Of a stretch of 47,865 nucleotides of DNA, positions 1 to 47,865 are shown piece after piece. The notes under the pieces are model-generated. The model did not search any database. It was not told the DNA's origin and saw only the letters and a program-made list of their open reading frames with translations. Source of the stretch: Clostridia bacterium. GTDB lineage: Bacteria; Bacillota; Clostridia; Christensenellales; Aristaeellaceae. The position numbers were made by a program, and so were the translations under genes. Numbering within the stretch: position 1 is the stretch's first letter; every line of letters begins with the position of its first letter. The stretch spans positions 1 to 47,865 of the forward strand of contig JAFXJP010000037.1 in NCBI GenBank assembly GCA_017532155.1. Reading direction: 5' to 3'.

Positions 1-665
1 AGGCCCAGGTGACCGTGGCCTACGAAGACGGCAAGCCCGTCGCTGTGGACGCCGTGGTCATCTCCACCCAGCACGCTGAATCTGTCAGCCACGAGGAAAT
101 CGAAAAGGCCATGATCGAAGGCGTTATCAAGCAGGAGATCCCCGCGGAGCTGCTGCATGAGGGCACCAAGTACTTTATCAACCCCACCGGCCGTTTCGTT
201 GTGGGCGGCCCCATGGGTGACAGCGGTCTAACGGGCCGCAAGATCATCGTGGATACCTACGGCGGCTATGCGCCCCATGGCGGCGGCGCGTTCTCCGGCA
301 AGGATCCCAGCAAGGTGGACCGCAGCGCGGCCTATGCTGCCCGCCATGTGGCCAAGAATCTGGTGGCTGCCGGCCTGTGCGACCAGTGCCAGATCGCCGT
401 TGCCTATGCCATCGGTGTGGCGCGTCCTGTCAGCCTGACGGTGGATACCTTCGGCACCGGCAAATTCAGCGATGAAAAGCTCTCTCAGCTGGTAAGCGAA
501 GTGTTTGATATGCGCCCCGCAGCGATCATCGATCGCCTGCAGCTGCGCCGCCCCATCTACCGCGCCACGGCCTCCTACGGTCACTTCGGCCGCACGGACT
601 GCCAGTTCCCCTGGGAACAGCTCGATTACGTAGACATCCTGCGTGAAAAGGCTTCTGCCCTGTAA
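1..665 (+). CDS. metK: S-adenosylmethionine synthase, C-terminal part (5' end outside window)
   Basis: Makes S-adenosylmethionine from methionine and ATP in the cytoplasm. The reading frame is open from the left edge, so the N-terminal part of this roughly 390-400 residue enzyme lies outside the window; the GTG at 9 is an internal valine codon, not a start. The family signature [19 protein letters not shown] is encoded at about 279-335 (ATP, phosphate and potassium binding region), and the C-terminal stretch around SYGHFGR is typical of MetK. The stop is TAA, followed eight bases later by an intrinsic terminator. Identification is secure; promoter and any upstream riboswitch cannot be seen. 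Confidence 0.97.
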
Positions 666-672
666 TGATGCA

Positions 673-701
673 AGCGGTCGGGATTTCCCCGGCCGCTTTT
701 G
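673..701 (+). terminator. Intrinsic terminator of metK
   Basis: A nine-base-pair GC-rich stem (674-682 with 688-696, one G-T wobble) and a five-base loop are followed by a short T run, just after the metK stop codon. Confidence 0.85.
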
Positions 702-741
702 TTATGCATAAAAATAATTTTAAAATTTATAAATATACCTA

Positions 742-770
742 TTGACAAACCATTCATGCATAAGTATACT
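742..770 (+). promoter_or_regulatory. Near-consensus sigma-A promoter for the small 776-948 transcript
   Basis: A perfect -35 TTGACA (742-747) is separated by exactly 17 bp from TATACT (765-770, five of six matches). The flanks are AT-rich. It points at a short interval containing only a small ORF and a terminator, and is one of the best promoter matches in the window. Confidence 0.85.
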
Positions 771-807
771 ATAAGCATCATCAGAAAACACTTTGGAGGG
801 ACACGCT

Positions 808-885
808 GTGAAAGGGAAATTGCACGTGAAAGAGCGACGATGCCGTGAGCGACGATCTGCGCCCCTGAACACGCTCAGCGCCTGA
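808..885 (+). CDS. Candidate 25-residue arginine-rich peptide
   Basis: A GTG start at 808 follows GGAGG (795-799) with eight bases between, good Bacillota spacing, and the frame closes at TGA 883-885. The peptide has three lysines and five arginines among 25 residues, with a repeated E-R-R pattern from the duplicated GAGCGACGAT, one cysteine, and no transmembrane stretch. I do not recognise it. The Shine-Dalgarno can pair perfectly with bases just after the stop codon, so a ribosome reaching the stop would open the structure around its own initiation site; this self-coupling is inference. Alternatively the ORF is accidental and the RNA is the product. Confidence 0.45.
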   Translation: MKGKLHVKERRCRERRSAPLNTLSA

Positions 886-920
886 CCTCCAAATGATGAA
901 TTTATTTTTTGCATTTTTAA

Positions 921-948
921 AGGCTGTCGTTTGACAGCCTCTTTTTTT
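921..948 (+). terminator. Intrinsic terminator of the small transcript
   Basis: An eight-base-pair perfect stem (AGGCTGTC 921-928, GACAGCCT 933-940) with a four-base loop is followed by seven T residues. It also overlaps the 3' end of the convergent acetyltransferase gene and may work weakly in the other direction. Confidence 0.92.
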
Positions 949-1423
949 ATTCATACAGCATGCGCAGCTCTGTGCCAATGCGGATTTCCGCCTGCGTTCC
1001 GTCCAGCCTAAAGCCGTAGCGCTCGTAAAAACGCAGCGCCCGGGCATTGCCCTTGAGCACCCACAGCGCCACCTGGTCATAGCCGCGCAGCTGCTCCATT
1101 GCCGCGTTCATCAGCCGGTAGCCCACGCGCTTGCCGTAATAATCGCGCAGAATATATATGGCATAGATTTCCCCGGCGTTCTGCAGCGAATCATCGCGAT
1201 ACGCCCCGTAGCAGGCAAAACCGACCACGCGGTCGCCATCCTTGGCTACCAGCGTATTCTGCGGGTACTGATGCGCCTTTTGGATGCAGTTTTCCAGGCT
1301 GCGCGCGTCCAGATGCTGCTGGTCAATCAGCCCCGTGTAGGCTTCCATCCAGGCCTGATAATGCACATAGCCCTTGCCGTCCATGTCGGCAGACGACTGC
1401 ATAGGAACAATTTGAATATCCAT
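947..1423 (-). CDS. GNAT-family N-acetyltransferase
   Basis: A 158-residue protein with the GCN5-related acetyltransferase fold, expected to move an acetyl group from acetyl-CoA to an unknown amine. The acetyl-CoA loop is visible as YYGKRVGYRLM (about residues 93-103), followed by the late motif LKGNARALRFYERYGF, typical of the family. The ATG start is immediately next to the stop codon of the upstream gene (TAA then ATG on the minus strand), so translation is probably coupled in a two-gene operon. Substrate cannot be deduced. Family assignment is secure, function is not. Confidence 0.88.
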   Translation of the reverse strand: MDIQIVPMQSSADMDGKGYVHYQAWMEAYTGLIDQQHLDARSLENCIQKAHQYPQNTLVAKDGDRVVGFACYGAYRDDSLQNAGEIYAIYILRDYYGKRVGYRLMNAAMEQLRGYDQVALWVLKGNARALRFYERYGFRLDGTQAEIRIGTELRMLYE

Positions 1424-2326
1424 TTACTCCACCGGCTTAATCCAGGTGTACCACTGGCTGCCGTCCGTTTCGGTGCAGATAGTGCCCGTCGAAATATAAT
1501 AGCGCGGGATGTTGCGGCCGTCCAGCTGTTTGTCGTGCGTAGCGGTGGAGGATTTGGTGTTGGTCACAATCACCAGCCCGGGATCCATCGCCGTCAGGAA
1601 ATCCGGCACCGCCGCCGTGCGGCCATGATGCGCGGCCTTGTAAATATCGCACTTGAACAGAGCAGGATCAAAGTTTTCCAGCAGCCAGTGCTGCGTTTCG
1701 CCGCCGATATCCGCCGTCAGCAGCACGCGCGCATCGCCATACTGCAAGAGCGCCGTGACAGAATGATTGTTCATCGTCTGCTTTTTGTTGTCCCAGCGAT
1801 AGAAAGTCAGCGTCGCGCCGCCAAATTCCATCACGTCGCCGGTCTTGACCGTTTCAAAGGGAATGCCTTTTTCCTTAAGCAGACGCTTATAGGGATTCCA
1901 TAGCGTATAACTGTCTTCCTCGGTATAGGGCGAAATGACCTTGCCCACCGAATAACCGCGCTTGATCAGCTCCTCCTGCATTTCCAGATGGTCATCATGC
2001 GCATGCGTTAAGAACATCACGTCAAATCCGTCAATATCATTGGCTTCCATATAGTCAATGACCGTGTTTACGCGCCAGCCTTCGCCGCCGTCAATCAGCA
2101 TGGTCATACCGCCCACGCGCACCACAATGCAGTCTCCCTGGCGAATGCCCACGTAATCCACACGCATGGTCTGCGCGTCATCGGCAAAAGGCGGCTCAGC
2201 CAGCTCCTCTACCTTTTCATAAGGCGCAGAAAGCTTGGTCGGCGCGTGATAAATGGGTAGCGCATCTGCCGCCGCCAGAGGAAGAATAAAGCTGATTACC
2301 AGCAAAATAAGCCAAAATTTCTTCAT
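1424..2326 (-). CDS. Secreted metallo-beta-lactamase-fold hydrolase, ComEC C-terminal type
   Basis: A 300-residue protein. Residues 1-22 form a Sec signal peptide (MKKFW, hydrophobic core, LAAADA end). The mature part has the metallo-beta-lactamase-fold metal motif HAHDDH at 108-113, an upstream LIDGGEG loop at about 77-83, a later TADIGG aspartate region and AAHHG near residue 230. This pattern matches the hydrolase domain at the C-terminus of ComEC and free-standing extracellular relatives, which may act on nucleic acids. It lacks the ComEC membrane channel, so a DNA-uptake role is only a possibility. Start is preceded by GAGGTA; it is the first gene of an operon with the acetyltransferase. 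Confidence 0.85.
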   Translation of the reverse strand: MKKFWLILLVISFILPLAAADALPIYHAPTKLSAPYEKVEELAEPPFADDAQTMRVDYVGIRQGDCIVVRVGGMTMLIDGGEGWRVNTVIDYMEANDIDGFDVMFLTHAHDDHLEMQEELIKRGYSVGKVISPYTEEDSYTLWNPYKRLLKEKGIPFETVKTGDVMEFGGATLTFYRWDNKKQTMNNHSVTALLQYGDARVLLTADIGGETQHWLLENFDPALFKCDIYKAAHHGRTAAVPDFLTAMDPGLVIVTNTKSSTATHDKQLDGRNIPRYYISTGTICTETDGSQWYTWIKPVE

Positions 2327-2351
2327 GTGTACCTCCTATCGGTTCGATGAT

Positions 2352-2380
2352 AGTATAACATAAAGATAGATATTGCGCAA
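2352..2380 (-). promoter_or_regulatory. Probable promoter for the hydrolase-acetyltransferase operon
   Basis: On the minus strand TATACT (2352-2357) lies 17 bp downstream of TTGCGC (2375-2380). The -10 is good, the -35 matches consensus only in TTG. It lies between the ribosomal operon terminator and the hydrolase start. Confidence 0.5.
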
Positions 2381-2403
2381 TGTTACAGATATGTTACGCA
2401 ACA

Positions 2404-2419
2404 GTTTTACATGTAAAAC
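2404..2419. promoter_or_regulatory. 16-bp perfect palindrome, possible operator
   Basis: GTTTTACATGTAAAAC reads the same on both strands. It sits just upstream of the hydrolase promoter and just past the rplQ terminator, where a dimeric repressor or activator could bind. It does not match a Bacillota operator that I can name. Confidence 0.4.
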
Positions 2420-2423
2420 AACA

Positions 2424-2456
2424 AAAACGCCTGACAGACAATCTGTCAGGCGTTTT
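2424..2456 (-). terminator. Terminator of the ribosomal supercluster
   Basis: A 15-bp perfect stem (2424-2438 with 2442-2456) with a three-base loop lies ten bases past the rplQ stop codon. The stem begins with AAAA and ends with TTTT, the usual form of a strong, potentially bidirectional intrinsic terminator. Confidence 0.9.
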
Positions 2457-2466
2457 ATTGCAGTGA

Positions 2467-2979
2467 TTACACCAGCTCGATGATAACCATCTCAGCGGCG
2501 TCGCCACGGCGCGGTCCCAGCTTATACATGCGGGTATAGCCGCCGGCGCAGCCCTTCTCTTCGTTGCGGGCACGATACTTGGGGCCCAGCTCACGGAAGA
2601 GCTTTTCAACCACAGGATGCTTGTTATCCTTGGTGCGCTCCTTGTACTCGCTCTTGGATTCTTCAGCAGTCTTCTGCTCCTTGAGGTCGTACAGGTAGCT
2701 CATCATGATACGACGGGCAGCCAGCTTTTCAGCGCTGTCGTTGGTGACAGTCACTTCCACGATCTGGCCCTTGTCGTTGTGGAAGGACTTCTGCACTTCC
2801 ACAGTCTTGTCATACTCGCGGATGGCGAGGGTGATCATCTTTTCCGCGACGCTGCGGACTTCCTTGGCGCGGGCCAGGGTCGTCTCGATGCGGCCGTACC
2901 AGATCAGATTGGTGACCTGGTTGCGCAGCAGCGCCTTGCGCTGATCGGCCGTGCGGCCCAGCTTACGTTGCGTTGCCAT
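2467..2979 (-). CDS. rplQ: Large-subunit ribosomal protein L17 (bL17), enlarged form
   Basis: Protein of the large ribosomal subunit near the exit tunnel. Family blocks are clear: [20 protein letters not shown] at the start, [22 protein letters not shown], then [20 protein letters not shown] at the end. At 170 residues it is about 50 longer than the usual 115-125. The extra residues form two charged insertions, around residues 56-80 and 102-122, between conserved blocks. There is no frame disruption, so the gene is intact. Last gene of the supercluster, 38 bp after rpoA and just before the terminator. Confidence 0.97.
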
Positions 2980-3017
2980 GAGGGGTTCCTCCTTACGCCC
3001 AGAAATGGGCGGTCACG

Positions 3018-3965
3018 TTAATCGTCGGACGGGCGCAGGCCAAGGCCCAGCGCCTCAAGCTTCTGTTCCACTTCCTCGAGGCTCTTCTTGCCCAGGTTGC
3101 GTACCTTCATCATGTCTTCCTGATTGCGCTGCACAAGCTCAGCCACGGTATTGATACCGGCGCGCTTGAGGCAGTTATACGCACGAACGGACAGGTCAAG
3201 TTCCTCGATGGTCATTTCGAGAACTTTTTCCTTCTTATCATCCTCACGCTCAGAGTGAGGCACGGGCATCGTCTGATCGGTCAGACCCACGAACAGCTCC
3301 AGCTGGTCCTTGAGGATCTTGGCGGCCATGGCGATGGCTTCATCCGGCAGCACAGAGCCGTTGGTCCACACGTCAAGCATCAGCTTGTCGTAGTCGGTGA
3401 CCTGGCCCACGCGGGTGTCGGATACCGTGTAGTTCACCTTGCGGATGGGGGTGTAGATGGAATCCACCGGGATGACGCCGATCGGCATCTGCGGTGTTTT
3501 ATTCTTATCGGCAGAGACGTAGCCGCGGCCGATATCAATGGTAAATGTAATGTGCAGCTTCGCGCCTTCACCCAGGGTGGCGATGTGCAGGTCGGGGTTG
3601 ATTACCTCTACCTCATCATCCACGCGGATGTCAGCCGCGGTCACCTCGCAGGGACCTTCGGCGATGAGCTCCAGCGTCTTGGGCTGATCGGCGAACATGC
3701 GGACGGAGAGCATCTTGAAGTTCAGGATGATCTCGCTCACATCTTCCTTCACGCCAGGAACGGTGGAAAACTCATGCTGTACGCCGTCAATCCGGATGGA
3801 AGTAACTGCAGCGCCGGGGAGACTGTTGAGCAGTACGCGGCGAAGCGCGTTACCCAGCGTGTGACCGAAACCGCGTTCAAGCGGCTCGATGGCGAAGCGG
3901 CCATAGGTGTTGTTGTCGGCAACTTCCAGACACTCGATGTGCGCTTTTTCGATTTCTGCGATCAC
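3018..3965 (-). CDS. rpoA: DNA-directed RNA polymerase subunit alpha
   Basis: 315 residues, normal length. The N-terminal domain that assembles the polymerase core is recognised by [20 protein letters not shown] (about residues 32-51) and later by [20 protein letters not shown]. An acidic and lysine-rich linker near 240-250 joins the C-terminal domain, which contains [16 protein letters not shown] and [12 protein letters not shown], the helix-hairpin-helix surface for UP elements and activators. Located between rpsD and rplQ as in other Bacillota. Confidence 0.98.
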
Positions 3966-4026
3966 GGCGTTCTTCCCTCCTATTATTGGAAACCGTCGTT
4001 ATGTTAACTTTCAGGCGGTGCGTCCT

Positions 4027-4656
4027 TTAACGGGAGTAGAACTCGACGATCATGTTCTCCTGCAGCGTGAAGTCAATATCCTCACGAGCGGGCAGCGCCA
4101 CTACGGTAGCAGTCAGTTCGTCGGCATTGAAGGTCAGCCACTTGGGCAGGATGCGGGCGGCATTGCCTTCGCGCACAGCCTTGAAGTGGGGCATGTCCTT
4201 GCTCTTGGCGCGGATGGAGATCACGTCGTTCACATCAACGGTGTAGGAGGAAACGTCCACCTTCTTGCCGTTAACGAGCACGTGGCCATGCAGCACCAGC
4301 TGACGGGCCTGGGGACGGGAAGCGCCCAGACCAGAGCGGTAAACAACATTGTCCAGGCGGCGCTCCAGCAGGCTCAGCAGGTTTTCACCGGTGACGCCCT
4401 TCATGGAGGTAGCACGCTCATAAGTCTTGTGGAACTGGGATTCGAGCAGACCGTAAGCGCGGCGAGCCTTCTGCTTTTCACGCAGCTGCATGCCATATTC
4501 GCTTACTTTACGCTGACGGGCCTGACCATGCTGGCCAGGAGGGGTCGGACGCTTGCTCAGCGCGCACTTGTCAGAGTAGCACTTTTCGCCCTTCAGGAAG
4601 AGCTTGGTACCCTCACGGCGGCACAGACGGCAAACGGAACCAGTATATCTTGCCAT
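4027..4656 (-). CDS. rpsD: Small-subunit ribosomal protein S4 (uS4), zinc form
   Basis: 209 residues. S4 nucleates assembly of the 5' domain of 16S rRNA. Cysteines at 9, 12, 26 and 31 form the four-cysteine zinc site of the C+ type of S4. The S4 RNA-binding domain is seen as [20 protein letters not shown]. It follows rpsK by 15 bp. In many Bacillota rpsD is elsewhere with its own leader; here it is inside the alpha cluster, and no S4-type leader was noticed. Confidence 0.98.
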
Positions 4657-4671
4657 ATTAGCCTCCTAAAA

Positions 4672-5079
4672 TTACACTCTTCTACGCTTGGGCGGACGGC
4701 AACCGTTGTGCGGGATGGGCGTCACGTCCTTGATCATGGTGACTTCAAGACCGGCAGCCTGCAGAGAGCGGATAGCCGCCTCACGGCCCGAACCGGGACC
4801 CTTGACGTACACTTCAACCGACTTGAGGCCGAACTCAGTGGAGGCCTTCGCAGCGGTTTCGGCGGCCATCTGAGCAGCAAAAGGCGTGCTCTTCTTGTTG
4901 CCGCGGAAGCCCATGCCGCCGGCGGAAGCCCAGGACAGGGCGTTGCCGTTGGTGTCGGTGATGGTCACGATGGTGTTGTTAAAGGAAGAGCTGATATGCG
5001 CAACGCCGCGCTCAACGAGCTTCTTTTCACGGCGCTTGCGGGAAATCTTCTTCACCTTGGATTGAGATTTGGGTGCCAT
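4672..5079 (-). CDS. rpsK: Small-subunit ribosomal protein S11 (uS11)
   Basis: 135 residues, platform protein of the small subunit near the mRNA exit site. A lysine and arginine-rich N-terminal tail is followed by [33 protein letters not shown] and the terminal [12 protein letters not shown], all diagnostic. Between rpsM (47 bp) and rpsD (15 bp). Confidence 0.98.
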
Positions 5080-5126
5080 TATTATCCCTCCGCGCTCCTT
5101 CTATTGGAGCTTACTTCTCTTTCAGC

Positions 5127-5504
5127 TTACTTGGTAGCCTTCTTCTTGCCAGCAACCTGCTTCTTGGGGCCCTTACGGGTGCGCGCATTCTGCTTGGTGT
5201 TCTGGCCGCGGACAGGCAGGCTGCGACGATGGCGTACGCCACGGTAGCTGCCGATCTCGATGAGGCGCTTGATATTGAGCGAAACTTCACGGCGCAGGTC
5301 GCCCTCCACCTTCAGGTGATGCTCGATATACTCGCGCAGCTTGCTGATTTCGTTCTCGGAGAGATCCTTAACGCGGGTGTCAGGATTGATGCCAGTCTCA
5401 GCAATGATCTGCTTGGACGTGGTCAGGCCGATGCCGTAAATGTACGTCAGGCCAATCTCGACGCGCTTCTCTCTGGGCAGGTCAACGCCCGCAATACGTG
5501 CCAT
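5127..5504 (-). CDS. rpsM: Small-subunit ribosomal protein S13 (uS13)
   Basis: 125 residues, head of the small subunit, contacting tRNA and the B1 bridges. The start is the ATG at 5504, giving [26 protein letters not shown] lies about eleven bases upstream. The frame stays open farther upstream, but that extension has no family similarity and is rejected. Other blocks: [26 protein letters not shown] and a lysine-rich tail. It is preceded by a 250-bp untranslated interval, the longest inside the supercluster. Confidence 0.97.
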
Positions 5505-5754
5505 AGGTTGGTTACACCTCCAAATGTGTTGGTTGAATTGATCAACCTTAGACCGGGTGGGAAAGACCCCGGAAGTGTATGGAAACCGTTTGTGGTCCCT
5601 TGGGAAGGGAAATCCCGCAGGCAGCCGCCCACAACGGTAAGCCATCTTAGAATCTGTCAGCGGCTATTTCCCCGCCGCTGTGCGCTGGTTGGGCCGCGCA
5701 TGGCCATTGGCCGCCTTGCGGCCCGGGGAGCGCTCTCCCCTATGGATGAATCAA
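5505..5754 (-). promoter_or_regulatory. 250-bp untranslated interval with hairpins before rpsM
   Basis: All other gaps in the supercluster are under 150 bp. On the minus strand this one holds at least two strong hairpins just after rpmJ: GGGGAG-4-CTCCCC near 5731-5746 and GGCCGC-3-GCGGCC near 5713-5729, with more self-complementary GC-rich sequence nearer rpsM. It could be a processing site, an attenuator, a protein-binding leader or an internal promoter region. No -10/-35 pair stands out. Confidence 0.4.
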
Positions 5755-5931
<177 letters not shown>

Positions 5932-6153
5932 TTACGCCTTGCTGCGCCAGGTAATGCGCCCGCGGGTAAGGTCATAGGGAGAGAGCTCAACCTTCACTTT
6001 GTCGCCCGGATAAATGCGGATGAAGTTCATACGCATTTTGCCGGAGATGTGCGCCATGATCTGATGCCCGTTAGGCAGTTCAACCAGGAACATGGCATTA
6101 GGCAGTGCTTCTACGATCTTGCCTTCCATTTCGATGACGTCATTCTTAGACAA
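5932..6153 (-). CDS. infA: Translation initiation factor IF-1, TTG start
   Basis: 73 residues with an OB fold; binds the A site of the small subunit during initiation. The protein reads (M)[19 protein letters not shown] and ends ITWRSKA, matching IF-1 closely. The start is the TTG at 6153: AGGAGG lies nine bases upstream and only this start gives the family N-terminus. An in-frame ATG farther upstream would add 16 residues foreign to IF-1. The TTG overlaps the last eight bases of the KOW gene, indicating translational coupling. Confidence 0.96.
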
Positions 6154-6514
6154 TCGGATGGCCCTCCTTGTTTTGCTCGGTCGCATGATTTCCCAAATCA
6201 TTTTCCTTTACCTGGGAAGAATGCCCCGCCTGACCCATGGACGCAGCCTCGTCCACGTAGAAGGGCTTGAGTGCCTTGCGCACGTCAGAATCCTTCAAGC
6301 GGTTCATTGCGTAAAGAGAAATGATTTCGGGCGCCTGATGCGGCGTCGCGGACAGATGTTTGCGCCTTTTTCGCTTGGGTTTTTCCACCTTGCGGCGGTC
6401 ACCGTCGCATACCAGGACGAAGTCATCGTCCAAAGATAATAATACCACAAACATATGCCCTTTGTCACGCCCTTTTTTTGAAAAAACTACATTTCCTTCA
6501 AATATTTTTTGCAT
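6146..6514 (-). CDS. KOW-domain RNA-binding protein of the L14e/L6e/L27e type
   Basis: 122 residues. The first half, with [18 protein letters not shown] and [19 protein letters not shown], is a KOW/SH3-like RNA-binding domain as in archaeal and eukaryotic L14e/L27e. Related small proteins are found between map and infA in many Clostridia; their role, presumably ribosomal, is not established. The C-terminal half is polar and poorly conserved, and its end overlaps the infA start. The gene follows map by 18 bp, its Shine-Dalgarno AAAGGAG overlapping the map stop, about 13 bases from the ATG, a rather long spacing. Confidence 0.85.
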
Positions 6515-6532
6515 AAAATGCGGTTTTCTCCT

Positions 6533-7306
6533 TTACAGAGCGTTTTCCCAGGAAAATCCGGGATATGTGAGCACCTCGGGCAGGCCCGAAGTGACCGCAA
6601 TCGTGTGCTCGTAGTGCGCACAGGGCTTGTGATCGTTGGTCACGATCGTCCAGCCGTCGCTCAGCTGATGCACCGGATAGCGGCCCATGGCGATCATGGG
6701 CTCGACCGCAATGGTCATGCCCCGGCGCAGTCTCACGCCGCGGCCCGGCGTACCGAAGTTGGGCACGCTGGGATCCTCGTGCATTTCCTGACCGATGCCG
6801 TGGCCCGTCAGATCACGCACTACGCCGTATCCGTGACTCTCGGCGTGCTGCTGCACAGCTGCGCCAATGTCACCGATACGATTGCCATCCACTGCCTGGC
6901 GGATGCCCTGCCAAAAGCACTCCTCCGTCACGCGGATCAGCTTTTCGCATTCCTCGGAGATTTTGCCCATCCCCTTGGTAAACGCGCTGTCCGCCTGCCA
7001 GGAATCCAGAATCAGGCCGCAGTCGACAGATACGATGCTGCCCTCTTCCATCCTCACGTGCTTGGAGGGAATGCCGTGCACGACCTCATCATCGATGCTC
7101 ACGCACAGCGTTGCAGGATAATCATAGTATCCAAGGAAGGACGGCGTGGCACGATTCTTGGTGATCAGCTCATGAGCGATCTTGTCCAGATCGTACGTCG
7201 TCATGCCGGGCGCCATCTTCTCGCGCAGCGTGCACAGCACGTCATAGAGCAGATGACCGGCCGAGCGCATCTTGGATAGCTGCAGCTCATTTTTGATGGT
7301 AATCAT
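6533..7306 (-). CDS. map: Methionine aminopeptidase, type I
   Basis: 257 residues. Removes the initiator methionine from nascent proteins using two metal ions. Visible ligand regions: the aspartates in VSVDCGLILDSWQADSAF, the histidine in LTGHGIGQEMHEDP, and the glutamates in AVEPM and EHTIAVT. The pita-bread fold is covered end to end. Starts six bases after the adk stop and is followed by the KOW gene and infA. Confidence 0.97.
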   Translation of the reverse strand: MITIKNELQLSKMRSAGHLLYDVLCTLREKMAPGMTTYDLDKIAHELITKNRATPSFLGYYDYPATLCVSIDDEVVHGIPSKHVRMEEGSIVSVDCGLILDSWQADSAFTKGMGKISEECEKLIRVTEECFWQGIRQAVDGNRIGDIGAAVQQHAESHGYGVVRDLTGHGIGQEMHEDPSVPNFGTPGRGVRLRRGMTIAVEPMIAMGRYPVHQLSDGWTIVTNDHKPCAHYEHTIAVTSGLPEVLTYPGFSWENAL

Positions 7307-7312
7307 AATTGA

Positions 7313-7939
7313 TTAGTCTTTCTTATTCAGCGCAGCGCGCACCACTTCGTTGTTTTCTTCGATGGTGCCCAGCAGCGTAGCCGTGGACAGCAGACCCTTT
7401 TCGCGATAGTACGCAACGAGGGGCGCAGTCTTTTCTTCGTAAACGTCCAGACGCTTGCGAATGGTCTCGGGCTTGTCGTCATCGCGCTGATACAGTTCAC
7501 CGCCGCAGGTGGAGCACTTATCGCTGTTGTGCAGGGTGATGTTGTAGGTGGCGCCGCAGCCAGCGCACATACGGCGGCTGGACAGACGGGAGATGATCAG
7601 TTCGGCAGGCACGTCGATATTGAGCGCCAGATCGATGGTGGCGAATTCTTCCATCGCCTCAGCCTGCGCAACAGTGCGCGGGAAGCCATCGAGGATGTAG
7701 CCGTTCTTGCAGTCATCTTCGGCCAGGCGTTCCTTGACCATGGCAATCACCACTTCGTCGGGAACGAGCTCGCCCTTGTCCATGTAGCTCTTCGCCTGCA
7801 GGCCCGTGGGGGTCTCCTCACGGATGGCACGGCGGAACATATCGCCGGTAGAAATCTGGGGAATGCCCAGTTCCTTCATCAGCTGCTGTGCGTGCGTGCC
7901 CTTGCCGGCACCGGGAGCACCCAAGAATACGATCTTCAT
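7313..7939 (-). CDS. adk: Adenylate kinase with zinc-binding lid
   Basis: 208 residues. Catalyses AMP + ATP to 2 ADP. P-loop GAPGAGKGT at residues 7-15, AMP-binding STGDMFR, and GFPRTVAQAE in the core. The lid carries cysteines 125, 128, 142 and 145, the structural zinc site common in Gram-positive enzymes; the lid is slightly shorter than usual. Separated from secY by 147 bp with a strong hairpin and an inverted repeat, so it may have an independent transcript in addition to readthrough. Confidence 0.97.
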   Translation of the reverse strand: MKIVFLGAPGAGKGTHAQQLMKELGIPQISTGDMFRRAIREETPTGLQAKSYMDKGELVPDEVVIAMVKERLAEDDCKNGYILDGFPRTVAQAEAMEEFATIDLALNIDVPAELIISRLSSRRMCAGCGATYNITLHNSDKCSTCGGELYQRDDDKPETIRKRLDVYEEKTAPLVAYYREKGLLSTATLLGTIEENNEVVRAALNKKD

Positions 7940-7964
7940 AACGGATGTTCTCCTTTCAATGTCT

Positions 7965-7986
7965 CTTGAAATTATTGCATTTCAAG
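7965..7986. promoter_or_regulatory. Inverted repeat upstream of adk
   Basis: CTTGAAAT (7965-7972) and ATTTCAAG (7979-7986) are perfect inverted arms with a six-base spacer, 26 bp upstream of the adk start. It could be an operator or a leader hairpin; no named factor matches. Confidence 0.35.
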
Positions 7987-8017
7987 CGCCCAAAACGCAC
8001 ACACGCATGAGCGCCAC

Positions 8018-8056
8018 AAAATCCCACCCCGCCCTTGCGGGCGGGAAGTGGGATTT
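8018..8056 (-). terminator. Strong hairpin after secY, terminator or attenuator
   Basis: A long nearly perfect stem (ATCCCAC and CCCGCCC paired with GGGCGGG and GTGGGAT, a small bulge between) lies about 30 bp past the secY stop codon. On the minus strand the stem is followed by TTTTGTGG, a weak T tract. It probably causes partial termination between secY and adk. Confidence 0.6.
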
Positions 8057-8086
8057 ATTTTGTGTTTTGTTACCTTGCGCCAAGGA

Positions 8087-9370
8087 TTAAAGGAAACCCT
8101 TGTAGTGACGCATAACCAGCTGAGCTTCAACCTGACGGACAGACTCGAGCGCCACGCTGACGGCGATCAGAATGGAAGAAGCCGCGAAGGGGATCTGCAC
8201 ATTCTGCCATACAGACAGCAGGGTGGGCACGGTGGCCAGCACGGCCAGGAAGAGACCGGCGAACAGGGTCAGGCGGTTGGAAGTACGAACGAGGTAATCG
8301 ATCGTATTCTTGCCGGGGCGAATGCCGCGGATGTTGCCGCCCTGACGCTGAATGTTTTCAGCGATCTCACGGGGATTGAAGGTGATGCTGGTGTAGAAGT
8401 AAGCGAAGGCGATGATGAGCACAGCCAGGATGATCATGTACAGCGGAGAAGTCTGGGACATGTTATTGTTCCACCACTGGTAAACGCCACTGTTGGTGCC
8501 AAAGAAGGCAAAGATCGTGCCGGGGAAGCTCAGGAAGGAATAGGCGAAGATCAGAGGCAGCACGCCGACGGAGATAACCTTCATCGGGATGTGCGTGTTC
8601 TGGCCGCCGTACACACGACGGTTCACAACGCGCTTGGCGTACTGAACCGGGATGCGGCGTTCGCCCATGTCCACGAACGTGACCAGCGCGGTGATAACCA
8701 GCGCAGTGATCAGGATCGCCAGGAACTGCCAAATGGTAGCGCCGTAGTTCGTCACACCGATGACGTCGGTGAAGGCGATCAGGATACCATTGAACATGTT
8801 GGAGATAATACCGGCGAAGATCAGCAAGCTGATACCATTGCCGATACCGTTTTTGGTGATGCGCTCACCGATCCACATCGCCAGGGCAGTACCGCCAGCC
8901 ATGATGATACCGATGGTCACATAACCGAAGAAGTTGGAATATTCAGCCTGCAGAACGTTGCCGCTCTGGTTCAGACCGCCGATGATACCGATCGCCTGCA
9001 GAGCAGCCAGACCGATGGTCACATAGCGGGTGATGCGCTGAATCTTCTTCTTGCCTTCCTCGCCGCCTTCCTTCTGGAGACGCTCCAGGGAGGGCAGGGC
9101 GACGGTCAGCAGCTGCATGATAATGCTGGCGTTGATGTAGGGGCTAATACCCATCGCCATCACAGTCATCTGACTGAAAGCACTACCGGTCATCATATTG
9201 ATCAGGCCAAGCATGTCGTAAGTGTTGGCCATTTCAGCGACGACCTCTGCGTTGATACCGGAAACGGGGATCATACCGACCAGGCGGTAAAGCAGCAGCA
9301 TCAGGAAGGTGTAAATCAGCTTCTTGCGCAGCTCCTCGACTTTCCATACGTTACGCAGCGTCTCCAGCAT
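8087..9370 (-). CDS. secY: Preprotein translocase subunit SecY
   Basis: 427 residues with about ten membrane-spanning segments; forms the protein-conducting channel used by SecA (encoded at 26860). Family blocks: MIPVSGINAEVV near the start, the plug and TM2 region with GISPYINASIIMQLL, and ERRIPVQYAKRVV in the cytoplasmic loop. Begins one base after the rplO stop. Complete. Confidence 0.98.
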   Translation of the reverse strand: MLETLRNVWKVEELRKKLIYTFLMLLLYRLVGMIPVSGINAEVVAEMANTYDMLGLINMMTGSAFSQMTVMAMGISPYINASIIMQLLTVALPSLERLQKEGGEEGKKKIQRITRYVTIGLAALQAIGIIGGLNQSGNVLQAEYSNFFGYVTIGIIMAGGTALAMWIGERITKNGIGNGISLLIFAGIISNMFNGILIAFTDVIGVTNYGATIWQFLAILITALVITALVTFVDMGERRIPVQYAKRVVNRRVYGGQNTHIPMKVISVGVLPLIFAYSFLSFPGTIFAFFGTNSGVYQWWNNNMSQTSPLYMIILAVLIIAFAYFYTSITFNPREIAENIQRQGGNIRGIRPGKNTIDYLVRTSNRLTLFAGLFLAVLATVPTLLSVWQNVQIPFAASSILIAVSVALESVRQVEAQLVMRHYKGFL

Positions 9371-9371
9371 G

Positions 9372-9812
9372 TCAGATCACCTCGGCTTTCCCGCCGACCG
9401 CCTCGATCTTTTCTTTCGCGGACTGGGTGTACTTGGTCACCTGAACGTTCAGCTTCTTGGTCAGCTCGCCGCCGCCCAGAACCTTCACGCCGTCCTTCAC
9501 CTGCTTGACCAGGCCGGCTTCAACCAGCAGAGCCTCGGTCACAACAGTGTCATTTTCAAAGATTTCAAGGCTGCCAACGTTGACCGTCTCATAGACCTTA
9601 GCGTAGATATTGGTGAAGCCACGCTTAGGCAGACGACGGGTCAGGGGCATCTGGCCGCCCTCAAAGCCCGGACGGGGGCCGCCGCCAGAGCGCGCACGCG
9701 CGCCCTTGTGGCCCTTGCCGGAGGTCTTACCAAGACCGGATCCTACGCCTCGACCGAGACGCTTCGGAGCAGTCGTAGAGCCGAAAGCCGGCTGCAACTC
9801 GTGCAATTTCAT
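9372..9812 (-). CDS. rplO: Large-subunit ribosomal protein L15 (uL15)
   Basis: 146 residues. Starts [20 protein letters not shown], with the glycine-rich [20 protein letters not shown] segment that penetrates 23S rRNA and the usual [15 protein letters not shown] block. Lies 13 bp after rpmD and one base before secY. TGA stop. Confidence 0.98.
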
Positions 9813-9825
9813 GAGGTTGGCCTCC

Positions 9826-10008
9826 TTATTCGTTGATTTCTTCTACTTTGACCATGTGCTTGACAGCGAAGATCTGGCCGCGGATGCAGGCGTTATCTTC
9901 CTTCACAACAGTCTGGCCAATCTTGTGCAGACCCAGGGCCTTCACAGTGTCAATGTGACGCTGCAGGGAAGCGATGGGGGACTTGACCAATGTAATCTTC
10001 AGCTTCAT
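9826..10008 (-). CDS. rpmD: Large-subunit ribosomal protein L30 (uL30)
   Basis: 60 residues beginning [18 protein letters not shown], the normal length. The open frame extends 20 codons upstream into rpsE sequence, but that extension is not L30-like; GAGGA precedes the chosen ATG at 10008. Blocks: [15 protein letters not shown] and [13 protein letters not shown]. Confidence 0.97.
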
Positions 10009-10024
10009 TGTTCTTATCCTCCTC

Positions 10025-10540
10025 TTAGCCCAGAATCTCTTCCACCGTCTTGCCGCGCATCTGCGCAACCATTTCGGCGGAGCGGAGAAGCTTCAGGCCT
10101 TCCAGCGTCGCCTTGACGGTGTTGATCTTATTGTTGGTACCGAAGCTCTTGGTGCGGATATCCTTGATACCAGCCAGCTCCAGCACGGGGCGGGCGGCGC
10201 CACCAGCGATCACGCCAGCACCTTCCTCAGCGGGAAGCAGCACGACCTTGGCAGTGCCAAAGTAGCCCTCGATGGGATGGGGAATGGTGGTGCCGACGAT
10301 CGGCACGTTCACCAGGTGCTTCTTGGCATCCTCGCCGGCCTTGCGGATGGCTTCAGGCACTTCCTTGGCCTTGCCCATGCCGCAGCCAACGCGACCCTTT
10401 TCGTCGCCAACGACCACCAGCGCCACAAAGCGCATGTTGCGGCCGCCCTTAACGGTCTTGGAGACGCGGTTTACGGATACCAGCTTTTCTTTGAATTCGC
10501 TCTGCGGTTCTTCGCGGCGATCACGTTCTCTACGCTGCAT
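10025..10540 (-). CDS. rpsE: Small-subunit ribosomal protein S5 (uS5)
   Basis: 171 residues. S5 helps form the mRNA entry channel and affects decoding accuracy. The start is ATG 10540 ([20 protein letters not shown]), with AGGAGG about ten bases upstream; an upstream in-frame ATG lies inside rplR and is rejected. Double-stranded RNA-binding-like N-terminal domain with [16 protein letters not shown], then [19 protein letters not shown] in the C-terminal domain. Confidence 0.97.
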
Positions 10541-10559
10541 TGTGTCCGTTGCCTCCTTC

Positions 10560-10928
10560 TTAGAACTCAAGGCCCGCTTCACGGGCGCCGGCAGCCAGGG
10601 CCGCCACGCGACCAGTGTAAACATAGCCGCCGCGGTCGAAGACCACTTTGTTCACGCCCGCCTGCTTGGCGCGCTCGGCGACGAGCTTGCCAACCAGCTT
10701 GGCTTCATCGGACTTGTTCACCTCGTCCAGCTGGCCCTTGAGGGCAGCGTCGAGGGAGGAAGCAGACACCAGGGTGATGCCCTTGGTATCATCGATGATC
10801 TGGGCGTAGATGTACTTATTGCTGCGATACACGCACAGACGCGGCATTTCAGGGGTGCCGCTGATCTTCTTGCGGACGCGGGCGTGGCGAATGACGCGCA
10901 CTTCGTTACGGTCACGCTTCTTGAACAT
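10560..10928 (-). CDS. rplR: Large-subunit ribosomal protein L18 (uL18)
   Basis: 122 residues, binds 5S rRNA with L5. Blocks: [33 protein letters not shown] and the C-terminal [20 protein letters not shown]. In the standard place between rplF and rpsE. Confidence 0.98.
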
Positions 10929-10946
10929 TTGCAGTCACTCCTTTCC

Positions 10947-11486
10947 TTACTTACCGCTCTTGCCTTCCTTGCGGCGGATATGCTCATCTTCGTACTTGAT
11001 GCCCTTGCCCAGGTAGGGTTCAGGCTTACGGATGGCGCGGATATCAGCGGCAAGGTTGCCGACCACCTGCTTGTCGATGCCGCTCACGGTGATCTTGGTC
11101 TGCGTGGGGCAGGAATAGGTGATGCCCTCGGGCGCAGTCAGGATAACGGGATGAGAGAAACCGATGTTGATGGTCAGAACGTTATTTTCCACAGACGCGC
11201 GGTAACCGGTACCAACCATTTCCAGGGTCTTGGAGAAACCTTCGGTTACGCCATGAACCATGTTGGCAACCAGCGCACGGTACAGGCCGTGCATAGCCTT
11301 GTGGGGCTTCGCATCGCTGGGACGGGTGAGAACGAGCTGGCCGTTCTCCTGATTGATGGTGATGATGGGATTCACCTGCTGGGTCAGGGTGCCCTTGGGG
11401 CCCTTCACGGTGACGAGATTGTTCTCATCCACCGTAACCGTCACGCCAGCGGGAACCGCAATCGGAAGCTTACCGATTCGAGACAT
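10947..11486 (-). CDS. rplF: Large-subunit ribosomal protein L6 (uL6)
   Basis: 179 residues, two repeated domains near the factor-binding site. Starts MSRIGKLPIAVPAGVTV and ends with the PEPYLGKGIKYEDEHIRRKE signature, followed by a short GKSGK tail. 27 bp after rpsH. Confidence 0.98.
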   Translation of the reverse strand: MSRIGKLPIAVPAGVTVTVDENNLVTVKGPKGTLTQQVNPIITINQENGQLVLTRPSDAKPHKAMHGLYRALVANMVHGVTEGFSKTLEMVGTGYRASVENNVLTINIGFSHPVILTAPEGITYSCPTQTKITVSGIDKQVVGNLAADIRAIRKPEPYLGKGIKYEDEHIRRKEGKSGK

Positions 11487-11513
11487 TTTAATTACCTCCT
11501 AAGCGTGATACAG

Positions 11514-11915
11514 TTACCAGATGTAGCAGAGCACTTCGCCGCCAAGGTTTTCCTTGCGGGCAACGCGGTCGGTCATCAGGCCCTTAGAGGTGCTGATGAT
11601 GGCCACGCCCAGGCCGCCCAGAACCTTGGGCAGCTCTTCGCAGCGCGCATACACGCGCAGGCCGGGCTTGGAAATGCGCTTGAGGCCGGTGATAACCGGG
11701 GTGGACTTGCCGTTCATGTACTTGAGGGTCACCTTCAGGGTGCCCTGCAGACCGTCATCCACCACGTCGTAGCTCTTGATGTAGCCTTCGTCCAGCAGAA
11801 TCTTGGCAATCGCCTTCTTGGTGTTGCTGGCGGGCATCGTCACGGCGTCGTGACGCGCAACCTGCGCGTTGCGGATACGGGTAAGCATATCGGCAATGGG
11901 ATCATTAATGACCAT
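11514..11915 (-). CDS. rpsH: Small-subunit ribosomal protein S8 (uS8)
   Basis: 133 residues, central domain of 16S rRNA assembly. Starts [17 protein letters not shown] and ends GGEVLCYIW, with [13 protein letters not shown] before it. In some bacteria S8 represses the spc operon; no S8-like target was looked for in enough detail here to claim one. Confidence 0.98.
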
Positions 11916-11930
11916 GTTGTAACCTCCTTC

Positions 11931-12116
11931 TTACCAGCTCGCCTTGCGGACGCCGGGGATCTGGCCCTTGTAGGCCAATTCGCGGAAGCAGATACGGCAG
12001 ATGCCGTAACGGCGCAGTACGCTGTGCGGACGGCCGCACAGACGGCAGCGGGTGTAAGCGCGGGTGGAGAACTTAGGCTCACGCTGCTGCTTGAGTTTCA
12101 TGCTAGTCTTTGCCAT
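11931..12116 (-). CDS. rpsN: Small-subunit ribosomal protein S14, zinc type (uS14)
   Basis: 61 residues, the short zinc form. Cysteines in CRLCG and CRICF (about residues 24, 27, 40, 43) bind the metal. The N-terminus [16 protein letters not shown] and the end GVRKASW are typical. Confidence 0.97.
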
Positions 12117-12134
12117 TTCAGTGCTCCTCCTTGC

Positions 12135-12677
12135 TTAATGTTCGAACGGCATGCCGAGCAGACGAAGCAGTTCCTTGGCTTCCTCGTCAGTCTGGGCAGT
12201 CGTTACAAAGATCATTTCCATGCCGCGGATCTTCTCAACCTTATCGTACTCGATTTCGGGGAAGAGCAGCTGTTCACGGATACCCAGGGCATAGTTGCCG
12301 CGGCCGTCGAAGGCCTTGGCGCTCACGCCGCGGAAGTCGCGAACACGGGGCAGGGCAACGTTGATCAGCTTATCCATGAACTGTTCCATGCGCTCGCCAC
12401 GCAGGGTGACCTTGGCGCCGACGTTCTGGCCTTCGCGGAGCTTGAAGTTCGCGATGGACTTCTTGGCCTGAGTTACCTGGGGCTTCTGACCGGCGATCTG
12501 AGTGAGCTCAGCGACAGCAACTTCCAGCGCCTTAGCGTTGTCCTTGCAATCGCCCAGACCCATGTTGATCACGATCTTTTCCAGGCGGGGGATCTGCATT
12601 ACGTTCTTGTAGCCGAACTTCTGCTGAAGAGCAGGAACGGCTTCGGTCAGGTATTTTTCCTTAATACGGGTAGCCAT
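12135..12677 (-). CDS. rplE: Large-subunit ribosomal protein L5 (uL5)
   Basis: 180 residues, binds 5S rRNA and contacts P-site tRNA. Blocks: [41 protein letters not shown] and the terminal [17 protein letters not shown]. Starts MATRIKEKY, 15 bp after rplX. Confidence 0.98.
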
Positions 12678-12692
12678 TACCGTTTCCTCCTA

Positions 12693-13010
12693 TCAGTCGA
12701 TCTGTTCGTGGCACTTCTTGCAGATGCGGGTCTTGGTGCCGTCAGCGTTTACCTTCCAGCCATAGCGGGCGGGCTTGCCGCACTTCTGGCAAACGAGCAT
12801 AACGTTGCTGGCATCGATGGCAGCTTCCTTGTGGATGATGCCGCCGGGCATACCCTGTCCACGGGGCTTCTGGTGCTTGGTGACCAGGTTCACGCCTTCA
12901 ACGATGACCTTACCGGTCTTGGGGAAAGCAACGGTGACAACACCCTTCTTGCCCTTGTCCTTGCCGGCGATGACGATGACCTGATCCTTGGCTTTAACAT
13001 GCAGCTTCAT
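12693..13010 (-). CDS. rplX: Large-subunit ribosomal protein L24 (uL24) with C-terminal zinc ribbon
   Basis: 105 residues, early assembly protein near the exit tunnel. The KOW segment is seen in [19 protein letters not shown]. The C-terminal third carries CQKC and CKKC about 22 residues apart, a zinc-ribbon arrangement found in only part of the family. TGA stop. Confidence 0.97.
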
Positions 13011-13028
13011 AATCTTGTCATCCTCCTA

Positions 13029-13400
13029 TTACAGCACTTCGGGAGCGAGGGACACGATCTTCATGAAGTCTTTGTCTTCACGGAGTTCGCGGGCCACAGG
13101 TCCAAAGATGCGGGTGCCGCGGGGCAGTTTGGCGTCGTTGATGATAACGGCGGCGTTATCGTCGAAACGGATGTAGGAACCATCCACACGACGAATGGGC
13201 TTGTGCTGACGCACGATCACGGCCTTAACCACGTCGCCCTTCTTGACGGTACCACCGGGGGTGGCGGTCTTTACGCTGGCAACGATGATGTCGCCGATAG
13301 ACCCGTCACGACGGAAAGAACCGCCCAGCACGCGGATGCACATGATCTCTTTGGCGCCGGAGTTGTCGGCTACCTTAAGTCGCGTTTGCGGCTGAATCAT
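13029..13400 (-). CDS. rplN: Large-subunit ribosomal protein L14 (uL14)
   Basis: 123 residues beginning [20 protein letters not shown], with [12 protein letters not shown] and [13 protein letters not shown] later. Start ATG 13400 is preceded by AAGGAGG; the frame continues 17 codons upstream without family similarity. The 83-bp gap before it shows no clear promoter or gene. Confidence 0.97.
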
Positions 13401-13483
13401 ACGGGATTTCCTCCTTATATACTTTCCGCTCCATGCAGCTCTTTGGCCCATGGGCGGTCGAATGCGTTCAAAGGCGCAAACGC

Positions 13484-13744
13484 TTACTTCGCCTTCTCGA
13501 CGATTTCAACCACGCGCCAGCGCTTTTCGCGGCTCAGCGGGCGGGTCTCCATCACGCGGACGGTATCGCCGATACCGCAGGCATTCTCTTCGTCATGGGC
13601 CTTCAGCTTGGTGGTCTGGTTCATGATCTTGCCATACAGGGGATGACGAACGCGGGTCTTGATGGAAACGACAACAGTCTTGTCCATCTTATCGCTAACG
13701 ACCACGCCAATGCGGGTCTTGCGGAGTCCTCTCTGTTCAGACAT
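13484..13744 (-). CDS. rpsQ: Small-subunit ribosomal protein S17 (uS17)
   Basis: 86 residues, OB fold. Starts [40 protein letters not shown] and the terminal [10 protein letters not shown] are diagnostic. Confidence 0.97.
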
Positions 13745-13768
13745 TGAATTGCCTCCTTTCTCGGCTCT

Positions 13769-13960
13769 TTACGCCTTGGTCTTGGCAGTCAGGGCGGTCA
13801 TGGCGCGAGCAATGTCACGCTTGACGGCAGTGATCTGCATTACGTTGTCGAGCTGGCCGGTGGCGAGACGGAAACGAAGGTTGAACAGTTCTTCTTTCAG
13901 CTCGGCGATCTTCTTTTCCAGCTGTTCGGTCGTCATGGCTGCGAATTCAGAAGCCTTCAT
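13769..13960 (-). CDS. rpmC: Large-subunit ribosomal protein L29 (uL29)
   Basis: 63 residues, two helices near the exit tunnel where SRP and trigger factor dock. Blocks: EKKIAELKEELFNLRFRLAT and QITAVKRDIARAMTAL. Its start overlaps the rplP stop by one base (TAATG). Confidence 0.97.
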   Translation of the reverse strand: MKASEFAAMTTEQLEKKIAELKEELFNLRFRLATGQLDNVMQITAVKRDIARAMTALTAKTKA

Positions 13961-14391
13961 TAGTTCTCACCGCCCTTTCCATAGTTTTCCTTGGTAACGA
14001 ATTTGCACTTGAGGGGCAGCTTGTGGCTGGCCAGGCGCAGGGCCTCACGGGCATCCGCTTCGGCAACGCCCTTTACCTCAAACAGCACGCGGCCGGGCTT
14101 AACGACGGCCACCCAGTACTCGGGAGAACCCTTACCGGAACCCATGCGGGTTTCAGCGGGCTTCTCGGTGACGGGCTTATCGGGGAAGATCTTGATCCAA
14201 ACCTGACCGCCACGCTTGGTGTAGCGGGTCAGGGCAATACGGGCAGCTTCGATCTGCTGGCTGGTAACCCAGCAGGGCTCCATAGCCATCAGGCCGTAAT
14301 CGCCGTAAGCTACGAAGTTACCGCGATGGGCGGTACCCTTCATGCGGCCGCGGAATACGCGACGACGCTTCACTCTCTTAGGCATCAACAT
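13960..14391 (-). CDS. rplP: Large-subunit ribosomal protein L16 (uL16)
   Basis: 143 residues beginning [19 protein letters not shown]. Located near the A-site tRNA elbow. [16 protein letters not shown] and [20 protein letters not shown] are family blocks. Three bases after rpsC and overlapping rpmC by one. Confidence 0.98.
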
Positions 14392-14394
14392 GGT

Positions 14395-15078
14395 TTACTT
14401 GCCTCCTTCGATGCGCTGCGCAGGCTTTTTGGCCTGGGGCAGGACCTGACCCTTGTAGATCCACACCTTGATACCCAGGCGGCCATAGGTGGTCTTGGCT
14501 TCGGCAAAGCCGTAGTCAATGTTGGCGCGCAGGGTCTGCAGCGGGATGGAGCCTTCATGGTAGTGCTCGGTGCGGGCGATATCGGCGCCGTTCAGACGGC
14601 CGGAAACGCTCACCTTGATACCCTTGGCAGCTTCGCCGCCCTTCATGGGGCGCATAGCGCGCTGAATGCTCTGCTTCATCGCGCGGCGGAAAGCAATGCG
14701 CTTTTCCAGCTGCTGGGCAATGTTCTCGGCAACCAGCTGAGCATCGGTGTCAGGAGACTTGATCTCCATGACGTTGATGTTGCAGGGATGGCCCAGGAAC
14801 TTTTCGACTTCAGCCTTCAGCTCCTCGATGCCCTTGCCGCCGCGGCCGATGATCATGCCGGGCTTGCCGGTGAAGATGTTCACGGTCATGCGGGCGTCAT
14901 TGCGCTCGATGTCGATGCGGCTGATGCCGGTGGAATAGAACTTGTTCTTAAGCATTTCGCGCAGCTTGTAGTCCTCAACGAGGTGGTTCGCGAAATCCTT
15001 CTTCTCGGCGAACCAACGCGTGCTCCAATCGAAGATCACGCCTACGCGCGCGCCATGCGGATTAACTTTCTGACCCAT
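14395..15078 (-). CDS. rpsC: Small-subunit ribosomal protein S3 (uS3)
   Basis: 227 residues. Starts [16 protein letters not shown] type II KH domain carries [10 protein letters not shown] at residues 74-83; the C-terminal domain includes [21 protein letters not shown]3 forms part of the mRNA entry helicase site. Confidence 0.98.
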
Positions 15079-15096
15079 TCGGAAACCTCCCTCTCC

Positions 15097-15483
15097 TTAC
15101 TTCTTCGCGTCAAGGATCACGCTGATGTGGCTGGTACGGCGCAGCATCGGGGAAGCCGAGCCGCGGCTACGGGCAACGTAGCGCTTCAGCACGGGGCCGG
15201 GGTTGGCGTACACTTCAGCAACGTACAGGGTGCTGCGATCCATTTCCTGGTTGTTTACGGCGTTGGCGATAGCGCTGGAAAGCAGCTTGTAAACAACGGG
15301 CGAAGCAGCCTTGGGGGTGTACTGCAGGATCGCCAGAGCTTCATCCGCATTCTTGCCGCGGATCAGGTCGATGACGATCTTGACTTTACGGGGAGAGATG
15401 CGGACGTACTTGACGTGCGCCTGCGGGCGCTTATCGCGGCTTTCAGCGCGCTTTACGCCCTTTTCACGGGTATTGGTAGCCAT
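15097..15483 (-). CDS. rplV: Large-subunit ribosomal protein L22 (uL22)
   Basis: 128 residues. The beta hairpin lines the exit tunnel. VRISPRKVKIVIDLIRGKNA, the YVAEVYANPGPVLKRY block and PMLRRTSHISVIL are typical. A basic N-terminal extension of about 20 residues precedes the core. Confidence 0.98.
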   Translation of the reverse strand: MATNTREKGVKRAESRDKRPQAHVKYVRISPRKVKIVIDLIRGKNADEALAILQYTPKAASPVVYKLLSSAIANAVNNQEMDRSTLYVAEVYANPGPVLKRYVARSRGSASPMLRRTSHISVILDAKK

Positions 15484-15501
15484 GCTCTTTCTCTCCTTCC
15501 G

Positions 15502-15777
15502 TTATCTCTTGGTGGTCTTCTCACCGGCGTGACCACGGAAGGTACGGGTGGGGGCGAATTCGCCCAGCTTGTGACCTACCATGTCCTCGGTGACATATAC
15601 CGGCACGTGCTTGCGGCCGTCGTGCACGGCGATGGTGTGACCTACGAAATCAGGAAAAATCGTGGAGGAACGGGACCAGGTCTTCAGGACGACCTTCTTG
15701 CCGGTCTTGTTCATTTCCTCAACGCGCTTGAGCAGCGCTTCCTGGATATAGGGGCCTTTCTTGACGGAACGGCTCAT
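15502..15777 (-). CDS. rpsS: Small-subunit ribosomal protein S19 (uS19)
   Basis: 91 residues in the head of the small subunit. [38 protein letters not shown] and the [11 protein letters not shown] end are diagnostic. Confidence 0.98.
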
Positions 15778-15806
15778 GTTTCAGATTGCCTCCTCTCGAA
15801 TCGCTC

Positions 15807-16640
15807 TTACTTCTTGCCCGCGCGCTTGACGATCAGGCGGTTGGAATACTTCTTGTGCTTGCGGGTCTTGAGGCCCAGAGCGGGCTTGCCCCACGGGGTC
15901 ACAGGAGCAGGCATACCAACGGGGCTCTTGCCCTCGCCGCCGCCGTGCGGGTGATCGCAGGGGTTCATGACGACGCCGCGGACGGTGGGACGCACGCCCA
16001 TGTGACGGACGCGGCCGGCCTTGCCCAGACGCACGTTTTCGTGATCGGTGTTACCCACAGTACCGATGGTGGCGTAGGCGTTCATGGGAACCATGCGCAC
16101 TTCGCCGGAGGGCAGGCGGACCTGAGCATAGGCGCCTTCCTTGGCCATCAGCTGAGCATAGGCGCCAGCGGAGCGGACCATCTGGCCGCCGCGGCCGGGC
16201 TTGATCTCAACGTTGTGGATCAGAGTACCAACGGGGATGGAGCTGATGGGCAGCGCGTTGCCGGGCTTGATGTCAGCGTTTTCGCTGGCCAGCACGGTGT
16301 CGCCAACCTTCAGGCCCAGAGGCGCCAGGATGTAGCGCTTCTCGCCGTCGGCGTAGAACAGCAGCGCGATGAACGCGGAGCGGTTGGGATCGTATTCAAT
16401 GGCGGCAACCTTGGCAGGAATGTCATGCTTGTCGCGCTTGAAATCGATGATGCGGTACTTGACCTTGTTGCCGCCGCCCTGATGACGGACGGTGATCTTG
16501 CCCTGCTTGTTGCGGCCGGCGTTCTTCTGGAGATACTCGGTCAGGCTCTTTTCAGGAGTCTTCTTGGTGATCTCTTCAAAGGTGAGCACGGACATGAAGC
16601 GGCGGGCGGACGAAGTCGGCTTATAAACACGAATTGCCAT
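15807..16640 (-). CDS. rplB: Large-subunit ribosomal protein L2 (uL2)
   Basis: 277 residues, essential for the peptidyl transferase centre and subunit joining. [15 protein letters not shown] at the start, [18 protein letters not shown], and the C-terminal [20 protein letters not shown] containing the functionally important histidine region. Complete and normal. Confidence 0.98.
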
Positions 16641-16655
16641 TTTACTCTTCCTCCC

Positions 16656-16952
16656 TTAGGCCATGCCTTCGAAGAACGCAATGGGCTTCGAATCCTCGGC
16701 CAGTTTCACATAGGCTTTCTTAACTTCGGCAGTGCGGCCCTGGGTGCGGCCCTGACGCTTCATCTTACCGATGGTGCGAACAGTGTTGACCTTTTCGACC
16801 TTGATGCCTTCAAACACGGCTTCCAGAGCCTGCTTGATTTCGGTCTTGTTGGCGGAGATAGCCACCTCGAAGACGTAGCGCTTTTCCTCGATGCCGTCGT
16901 AACCCTTTTCGGTCAGGACGGGGCGCAGGATGACGTCATGGGGATTCTTCAT
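16656..16952 (-). CDS. rplW: Large-subunit ribosomal protein L23 (uL23)
   Basis: 98 residues at the exit tunnel, docking site for trigger factor and SRP. Blocks VILRPVLTEKGY, VFEVAISANKTEIKQALEA and KVNTVRTIGKMKRQGR. The ATG overlaps the rplD stop by one base. Confidence 0.98.
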   Translation of the reverse strand: MKNPHDVILRPVLTEKGYDGIEEKRYVFEVAISANKTEIKQALEAVFEGIKVEKVNTVRTIGKMKRQGRTQGRTAEVKKAYVKLAEDSKPIAFFEGMA

Positions 16953-17575
16953 TACGCATACACCTCCTGGATGTTCTCCATCGCAGCACGGGTCACAACC
17001 AGCTTGCCAGCGCGCAGGATGTCATACACGTTCAGGGTGTTGACGTAGCAGTCATCCAGGTTGGCCAGGTTCTGCGTGGCGCGCAGGATGGATTCATCGC
17101 GGCCTTCCAGAACCAGCAGCGCACGCTTTTCGACGCCCAGGTCCTTGAGCATCTTGGCAGCGTACTTGGTCTTGACTTCTTCAAACTTGATCTGATCAAC
17201 GACCACGATCTCGCCGGCGTTGAACTTTTCAGTCAGCGCGCTCTTGAGAGCCAGGCGGCGAACCTTCTTGGGAACGTTGATAACGTAGTCGCGGGGCTGG
17301 GGCGCGAACACCACGCCGCCGTGCGCGAACTGGGGAGCACGGTTGCCATGGTGGCGAGCATTACCGGTGCCCTTCTGGCGATAGATCTTACGGCCGCCGC
17401 CGCGAACCATGCCGCGCGTGAGCGCGCTCTGCGTGCCCTGACGCTTGTTGGCAAGGATGGAGCGGACGACCAGATGCATGGCGGCAACGTTCGGCTCGAT
17501 AGCGAAGATGGCGTCGTTCAGTTCCATTTCGCCGACCTTAGCGCCCTGCATGTTCAGCACTTGAATACTGGGCAT
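16952..17575 (-). CDS. rplD: Large-subunit ribosomal protein L4 (uL4)
   Basis: 207 residues. The extended loop that lines the tunnel contains GGGRKIYRQKGTGNARHG-like sequence (GGGRKIYRQKGTGNARHHG). In E. coli L4 represses its own operon through the S10 leader and RNA polymerase; whether it does so here through the leader at 18563-18803 is unknown. Confidence 0.98.
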   Translation of the reverse strand: MPSIQVLNMQGAKVGEMELNDAIFAIEPNVAAMHLVVRSILANKRQGTQSALTRGMVRGGGRKIYRQKGTGNARHHGNRAPQFAHGGVVFAPQPRDYVINVPKKVRRLALKSALTEKFNAGEIVVVDQIKFEEVKTKYAAKMLKDLGVEKRALLVLEGRDESILRATQNLANLDDCYVNTLNVYDILRAGKLVVTRAAMENIQEVYA

Positions 17576-17593
17576 AATCGTTGTTCCTCCTTA

Positions 17594-18235
17594 TCAGGCT
17601 TTCACGGAATTGCGCACGAGGAGCAATCCGCCGTTGGGGCCGGGCACAGCGCCGCGGACCATCAGCAGGTCGCGCTCAGCGTCCACCTTGACAACCGTCA
17701 GGTTCTGGACGGTGGTGCGATCCACGCCGTAATGACCGGACATGTGCTTGTTCTTGAACACGCGGGAAGGATCGGAGTTAGCACTCAGAGAACCGACGCC
17801 GCGGTGATACTTGGAACCGTGAGCCTTGGGGCCGATGTGCTGGTTCCAGCGCTGGATGGCACCGGTGAAACCGTGACCCTTGCTGGTGCCGGTGACGTCG
17901 ATCTTATCGCCTTCGGCGAAAACATCAACCTTCACAACCTGGCCCACTTCGTAGGAAGCGGCATCTTCCAGGCGGAACTCGCGCAGGTGACGGCAGGGAG
18001 CAACGTCAGCCTTCTTGAAATGGCCCATTTCGGGCTTGTTGACCAGCTTCTCGGCGCGCTTTTCGGCGTAGGTGTCAAAGCCGAACTGCACAGCCTCGTA
18101 GCCGTCCTTTTCGTTGGTCTTCTTCTGAACTACGGTGCAGGGACCCGCCTGAATGACAGTGACGGGAACCAGGCTTCCGTCGGGCATGAAAATCTGGGTC
18201 ATGCCGAGCTTTTTGCCCATGATCGCTTTCTTCAT
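17594..18235 (-). CDS. rplC: Large-subunit ribosomal protein L3 (uL3)
   Basis: 213 residues. [20 protein letters not shown] at the start, then [18 protein letters not shown] and the [18 protein letters not shown] loop that reaches the peptidyl transferase centre. TGA stop. 18 bp after rpsJ. Confidence 0.98.
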
Positions 18236-18253
18236 GATGTTTTCCCTCCTGCC

Positions 18254-18562
18254 TTACAGCTTGATTTCGATTTCGACGCCGGCGGGAAGATCCAGCTTCA
18301 TCATGGCGTCCACGGTGCGCTGAGTGGGGTTGTGGATGTCGATCAGGCGCTTGTGCGTACGGCGCTCGAACTGCTCGCGGCTGTCCTTATACTTGTGGGG
18401 AGAGCGCAGAATGGTGACGATTTCCTTCTCCGTGGGGAGCGGAATGGGGCCCGATACCTGGGCGCCCGTGCGCTTGGCGGTTTCCACAATGCGCTCGGCG
18501 CTGCGATCGATCAGGTTGTGCTCATACGCCTTGAGCTTGATGCGGATTTTCTGGTTGGCCAT
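18254..18562 (-). CDS. rpsJ: Small-subunit ribosomal protein S10 (uS10, NusE)
   Basis: 102 residues beginning [20 protein letters not shown]. Besides its ribosomal role S10 binds NusB and NusG in antitermination and coupling. The start at 18562 has AGGAGG about seven bases upstream; the frame is open for another 120 codons but these translate the structured leader and have no family match. [20 protein letters not shown] and the [16 protein letters not shown] block confirm it. First gene of the supercluster. Confidence 0.98.
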
Positions 18563-18803
18563 CTTTTTTCCTCCTATTATTTTCGTTCTCGCAGCCAAAG
18601 GTGGGAGTCTCCCCGGCGCGCATCCTCTACGCAGAAGAGGATGTAAGTTCACGCCTCGGAATCCCTTTGGCGTCTTCCCCGTGTCCGCTATGGTCCAGCG
18701 GTGGGAAGTGGAGCCCGTCGCCCTGTCCAGCAGGGCTGGTCCGCTGCAATTACCCGCCAAGGCCGGGCGGCAACCTGCAGCATCATCCCATAAACAGACA
18801 ACA
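18563..18803 (-). promoter_or_regulatory. Long 5' leader of the S10 supercluster
   Basis: About 240 nt separate the expected start point (near 18802) from rpsJ. The leader is GC-rich and has repeated self-complementary segments, including a perfect eight-pair hairpin, CATCCTCT (18621-18628) with AGAGGATG (18636-18643). No T-box sequence, known riboswitch core or terminator with a T run was seen. The position equals that of the L4-controlled leader in Gammaproteobacteria, so an autoregulatory leader is plausible, but sequence similarity cannot be claimed. Confidence 0.5.
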
Positions 18804-18808
18804 GCAGT

Positions 18809-18837
18809 ATTATAAAGCATATATTCAAAAAACGCAA
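18809..18837 (-). promoter_or_regulatory. Main promoter of the S10-spc-alpha supercluster
   Basis: On the minus strand TATAAT (18809-18814, perfect) lies 17 bp downstream of TTGCGT (18832-18837). The upstream stretch 18838-18900 is rich in A and T tracts, as expected of an UP element. Confidence 0.75.
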
Positions 18838-19111
18838 GAGGAAAATCAAAACTTTTTCGGCTTTTTTTCAAAAAATTTTCGTCAAACCCCTTGATTTTCC
18901 TAGGTTTTTTGAGGTGTTGCATTTTTTGTTATGTCCACTGCCCCGGGCGTGTCGTAATATGCATTTTTTCGATTTCTCCGCAGAAATTTCTTTGATTTTC
19001 CTGTTCAAAAAATGCTATCCCCCGCATTTGATGTATATATTTACCAGAATACACATGTTCTGTTTTCCTGCATTTTTGTCGTGTTTTTTGCCGAAGAATT
19101 TGATTTGATAC
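18838..19111. other. AT-rich divergent spacer, no gene seen
   Basis: Between the rpsJ promoter and the first MATE promoter the sequence is rich in A and T runs and contains no supportable gene, RNA or terminator. It likely serves as upstream promoter sequence for both directions. Confidence 0.6.
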
Positions 19112-19140
19112 TTAACAATTGAATTTACCTGCGCTATAAT
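19112..19140 (+). promoter_or_regulatory. Promoter of the MATE array
   Basis: TTAACA (19112-19117) and a perfect TATAAT (19135-19140) are separated by 17 bp, 34 bp before the first MATE start codon. No terminator-like leader lies between. Confidence 0.8.
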
Positions 19141-19174
19141 AAATGCATCCTGTTATATAATGAAGGAGTCTGTC

Positions 19175-20554
19175 ATGTTCTTTTCGCGTTCAAGCCATAA
19201 AGTACCCATGACCGAAGGGCCGCTGCTGAAAAACACGTTCATATTCTCCCTTCCGCTGATGTTCTCCGGCTGGCTCCAGCTTTTATTCAACGCTGCCGAC
19301 ACCATTGTTGTCGGCCGTTTTTCCGGTCAGCAGGCGCTGGCGGCTGTCGGATCGACCGGCTCGCTCAACCAATTGCTGATCTGCCTGTTCCTGGGGCTGG
19401 GCACAGGCGCCAACGTCATCGTCGCGCGCGCCATCGGCGCAAAGGACCACGCCCGCGCCTCCGCCGGCGCGCATACGGCCGTGACCACCGCCCTGCTGTC
19501 AGGGTTGATTCTGGCAGTGCTTGGCAATGTGCTTTCGCGGCCGCTGCTGCAGCTGATGGACTCCCCCGCGGATGTAATTGATCTTTCTACTACTTATATG
19601 CGCATCATTTTCCTGGGCATGCCCATGCAGCTGCTGTACAACTTCTGCGCGGCGCTTTTGCGCTCGGTAGGCGATACCAAGCGCCCGCTGTATTTTCTCT
19701 CCGTCGCAGGCGTTGCCAATGTGCTGCTCAACCTGCTGTTTGTGATCGTTCTTAAAATGAGCGTGGCAGGCGTCGCGCTGGCCACCATTATTTCGCACAC
19801 CATTTCAGCGCTGCTTGCGCTGCGTTCGCTGACGCACCGGGATGACATGCTGAAAATCGAGCTGAAAAAGCTGCGGATCGATCCCAGCATCTTTCTGGAG
19901 ATCGCGCGCATCGGCCTGCCCACGGGCGTGCAGAGCGCCATGTTCTCCATCGCCAACGTGCTTATCCAATCCACGCGCAATTCCTTCGGCTCCACCGTCA
20001 TGGCGGGCTGCGCTGCCGCAGCCAACGTGGGCGGCTTTATCAGCCAGGGCCTTAACGCCTTCGCCATGGCCTGCACCTCCTTTGTCAGCCAGAACTACGG
20101 CGCAAAAAAGCCGCAGCGCATTCTGCGCGCCATGTGGGTGTGTCAGCTGTGGAGCTTTTTGATTTCCGGTACGCTGGGTGTGCTGGGCTTTATTTTCGGC
20201 AAACAACTGCTGAGCCTGTATAACACCGACCCCGAAGTCATCTACTGGGGCTTCCAGCAGTTCTGCCTAGCCAATGTCCCCATCGCGCTGATGGGCTTCC
20301 AGTCCATTTTCTCCGGCGCGCTGCGCGGCATCGGCTATTCGCTGCTGCCCATGTGCATCTCGCTGGTCGGCATCTGCCTGTTCCGCGTGGTATGGGTCAT
20401 GACAGTATTCAAAAGCAATCCCACGCTGATTTGCCTGAACATTTCCTACCCTGTCTCCTGGGTGCTGACCGGCGCCGTCATGGGCATCACTTTCTTCTAT
20501 TTCTTTAAGCGCGTCAGAACAAAGCTGCTTGCCGATACTTCTGCCGCTATATAA
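19175..20554 (+). CDS. MATE-family efflux transporter, array member 1
   Basis: 459 residues, about twelve membrane segments in two six-helix halves. MATE proteins export cationic or other small molecules in exchange for Na+ or H+. The start is ATG 19175, six bases after AAGGAG; the ATG at 19160 would overlap that ribosome site. Conserved blocks: MTEGPLLKNT at the N-terminus, LFNAADTIVVGRFSG in TM1-2, VGDTKRPLYFLS between TM5 and TM6, SQNYGAKKPQRILRAMWVCQ in the second half. Substrate unknown. First of five consecutive paralogues, 13 bp before the next. Confidence 0.93.
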   Translation: MFFSRSSHKVPMTEGPLLKNTFIFSLPLMFSGWLQLLFNAADTIVVGRFSGQQALAAVGSTGSLNQLLICLFLGLGTGANVIVARAIGAKDHARASAGAHTAVTTALLSGLILAVLGNVLSRPLLQLMDSPADVIDLSTTYMRIIFLGMPMQLLYNFCAALLRSVGDTKRPLYFLSVAGVANVLLNLLFVIVLKMSVAGVALATIISHTISALLALRSLTHRDDMLKIELKKLRIDPSIFLEIARIGLPTGVQSAMFSIANVLIQSTRNSFGSTVMAGCAAAANVGGFISQGLNAFAMACTSFVSQNYGAKKPQRILRAMWVCQLWSFLISGTLGVLGFIFGKQLLSLYNTDPEVIYWGFQQFCLANVPIALMGFQSIFSGALRGIGYSLLPMCISLVGICLFRVVWVMTVFKSNPTLICLNISYPVSWVLTGAVMGITFFYFFKRVRTKLLADTSAAI

Positions 20555-20567
20555 AAGGGAGAAAACC

Positions 20568-21947
20568 ATGTTTAAATCCCACGCACACCGCAATATTGTT
20601 ATGACCGAAGGGTCGTTGTGGCGCAGCACGCTTTTATTTGCCCTGCCGATTTTCCTGTCAGGGCTTTTACAATTATTCTTCAACGCGGCCGACACCATCG
20701 TCGTCGGCCGTTTTGCAGGCCAGGAAGCGCTGGCAGCCGTGGGTTCGGTGGGCTCGCTCAACGCGCTGCTGGTCAATATTTTTCTGGGGCTGAGCATCGG
20801 CGCCAATGTCATCGTTGCGCGCTCTATCGGCGCGGGCGACCATCAAAAAGTGCAGGACGCCGTGCATACCTCGGTCACGGTGTCTGTTATCTGCGGCATA
20901 CTGCTGGCGTTCATCGGCTTTTTTGCCGCGCGCCCGCTGCTTTTGCTGATGGGCACGCCGGAAGACGTAATCGACCTGGCGGCGCTGTACGTGCGCATTA
21001 TTTTCCTGGGTATGCCCATTCAGATGCTGTATAATTTCTCCGCCTCCATCCTGCGCGCAGTGGGCGATACCAAGCGCCCGCTGTATTTTCTCACGTCCGC
21101 CGGCATTGTCAACGTGCTGCTGAACCTGGTATTTGTCATCGCTTTCAAAATGAGCGTGGCAGGCGTGGCGCTGGCGACGGTCCTTTCGCATTTTGTATCG
21201 ACAGGGCTCGTGGTGCATTCGCTGCTGACGCGCACAGACGCAGTGCGCGTTGATCCGCGCAAGCTGCGCATCAACCGCCGTCTTCTGTGGCAGATCATGC
21301 GTATCGGCCTGCCCAGCGGCGTGCAAAGCTCGATGTTTTCCCTTTCCAACATCCTCATTCAATCCTCAATCAACTCCTTCGGCACCATCGCCATGGCGGG
21401 CAGTGCCGCAGCGGGCAATCTGTGCTCGTTTATTTATCAGGCGGTCGCCGCCTTCCAGAGCACTGCCACCACCTTTACCGGACAAAATGTCGGCGCGCGC
21501 AAGCCGCGCCGCGTGCTCAAAACGCAGTATGTGTGCCAGCTGTGGTGCATCATTGTAACGGGCGTGATGGGCGTGGGCAATCTTATTTTCGGCGAGCAGC
21601 TGCTGTCTCTTTACAATACCGATCCCGAGGTCATCCGCTGGGGCATGGAGCGCATCGTCGTGGCCAACGCACCGTACTTCCTGATGGGCATGCAGTCGGT
21701 CTTCTCCGGCGGCCTGCGCGGCATGGGCTATTCGCTGCTGCCCATGTGCATTTCGCTGTGCGGTATCTGCCTCACGCGCGTGGTATGGCTGGCCACCGTT
21801 TTCCGCGCCCACCCCACCATGAGCTGCCTGATGCTCTCGCACCCTGTTTCCTGGGTATTTACGCTGATTTTCATGAGCGCCTTCTTCTTTATCTTCTACA
21901 ACCGTTTGAAAAAGGACCACTCCGTGCAGGAGCTGGCCGCGGAATAA
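20568..21947 (+). CDS. MATE-family efflux transporter, array member 2
   Basis: 459 residues. Start ATG 20568 follows AAGGGAG; it gives MFKSHAHRNIVMTEGSL, aligned with the N-termini of members 3 and 4. Blocks match member 1 position for position (FFNAADTIVVGRFAGQEALA, VGDTKRPLYFLTSAG, GQNVGARKPRRVLKTQYVCQ). Closest by eye to member 3. No terminator separates it from its neighbours, so co-transcription from 19112 is likely. Twelve-helix inner-membrane antiporter by family; substrate unknown. Confidence 0.93.
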   Translation: MFKSHAHRNIVMTEGSLWRSTLLFALPIFLSGLLQLFFNAADTIVVGRFAGQEALAAVGSVGSLNALLVNIFLGLSIGANVIVARSIGAGDHQKVQDAVHTSVTVSVICGILLAFIGFFAARPLLLLMGTPEDVIDLAALYVRIIFLGMPIQMLYNFSASILRAVGDTKRPLYFLTSAGIVNVLLNLVFVIAFKMSVAGVALATVLSHFVSTGLVVHSLLTRTDAVRVDPRKLRINRRLLWQIMRIGLPSGVQSSMFSLSNILIQSSINSFGTIAMAGSAAAGNLCSFIYQAVAAFQSTATTFTGQNVGARKPRRVLKTQYVCQLWCIIVTGVMGVGNLIFGEQLLSLYNTDPEVIRWGMERIVVANAPYFLMGMQSVFSGGLRGMGYSLLPMCISLCGICLTRVVWLATVFRAHPTMSCLMLSHPVSWVFTLIFMSAFFFIFYNRLKKDHSVQELAAE

Positions 21948-21968
21948 GCACACAAGCAGGAGAAAATC

Positions 21969-23348
21969 ATGTTCAGATCACACGCACACCGCAATATCGT
22001 TATGACCGAAGGGTCTTTGTTCAAAAACACGCTTTTGTTTGCGCTGCCGCTGTTTTTATCAGGTCTGTTGCAATTGTTCTTTAACGCCGCCGACACCATC
22101 GTCGTTGGCCGTTTTTCCGGTCAGGAGGCGCTGGCAGCCGTGGGCTCGGTGGGCTCGCTCAACTCGCTGCTGGTCAATATTTTCCTGGGGCTGTCGACGG
22201 GCACCAACGTAGTCGTGGCGCGCTATATCGGCGCGCAGGATTTGAAAAACGCCCGCGCGGCCGTGCATACCGCCGTAACAGTTTCCGTGATCGGCGGCGC
22301 TTTGCTGGCCGTCGTCGGCTTTGTGCTGGCGCGTCCCCTCCTGCAGCTGATGGGCTCACCCGAGGACGTCATCGATCTGGCAGTGCTCTACATCCGCATT
22401 ATTTTTATCGGCATGCCCGTGCAGATGCTCTATAATTTCTCCGCCGCCGTGCTGCGCTCAGTGGGTGATACCAAGCGCCCGCTTTATTTCCTGACCACAG
22501 CGGGTGTAATCAACGTCATTCTCAATCTCATTTTCGTCATTTGTTTCCATATGAGCGTAGCGGGCGTGGCGCTGGCGACGATCATCTCCCAGGCCGTTTC
22601 CGCCGTGCTGGTGGTCAGATCGCTGATGCTGCGCGACGACCAGGTGCACCTGGATCCGCATATGCTGCGCATCGACAAAAAGATCCTGCTTGAAATCACG
22701 CGCATCGGCCTGCCCAGCGGCATTCAGGGCTCGATGTTCTCCATCTCCAACGTGCTCATTCAGTCCTCCGTCAATTCCTTTGGCACCATCGCTATGGCGG
22801 GCAACGCCGCCGCCGGCAACCTGTGCTCCTTTGTGCACCAGGGCGTACAATCGATCGCCCAGACCGTAACAGCCTTCGTCGGCCAGAATATGGGTGCACG
22901 CAAGCCCCGCCGCATTATACGCGTAATGTGGGTGTGCCAGGTGTGGAATCTCGTATTTACGGGCTTGCTGGGCGTGGGCAGCTATATCTTTGGCGAAACG
23001 CTGCTTTCACTGTACAATACCAATCCCGAAGTCATAAGCCTGGGCATGGAGCGCCTGCTGGTGGTGAACGTGCCGTATTTCCTGCTGGGCATTTACGATG
23101 TATTTTCCGGCACGCTGCGCGGCATCGGCTATTCGCTGCTGCCGATGGCCATCGCCCTGGCCGGCATCTGTCTGCTGCGTATCGTCTGGCTGGCCACGTT
23201 CTTTAAGACAATGCCCACCATGACGGGTTTGATGCTCTCCTATCCCGTTTCCTGGCTGGTAACAGCCATCGTCATGGGCGGAGCTCTGTTCATCCTCTTT
23301 CAGCACGTCAAAAAACAATTCTCCCCGCAGGAACTCTCCGCGCAGTAA
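21969..23348 (+). CDS. MATE-family efflux transporter, array member 3
   Basis: 459 residues, starting MFRSHAHRNIVMTEGSLFKN after CAGGAGA. The first 120 residues differ little from member 2, and the segment encoded at 22569-22615 is nearly identical at DNA level to 24041-24087 in member 4, a sign of recent duplication or gene conversion. Same twelve-helix topology and loop motifs (VGDTKRPLYFLTTAG, GQNMGARKPRRIIRVMWVCQ). 92 bp separate it from member 4. Confidence 0.93.
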   Translation: MFRSHAHRNIVMTEGSLFKNTLLFALPLFLSGLLQLFFNAADTIVVGRFSGQEALAAVGSVGSLNSLLVNIFLGLSTGTNVVVARYIGAQDLKNARAAVHTAVTVSVIGGALLAVVGFVLARPLLQLMGSPEDVIDLAVLYIRIIFIGMPVQMLYNFSAAVLRSVGDTKRPLYFLTTAGVINVILNLIFVICFHMSVAGVALATIISQAVSAVLVVRSLMLRDDQVHLDPHMLRIDKKILLEITRIGLPSGIQGSMFSISNVLIQSSVNSFGTIAMAGNAAAGNLCSFVHQGVQSIAQTVTAFVGQNMGARKPRRIIRVMWVCQVWNLVFTGLLGVGSYIFGETLLSLYNTNPEVISLGMERLLVVNVPYFLLGIYDVFSGTLRGIGYSLLPMAIALAGICLLRIVWLATFFKTMPTMTGLMLSYPVSWLVTAIVMGGALFILFQHVKKQFSPQELSAQ

Positions 23349-23390
23349 AAAAGATTGCCCCGGGCTCTGTTCATTTCCAGCAATATACAG

Positions 23391-23396
23391 TATAAT
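23391..23396 (+). promoter_or_regulatory. Possible secondary promoter (-10) before array member 4
   Basis: A perfect TATAAT in the only sizeable gap of the array (23349-23440). No good -35 lies at 16-18 bp (TGTTCA at 17 bp), so activity is uncertain. Confidence 0.35.
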
Positions 23397-23440
23397 CACT
23401 GTAACGCCACACATTACGCTATGAATCAAGGAGAAACATC

Positions 23441-24820
23441 ATGTTTAGATCTCGCGCGCCTCACTCCATTGACATGACCGAAGGCTCTTTGCTCAAAAAC
23501 GTACTGTTCTTTGCGCTGCCACTGATGTTTTCAGGCATCCTGCAGCTGCTCTTCAACGCCGCCGATACCATCGTCGTGGGCCGTTATGCCGGCGAACAGG
23601 CGCTGGCCGCGGTCGGCTCCACCGGCTCGCTGAACAACCTGATTGTCAGCCTTTTTATCGGCCTCTCAACCGGCTCCAATGTTGTTGTAGCCCGGCAAAT
23701 GGGCGCTCGCAATTACAAAGGCGTGCAGGACGCTGTGCATACGTCCGTCACCGTTTCGATCATCAGCGGCATTTTCCTGGCCTTCCTGGGCTGTTTTCTG
23801 GCGCGTCCGATGCTGACGATGATGGGCTCGCCCGATGATGTAATTGACCTGTCTGTGCTGTATATGCGCATTATTTTCCTTGGCATGCCCGTGCAGATGG
23901 TGTATAACTTCTGCGCTGCCATTCTGCGCTCGGTAGGCGATACCAAGCGCCCGCTGTATTTCCTGACCGTGGCGGGCGTAATCAACGTGGCGCTCAACCT
24001 GCTGTTTGTCATTGGCTTTGGCATGACGGTGGACGGCGTTGCGCTGGCGACGATCATCTCCCAGGCCGTTTCCGCTGTGCTGGTGGTGCGCTCGCTGATG
24101 CTGCGCGAAGACGCCGTACGCCTGAATCTCAGACGTCTGCGCATCGTGCCCTCCATGCTGGCTAAAATCGTCAAGATCGGTCTCCCCAGCGGCGTTCAGG
24201 GTTCTGTTTTTGCCATCTCCAATGTGCTGATTCAGTCCTCCGTCAACTCCTTTGGCACCATCGTCATGGCAGGCAACGCCGCAGCTGCCAACATCGGCGG
24301 CTTTGTATATCAGGGCATCAGCGCTTTTGTACAGGCGGTCACCTCCTTTGTCGGCCAGAATTTCGGCGCCCGCAAGCCCCGCCGCGCCCTGCATTCCATG
24401 TGGGTTTGCCATATGTGGAGCTTTGTTTTCACCTTCTCCCTGGGTCTGTTTACCGTCATTTTCAGCGAGCAGCTGCTCAGCCTGTATAACACCGATCCCA
24501 ATGTGATTGCCCTGGGTATGAAGCGCTCCCTTTATTTGCACATTCCTTATTTCCTTTGCGCCTTCATGGAAATCTTCTCCGGCGCACTGCGCGGCATCGG
24601 CTACTCGCTTTTGCCCATGGCCATATCGCTCCTTGGCGCCTGCGCCTTCCGCATTGTGTGGATTTACACCATCTTCCAGAAGGTGCATACCATGGATTGC
24701 CTGTACCTCTCTTATCCTGTTTCGTGGTTCATCACCGCCGTCGTCATGGGGTATTTCTTCTTCCTGCTGTACAAGCGCGTATGCAAAGATTTCACCCCCG
24801 AGGAGCTCAGCGCCCGCTGA
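23441..24820 (+). CDS. MATE-family efflux transporter, array member 4
   Basis: 459 residues, starting MFRSRAPHSIDMTEGSLLKN after AAGGAGA. Conserved blocks: LFNAADTIVVGRYAGEQALA, VGDTKRPLYFLTVAG, GQNFGARKPRRALHSMWVCH. It is the only array member that ends in TGA. A candidate -10 lies 45 bp upstream, so members 4 and 5 might also be expressed separately. Substrate unknown. Confidence 0.93.
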   Translation: MFRSRAPHSIDMTEGSLLKNVLFFALPLMFSGILQLLFNAADTIVVGRYAGEQALAAVGSTGSLNNLIVSLFIGLSTGSNVVVARQMGARNYKGVQDAVHTSVTVSIISGIFLAFLGCFLARPMLTMMGSPDDVIDLSVLYMRIIFLGMPVQMVYNFCAAILRSVGDTKRPLYFLTVAGVINVALNLLFVIGFGMTVDGVALATIISQAVSAVLVVRSLMLREDAVRLNLRRLRIVPSMLAKIVKIGLPSGVQGSVFAISNVLIQSSVNSFGTIVMAGNAAAANIGGFVYQGISAFVQAVTSFVGQNFGARKPRRALHSMWVCHMWSFVFTFSLGLFTVIFSEQLLSLYNTDPNVIALGMKRSLYLHIPYFLCAFMEIFSGALRGIGYSLLPMAISLLGACAFRIVWIYTIFQKVHTMDCLYLSYPVSWFITAVVMGYFFFLLYKRVCKDFTPEELSAR

Positions 24821-24835
24821 CGCAAGGAGGGTATC

Positions 24836-26230
24836 ATGCGGCTGAAATTATTCCATAATCGCGTTCATCAGCGCCATCTGGACATCACCACCGGCCCGAT
24901 GGGCAAGAATGTGATGCGCTTTGCGCTGCCAGTATTCTTCTCAGGTATTTTGCAGCTGCTGTTCAATGCAGCGGATTCCATCGTCGTCGGCCAGTATTCT
25001 GGCAGTCAGGCGCTGGCAGCAGTCAGCTCCACCGGCACGATTACCGGTCTTTTAGTCTGTCTGTTCCTGGGGCTTTCCTCCGGCGCCAGCATCCTGGTTT
25101 CGCGCTTTACAGGCGCGCGGGAGTATAAGTCCGTACAGGAAACCGTGCACACCTCGGTATTGGTTGCAGTGCTCAGCGGCGTTTTTCTGGCTGTTCTGGG
25201 CTGGTTCCTGGCGCGCCCCATGCTGCATTTGATGGACACGCCCGACGATGTGATTGATCTTTCTACGCTGTATCTGAAGATCATTTTCCTGGGCATGCCG
25301 CTGCAGATGATTTACAACTTCTGCGCGTCCGTTCTGCGTGCGGTGGGCGATACCAAGCGCCCGCTGTACTTCCTGACGACAGCCGGCGTGGTGAATGTTA
25401 TCCTCAACCTTATTTTCGTCATCGCATTTAAAATGAGCGTAGCGGGCGTGGCGCTGGCAACGGTCATTTCTCAGGCAGTATCCGCTGCACTGGTGGTGCA
25501 CTCGCTCATGCTGCGTGAGGACGCAACGCGCCTTTTCTACCACAAGCTGCGCATCCATCCGCACATCATGATGAAGCTTTTGCATCTGGGGTTGCCGGCC
25601 GGCATTCAGAGCGCCACGTTCTCGCTCTCAGGCATGCTCATTCAGTCCTCTATCAATTCCTTCGGCTCTGTCGCCATGGCGGGCATCGGCGCCGCGACAA
25701 GCATCGGCGGCTTCATCAACAATTCGCTGGACGCCTTCTCCCAGGCCAACACCTGCTTTGTCAGCCAGAATTATGGCGCGCGCAAGCCCCGCCGCATTCT
25801 GCGCGCGGTATATACCTGTCTTGGCCTTGGCAGCATTTTCGTTGTTATCTTCAGTGCGATAACCATCATTTTCGGCCGGCCGCTGCTTTCGCTGTATGTG
25901 AATGATCCCGCTGCCATTGAATGGGGCATGATCCGCATCATTTATCTGCATGTCCCCTACTTCCTCGGCTGCGTGCAGAGCATTTTCCTGGGTGCATTGC
26001 GCGGCATGGGCTACTCCATTTTGTCCATGTGCATTTCGCTCATCGGCATTTGCGGCATTCGCATCATCTGGCTGTACACAGCCTTCGTCGTTTGGCCGAC
26101 CATGGAATGTCTGATCATCTCCTACGGCGCATCGTGGCTGTTTACCGGGCCTGTAGCGGCGATTTTCTTCTTCCTGCTGTACAAACGGCTGTGCAAGGAA
26201 TATACGGCAGAGGAACTGGCCGAGCGGTAA
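24836..26230 (+). CDS. MATE-family efflux transporter, array member 5
   Basis: 464 residues, start ATG 24836 after AAGGAGG, 15 bp past member 4. The most divergent array member: N-terminus MRLKLFHNRVHQRHLDITTG instead of the MTEG form, yet the core loops remain (LFNAADSIVVGQYSGSQALA, VGDTKRPLYFLTTAG, SQNYGARKPRRILRAVYTCL). It is followed by a large inverted pair of repeat elements that probably terminates the transcript. Confidence 0.93.
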   Translation: MRLKLFHNRVHQRHLDITTGPMGKNVMRFALPVFFSGILQLLFNAADSIVVGQYSGSQALAAVSSTGTITGLLVCLFLGLSSGASILVSRFTGAREYKSVQETVHTSVLVAVLSGVFLAVLGWFLARPMLHLMDTPDDVIDLSTLYLKIIFLGMPLQMIYNFCASVLRAVGDTKRPLYFLTTAGVVNVILNLIFVIAFKMSVAGVALATVISQAVSAALVVHSLMLREDATRLFYHKLRIHPHIMMKLLHLGLPAGIQSATFSLSGMLIQSSINSFGSVAMAGIGAATSIGGFINNSLDAFSQANTCFVSQNYGARKPRRILRAVYTCLGLGSIFVVIFSAITIIFGRPLLSLYVNDPAAIEWGMIRIIYLHVPYFLGCVQSIFLGALRGMGYSILSMCISLIGICGIRIIWLYTAFVVWPTMECLIISYGASWLFTGPVAAIFFFLLYKRLCKEYTAEELAER

Positions 26231-26235
26231 GAGAA

Positions 26236-26467
26236 ACGATCGAGGGACGGCTTTTAAGGTAAAAGCCTCCCTCGAGCTCCCTCGAAAACCAGTTTTTGTC
26301 GCCGCAAATGCTTAGGCAGGCTTATCAAAAAAGAAGCGTGAAATCACGGCTGCGAGTAAGCTCGCCCCGATGATTTTCACGCTCTTTTTCTTGCCCGTTT
26401 CCCGGGCGCGCGCTTGGCTGGTTGCGCCCGCGGAGGAACGCCGTTTCGCTTCGGCGAAACGAGCGGG
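26236..26467 (+). repeat. Modular palindromic intergenic element, copy A
   Basis: Starts six bases after the last MATE stop. Modules in order: ACGATCGAG; a stem of 14 bp with one bulge (26242-26274); GAAAACCAGTTTTTG (26284-26298); a spacer containing GGCAGGC; a nested hairpin bounded by A and T runs with inner GCGAGTAAGCTCGC (26327-26391); a GC-rich spacer; and a perfect hairpin CGTTTCGC-4-GCGAAACG ending in GAGCGGG (26435-26467). The same order appears in copies B and C. No ORF is supported inside it. Confidence 0.75.
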
Positions 26468-26502
26468 CCTGCACTATCGCACCGCCGCAGCGGCGTACCT
26501 TT

Positions 26503-26771
26503 CCGCTCGTTTTTTCCGCAGAAAAAAACGGCGTTCCCAAACGCACCCCGTACCAAAGCGGCAGTCCGCGGAGAACAGCTCCGCGGGTTTGCGAAGCAAA
26601 CTGAAAAAGAGGCGGGAAGCCGAGGGGCGAGCTTGCTCGCACAATCGGATTCACGCCCCTTTTTCAACCAACTGCCGCGACACTGACGCGCCCGCCTTCC
26701 CATCCAAACGCTGGCTTTCGGGGTGAGCTCGAGAGGGGGCTTTGGCCTTCCAAAGCCGCCCTCTCGATCGT
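26503..26771 (-). repeat. Modular palindromic intergenic element, copy B (inverted)
   Basis: Read on the minus strand it repeats the module order of copy A: ACGATCGAG (26763-26771), stem with CGGCTTTGG and CCAAAGCC, CGAAAGCCAG, nested hairpin with inner GCGAGCAAGCTCGC between T and A runs (26604-26666), and the GGAACGCCGTTT...AAACGAGCGG hairpin (26503-26537). Together with copy A it makes an imperfect inverted repeat spanning about 535 bp between the MATE array and secA. Confidence 0.72.
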
Positions 26772-26796
26772 CCCCTCCGTGTTCCCCATCTTCCCC

Positions 26797-26826
26797 TTGC
26801 AAGAAATACCCCGTCCATGCTATAAT
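26797..26826 (+). promoter_or_regulatory. secA promoter
   Basis: TTGCAA (26797-26802), 18-bp spacer, perfect TATAAT (26821-26826), 33 bp upstream of the secA start. Confidence 0.75.
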
Positions 26827-26859
26827 ATAAGATGGTAAATTATCAAAAGGAGCTAACCG

Positions 26860-29679
26860 ATGGGTCTTCTGCAAAAATTACTCACTCCCAGCCCCGAGAA
26901 GCTATTAAAGCCCCTGTATAAGCAGGCGGACGCAATCGACGCGCTGGAAAATGAATACGAAAAGCTGACGGACGACGGCCTGCGCGCGAAAACGCGCGAA
27001 CTGCAAAACCGCGCCCAGAATGGCGAAAGCCTTGACAAACTGCTGGTGGAAGCCTTTGCCGTTGTGCGCGAAGGCGCCAAGCGCGTGCTGGGGCTGCGCC
27101 CCTTCCGCGTGCAGCTGGTGGGCGGCATTGTGCTGCATCAGGGCCGCATCGCCGAAATGAAAACCGGTGAAGGCAAAACGCTGACAGCCTCGCTGCCCGC
27201 ATACCTCAATGCCCTAACCGGCAAAGGCGTGCACATCGTCACCGTCAATGATTATCTGGCCAAGTTCCAGGGCGAGGAAATGGGCAAGCTCTACCGCTTC
27301 CTGGGTCTGAGCGTGGGCATCATCTTAAACGGCATGACCCCCGCCGAGCGCAAGGCCGCCTATAACTGCGACATCACCTACGCCACCAACAACGAGCTGG
27401 GCTTTGACTACCTGCGCGACAACATGGTCGTCTACAAGGAAAACATGGTGCAGCGCGGTCACGCCTTTGCAATTGTGGACGAGGTCGACTCCATCCTCAT
27501 CGACGAGGCCCGCACCCCGCTGATCATCTCCGGCCAGGGCGAAAAATCCACCGACATGTACGAAAAGGCTGATCGCTTCGTCATCCGTCTGGAAAAGGGC
27601 GAAAAAATCGAAGATCCCACCATGTCGCAGAATACCGCCACCATGCGCCGCCTGATGGGCGAAGAAGTCGAGGTCACCGGCGATTATATCGTTGATGAAA
27701 AGGAAAAGGCCGCCACCCTGACCGAGCGCGGCGTGGAAAAGGCCGAAAAGTACTTCGGCATCGAAAACCTCTCCGCGCCCGAAAATAACGAATTGTACCA
27801 CCACATCATCCAGGCGCTGAAGGCTAATGCCATCATGAAGCGCGACGTGGATTATGTGGTGCAGGACGGTCAGGTGATGATCGTTGACGAATTCACCGGC
27901 CGCATCATGGTGGGCCGCCGCTTCTCCGATGGCCTGCACCAGGCGCTGGAAGCCAAGGAGCACGTCAAGGTCGAGCGCGAAAGCCGCACGCTGGCTACCG
28001 TCACCTACCAGAACTTCTTCCGCATGTACGACAAGCTTTCCGGCATGACGGGTACCGCCAAGACCGAGGAAGAGGAATTCCAGGGCATTTACCGCCTGGA
28101 CGTTGTACAAATCCCCACCAACAAGCCCATGATCCGCAAGGACATGAACGACATGGTATACACCACCATGCGCGGCAAGTACAAGGCTGTGGTGGAGGAG
28201 ATCATCCGCCGTCATTCCACCGGCCAGCCCGTACTGGTAGGTACCATCTCGGTGGAAGTGAGCGAAATGCTCTCGGCCATGCTCTCCCGCCGCGGTGTGG
28301 AGCACGAAGTGCTCAACGCCAAGCACCATGCGCGCGAGGCAGCGATCGTCGCCCAGGCCGGCCACTTTGGCGCTGTCACCATCGCCACCAACATGGCTGG
28401 CCGCGGTACCGATATTCTGCTTGGCGGCAACCCGGATTTCATGGCCCGCCGTACCATGCGCCAGGAAGAATATCCCGATGAAATCATCGAGGAAGCCACC
28501 GGTCATAACGAGCAGGTATCCGAGGAAGTGCTTGCCGCCCGCAAGCGCTATCTCGAGCTGCGCGCCGAGTATAAAAAGACCACCGATCAGGAGCACGAGC
28601 GCGTCGTTGCGCTGGGCGGTTTGCACATCCTTGGCACCGAACGCCATGAAAGCCGCCGCATTGACAATCAGCTGCGCGGCCGCGCCGGCCGCCAGGGCGA
28701 CCCGGGCTCCAGCCAGTTCTTCATCTCCATGGAGGATGACCTCTTGCGCATTTTCGGCGGCGAGCGCATGAAGATGCTCTCCAGCAAGCTGGGCATGGAT
28801 GAGGATACACCGCTTGACGCAAAGCTGCTCACCAGCCAGATTGAAAACTCGCAAAAGCGCATGGAATCGCGCAACTACCAAATCCGCAAAAACGTGCTGC
28901 AGTACGACGACGTGATGAACCAGCAGCGCGAATTGATCTACAAGCAGCGCCGCCAGGTGCTGGAAGGTGAAAACATGCACGATACCATCGTGAACATGAT
29001 CACCGAACTGATCAATGCTGCGGTGGATCGCGAATGCAACGAGGACGATGCGCAGGGCTGGCAGCTGAAGGAATTGTCCGATTATCTGGCCCGCCTGTGC
29101 GTGCCGCAGTCTGCCATTCTTGAGCACGAAGAAGAGCTTCGCAAAATGAACCGCGAGCAGCTCAAGGCGCATCTGAAGGATGTTGCGCTGCAATTGTATC
29201 AGAAGCGCGAAAAGCAGCTGACGGACTTTGGCCACGACATGCGTGAGCTGGAGCGCGCCTTCCTGCTGCACTCCGTTGACCGCCGCTGGATGGATCATAT
29301 CGACGCGATGGATCAGCTGCGCGACGGTATCGGCCTGCGCGCCTATGCCCAGCGCGACCCCATCAACGAATACAAGATCGAATCCTACGACATGTTTGAC
29401 GACATGGTGCGCCTCATTCGTGAGGACACCGTGCGCCTGACGTTCCTGGCGCATGTGGAGGATCGCAACGCCCCGCGCCGCAGGGCTGTTGCCACCATCA
29501 CCGGCACCAATGACGCCAAGTCCGTCATGAAGGACTCCGCCAACCGCAGCCGCGAGGCGCAGAAGGCGGGCCAGGCCAATCAGCCCGTGCGCGTGGACAA
29601 AAAGATCGGCCGCAACGATCCCTGCCCCTGCGGCAGCGGCAAAAAATATAAAAACTGCTGCGGACGGAACGACGGATAA
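26860..29679 (+). CDS. secA: Preprotein translocase ATPase SecA
   Basis: 939 residues. Motor that drives unfolded proteins through SecYEG. Walker A MKTGEGKT at 100-107, the DEAD-box region [19 protein letters not shown] near 206-224, the GRGTDI and [12 protein letters not shown] blocks of the second nucleotide-binding fold, and a C-terminal zinc site with cysteines 922, 924, 933 and 934 ([13 protein letters not shown]) that binds SecB or phospholipid. AGGAG precedes ATG 26860. Complete; own promoter; followed by repeat elements rather than a gene. Confidence 0.98.
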
Positions 29680-29691
29680 GGATGAAGGGAA

Positions 29692-29727
29692 CGTTTCTCT
29701 TTTGAGTCAAAAGAGAAACAGAAAACC
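29692..29727 (+). repeat. Perfect palindromic repeat after secA
   Basis: An 11-bp arm TTCTCTTTTGA, one base, then TCAAAAGAGAA, followed by ACAGAAAACC. The 23-base palindrome plus its right flank recurs almost unchanged at 35548-35584, also soon after a stop codon. It may act as a terminator or be an abbreviated member of the modular element family, which also has GAAAACC after its first hairpin. Confidence 0.75.
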
Positions 29728-29740
29728 TGCGTTTAGCCCG

Positions 29741-29800
29741 TCATCAGCCTTCCCCTTGAGGGGAAGGTGGTGCGATTTATCGCACCGGATGAGGTGTAGC
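29741..29800 (+). repeat. Two-hairpin repeat ending in GATGAGGTGTAGC, copy 1
   Basis: First a perfect palindrome CCTTCCCCTT/GAGGGGAAGG-type stem (29748-29767), then a second perfect stem GGTGCGAT-2-ATCGCACC, then GATGAGGTGTAGC. The outer parts recur at 35681-35732 (inverted) and 35757-35809, but the second stem has a different sequence each time. Confidence 0.75.
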
Positions 29801-29860
29801 TGCCCACAGGCAGCGTATCCCCTATAACACCTTTAATCAAGAACCAAAGGAGAGGATCAT

Positions 29861-30964
29861 ATGATTCTTGAATTCGAAAAATACCGCGCGGACGTGGAGC
29901 TGCTTCGCAACAAGCTGGTAGACGTGGGCGAAGGTCTGCATATTCACCTGATGGAGCAGGAGCTGACCGAGCTGCACGAGGAGCAGAACGCGCCCGGCTT
30001 CTGGGATAATCTGGAGCGCTCCACCCATGTGACGCGCCGCATTTCCCATCTGGAAAACAAAATCAAGCATTATGAATCTCTGGTGGCCAATTGCGACGAC
30101 ATCGACGTGATGATGGAACTGGCCGAGGAAGAAGACGATCACAGCATGATCGCCGAAGTGGAAGCCATGCTGGATGAGCTGCGCAAGCATACCGAAGAGC
30201 TTGAGCTTGAAACGCTGATGCGCGGCAAGTATGACGATAACGACGCCATCCTTTCGCTGCATGCCGGCGCCGGCGGCACCGAGGCGCAGGACTGGACGAG
30301 CATGCTGTATCGTATGTATACGCGCTATTGCGAGCGCATGGGCTTTACGATCAAGCTGCTGGATATCCTGGAAGGCGACGAAGCGGGCCTCAAGTCCGTG
30401 TCCTTTGAGATCAGCGGCGACCATGCCTACGGCTATCTGCGCGGCGAAAAGGGCGTGCACCGTCTGGTGCGTATCAGCCCCTTTGACGCCAACGCCCGCC
30501 GCCAGACCTCCTTTGCCTCGCTCGACGTCGCGCCCATCCTGGAAACGGATGACAGCGAAATCGAAATCGATATGAAGGACGTGCGCGTGGACACCTACCA
30601 TTCCTCCGGCGCAGGCGGTCAGAACGTTAACAAAACCTCCTCCGCCGTGCGTATGACGCACTTCCCCTCCGGCATCGTCGTCGCCTGCCAGACCGAGCGC
30701 GACCAGGTACAGAACCGTGCCACCTGTCTTCGCATGCTCAAGGCCAAGCTCCTTGAAATCCGCGAGCGTGAACGCGAGCAGGAAATGGCCGATATCAAGG
30801 GCGAAATGAAGAAGATCGAATGGGGCAGCCAGATCCGCTCCTACGTCTTCCAGCCCTACACCATGGTCAAGGATCACCGCACGGGCTACGAAATGGGCGC
30901 TATCAATGACGTAATGGACGGCGCACTGGACGGCTTTGTGGTGTCCTACCTGAAAATGCAATAA
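29861..30964 (+). CDS. prfB: Peptide chain release factor 2, single frame
   Basis: 367 residues. Releases peptides at TGA and TAA. SPF anticodon-like tripeptide at 206-208 and catalytic GGQ at 252-254. Most bacterial prfB genes have a programmed +1 frameshift at an early TGA near codon 25; here the frame is continuous from ATG 29861 (AAGGAG upstream) and the N-terminal helices align with a normal RF2, so the autoregulatory frameshift is absent. It starts an operon and overlaps the next gene by one base. Confidence 0.97.
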   Translation: MILEFEKYRADVELLRNKLVDVGEGLHIHLMEQELTELHEEQNAPGFWDNLERSTHVTRRISHLENKIKHYESLVANCDDIDVMMELAEEEDDHSMIAEVEAMLDELRKHTEELELETLMRGKYDDNDAILSLHAGAGGTEAQDWTSMLYRMYTRYCERMGFTIKLLDILEGDEAGLKSVSFEISGDHAYGYLRGEKGVHRLVRISPFDANARRQTSFASLDVAPILETDDSEIEIDMKDVRVDTYHSSGAGGQNVNKTSSAVRMTHFPSGIVVACQTERDQVQNRATCLRMLKAKLLEIREREREQEMADIKGEMKKIEWGSQIRSYVFQPYTMVKDHRTGYEMGAINDVMDGALDGFVVSYLKMQ

Positions 30965-31614
30965 TGATAAAACGCGCTTTATGCGTAATGACACTCTGCC
31001 TGCTATTCACTTTGTGGACGGCGGGCAGCGTCATTCCCAGCCTTGCAAAGGATGAAAAGCTGCTGCTTTCCTGTTTCAGCCGCTATGCCGAAACGGAAAT
31101 CTTTGGCGTGAAAAAGAGCGATTATCCGCTGTTTTCGGCGCAGCTCAGCGCCTTTTTCCGCCATGAAACGGATGATCCCAGTGTGCAGGCATTTCCCTTT
31201 CACGATTATGAAGTGACGCACCTTTTTGACGTGCGCCATCTCATGGACGGCATCCGGCGCTTTGCCTTCATTTGCCTGGCTGGGGCTGTCCCCGTGCTTG
31301 CCTGCACCGTTTTTCTGTACCGCCGGCGGCGCTTTTCGCTGCTGCCCGGGTTCATCGCTTTTCTTTTGCTGGCGGCGGCGGTCATTCTTTATGCCGTGCT
31401 GGATTTCAACCGCCTTTTTTATCTTTTGCACGAGCTGCTCTTCACCAACGATCTGTGGCTGCTCAATCCGCAAACCGATCTGCTCATCGCGCTGATGCCA
31501 GAGGGCATGTTTATGTTCCTGGCGCGCAGGGTGCTTTATTGCCTCCTGCCGCTGCTCATGCTGATGGGCATCATCTGCGGGATCAGTCCCAAATACGCTC
31601 AACCGAGGCAATAA
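30964..31614 (+). CDS. Integral membrane protein, TIGR01906/DUF1461 family
   Basis: 216 residues. Four membrane segments (about 4-25, 100-120, 127-150, 186-207). An outside loop after TM1 contains HLFDVRHLMDG, and LFTNDLWLLNPQTDLLIALMP lies between TM3 and TM4; both resemble the TIGR01906/DUF1461 membrane family of Bacillota, whose best known member (Lit) transfers an acyl chain on lipoproteins. Whether this one does is not known. Start overlaps the prfB stop; one base separates it from tsaD. Confidence 0.75.
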   Translation: MIKRALCVMTLCLLFTLWTAGSVIPSLAKDEKLLLSCFSRYAETEIFGVKKSDYPLFSAQLSAFFRHETDDPSVQAFPFHDYEVTHLFDVRHLMDGIRRFAFICLAGAVPVLACTVFLYRRRRFSLLPGFIAFLLLAAAVILYAVLDFNRLFYLLHELLFTNDLWLLNPQTDLLIALMPEGMFMFLARRVLYCLLPLLMLMGIICGISPKYAQPRQ

Positions 31615-31615
31615 C

Positions 31616-32674
31616 ATGACGTATGCTGAAAGATGCTGCGAGCAAATCGCGGCGCTCAAAGAGAAAAAAGAGGTCAACATCCTCGCCATCGAGTCCTCCT
31701 GTGACGAAACGGCGGCTGCCATCGTGCAGTCGGGCAGAAAGATTCTGTCAAACGCCGTCTTCTCGCAGATCCCTTTGCATGCCATTTACGGCGGCGTGGT
31801 ACCGGAAATCGCCAGCCGCGCGCATGTAGATGCGGTGGACCGCATGGTGGATCAGGCGCTGAAGGAAGCCGGCATGACCTTTGACGACATCGATGCGCTG
31901 GCCGTCACCTACGGCCCGGGCCTGGTTGGCGCGCTGCTGACGGGCGTGAGCTGCGCCAAGGCGCTGTCTTACGCGCTGGACAAGCCGCTGATCCCCGTCA
32001 ACCACATCGAGGGCCATATCTGCGCCAATTATCTGACGCACGAAACCCTTGAGCCGCCCTTTGTGTGCCTGGTTGCCAGCGGCGGTCACAGCCACATCCT
32101 GATGGTAGAGGATTACGGCGTGTATAAGCTGCTTGGCTGCACACAGGATGATGCGGCAGGCGAGGCCTTTGACAAGGCGGCGCGCGTATTGCATCTGCCC
32201 TATCCCGGCGGCCCGCTGCTGGATAAAATGGCGCAGAGCGGCAATCCGCAGGCGCTGAAATTGCCCCGTCCGCACACGCCGGGCGAATACGACTTCAGCT
32301 TCTCCGGCCTCAAGACGGCCTTTATCAACGCCTGCCACAACCTGGAGCAAAAGGGCCAGACGCTGCCGGCGGAAGACCTGGCCGCCTCCTTCCAGCATGC
32401 AGTAGTCGATCAGCTGCTGCATAAAACCATGCAGGCGGCGCGCGATTATCAAGCCCCGCGCCTGGCGCTGGCGGGCGGCGTATCGGCCAACAGCGGCCTG
32501 CGCGCAGCCTTTGAAAAGGCCTGCAAACGCGAGGGGATTCAGCTGTTCATGCCGCAGCTCAAGCTCTGCGGCGACAACGCTGCCATGATCGGCTCGGCGG
32601 CCTATTACCGCCTGCTGCGCGACGAAGTTGCCCCTCTGTCCCTCAACGCCAAGCCCGCGCTGCGGTTGGTATAA
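31616..32674 (+). CDS. tsaD: tRNA threonylcarbamoyltransferase TsaD
   Basis: 352 residues. Catalytic subunit for t6A37 modification of ANN-decoding tRNAs, working with TsaB and TsaE (not in this window). ESSCDETAAAI at about 26-36, metal ligands H130 and H134 in NHIEGH, GEAFDKAARVL, FSFSGLKTA, and the third ligand in CGDNAAM near residue 310. A 20-residue N-terminal extension precedes the core. In an operon between the DUF1461 gene and a MATE gene. Confidence 0.97.
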   Translation: MTYAERCCEQIAALKEKKEVNILAIESSCDETAAAIVQSGRKILSNAVFSQIPLHAIYGGVVPEIASRAHVDAVDRMVDQALKEAGMTFDDIDALAVTYGPGLVGALLTGVSCAKALSYALDKPLIPVNHIEGHICANYLTHETLEPPFVCLVASGGHSHILMVEDYGVYKLLGCTQDDAAGEAFDKAARVLHLPYPGGPLLDKMAQSGNPQALKLPRPHTPGEYDFSFSGLKTAFINACHNLEQKGQTLPAEDLAASFQHAVVDQLLHKTMQAARDYQAPRLALAGGVSANSGLRAAFEKACKREGIQLFMPQLKLCGDNAAMIGSAAYYRLLRDEVAPLSLNAKPALRLV

Positions 32675-32678
32675 AAAG

Positions 32679-34037
32679 ATGGTCAAAGATAAGTCGTTTT
32701 ACAAGCAGCTCTTCCGCCTGTCGCTGCCCGCCGCCTTTCAGAGCGCCATCTCGCTGCTGGTGGTAATGGCGGATAACGTGATGGTCACACGCACGGGCGC
32801 CAACGCGCTCTCCGCCGTGTCGCAGTCCAATACGCTGACCACCTTTGTCACCGCCATGCTGGGCGGCCTGGCCACAGGCTCGGTGGTGCTCATCAGCCAG
32901 TACTGGGGCAAAAAAGATCTGAAGCGCATCCGCACGGTGTGCGCCGTAGCGCTGAGCGTGTGCCTGCTGGCAGCGCTCATCAGCGTGCTGCTGATCACGC
33001 TTTTCCCGCAGGCGCTTTTGCACCTGGTCATCAACAAGAGCGAAACCGCCGTCATATCGCTGGCGCTTTCCTATCTGCCCATCGTGTGTCTGAGCTACAT
33101 TCCCCAGGCCGCAACAGCCGCCATGGTGGCTATGCTCAAGGGCGTAGAGGTGGTCAAGGTTACGCTCTACACCACGCTTTTATCGCTTGTTTCCAACATC
33201 GGCCTCAACTATGTGCTGATCTTTGGCAAGCTGGGCTTCCCGGCACTGGGCGTAACGGGCGCGGCGATTGCGACTGTCATCGCCCGCGTGCTGGAATGCG
33301 CGCTGGTGTCGGTCTATCTTTTCCGCGTGCAAAAGGCGCTGCCGCTGCGAATCCGCGACCTTACGCACCATAAAAAGTGGGCTTGGCAGGATTACGCGCG
33401 CTTTGGCCTGCCGGTGGGCCTCACCGACGCGCAGTGGGCGCTGGTGGGTCTGTGCAAGGCAGCGGTCATCGGCCAGATGGGCAAGCAGATGATCGACGCA
33501 GCTGCCGTAACCGACATGATGATGAACCTGGGTACGATGTTCACATTTTCCCTGGCGGGCGGCGCCTGCGTGATGGTGGGCAAGGCCGTGGGCGCCAAGG
33601 ATTACAGGCGCGTGCGCGAATACTCAAATACCATTCAGCTTTTGTTCCTGTTCTTCGGCGTGATCATGAGTTCGCTCGTATTCCTGCTGCGCAAGCCTTT
33701 TGCCTCGCTCTATCAGCTGGATGCCCCCACCTTCGCGCTGGCAGCTCAGATGATCGGCATCTGCGCCTTTACGCTGCTTGGTACCACGTATCACGCCTCA
33801 TGCTTTATGGGTATCAACCGCGGCGCAGGCGATAGCAAATTTGTTATGCTGGTGGATGTTTTCTGCGGCTGGCTGGTGGTCATTCCTGCCGCCTTTATCG
33901 GCGCGTTTGTATTGCATTTGCCGCTGTGGGCGGTGTATCTGTGCACGCGCATTGACCAGTTTTTCAAGTGGATCATCGCCTTTGTCCGCCTGCGCGGCGA
34001 CAAATGGATCAAGAACGTCACCCGCGAAACCGCATAA
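32679..34037 (+). CDS. MATE-family efflux transporter 6
   Basis: 452 residues from ATG 32679, four bases after the tsaD stop. There is no good Shine-Dalgarno (only AAAAAG), so translation probably depends on ribosomes leaving tsaD. Twelve membrane segments; FQSAISLLVVMADNVMVTRT in TM1-2 and GAGDSKFVMLVDVFCGW later. It belongs to a different MATE branch from the array at 19-26 kb: the VGDTKRPLYF and GARKPRR loops are replaced. Next gene follows after 10 bp. Confidence 0.92.
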   Translation: MVKDKSFYKQLFRLSLPAAFQSAISLLVVMADNVMVTRTGANALSAVSQSNTLTTFVTAMLGGLATGSVVLISQYWGKKDLKRIRTVCAVALSVCLLAALISVLLITLFPQALLHLVINKSETAVISLALSYLPIVCLSYIPQAATAAMVAMLKGVEVVKVTLYTTLLSLVSNIGLNYVLIFGKLGFPALGVTGAAIATVIARVLECALVSVYLFRVQKALPLRIRDLTHHKKWAWQDYARFGLPVGLTDAQWALVGLCKAAVIGQMGKQMIDAAAVTDMMMNLGTMFTFSLAGGACVMVGKAVGAKDYRRVREYSNTIQLLFLFFGVIMSSLVFLLRKPFASLYQLDAPTFALAAQMIGICAFTLLGTTYHASCFMGINRGAGDSKFVMLVDVFCGWLVVIPAAFIGAFVLHLPLWAVYLCTRIDQFFKWIIAFVRLRGDKWIKNVTRETA

Positions 34038-34047
34038 GGAGAATCTC

Positions 34048-34881
34048 ATGATTCAGGATGTTTTCGGACTTCCCGTAAACCTCGCCGCCCCCTTCGATTT
34101 CAGCTTTTTAGGCCGCTACGGGCGGCCTTTTTGCGTTTTTGACGAACAAACCAGCGGCAACATTGCCTTTGGCATGCAGAGCGAAAAATACGGAAAGCTG
34201 CTGGTCAAATTCGCCGGCGCCGAGACGATAAACAGCCGCTACGCGCCGGAAATCGCCGTGCAGCAGCTCAAAAGCGCTGCGCCGCTGTATGATATCCTGC
34301 GTCATCCCGCGCTTGTTTCTCTGGCAGGGCATGGCGAGGTGGCCGGCGGCTATGCGCTGATTTTCCGCTGGACGGAGGGAGAAAACCTGTACAGCCGCAA
34401 AGTCAAAGACCGCCTGCGCCATCAGCCGCAGATCGTCAAGCTGCAGGCGCTCGACCGCGTGTTTGATTTTCATCTGCATTGCGCGCAAAAGGGCTTCGTA
34501 TCCGTGGATTTTTACGATGGCAGCCTGATGGTCGATTTTGCAACGGGCCGCATCGCCATTTGCGATATTGATCTGTATCGTCAGCAGCCGGCCGTCAATG
34601 ATATCGGCCGCATGCCGGGCTCGGCGCGTTATCTGTCGCCTGAGGAATATGAGCTCGGCGCTCCGCTTGACTCCATCACCATGCAGTATACCATGGGTGC
34701 GCTGGCCTTTGATTTTCTCAGCCGCGACGGCTCGCGCTACGCCGATCAATGGACGTCGGACCCCAGGCTGTTTGATATTGCAACCCGCGCCACGCATCCC
34801 GACCGTGCGCAGCGCTACCCCGGCATGGGCGCTTTTCTCTCTGCCTGGCGCGAAGCCATCCGCAATGCCACCGTATATTGA
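34048..34881 (+). CDS. Protein-kinase-like phosphotransferase of unknown target
   Basis: 277 residues, start ATG 34048 after AAGGAG. The order of motifs follows a protein kinase: a lysine in KLLVKFAGAE (about 46-55), a hinge-like ALIFRWTEGENLY, a catalytic-loop-like VSVDFYDGSLMVD, DFG-like ICDIDLY, and an APE-like SARYLSPEEYELG. The HRD histidine and the loop asparagine are replaced, so it is atypical; an aminoglycoside-kinase-like role is less likely given SPEEYELG. Last gene of the prfB-DUF1461-tsaD-MATE operon; a link to any of them is only positional. Confidence 0.7.
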   Translation: MIQDVFGLPVNLAAPFDFSFLGRYGRPFCVFDEQTSGNIAFGMQSEKYGKLLVKFAGAETINSRYAPEIAVQQLKSAAPLYDILRHPALVSLAGHGEVAGGYALIFRWTEGENLYSRKVKDRLRHQPQIVKLQALDRVFDFHLHCAQKGFVSVDFYDGSLMVDFATGRIAICDIDLYRQQPAVNDIGRMPGSARYLSPEEYELGAPLDSITMQYTMGALAFDFLSRDGSRYADQWTSDPRLFDIATRATHPDRAQRYPGMGAFLSAWREAIRNATVY

Positions 34882-34975
34882 CGTTTTTTCACCTCCCCAA
34901 AAGGATATTCGCTCTTTGGCGGGTGAAAATTGTGTTACAAAAGTCTAAAATATACGATATGTAGCGATTTTCCCC

Positions 34976-35004
34976 TTGTAATAGATTTCTTTCAATGTTA
35001 ATAT
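34976..35004 (+). promoter_or_regulatory. Probable promoter of the 158-residue protein gene
   Basis: TTGTAA (34976-34981) and TAATAT (34999-35004) with a 17-bp spacer, in an AT-rich stretch 35 bp before the start codon. Confidence 0.5.
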
Positions 35005-35005
35005 A

Positions 35006-35019
35006 TACAATATATTGTA
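35006..35019. promoter_or_regulatory. 14-bp palindrome overlapping a transcription start
   Basis: TACAATATATTGTA is a perfect palindrome placed at about +1 to +15 of the predicted transcript, a repressor-like position. It resembles a single NrdR box, but NrdR sites normally come in pairs and no ribonucleotide reductase gene is near. Confidence 0.4.
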
Positions 35020-35038
35020 CTGAAAGGAGTATTCTGCT

Positions 35039-35515
35039 GTGGAAGCTTTGGCTTACGTAGCAATGTTTGCTGCGCTCGTCGCGGGAATACTCCTGCTGGT
35101 TCGCTATCACCGCGAACGACAAAAAGAGCTGTATCGCATCGAGGCGCTGCGCAACAACCGCGTGTACAAGGATATGCTCCCGCTGGTGCAGCGCGCCGCC
35201 GCCCGCGATCTGGATCAGGTACGCATTGAGCGCGACCGCATCGTGTTCACGCTTGTTTCCCCGCCCGGCATCCTGGGCGTGTACGAGCTGCGGCAATGCG
35301 GCCACACGCAGATGTCCCGCACCCGCACGCGCGTGATGACTGAGCTGCTGGCAGAAGATATCGATCTGCTGCGCGACCGCAGCAAATACAGCCTCACCCG
35401 CTACCGCATCACCCGCGCCAATGGCAGCATGGATTACGGTTATGTATATACCATTCGCTCGCCCTACAAAGACAAGGTCATGGCTGCGCGCAGACGGCTG
35501 TCGATGCGCATTTGA
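35039..35515 (+). CDS. Small membrane-anchored protein of unknown function
   Basis: 158 residues, GTG start at 35039 after AAAGGAG. One N-terminal membrane helix (about 4-22) is followed by a basic, helical cytoplasmic-type segment and a beta-rich domain rich in arginine (RTRTRVMTELLAEDIDLLRD, YRITRANGSMDYGYVYTIRS). No family is recognised. It stands alone with its own promoter and is followed by a 537-bp repeat island. Confidence 0.75.
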   Translation: MEALAYVAMFAALVAGILLLVRYHRERQKELYRIEALRNNRVYKDMLPLVQRAAARDLDQVRIERDRIVFTLVSPPGILGVYELRQCGHTQMSRTRTRVMTELLAEDIDLLRDRSKYSLTRYRITRANGSMDYGYVYTIRSPYKDKVMAARRRLSMRI

Positions 35516-35547
35516 TAAACGTTCTTCTTTCCGGACGGAAGGGAGGA

Positions 35548-35584
35548 CGTTTTCTCTTTTGAGTCAAAAGAGAAACAGAAAACC
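35548..35584 (+). repeat. Perfect palindromic repeat, second copy
   Basis: Near-identical to 29692-29727: the 23-base palindrome built from TTCTCTTTTGA plus ACAGAAAACC on its right. It lies 33 bp past the stop codon of the 158-residue gene. Confidence 0.75.
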
Positions 35585-35604
35585 AGTCGGCGGAGCGTGT
35601 TGGA

Positions 35605-35637
35605 GGCACCGTTTTTACTGCGGCAAAAACAAGCGGG
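35605..35637 (+). repeat. Partial modular element (terminal hairpin only)
   Basis: ACCGTTTTTACTGCGGC followed by AAAAACAAGCGGG matches the last module of the modular element (26435-26467) with compensating changes in the hairpin arms. The upstream modules are missing apart from the GAAAACC at 35578-35584. Confidence 0.55.
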
Positions 35638-35680
35638 TTTCGCGCTGCGGCGCAGGGGAGGATAACGCCAGCTATGGCTG

Positions 35681-35732
35681 GCTACACCTCATCCGCTTCG
35701 CTATGCTCAGCACCTTCCCCTCAAGGGGAAGG
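35681..35732 (-). repeat. Two-hairpin repeat, copy 2 (inverted)
   Basis: Starts GCTACACCTCATCC and ends in the CCTTCCCCTC/AAGGGGAAGG stem, the reverse complement order of 29741-29800. The middle stem differs from both other copies. Confidence 0.7.
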
Positions 35733-35756
35733 CTTTTTACTGCCAACTATCCCAAA

Positions 35757-35809
35757 GGCTTCCCCTTGAGGGGAAGCAGTCATCCGCAGGATGACTGATG
35801 AGGTGTAGC
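35757..35809 (+). repeat. Two-hairpin repeat, copy 3
   Basis: GCTTCCCCTT/GAGGGGAAGC stem, then the perfect stem CAGTCATCC-3-GGATGACTG, then GATGAGGTGTAGC. It lies 24 bp from copy 2 in opposite orientation. Confidence 0.72.
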
Positions 35810-35831
35810 GCGTCGCAACGCGCGTTGCCCA

Positions 35832-36043
35832 CCCCGCTCGTTTTGCCGCAGCGAAACGGCGATCCCCCCGCGGGCGCTGCCGCGCAAAGCGCACAAAAAA
35901 GGGCCTGGAAAATGGAGCGCAAGCTTGCTTGCAATCCAGATTCCAGACCCTTTTTCTGTACGCCTGCTGAAAACCACCCAGCTCAAAAACTGGTTTTCGG
36001 GAGGGTTTCAGGGAGGAGCTTTTAAAAACCGCCTCCCTAACAT
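35832..36043 (-). repeat. Modular palindromic intergenic element, copy C
   Basis: On the minus strand the modules run as in copy A: GGGAGG stem (36014-36040), GAAAACCAGTTTTTG (35985-35999), GCAGGCGTA spacer, nested hairpin between A and T runs with inner GCAAGCAAGCTTGC (35895-35956), then the ATCGCCGTTTCGCTGCGG hairpin ending GAGCGGGG (35832-35866). It ends ten bases from the YARHG gene stop codon, so it may terminate that gene. Confidence 0.75.
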
Positions 36044-36052
36044 TTCCCCTCA

Positions 36053-36946
36053 TCACGGCTTCTTGTACCACCCCGGCAGCGTGCCGCCGTTCTGATACAT
36101 AATGATTTCTTCGATATCCAGGCCATCCTCATTCTCGGTCTTGAGGATATCCATCTTGCGCTCCACCGTGCGAACAAGGTTGATATTGTCCCATTCCAGC
36201 GCCGTGAGGATTGCCTTCTCATAATTGCCGGCAGTGTACCAATCCTTGTCGCCGAAGTAGCGGCCGAATTTATTGCCGCCAAACACATAGCCATGGCGCG
36301 CCAGCAGCTCATTGCGGATGTAGCGCAGCGTCTCACGGCTGTACGCCCACAGCTCCGCCTCGGTCAGCTCGCGGGTATCGCTGTCGGGAATAATATACTG
36401 ATCATTGTAAATGTAATAGGGCTCGGCCGGGATGGGCGTGATCACCACATCATCATCGCTCATGGAGCCACTGCCCACGATGTCGCCGGCGCCATTGCCG
36501 CGGGGATTGCCATAGCCCAGCTCGTTGCCGTAGCCGCCGATGTAGTTCTGATAGGCAATGATCTCCTGAATGTCAACGCCATCGGAATTCTCGGTCTTCT
36601 TGTTGTCCATGGCCTTTTCAACCTTCTTGACCAGGTTGATGTTATCCCATTCCAACGCCGTCAGCTTGCTGTCTTCATTATAGCCGCCGGCGATGTACCA
36701 GGGCTTGGCGTTGAAATAATTGTAGAATTTATCATTGCTGAAAGCGTAGCCATGGCGCGCCAGCAGCTCATTGCGGATATAGCGCAGCGTTTCGCGGGTA
36801 AAGCCCCACAGCTCATCCTCTGTCAGCTTGCGCACATTGCTGTCATGAATAATGTAGTACGGATCAAACGCGTAATCCGCCAGCGCAGGCGCAGCGCACA
36901 GCGCGAGCAGAATCAGCGTCAGAGTCAAAGCAAGCAGTTTCTTCAT
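36053..36946 (-). CDS. Secreted protein with two YARHG domains
   Basis: 297 residues, start ATG 36946 after AGGAGG (an upstream in-frame ATG lies in the promoter and is rejected). Residues 1-23 form a signal peptide ending APALA. Two homologous units follow, each with YIRNELLARHGY (57-67 and 209-220), a K-W-Y segment, LTALEWDNINLV and KTEN-D-G-DIxEII; a glycine- and asparagine-rich linker (about 135-160) joins them. YARHG domains are extracellular, found in envelope proteins, with unknown ligand. The repeated halves point to internal duplication. Confidence 0.88.
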   Translation of the reverse strand: MKKLLALTLTLILLALCAAPALADYAFDPYYIIHDSNVRKLTEDELWGFTRETLRYIRNELLARHGYAFSNDKFYNYFNAKPWYIAGGYNEDSKLTALEWDNINLVKKVEKAMDNKKTENSDGVDIQEIIAYQNYIGGYGNELGYGNPRGNGAGDIVGSGSMSDDDVVITPIPAEPYYIYNDQYIIPDSDTRELTEAELWAYSRETLRYIRNELLARHGYVFGGNKFGRYFGDKDWYTAGNYEKAILTALEWDNINLVRTVERKMDILKTENEDGLDIEEIIMYQNGGTLPGWYKKP

Positions 36947-36974
36947 GGTAGTGTCCTCCTGTCTGGTTTCATAT

Positions 36975-37003
36975 ATTATAACGTACAAAACCAGGAATTT
37001 CAT
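36975..37003 (-). promoter_or_regulatory. Probable promoter of the YARHG gene
   Basis: A perfect -10 TATAAT on the minus strand (36975-36980), 29 bp before the start. The hexamer 17 bp upstream is ATGAAA, a poor -35. Confidence 0.45.
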
Positions 37004-37018
37004 CCTGTTTTTGCAAAT

Positions 37019-37891
37019 TTACTTTAAAAGATTTTTCAGTTCCCGGGGCAGCGGGCTTTCAAATGTCAGCGTTTCGCCTGTCACCGGATGCACAAAGCGC
37101 AAAAATGCGGCGTGCAGTGCAAATCGCCCGGGCAGCGACTCTATTTCCCAGCCGTACATAAAGTCTCCCGCTACAGGGTGCCCCATAGCACTCATATGCA
37201 CGCGAATCTGATGCGTGCGTCCTGTCTCGAGCCGCAAATGCACCAGCGCACGGCCATTTTCAGCACGCTCCAGCACACGGTAACGCGTCACAGATGGCTT
37301 TCCCGTCGGATCAATGCAGCGCTTGACGCCATTTTGCATGCCAATGGGCAGATCGATCACACCCTCGTCGCTTTCCATGGCGCCCTCGGTGACCGCCAGA
37401 TATGCGCGCACATAGCTTTCGGTGTGCAATGCGCGCTGCATGCGGTCATGTGCAAAGGCATTGAGCGCAATGGGCATCAGCCCGCTGGTCCCCTTGTCCA
37501 GCCGACTGACAGGGCGGTAAACAAAGCCCTCCGGGCAGCCCAGATAGGCATACACCGCATTTTCCAGCGTTTTTTCGTCCTGATGCACGCTGCGGATGGA
37601 AGGCAGCGGCGCCGGCTTATCCACCACCAGCACGTCCTCATCGCGATATACGATGCGCAGCGGAATGTCGTAAGGCACAAGCTCTGGTCCTGCATCACGC
37701 AGCGTAACCCGCACCCGATCGCCCGCGTGCACAAACACGCCCGTATGCACACACTGGTCGTTCAGCCAGATGCCTTCAGAAAACTTGAGATGGCTGATTT
37801 GCCGGTTGGAAAGCTTCATGCACGACCGGAGAATTACGCTCAGCTTTTTGCCCTCGTTTTCCGCCGGCACTTCATAATGCAACTCACGCAT
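37019..37891 (-). CDS. RluA-family RNA pseudouridine synthase
   Basis: 290 residues. Isomerises uridines in 23S rRNA or tRNA. An N-terminal S4-like RNA-binding region (about 14-75) precedes the catalytic domain with RPVSRLDKGTSGLM at 126-139; D132 is the expected nucleophile. LRLETGRTHQIRVHMSAMGHP and the terminal FVHPVTGE block are RluA-type. Start ATG 37891 overlaps the end of the upstream MATE gene by eight bases, with AAGG upstream; a TTG at 37903 is possible but less likely. Target site cannot be assigned. Confidence 0.93.
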   Translation of the reverse strand: MRELHYEVPAENEGKKLSVILRSCMKLSNRQISHLKFSEGIWLNDQCVHTGVFVHAGDRVRVTLRDAGPELVPYDIPLRIVYRDEDVLVVDKPAPLPSIRSVHQDEKTLENAVYAYLGCPEGFVYRPVSRLDKGTSGLMPIALNAFAHDRMQRALHTESYVRAYLAVTEGAMESDEGVIDLPIGMQNGVKRCIDPTGKPSVTRYRVLERAENGRALVHLRLETGRTHQIRVHMSAMGHPVAGDFMYGWEIESLPGRFALHAAFLRFVHPVTGETLTFESPLPRELKNLLK

Positions 37892-39296
37892 GAGCCTTGG
37901 CAATATTCTGAATCCACACGCCCTTACGCAGCAGAATGAAGCCCAGAATGCACTTGAGGAAGTCCATCATCTGAATGATGCCGTACGTCCACAGAATGGG
38001 CGTAGCAATCACCTTGACCAGCAGCAGCGCCGCCGGCACGGAGATCACCCAGGTATAGCCGCTGTCAAACAGGAAGGTAATGATCGTTTTGCCGCCCGAG
38101 CGCAGGGTAAAATACGAGCAATGCGCAAAGGCATGCAGCGGCATCGCACAGGCAGAGAGCACCAGCATACTGCTTGCCATCTCGCGCACAGCCGGGGTTA
38201 CGCCGCTGTACAGACGCGGAATATAGGGCGAAAGGATGATCAGCAGGCCGCCCATCACAAAGCAGGTGCACACGCTGAAGAATATCAGCTTCCACACCGT
38301 AGCCTTGGCGCCCTTGTAATCGTCCGCGCCCAGCGCCTGGCCCACCATGACAGACACCGCATTGCCCATGGAAAGGAACACGACGTTAAAGAGATTGGAA
38401 ATGGTGCTGGTAATGCTCAGCGCCGACACGACCGTCAGACCGCTGAGAGAATAAACGGCTGTCAGCGTGCTCATGCCAATGGACCAGAGCGCCTCATTGG
38501 CCAGCAGCGGCGCGCCCACCTTCAGCACATCGCGCAAAAGGCCGCCGGGCACGCGCATCGTGCGGTATGCGCCGCGGATGAATACATACTTATTGCTGTT
38601 GCGGTGCACAAGCGCCACGATAATTGTCAATTCCACATAACGGCTGATGACCGTAGCCCAGGCCGCGCCTGCCACGCCCATACGCGGAAGCCCCAGCTTA
38701 CCAAAGATCAGCAGATAATTGAAGATTACATTGGTCGCAACCGCCGAAACGCTGGCAATCATCGGCAGGCGCGTATCGCCCGTTTCACGCAGCGTACCGG
38801 CATAGCTCTGGCTCAGCGCAAAGGCGGGCATGCCCACCAGCATGATCATTAGATATGTCTTTGCCCAGTGCCGCATATTTTCCGCCACAGCCGCATCGCC
38901 ATCGCCCTTGAGGAACAGCGTGATCAGCGGATCACCAAAGCCAATGAAAATAACAAACGCCGCCAGCAGCAACAGCACCGACGTCATGAGCTTAATGCGG
39001 AAGGTATCGCGCAAGCCCTTGATATCGCCCGCGCCATAAAACTGCGCGCCGTAAATGCCCGCGCCCGCCAAGCCGCCGAAGATACACAGATTAAATACAA
39101 ACACCAGCTGGTTGGCAATGGCCACGCCGCTCATTTCCGCGTCGCCCAGCGCGCCCACCATCAGATTGTCCAGCAGGCTTACAAAATTGGTAATGCCATT
39201 CTGGATCACCATCGGCACCAGAATGCCCAATACCGTCGCATAGAAGGCGCGGCTGCCAATCAGCGTGCGACGGGCTTTTTTCAGAAAACTGTTCAT
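37884..39296 (-). CDS. MATE-family efflux transporter 7
   Basis: 470 residues from ATG 39296, eight bases after GGAG. Twelve membrane segments; VIQNGITNFVSLLDNLMVGA in TM1-2, SLSGLTVVSALSITSTISNL and GNAVSVMVGQALGADDYKGA in the second half. It is unlike both the array genes and transporter 6, so three MATE branches exist in the window. Translationally coupled to the downstream pseudouridine synthase (eight-base overlap). TGA stop. Confidence 0.92.
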   Translation of the reverse strand: MNSFLKKARRTLIGSRAFYATVLGILVPMVIQNGITNFVSLLDNLMVGALGDAEMSGVAIANQLVFVFNLCIFGGLAGAGIYGAQFYGAGDIKGLRDTFRIKLMTSVLLLLAAFVIFIGFGDPLITLFLKGDGDAAVAENMRHWAKTYLMIMLVGMPAFALSQSYAGTLRETGDTRLPMIASVSAVATNVIFNYLLIFGKLGLPRMGVAGAAWATVISRYVELTIIVALVHRNSNKYVFIRGAYRTMRVPGGLLRDVLKVGAPLLANEALWSIGMSTLTAVYSLSGLTVVSALSITSTISNLFNVVFLSMGNAVSVMVGQALGADDYKGAKATVWKLIFFSVCTCFVMGGLLIILSPYIPRLYSGVTPAVREMASSMLVLSACAMPLHAFAHCSYFTLRSGGKTIITFLFDSGYTWVISVPAALLLVKVIATPILWTYGIIQMMDFLKCILGFILLRKGVWIQNIAKAHA

Positions 39297-39356
39297 CAAT
39301 ACTCACTCCGATCATTCAGGCCATCGACAAAACATCGCCATAGCGCGCTATCCGCT

Positions 39357-40637
39357 TTACGGCTGCACCTGATACTGCAGTCCGTTTTCATCCGTCGCAG
39401 TCTCGCCCGTGTGCAAAAGCTCGCTCACCTTCACCACTTCAAAACCGTTGTCGCGGTACCAGGTGAAAATATCCTTCAGCACCGCCGCCGTGCAGTCGGC
39501 GTCAATGTGCGTGAGGATGATGCTGCCGCCCGTCACATCCTTGGTAGAATACTTCAGGCTGTTTTTCTCGCTGGCTTCCTTGCGCGCATCATAGGATTCA
39601 TGCGTCCAGCGAATCACCTCATAGCCCGCCGCATTGACAATGGCGCGGATCTTGCTGTTGCAGTTGCCCTCCGGCGGACGGAAAAGATTGGGGCGCTGGC
39701 CCGTCAGCTCCTCCACCAGATCGCTGGTACGGTTAAGCTGAGAGAGCATCTCTTCGCCCGTCAATTCATAAAAGGAAGGATGCGACCAGGAATGGTTGCC
39801 GATCTCATGTCCGCGGGCAGCCATCTCTTTGATATAATCCGGATTATTCTTGGCAAACTGGCCTGTCACAAAGAACGTGATCTTGAGCCCAAATTCATCC
39901 AGCACATCCAGAATATAGGGCAGATTATCCGAGCCTGCGCCGCAGTCCATGGTGAACGCCAGCTTGTTGTCATCGCGCTTGACGCCGTAGATGCTCTTAC
40001 TGCCCGTCACGCCCACTGCCAGCAGGGCGCGGGCGTCGGGCACTTCGCGGCCATCCACCCACAGGGAAACCCACTTGCCCGGCCGCCAGGAATCATCCGT
40101 CATCCAGGAAAAGCTGTAGCCCGTGCGCTTCTGGTTATGCTCGATGGTCTCAAGCACCGTGCCGTTTTCATCGCGCAATTCAATCTTCGTGCCTGCCTCC
40201 ATCCGCTCCGGATTGGCAATACGCACCTTGATGGCCATTTCACGGCCCACATAGGTCTGATACACGCCATTGGCAAAGGAATACACCGTCGCCGCGCGCG
40301 CCGTCACCGCGCAGGTATACTTGCTGCGGGTATATTCATCAGACTTGGCGATGGTATAGGTGGTGCTGCGACCGCTGGCGCTCAGTTCAAAGCTGACGTC
40401 CAATTCGCCTGCATTTTGCCCGGCCGGGATCACCACTTCATACGTATTTTTGCGGTTATCCGTAATTTTAATCGTGCGGTCGTGATCTGCCACATCAGAA
40501 GCCAGCACCTTCACGCTCGCCTTTTCCCCGCTCATGAAGGTAAACTTCTCCACCTCAAAGGAAATCTTGGTTCCCTCCGCCATAACAGAGGGCGTCAGCA
40601 AGCACAAAAGCAAAACGACGGCAATCAGTTTTTTCAT
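39357..40637 (-). CDS. Secreted polysaccharide deacetylase (NodB/CE4) with N-terminal beta domain
   Basis: 426 residues. Signal peptide 1-20 (ends SVMA). Residues 21-205 look like beta-sandwich domains. The NodB domain follows: TMDCG at 229-233 (motif 1, with C232 where a second aspartate is usual), HSWSH at 282-286 (metal histidines), RPPEGN at 320-325, HID at 377. Expected to remove N-acetyl groups from peptidoglycan or another glycan. AGGAG precedes ATG 40637. Follows the four-TM gene by 12 bp. Confidence 0.9.
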   Translation of the reverse strand: MKKLIAVVLLLCLLTPSVMAEGTKISFEVEKFTFMSGEKASVKVLASDVADHDRTIKITDNRKNTYEVVIPAGQNAGELDVSFELSASGRSTTYTIAKSDEYTRSKYTCAVTARAATVYSFANGVYQTYVGREMAIKVRIANPERMEAGTKIELRDENGTVLETIEHNQKRTGYSFSWMTDDSWRPGKWVSLWVDGREVPDARALLAVGVTGSKSIYGVKRDDNKLAFTMDCGAGSDNLPYILDVLDEFGLKITFFVTGQFAKNNPDYIKEMAARGHEIGNHSWSHPSFYELTGEEMLSQLNRTSDLVEELTGQRPNLFRPPEGNCNSKIRAIVNAAGYEVIRWTHESYDARKEASEKNSLKYSTKDVTGGSIILTHIDADCTAAVLKDIFTWYRDNGFEVVKVSELLHTGETATDENGLQYQVQP

Positions 40638-40649
40638 ATTATAATCTCC

Positions 40650-41219
40650 TTACGATACACGCTTGCGGCGCGGCAAATAATCATGATGATCGGCAATCCC
40701 GTGCTGGAATCTCCTGCCCTCCATGCGCTGCGCCGGAACGGGCGCATAGCCCGCCGAATAGCCCACGCGCCGCGCCTGTGCCCGCAGCCGCTTTCTCTGC
40801 GCGCGCTGCAGTACAATCTGCACCATATACATAATGCTCATCAGCATCAGCGGCAGCACCTTGGCATAGCGGATCATTTCGCCCAGCAGGGACATCTGCA
40901 CAAACAGCCCCCATACCGCCAGCGCAAGGCTCATCGGCAGCAGCAGGAAGCTCGCGCGGCGGGTGCGGATGGTCGCCATCGCCAGCAGGGATAAAATGAT
41001 GCACAGCAGCATAAAGCCCGGCACCTCAAACACGCGCACATCCACATAGGCAGCCGCCCGTTTAAAGGAGATGCCCTCGCCCACAGCCATGCTCACAAAC
41101 ATTTTCAGCGGGCCCCACATGGCGTCCACACGCGAAACAAACTCATAGCCCGACAGCGCCAGCAGCAACAGCGCATCCAGAAATATCCATTTGCGCACCT
41201 GCAAAATTCTGTTTCCCAT
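40650..41219 (-). CDS. Four-TM membrane protein of unknown function
   Basis: 189 residues, start ATG 41219 (MGNRILQVRKWIFLDALL) after AAGGAGA. Hydrophobic segments at about 11-30, 65-85, 90-115 and 120-140; the C-terminal 45 residues are strongly basic (RKRLRAQARR) and probably cytoplasmic. An upstream in-frame ATG would translate the promoter and is rejected. No family recognised. Together with the deacetylase it forms a likely envelope operon. Confidence 0.75.
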   Translation of the reverse strand: MGNRILQVRKWIFLDALLLLALSGYEFVSRVDAMWGPLKMFVSMAVGEGISFKRAAAYVDVRVFEVPGFMLLCIILSLLAMATIRTRRASFLLLPMSLALAVWGLFVQMSLLGEMIRYAKVLPLMLMSIMYMVQIVLQRAQRKRLRAQARRVGYSAGYAPVPAQRMEGRRFQHGIADHHDYLPRRKRVS

Positions 41220-41262
41220 GGCCTTCTCCTTTCGTACAAGTCGGCACACTACGCCATATTCC

Positions 41263-41291
41263 AGTTTATCCAAGAGGCGCGCGCTTGTCAA
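41263..41291 (-). promoter_or_regulatory. Promoter of the four-TM protein and deacetylase operon
   Basis: Perfect TTGACA on the minus strand (41286-41291), 17-bp spacer, TAAACT (41263-41268). Confidence 0.7.
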
Positions 41292-41347
41292 GGGCATATC
41301 CCCCCCCACAGCCGCCGCATTTCTGCGAAAACAATATTTCCCGCCCG

Positions 41348-41398
41348 AATTGTTACAACCTTTGTCAAACTCTTCAAAAAGCGTTGAAATTGTTACAA
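41348..41398. promoter_or_regulatory. Direct repeat AATTGTTACAA between divergent promoters
   Basis: AATTGTTACAA occurs at 41348-41358 and 41388-41398, exactly 40 bp apart. The second copy lies in the spacer of the promoter at 41384-41412. Each contains the small palindrome TTGTTACAA. A shared regulator of the divergent genes is possible. Confidence 0.45.
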
Positions 41399-41412
41399 TT
41401 TTGTGTTATGCT
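41384..41412 (+). promoter_or_regulatory. Promoter of the HAD hydrolase gene
   Basis: TTGAAA (41384-41389), 17-bp spacer, TATGCT (41407-41412), 34 bp before the start codon. Confidence 0.6.
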
Positions 41413-41445
41413 TGATATGGTAACAAAGAATGGAGGCATTTCACC

Positions 41446-42045
41446 TTGAATGCTTTGATTGAAAACGCCAAAAACATCGTTTTTGACGTGGGTCAGGTGC
41501 TTTTGCGCTTTGAACCAAAGGAATTTCTGCCGCGTATGTTCCCTGCCGATATTGCCCAAAGGCTGATGCCGCCGGCGCTTTTCGGCGGTGATCTGTGGCT
41601 CAGGATGGACCGGGGCGATTTTTCCGCCGAGGAATGTGCGCGCCTGATCACCGAAAAAGAAGGCCAGCCCGAATTGATGCCCTATGAGCTTGAGTTCATG
41701 CTGAACTTCGCCAAGCAGATGTCGCTGCTGCCGCCCGCACATCTGGTACCGGAATTGAAAAAAATGGGCAAGAAGCTCTACATCATTTCCAATTACGGTA
41801 TCGAAACCTTCGCCGCCACCCAGGCGCAGTTTCCGGAACTGTTCAGCCAGTTTGACGGCATGGTGATCTCTGCCCGCGAAAAGCTGATCAAGCCCGATCT
41901 GCGCATCTATCAGCTGCTGTGCGACAGATATGGCCTCAAGCCTGAGGAATGCGTCTTCATTGACGATCTGTATGCTAATGTGCAGGGCGCGATTGACGCA
42001 GGCTTTCAGGGCATTCACTACACCGGCCCCGAGGCCATCGCATAA
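41446..42045 (+). CDS. HAD-superfamily hydrolase, YihX-like
   Basis: 199 residues, TTG start at 41446 with GGAGG nine bases upstream; no ATG or GTG fits better. Motif I reads FDVGQV (D14; the usual second aspartate is glycine, as in YihX-type sugar phosphatases), motif II IISNYG, motif III lysine in LIKPD, motif IV VFIDD. A helical cap lies between motifs I and II. Likely a phosphatase for a small sugar phosphate; substrate unknown. Confidence 0.88.
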   Translation: MNALIENAKNIVFDVGQVLLRFEPKEFLPRMFPADIAQRLMPPALFGGDLWLRMDRGDFSAEECARLITEKEGQPELMPYELEFMLNFAKQMSLLPPAHLVPELKKMGKKLYIISNYGIETFAATQAQFPELFSQFDGMVISAREKLIKPDLRIYQLLCDRYGLKPEECVFIDDLYANVQGAIDAGFQGIHYTGPEAIA

Positions 42046-42137
42046 TTTGCAATTTTTTCATCCGAGCGGGAGCAATTTCGCCCCCTCATCCGTCTATATA
42101 GATGAACAAAGACGATTCGCCAGAAGGAAGGATTCTC

Positions 42138-43580
42138 ATGAACAAACAGCGTACCTTCAAACTGCTCACCCTGATTCTGATGCTGGGGCTTTTGTGCGTC
42201 ACGCTCAGCGGCTGCATTAAGGATCCCACGCAGAACAACGGCATTCAGCCCGAGACCAGCTGGAAAACATATACCAACCAGCCCACTCAGGGCCCGCAGA
42301 GCACGGAGAACCTGGTCATCACGCCTCCGCCCTCCAATGATCCGGGCACGCAGAGCTGGGATGATCCGGTCACCAATCCCTCCAATAATCCCCCCATCGG
42401 CGCTGTTACGCCCGTGATGCAGGATACCCCCACGCCCTCTCCCTCGCCCACGCCGACTACCTCCGGCGTGCTGAAGCTGGGCAGCCAGGGCGACGCCGTG
42501 GCCAATGTACAGTCCGCGCTCAAGCGTCTGGGCTATTTTGAGGGCAAAACGGACGGCGACTTTGGCGAATATACTGAAAACGCCGTCAAGAAATTCCAGG
42601 CGCAAAACGGTCTGACGGCCGACGGCATCGTGGGCCAGGCGACGCTCAACAAGCTCTCCAGCTCTTCCGCCGCCACCTGCCCGCCCGATACCACGCCCAC
42701 GCCTACGCGAAAGCCCACCAACAGGCCTACCAATACCCCCAACAACAGCAATACCTACCTGTCCAACGGCTCCAGCGGCAATAAAGTCACCCAGATGCAG
42801 AACCGCCTGATCGACCTGGGCTACCTTGAAGGCAGCGCCAGCGGCAAGTTCTGCGACGTTACCGAGCTGGCTGTCGTCTCCTTCCAGGCGCGCTCCAGCC
42901 TCTACAGCGATGGTATCGCCGGCCCCTCTACGCTCGATAAGCTGTATTCCTCCGCCGCGCGCAAGGCCAACACGGCTGTGGGCGTGATCGGCGTTTCGCT
43001 CAAGAACGGCGATGACGGCGATGCTGTGCGTCTGCTGCAGTCCAAGCTCAAGGCCTACGGCTTCTACAAGGGCACCGTGGACGGCGACTTTGGCGATGGC
43101 ACGGAGGACGCCGTGAAGGCCTTCCAGCGCGCCAACAAGCTTTCTGCCGACGGTAAGGCGGGCGCCGAAACGCTGCGCAAGCTCTTTGCCGGCGATGTGA
43201 CCACCGCCTCGGAAGCCACCGTCACCAAGAAGCCTACCACCACCAAGAAGCCCACTGAAAAGCCCGCCACCAAAAAGCCCGTCAGCACCACCAAGAAGCC
43301 CGCTACCCCCACGCCCAACGCCTATGTGCGTGTCACCGCGCGTCCGGATGGCGAATACTTCACCCTGGAAAAGGGCATGATGGGCTCGCCGATCAAGGAG
43401 CTGCAGCGCGCCCTCAAGAATGCCGGCTATTTCAAGGGCGATGTGGACGGCTACTACGGCGAAGATACGATTGAGGCCGTTAAGAAATTCCAGAAGGATA
43501 AGGGCCTCAAGCAGGATGGCAAGGCTGGTCCCGCCACGCTGCGCTATCTGTATGAGGGCGATTTCCCGGATGGAGCCTGA
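42138..43580 (+). CDS. Lipoprotein with four peptidoglycan-binding repeats
   Basis: 480 residues, start ATG 42138 after AAGGAAGG. Lipoprotein signal with lipobox LSGC (C26). Four PG_binding_1 domains follow, each with a GxxGxxVxxxQxxLxxxGY start and an FQxxxxLxxDGxxGxxTLxxL end (about 114-178, 213-276, 292-356, 410-475). Linkers are rich in Pro, Thr and Lys and look wall-spanning. No catalytic domain is present, so it is probably a wall-binding or scaffold protein tethered to the membrane. A plus-strand terminator lies about 70 bp downstream. Confidence 0.9.
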   Translation: MNKQRTFKLLTLILMLGLLCVTLSGCIKDPTQNNGIQPETSWKTYTNQPTQGPQSTENLVITPPPSNDPGTQSWDDPVTNPSNNPPIGAVTPVMQDTPTPSPSPTPTTSGVLKLGSQGDAVANVQSALKRLGYFEGKTDGDFGEYTENAVKKFQAQNGLTADGIVGQATLNKLSSSSAATCPPDTTPTPTRKPTNRPTNTPNNSNTYLSNGSSGNKVTQMQNRLIDLGYLEGSASGKFCDVTELAVVSFQARSSLYSDGIAGPSTLDKLYSSAARKANTAVGVIGVSLKNGDDGDAVRLLQSKLKAYGFYKGTVDGDFGDGTEDAVKAFQRANKLSADGKAGAETLRKLFAGDVTTASEATVTKKPTTTKKPTEKPATKKPVSTTKKPATPTPNAYVRVTARPDGEYFTLEKGMMGSPIKELQRALKNAGYFKGDVDGYYGEDTIEAVKKFQKDKGLKQDGKAGPATLRYLYEGDFPDGA

Positions 43581-43651
43581 TTTGCAAAACGCCTGCAACA
43601 AAAAATGAAGGGGTTTCCCCCCTTCATCGCATCCTATCAAGTTCATATTCT

Positions 43652-43680
43652 GAGAGCCGCCCGCAAGGACGGCTCTCTTT
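43652..43680 (+). terminator. Terminator after the lipoprotein gene
   Basis: GAGAGCCGCCC (43652-43662), loop GCAA, GGACGGCTCTC (43667-43677) and TTT. A second, T-less hairpin (ATGAAGGGG with CCCCTTCAT) precedes it near 43604-43628. Confidence 0.7.
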
Positions 43681-44303
43681 CAATGCATGTAGATGCCCAG
43701 GCCCATCAAAAACTGCGCCAGATAATAGCAACCCAGGCTGAAATAATCAATCTTCATATTCTTGCGGTCAAACAGCTGATACGCCAGCAGCCCATCCGAT
43801 ATGGCAAAAAGCACGCCGCCGGCAAAAAACAGCGGGCTTTGCGCAGCGGATACCGCCGTCATCAGGCACAGCATGATGCCATAGGCATAAAACGCCGGCG
43901 CACGGCGGCCCATTCCCCGCCGCCAGCGCTTGCACAGCGCCGTGATGCCCGCCATCAGAAAAAGGAACGCCAGAACGCTGCCCCATCCGGCCAGCTCCAT
44001 CATGCTGAAGCCCACAATAAACAGCACATGTCCCAGCGCGAATGTTGCCGCGCCCAGCATAAAATGCGCGCACAGCGCGCCATCGGCAATTGTGCATACA
44101 ATGATCGCCGCAAATATCACCCAATGCGCAGCCAGTCCACTGTCAATCGCCCCCAGCAGCGCCACCAGCGCCGCCATCAGCGTGGCGGTGCATTTGACAG
44201 CAATGCGCTTTATCAGCCCGCTGCCAGGCTTGTGCTTAAAATACTGGTAATGCAGATAGCAGACGATCATCACCAGAAAGGCCGCAAGAACAATATACTG
44301 CAT
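43680..44303 (-). CDS. YhhN-family membrane protein
   Basis: 207 residues, start ATG 44303; the frame is open upstream but runs through a terminator. About seven to eight membrane segments. FMLGAATFALGHVLFIVGF and AISDGLLAYQLF match the YhhN/TMEM86 family, whose animal member is a lysoplasmalogenase. Function in bacteria is unsettled. The Shine-Dalgarno is weak. TGA stop. Confidence 0.78.
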   Translation of the reverse strand: MQYIVLAAFLVMIVCYLHYQYFKHKPGSGLIKRIAVKCTATLMAALVALLGAIDSGLAAHWVIFAAIIVCTIADGALCAHFMLGAATFALGHVLFIVGFSMMELAGWGSVLAFLFLMAGITALCKRWRRGMGRRAPAFYAYGIMLCLMTAVSAAQSPLFFAGGVLFAISDGLLAYQLFDRKNMKIDYFSLGCYYLAQFLMGLGIYMH

Positions 44304-44323
44304 AATCCGTCTCACTTTCAATG

Positions 44324-44352
44324 AAAAACGCCGTCCGCAGACGGCGTTTTTT
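44324..44352 (-). terminator. Terminator of typA
   Basis: A 12-bp perfect stem (44324-44335 with 44340-44351) with loop CGCA, A run on one side and T run on the other, four bases past the typA stop. It can act in both directions. Confidence 0.9.
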
Positions 44353-44355
44353 ATC

Positions 44356-45369
44356 TTACTTAATGCCGCGGCTGAGGTTCTTGGCACGCTGCTCGTGGCT
44401 GAGCTGGCGCTTTCTCATGCGCAGGCTCTTGGGCGTGATCTCCAGCAATTCATCGTCATCGATGAACTCCAGGCATTCTTCCAGCGTAAGCGGATGCACC
44501 GATACCAGGCGCAGGCTGTCTTCAGCGGCAGCGGAGTTGCGGGTGTTGGTGACGTGCTTTTTGCGGCATACGTTGCACACGATATCACCCGGGCGCGCGT
44601 TGGCGCCGCAGATCATGCCGGCATACACCGGCACCTGGCTGCCGATAAACAGCGTACCGCGCTCCTGGGTGTAGAACAGGCCGTACTGCGTGGTCTCGCC
44701 CGTTTCGTAAACAATCAGCGCACCCACATTGCGGTGCGGGATGTCGCCGCGGAAGGGCTCGTACTTTTCAAACACGCTGCTCATGATGCCCTCGCCGCGG
44801 GTATCGGTCATGAACTCGCTGCGATAGCCGAACAGGCCGCGGGAAGGAACGAGGAACTCCAGACGCACGCGGTCCATGCCCTCCATCTTTTCCAGCACGC
44901 CGCGACGGCGGCCGATCTTTTCGATAACAGCGCCTGCGTAGGGCTGGGGCACATCGGCGACCATGCGCTCAATGGGCTCGTGCAGCACGCCGTCGATCTC
45001 CTTGTAGATAACCTCGGGCTTGCTGACCTGGAATTCATAGCCCTGACGACGCATATTTTCAATCAGGATGGACAGATGCAGTTCGCCGCGGCCGCACACG
45101 TCAAAGCAATCGGGCGTTTCGCCGTCGGTGACGCGAAGGCTCATATCCGTCTGCAATTCGCGGTAGAGGCGCGCGCGCAGATGGCGGCTGGTCACATACT
45201 GGCCTTCCTTGCCGGCAAAGGGGCTGTCATTGACAGAGAAGGTCATAGTCACGGTGGGCTCGGAAATATTGACAAAGGGCAGCGCTTCCACCTTTTCGGG
45301 CGCGCATACGGTATCGCCGATGGACAGGTCTTCAAGGCCCGTCACCGCCACGATATCGCCCATGCTCAT
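44356..45369 (-). CDS. typA: TypA C-terminal half (domains II end, III, V, C-terminal domain)
   Basis: 337 residues if started at the ATG 45369 that directly follows the TAG. FSVNDSPFAGKEGQYVTSRH, GRGELHLSILIENMRRQGYE, SRGLFGYRSEFMTDTRGEG and the LRMRKRQLSHEQRAK end are intact TypA blocks. There is only a weak GGCGGA upstream, so a separate product would rely on restart at the TAG-ATG junction. It lacks the GTPase domain. Confidence 0.7.
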   Translation of the reverse strand: MSMGDIVAVTGLEDLSIGDTVCAPEKVEALPFVNISEPTVTMTFSVNDSPFAGKEGQYVTSRHLRARLYRELQTDMSLRVTDGETPDCFDVCGRGELHLSILIENMRRQGYEFQVSKPEVIYKEIDGVLHEPIERMVADVPQPYAGAVIEKIGRRRGVLEKMEGMDRVRLEFLVPSRGLFGYRSEFMTDTRGEGIMSSVFEKYEPFRGDIPHRNVGALIVYETGETTQYGLFYTQERGTLFIGSQVPVYAGMICGANARPGDIVCNVCRKKHVTNTRNSAAAEDSLRLVSVHPLTLEECLEFIDDDELLEITPKSLRMRKRQLSHEQRAKNLSRGIK

Positions 45370-45372
45370 CTA
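45370..45372 (-). other. In-frame TAG codon inside typA
   Basis: On the minus strand the codons read CTG CCG GCG GAA TAG ATG AGC ATG GGC GAT; TypA similarity continues in the same frame on both sides (GLKRLPAE and GDIVAVTGLED). No other identified gene in this window ends in TAG. Confidence 0.9.
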
Positions 45373-46179
45373 TTCCGCCGGCAGGCGCTTGAGGCCGTCG
45401 TAGGTAAACAGACCCGTCAGACGCCAGGGCGCAGCGCTCTTGACTTCCTTATCGTTGCAGCGAACGACCATCTGACCCGCCTTGAGCGTACCGCGCTGAA
45501 TACGGCCTACGCCGATGCGGCCTACATAATCGTTGTAGTCGATGGTGGAGATCAGCACCTGCGCAGGGCCTTCCAGATCACCCTCGGGCGCGGGAATATA
45601 CTTAAGAATGGCGTCAAACAGCGGACGCAGATCCTCGCCGGGCGTATCCAGATCCAGTGTGCAGGTACCCTTGCGTGCGGAGGCGTAGAGAATCGGGCGC
45701 TCCAGCGTGTCGGGATCGGCGTCCAGTTCAATCAAAAGATCGAGGATTTCATCCACCACTTCCTCACAGCGTGCGTCGGGGCGGTCAATCTTGTTGATGC
45801 AAATCAACACGGGCAGCTGCAATTCCAGCGCCTTATTCAGTACAAAGCGCGTCTGGGGCATGGGGCCTTCAAAGCTGTCCACCAGCAAAAGTACGCCGTC
45901 TACCATCTTCAGCACGCGCTCCACCTCGCCGCCAAAGTCGGCGTGGCCGGGGGTGTCAACGATGTTGATCTTAGTTTCTCCGTAATGCACGGCGGTATTC
46001 TTGGAAAGGATGGTAATGCCGCGTTCGCGCTCCAGGTCATTGGAGTCCATCACGCGGTCGGCCACTTCCTGATTGGCACGGAACACGCCGCCCTGCTTGA
46101 GCAGTTCGTTTACCAGGCTGGTTTTGCCGTGGTCAACGTGGGCAATGATAGCAATGTTGCGAATGTCGGAACGAATCAT
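45370..46179 (-). CDS. typA: TypA N-terminal half (GTPase domain and start of domain II)
   Basis: 269 residues. G1 AHVDHGKT at 13-20, G3 DTPGH at 75-79, G4 NKID at 129-132, and the switch I region RGITI at 53-57. Ends in the middle of the domain II beta barrel, an unlikely natural end. Upstream is GGAAGAAGG about ten bases before the ATG; the gene follows prfC by 78 bp, where no clear promoter is seen. Confidence 0.8.
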
Positions 46180-46257
46180 GCTTTTCGCCTTCTTCCATCA
46201 AATTCGTCAAAATAGTAATCTATTGGAGTTACGCCGGCTGCGGATGGCGTTATCTTC

Positions 46258-47847
46258 TTAGAAAATCTCTCTGGGCGCAAGCTCCGCCAGCTTGAGGCCC
46301 TTGTTGTTTTCTTCCGCCAGGCGGATGCTCCAGTCATTTTCAAACAGCAGCACCTCGCGCTCCTCCGCGTCAAAGGCGCGGGCGGAAGTCGAGGTCAGCT
46401 TCAGCTCCGTCGCAGGACAGTTGCTTTCCACCACCCAGCGCACATAGCGGTAAGGCAGATGCTCCACCACCAGATCCACGCCGTATTCGCCCTTGAGGCG
46501 GTGCGTCAGTACGTCAAACTGCAAAACGCCCACCACGCCGACCAGGAAATCCTCGCGGCCCGTTTCGTTGCGGATAAAGGTCTGGATGGCGCCTTCCTCG
46601 CTCAGCTGCATCACGCCCTTGACAAACTGCTTGCGCTTCATGGAATCCAGCGGACGCACTCTGGCAAAGTGTTCGGGCGCGAACACGGGAATCTTTTCAA
46701 ACTTGATCTTGCGGCCCACGCACAGCGTGTCGCCCAGATGATAAATGCCCGGGTCGAACAGACCGATGATATCGCCGGGATAGGCCGTCTCCACGCCCTC
46801 GCGCTCATCCGCCATAAACTGCTGAGGCTGCTTGACCTGAATTTCCTTGCCGCTGCCCGAATGCCACACGTTCATGCCCTTGTGGAATTCGCCGGACACG
46901 ATGCGCAGGAAGGCCAGACGGTCGCGGTGCGCGGGGTTCATGTTGGCCTGAATCTTAAAGATAAAGCCGGAGAAATTTTCATCCTCGGGATAGATCATGC
47001 CCTCGTTGCTCTCGCGGGGCGTAGGCGGTGTGGTATAGCCCAGGAATCTTTCAAGGAAGGGCTCAACGCCGAAGTTCGTCACCGCGCTGCCAAAGAACAT
47101 GGGGGTCAGTTCGCCCTTGCGCACTTTTTCGAGGTCAAATTCATCGCCCGCTTCGTCCAGAAGCTCGATCTCATCATGCAGGCGGGTGATATAATGCTTG
47201 TCCAGCATGCCCGAAAGCGCCGGATCATCGATATGCACTTCGGTCTTCTCGGCCTTTTTCTTGCCGTGATCGCCGCCGAAATACAGTTCGATCATCTTGG
47301 TATCGCGGTGATACACGCCCTGGAAATCGCCGTCCGTACCGATGGGCCAGCAAACGGGGCAGGCATGGATGCCCAGCACGTTTTCCAGCTCGTCCATCAA
47401 TTCGAAGGGATCCTTGGCGGCGCGGTCCATTTTATTGACAAAGGTAAAAATCGGAATACCGCGCATACGGCAAACCTTAAACAGCTTGATGGTCTGCTCT
47501 TCCACTCCCTTGGCCGCGTCGATGAGCATCACGGCGCTGTCCGCCGCAACCAATACGCGGTAGGTATCCTCCGAGAAGTCCTGATGGCCGGGGGTATCCA
47601 GAATATTGATATTGCAGCCATTGAAGGAGAACTGCATGGCGGAAGACGTAACAGAAATGCCGCGCTGCTTTTCAATCTCCATCCAGTCGCTGGTGGCATG
47701 ACGCTCCGCCTTACGGGCCTTGACCGAACCGGCCTGACGAATGGCGCCGCCGTAAAGCAGCAGTTTTTCCGTCAAAGTTGTTTTACCGGCGTCGGGATGG
47801 CTGATAATGGCGAATGTGCGTCTGCGCGCAACTTCGTCTCTGAGCAT
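46258..47847 (-). CDS. prfC: Peptide chain release factor 3
   Basis: 529 residues. GTPase that removes RF1 and RF2 from the ribosome after termination. G1 SHPDAGKTT at 16-24, switch I RGISVTSS, DTPGHQDFSEDTYR, G4 NKMDR, then RF3-specific domains ending LTSTSARAFDAEEREVLLFENDW. Start ATG 47847 has AAGGGG upstream; the gene is complete but its promoter is at or beyond the right edge. Together with prfB and typA it makes this end of the window rich in translational GTPases and termination factors. Confidence 0.97.
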   Translation of the reverse strand: MLRDEVARRRTFAIISHPDAGKTTLTEKLLLYGGAIRQAGSVKARKAERHATSDWMEIEKQRGISVTSSAMQFSFNGCNINILDTPGHQDFSEDTYRVLVAADSAVMLIDAAKGVEEQTIKLFKVCRMRGIPIFTFVNKMDRAAKDPFELMDELENVLGIHACPVCWPIGTDGDFQGVYHRDTKMIELYFGGDHGKKKAEKTEVHIDDPALSGMLDKHYITRLHDEIELLDEAGDEFDLEKVRKGELTPMFFGSAVTNFGVEPFLERFLGYTTPPTPRESNEGMIYPEDENFSGFIFKIQANMNPAHRDRLAFLRIVSGEFHKGMNVWHSGSGKEIQVKQPQQFMADEREGVETAYPGDIIGLFDPGIYHLGDTLCVGRKIKFEKIPVFAPEHFARVRPLDSMKRKQFVKGVMQLSEEGAIQTFIRNETGREDFLVGVVGVLQFDVLTHRLKGEYGVDLVVEHLPYRYVRWVVESNCPATELKLTSTSARAFDAEEREVLLFENDWSIRLAEENNKGLKLAELAPREIF

Positions 47848-47865
47848 GTCGTTTCCCCTTCCTGA

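What the first reader, a model, noticed from the sequence alone, without database searches (positions are those of the whole stretch)
776..948. Stand-alone small transcript after metK with the ribosome site locked to the stop-codon region of its own 25-codon ORF
TTGACA-17-TATACT drives only about 170 nt before a perfect intrinsic terminator. Within it 792-799 pairs perfectly with 886-893 and 804-808 with 876-880, so the Shine-Dalgarno of the ORF at 808-885 is paired with bases immediately after its stop codon. The ORF contains a duplicated 10-mer (GAGCGACGAT, 15 bp apart). It is either an unrecognised structured RNA or a peptide gene with feedback through its own structure, or both.
Basis: partly seen in the sequence, partly recalled or inferred. 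Interest (0 to 1): 0.72.

Follow-up and report, generated by a model that had tools for sequence, protein, structure and literature searches.

The report
Orphan structured small bacterial transcript
Just after a bacterial metK gene there is what looks like a short RNA with its own start and stop signals and paired ends, but no relative of it turned up in the related genomes searched and its tiny reading frame does not look like a gene, so it is most likely an ordinary lineage-restricted small RNA.

Summary
The described anatomy is real. A strong promoter (TTGACA-17-TATACT, 742-770) and terminator (921-948) frame about 170 nt. Helices 778-783/894-899, 792-799/886-893 and 804-808/876-880 clamp the ends and cover most of the Shine-Dalgarno (SD) of a 25-codon ORF (808-885). 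It is the window's only promoter (10 of 12 or better) with a terminator within 400 nt. Its SD is the most tightly locked of 45 GGAGG-plus-start sites there, narrowly (11.8 against 11.2 kcal/mol). Other features alone are only mildly unusual: folding z -1.6; a long-range 8-bp helix in 18 and a 10-mer repeat in 20 of 278 window tiles.

Flanking gene order is not conserved: in the closest congener neither metK nor the metallo-hydrolase gene is followed by it. Codon use of the ORF looks non-coding. Best reading: a lineage-restricted structured small RNA, ORF probably incidental. A self-locking micro-peptide mRNA is not excluded.

The parts
742..770 (+). sigma-70 type promoter TTGACA-17-TATACT; expected start of transcription about 777 (inferred)
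   Evidence: 11 of 12 consensus matches; one of two such sites in the window
778..783 (+). 5' arm of outer closing helix (pairs with 894-899)
   Evidence: pair probability 0.84 and 0.95 at the two pairs printed
792..799 (+). 5' arm of main closing helix; contains five of the six bases of the Shine-Dalgarno-like GGAGGG 795-800
804..808 (+). 5' arm of third helix (pairs with 876-880), reaching the GTG
808..885 (+). 25-codon GTG ORF, basic peptide; probably not a gene
   Evidence: synonymous-codon score at the 6th percentile of gene segments, average for off-frame sequence; no convincing homologue
832..841 (+). GAGCGACGAT, copy 1
   Evidence: sequence; control
847..856 (+). GAGCGACGAT, copy 2
   Evidence: sequence; control
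876..880 (+). 3' arm of third helix
886..893 (+). 3' arm of main helix, CCTCCAAA, anti-SD-like, directly after the TGA
894..899 (+). 3' arm of outer helix
921..948 (+). intrinsic terminator (8-pair stem 921-940 and T-rich tail)

Best explanation
A lineage-restricted (orphan), independently transcribed small structured RNA of about 170 nt: its own promoter, a rod-like fold whose 5' and 3' parts are clamped by three stacked helices, an A/U-rich linker and its own terminator. Shown: the sequence signals and the predicted fold. Inferred: that it is transcribed, and that it acts as RNA. The most likely mode of action is that of trans-acting small RNAs, through the loosely paired apical region (about 827-858, with the two GAGCGACGAU copies), the end clamp serving folding and stability. 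In this reading the SD/GTG ORF is incidental: the GGAGG is simply the G-rich side of a strong stem. It sits at a gene junction not seen in the relatives examined.
For: Only tight promoter-to-terminator unit in the window. Separate from metK, which has its own terminator-like hairpin at 672-698. High pair probability for the closing helices. 5 of 500 shuffles and 34 of 1566 real tiles reach its number of long-range pairs. ORF codon use is non-coding-like. No convincing homologue in the family or the sampled order, and flanking gene order is not conserved. In E. coli the trans-acting small RNAs were the latest RNA families to appear, and lineage-specific accumulation is described (PMC4114697, section read), so absence from relatives does not by itself speak against it.
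Against: No expression data. No comparative support of any kind. Its folding stability is ordinary for the window, also after GC matching. The apical region has no firm single structure, and no target was sought. The narrow ranges described in PMC4114697 are at the level of an order or genus, whereas this one was not found even in the 10 held congeners, a narrower range that also fits a functionless remnant.
Confidence: 0.55

Rival explanations
1. A small mRNA for a basic 25-residue peptide that locks itself: the SD is usable while the transcript is being made and is shut once the bases after the stop codon emerge, as in end-to-end locked toxin mRNAs.
For: Opening the SD costs 2.0-3.1 kcal/mol for transcripts ending at 830-885, 7.0 at 890 and 11.4-11.8 from 895 on. 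It is the highest-cost site of 45 GGAGG-plus-start sites in the window. Good SD and 7-nt spacing.
Against: The margin over the next sites is small (11.8 against 11.2, 10.6 and 10.5 kcal/mol). Even in the shorter transcripts the start codon is mostly paired (mean unpaired 0.03-0.41). Codon use is not that of a gene, with 4 of 5 Arg codons CGA, the rarest of the six in the window's long ORFs. No convincing peptide homologue. The peptide is hydrophilic, unlike membrane toxins (recalled). No consensus promoter on the opposite strand in 500-1500.
Confidence: 0.15
2. A decayed or chance remnant: a promoter and terminator left at a rearrangement junction between metK and the GNAT/metallo-hydrolase genes, with chance base pairing and no function.
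For: No convincing homologue in what was searched. In the closest congener G007, metK and the metallo-hydrolase gene lie on different contigs and neither is followed by it. Several of the single features are not rare in the window.
Against: An 11-of-12 promoter with 17-nt spacing, a strong terminator and three collinear helices between them are all intact.
Confidence: 0.25
3. A diverged member of a known RNA family, for example a second 6S RNA.
For: Paired ends and autonomous unit.
Against: No Rfam family at the gathering score in the window; the 15 matches at E up to 10 in 660-1000 are all far below their gathering scores. The genome has a 6S candidate elsewhere (G000 C50, 41.1 bits, below the 46.4 cut-off). 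The closed domain is about 122 nt, against 187 model positions.
Confidence: 0.03

Closest known systems
Lineage-specific bacterial trans-acting small RNAs (class; PMC4114697)
   Same: Own promoter and intrinsic terminator, intergenic, 100-200 nt (class traits recalled), narrow phylogenetic range
   Different: No expression, target or conservation evidence here; range narrower than the order or genus level of that paper
Type I toxin mRNAs with a 5'-3' long-distance lock (hok, aapA; PMC6733600, passages)
   Same: SD predicted to pair with an anti-SD far downstream near the 3' end, so the finished transcript would be closed
   Different: No antisense consensus promoter found, peptide basic and hydrophilic, ORF without coding signal, 3' processing unknown
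6S RNA (Rfam RF00013)
   Same: Ends paired, stand-alone
   Different: No match to the model; shorter; the genome has another 6S candidate

Membership tests
Bacterial small RNA (as a class) | Own promoter and rho-independent terminator in an intergenic region | tested here: met
   by consensus scans only:
Bacterial small RNA (as a class) | Is transcribed as a discrete RNA | not testable with these tools
   no expression data
Bacterial small RNA (as a class) | Structure kept by compensating changes among relatives | tested here: inconclusive
   no homologue to compare
6S RNA (RF00013) | Match to the family model | tested here: not met
   the genome's candidate lies elsewhere
Type I toxin mRNA | SD occluded by anti-SD in the full transcript | tested here: met
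   by prediction only
Type I toxin mRNA | Antisense RNA gene on the opposite strand | tested here: inconclusive
   no minus-strand consensus promoter in 500-1500; other promoter types are not covered by that scan
Type I toxin mRNA | Small hydrophobic membrane peptide (recalled) | tested here: not met
   by reading the translation: 8 Lys/Arg, 2 Glu in 25 residues, no hydrophobic stretch
Protein-coding gene | Codon use of the organism's genes | tested here: inconclusive
   6.4% of gene pieces score as low and 53% of off-frame pieces as high; points to non-coding but 25 codons give little power
Protein-coding gene | Homologous reading frame in relatives | tested here: not met
   best non-self E 0.06 per genome over 308 genomes

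The most novel reading that the evidence does not exclude
A self-limiting micro-mRNA: an orphan basic peptide made only from nascent transcripts, because synthesis of the bases just past the stop codon snaps the ribosome site shut, with no antisense partner needed.
Probability: 0.1. Interest if true: 0.55.

Novelty: new member of a known kind. Interest (0 to 1): 0.22.

Why it matters
If transcribed, it is one more small RNA in an unnamed lineage, and a clean example of an RNA present in one genome and not found in its sampled relatives. If the locked-peptide reading were true, it would be a minimal self-timed translation switch. As it stands it is a modest annotation.

Tried and rejected
6S or other Rfam family: rejected. 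Matches at permissive thresholds (for example two to the L20 leader, 14.9 and 17.9 bits against a gathering score of 58.7) look terminator-driven.

Homologues after metK: in 9 relatives whose metK 3' flank I read by eye (680-900 nt each; all 8 congeners with a MetK match at E up to 1e-60, plus G024) I saw none. MetK was found in 47 of 60 genomes, own included; the other flanks were not read.

Neighbour genes as anchors: the GNAT was found in 2 of 11 genus genomes, own included. The metallo-hydrolase was found in 11 of 11 at E up to 1e-20, but only 9 (own included) have the close ortholog (E below 1e-100); I read its 3' flank only in G007.

Multi-copy mobile element (MITE-like inverted ends): single copy in the genome.

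Covariance model R1, built from one sequence: own genome only itself; 40 relatives, own included, only itself; 308 family genomes gave itself and three hits (E 0.003-0.07 per genome). These three lie across open frames of 660, 1035 and 686 codons and break several pairs, as expected by chance over 308 searches. In one search my script did not list frames running off the ends; one search mended that.

BLAST hits at E up to 1 in 88 of 100 relatives, own included: the listed non-self hits have best E 0.0012 and are at most 43 nt long; the list was cut. The two extra order hits (33 and 35 nt) lie in open frames of 185 codons and 498 codons. For the first of them looked at the wrong stretch; one search is the right one.

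Peptide (30-residue form) in 308 family genomes: 85 match at E up to 1, own included; best non-self E 0.06 per genome, over short parts of the query, taken as chance. One of these, in G112, overlaps one of the three covariance-model hits, as the same weak similarity would give.

Phage and plasmid DNA matches (8 and 1 records) cover only the A/T-rich upstream part, about 707-750.

Pattern scans: the 19-mer in genome contigs gave 2 hits, in Pseudomonas and Paenibacillus, taken as chance and not followed. The stem pattern in viral contigs gave 114 stretches, 80 of them listed; none was inspected. The repeat pattern gave 2; I read both translations by eye and saw nothing like the peptide as an intact frame.

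Full report
What is there. A near-consensus promoter follows at 742-770, then about 170 nt, then a terminator at 921-948, which overlaps the stop codon of a convergent GNAT acetyltransferase gene (947-1423, minus strand; Pfam match). The coordinates and pairings in the finding are right. A third outer helix, 778-783/894-899, adds to the clamp.

How unusual. Promoter strength and its pairing with a close terminator are unusual in this window: 1 of 2 sites with 11 of 12 matches, and the only promoter-terminator unit of 40-400 nt among sites with 10 or more matches. The clamp is moderately unusual: 5 of 500 shuffles reach its 21 long-range pairs, and 34 of 1566 window tiles (19 of 969 GC-matched) do. 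Stability is not unusual (z -1.6; 1085 of 1566 tiles, and 602 of 969 GC-matched tiles, are at least as stable). The SD opening cost, 11.8 kcal/mol, is the highest of 45 GGAGG-plus-start sites in the window, the next being 11.2, 10.6 and 10.5 (the one site at or above it is the finding itself; the 45 sites were taken wherever they lie, in genes or not). A repeated 10-mer occurs in 20 of 278 tiles and in 46 of 2000 shuffles. The site was picked by eye from 47.9 kb, so these figures overstate its rarity.

Is the ORF a gene? The synonymous-codon score per codon is -0.12, against a mean of 0.17 (sd 0.17) for 25-codon pieces of long ORFs (6.4% as low) and -0.11 for off-frame pieces (53% as high). 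A second score, codon log-odds, gives 5.3% and 38.5%. The training set was 38 mechanically chosen long ORFs, of which a few (such as 3907-5247 on the plus strand, opposite ribosomal-protein genes named by eye) are probably spurious, which blurs the contrast. No Pfam or PHROG match, no tblastn match in plasmids or phages, and in 308 family genomes a best non-self E of 0.06 per genome, which is chance over so many genomes. With 25 codons the test is weak, so the peptide is disfavoured, not excluded.

Relatives. By BLAST, 1 of 308 family genomes (itself) at E up to 0.001, and 3 of 396 order genomes (itself and two pieces of 33 and 35 nt inside open frames). By covariance model, 1 of 40 relatives (itself) at E up to 1, and 4 of 308 at E up to 0.1, the other three across long open frames. 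The order sample overlaps the family set. The model rests on one sequence, and the search of 308 genomes used stricter filters, so a homologue with a changed sequence could be missed. The genomes are partly incomplete (the own one 82.5%), and one genome per species is held, so strains of the same species could not be compared. The own genome holds a single copy.

Setting. In the congener with the closest MetK (G007, 94% identity) metK is followed by a different gene. The metallo-hydrolase ortholog (82%) lies on another contig, two ORFs away from the rplQ-like gene and followed by a kinase-like ORF (gene names by eye). The GNAT gene is found in only 1 of 10 congeners (G004, 49% identity). So the interval between the metallo-hydrolase gene and metK looks like a junction particular to this lineage among the relatives examined.

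Mechanism. Most likely a lineage-restricted structured small RNA. The end clamp would protect and fold it, and the loosely paired apical part with the repeated decamer would be the natural contact surface; this last step is inference only, and no target search was made. The alternative, a self-locking peptide mRNA, has a folding basis: SD opening costs 2.0-3.1 kcal/mol for transcripts ending at 830-885, 7.0 at 890 and 11.4-11.8 from 895 on. Against it, the start codon is mostly paired also in the shorter transcripts. End-to-end locks of this type are described for toxin mRNAs (PMC6733600, passages seen), but the peptide is not hydrophobic and no antisense promoter was found by a simple scan. 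A functionless remnant remains a serious rival.

Literature. Four searches were answered; one was rejected for its wording. PMC4114697: outline with abstract and one section. PMC6733600: search listing and passages. No search was made for this exact RNA in print.

Noticed in passing
G000 contig C50:3879-4070 (outside the window): 6S RNA candidate at 41.1 bits, under the Rfam cut-off of 46.4. In the same search (stricter filters) 9 of 10 congeners show no 6S match at E up to 10, while 19 of 25 other genomes of the family do.
   Followed up: no
window 19160-26230, + strand: Five consecutive mechanical ORFs of nearly equal length (464, 472, 459, 459, 464 aa) behind a TTAACA-17-TATAAT promoter-like site at 19112; possibly a tandem gene family.
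   Followed up: no
window 947-2979 compared with L219: Gene order between the rplQ-like gene and metK differs between the window and its closest congener, suggesting a rearrangement junction.
   Followed up: partly
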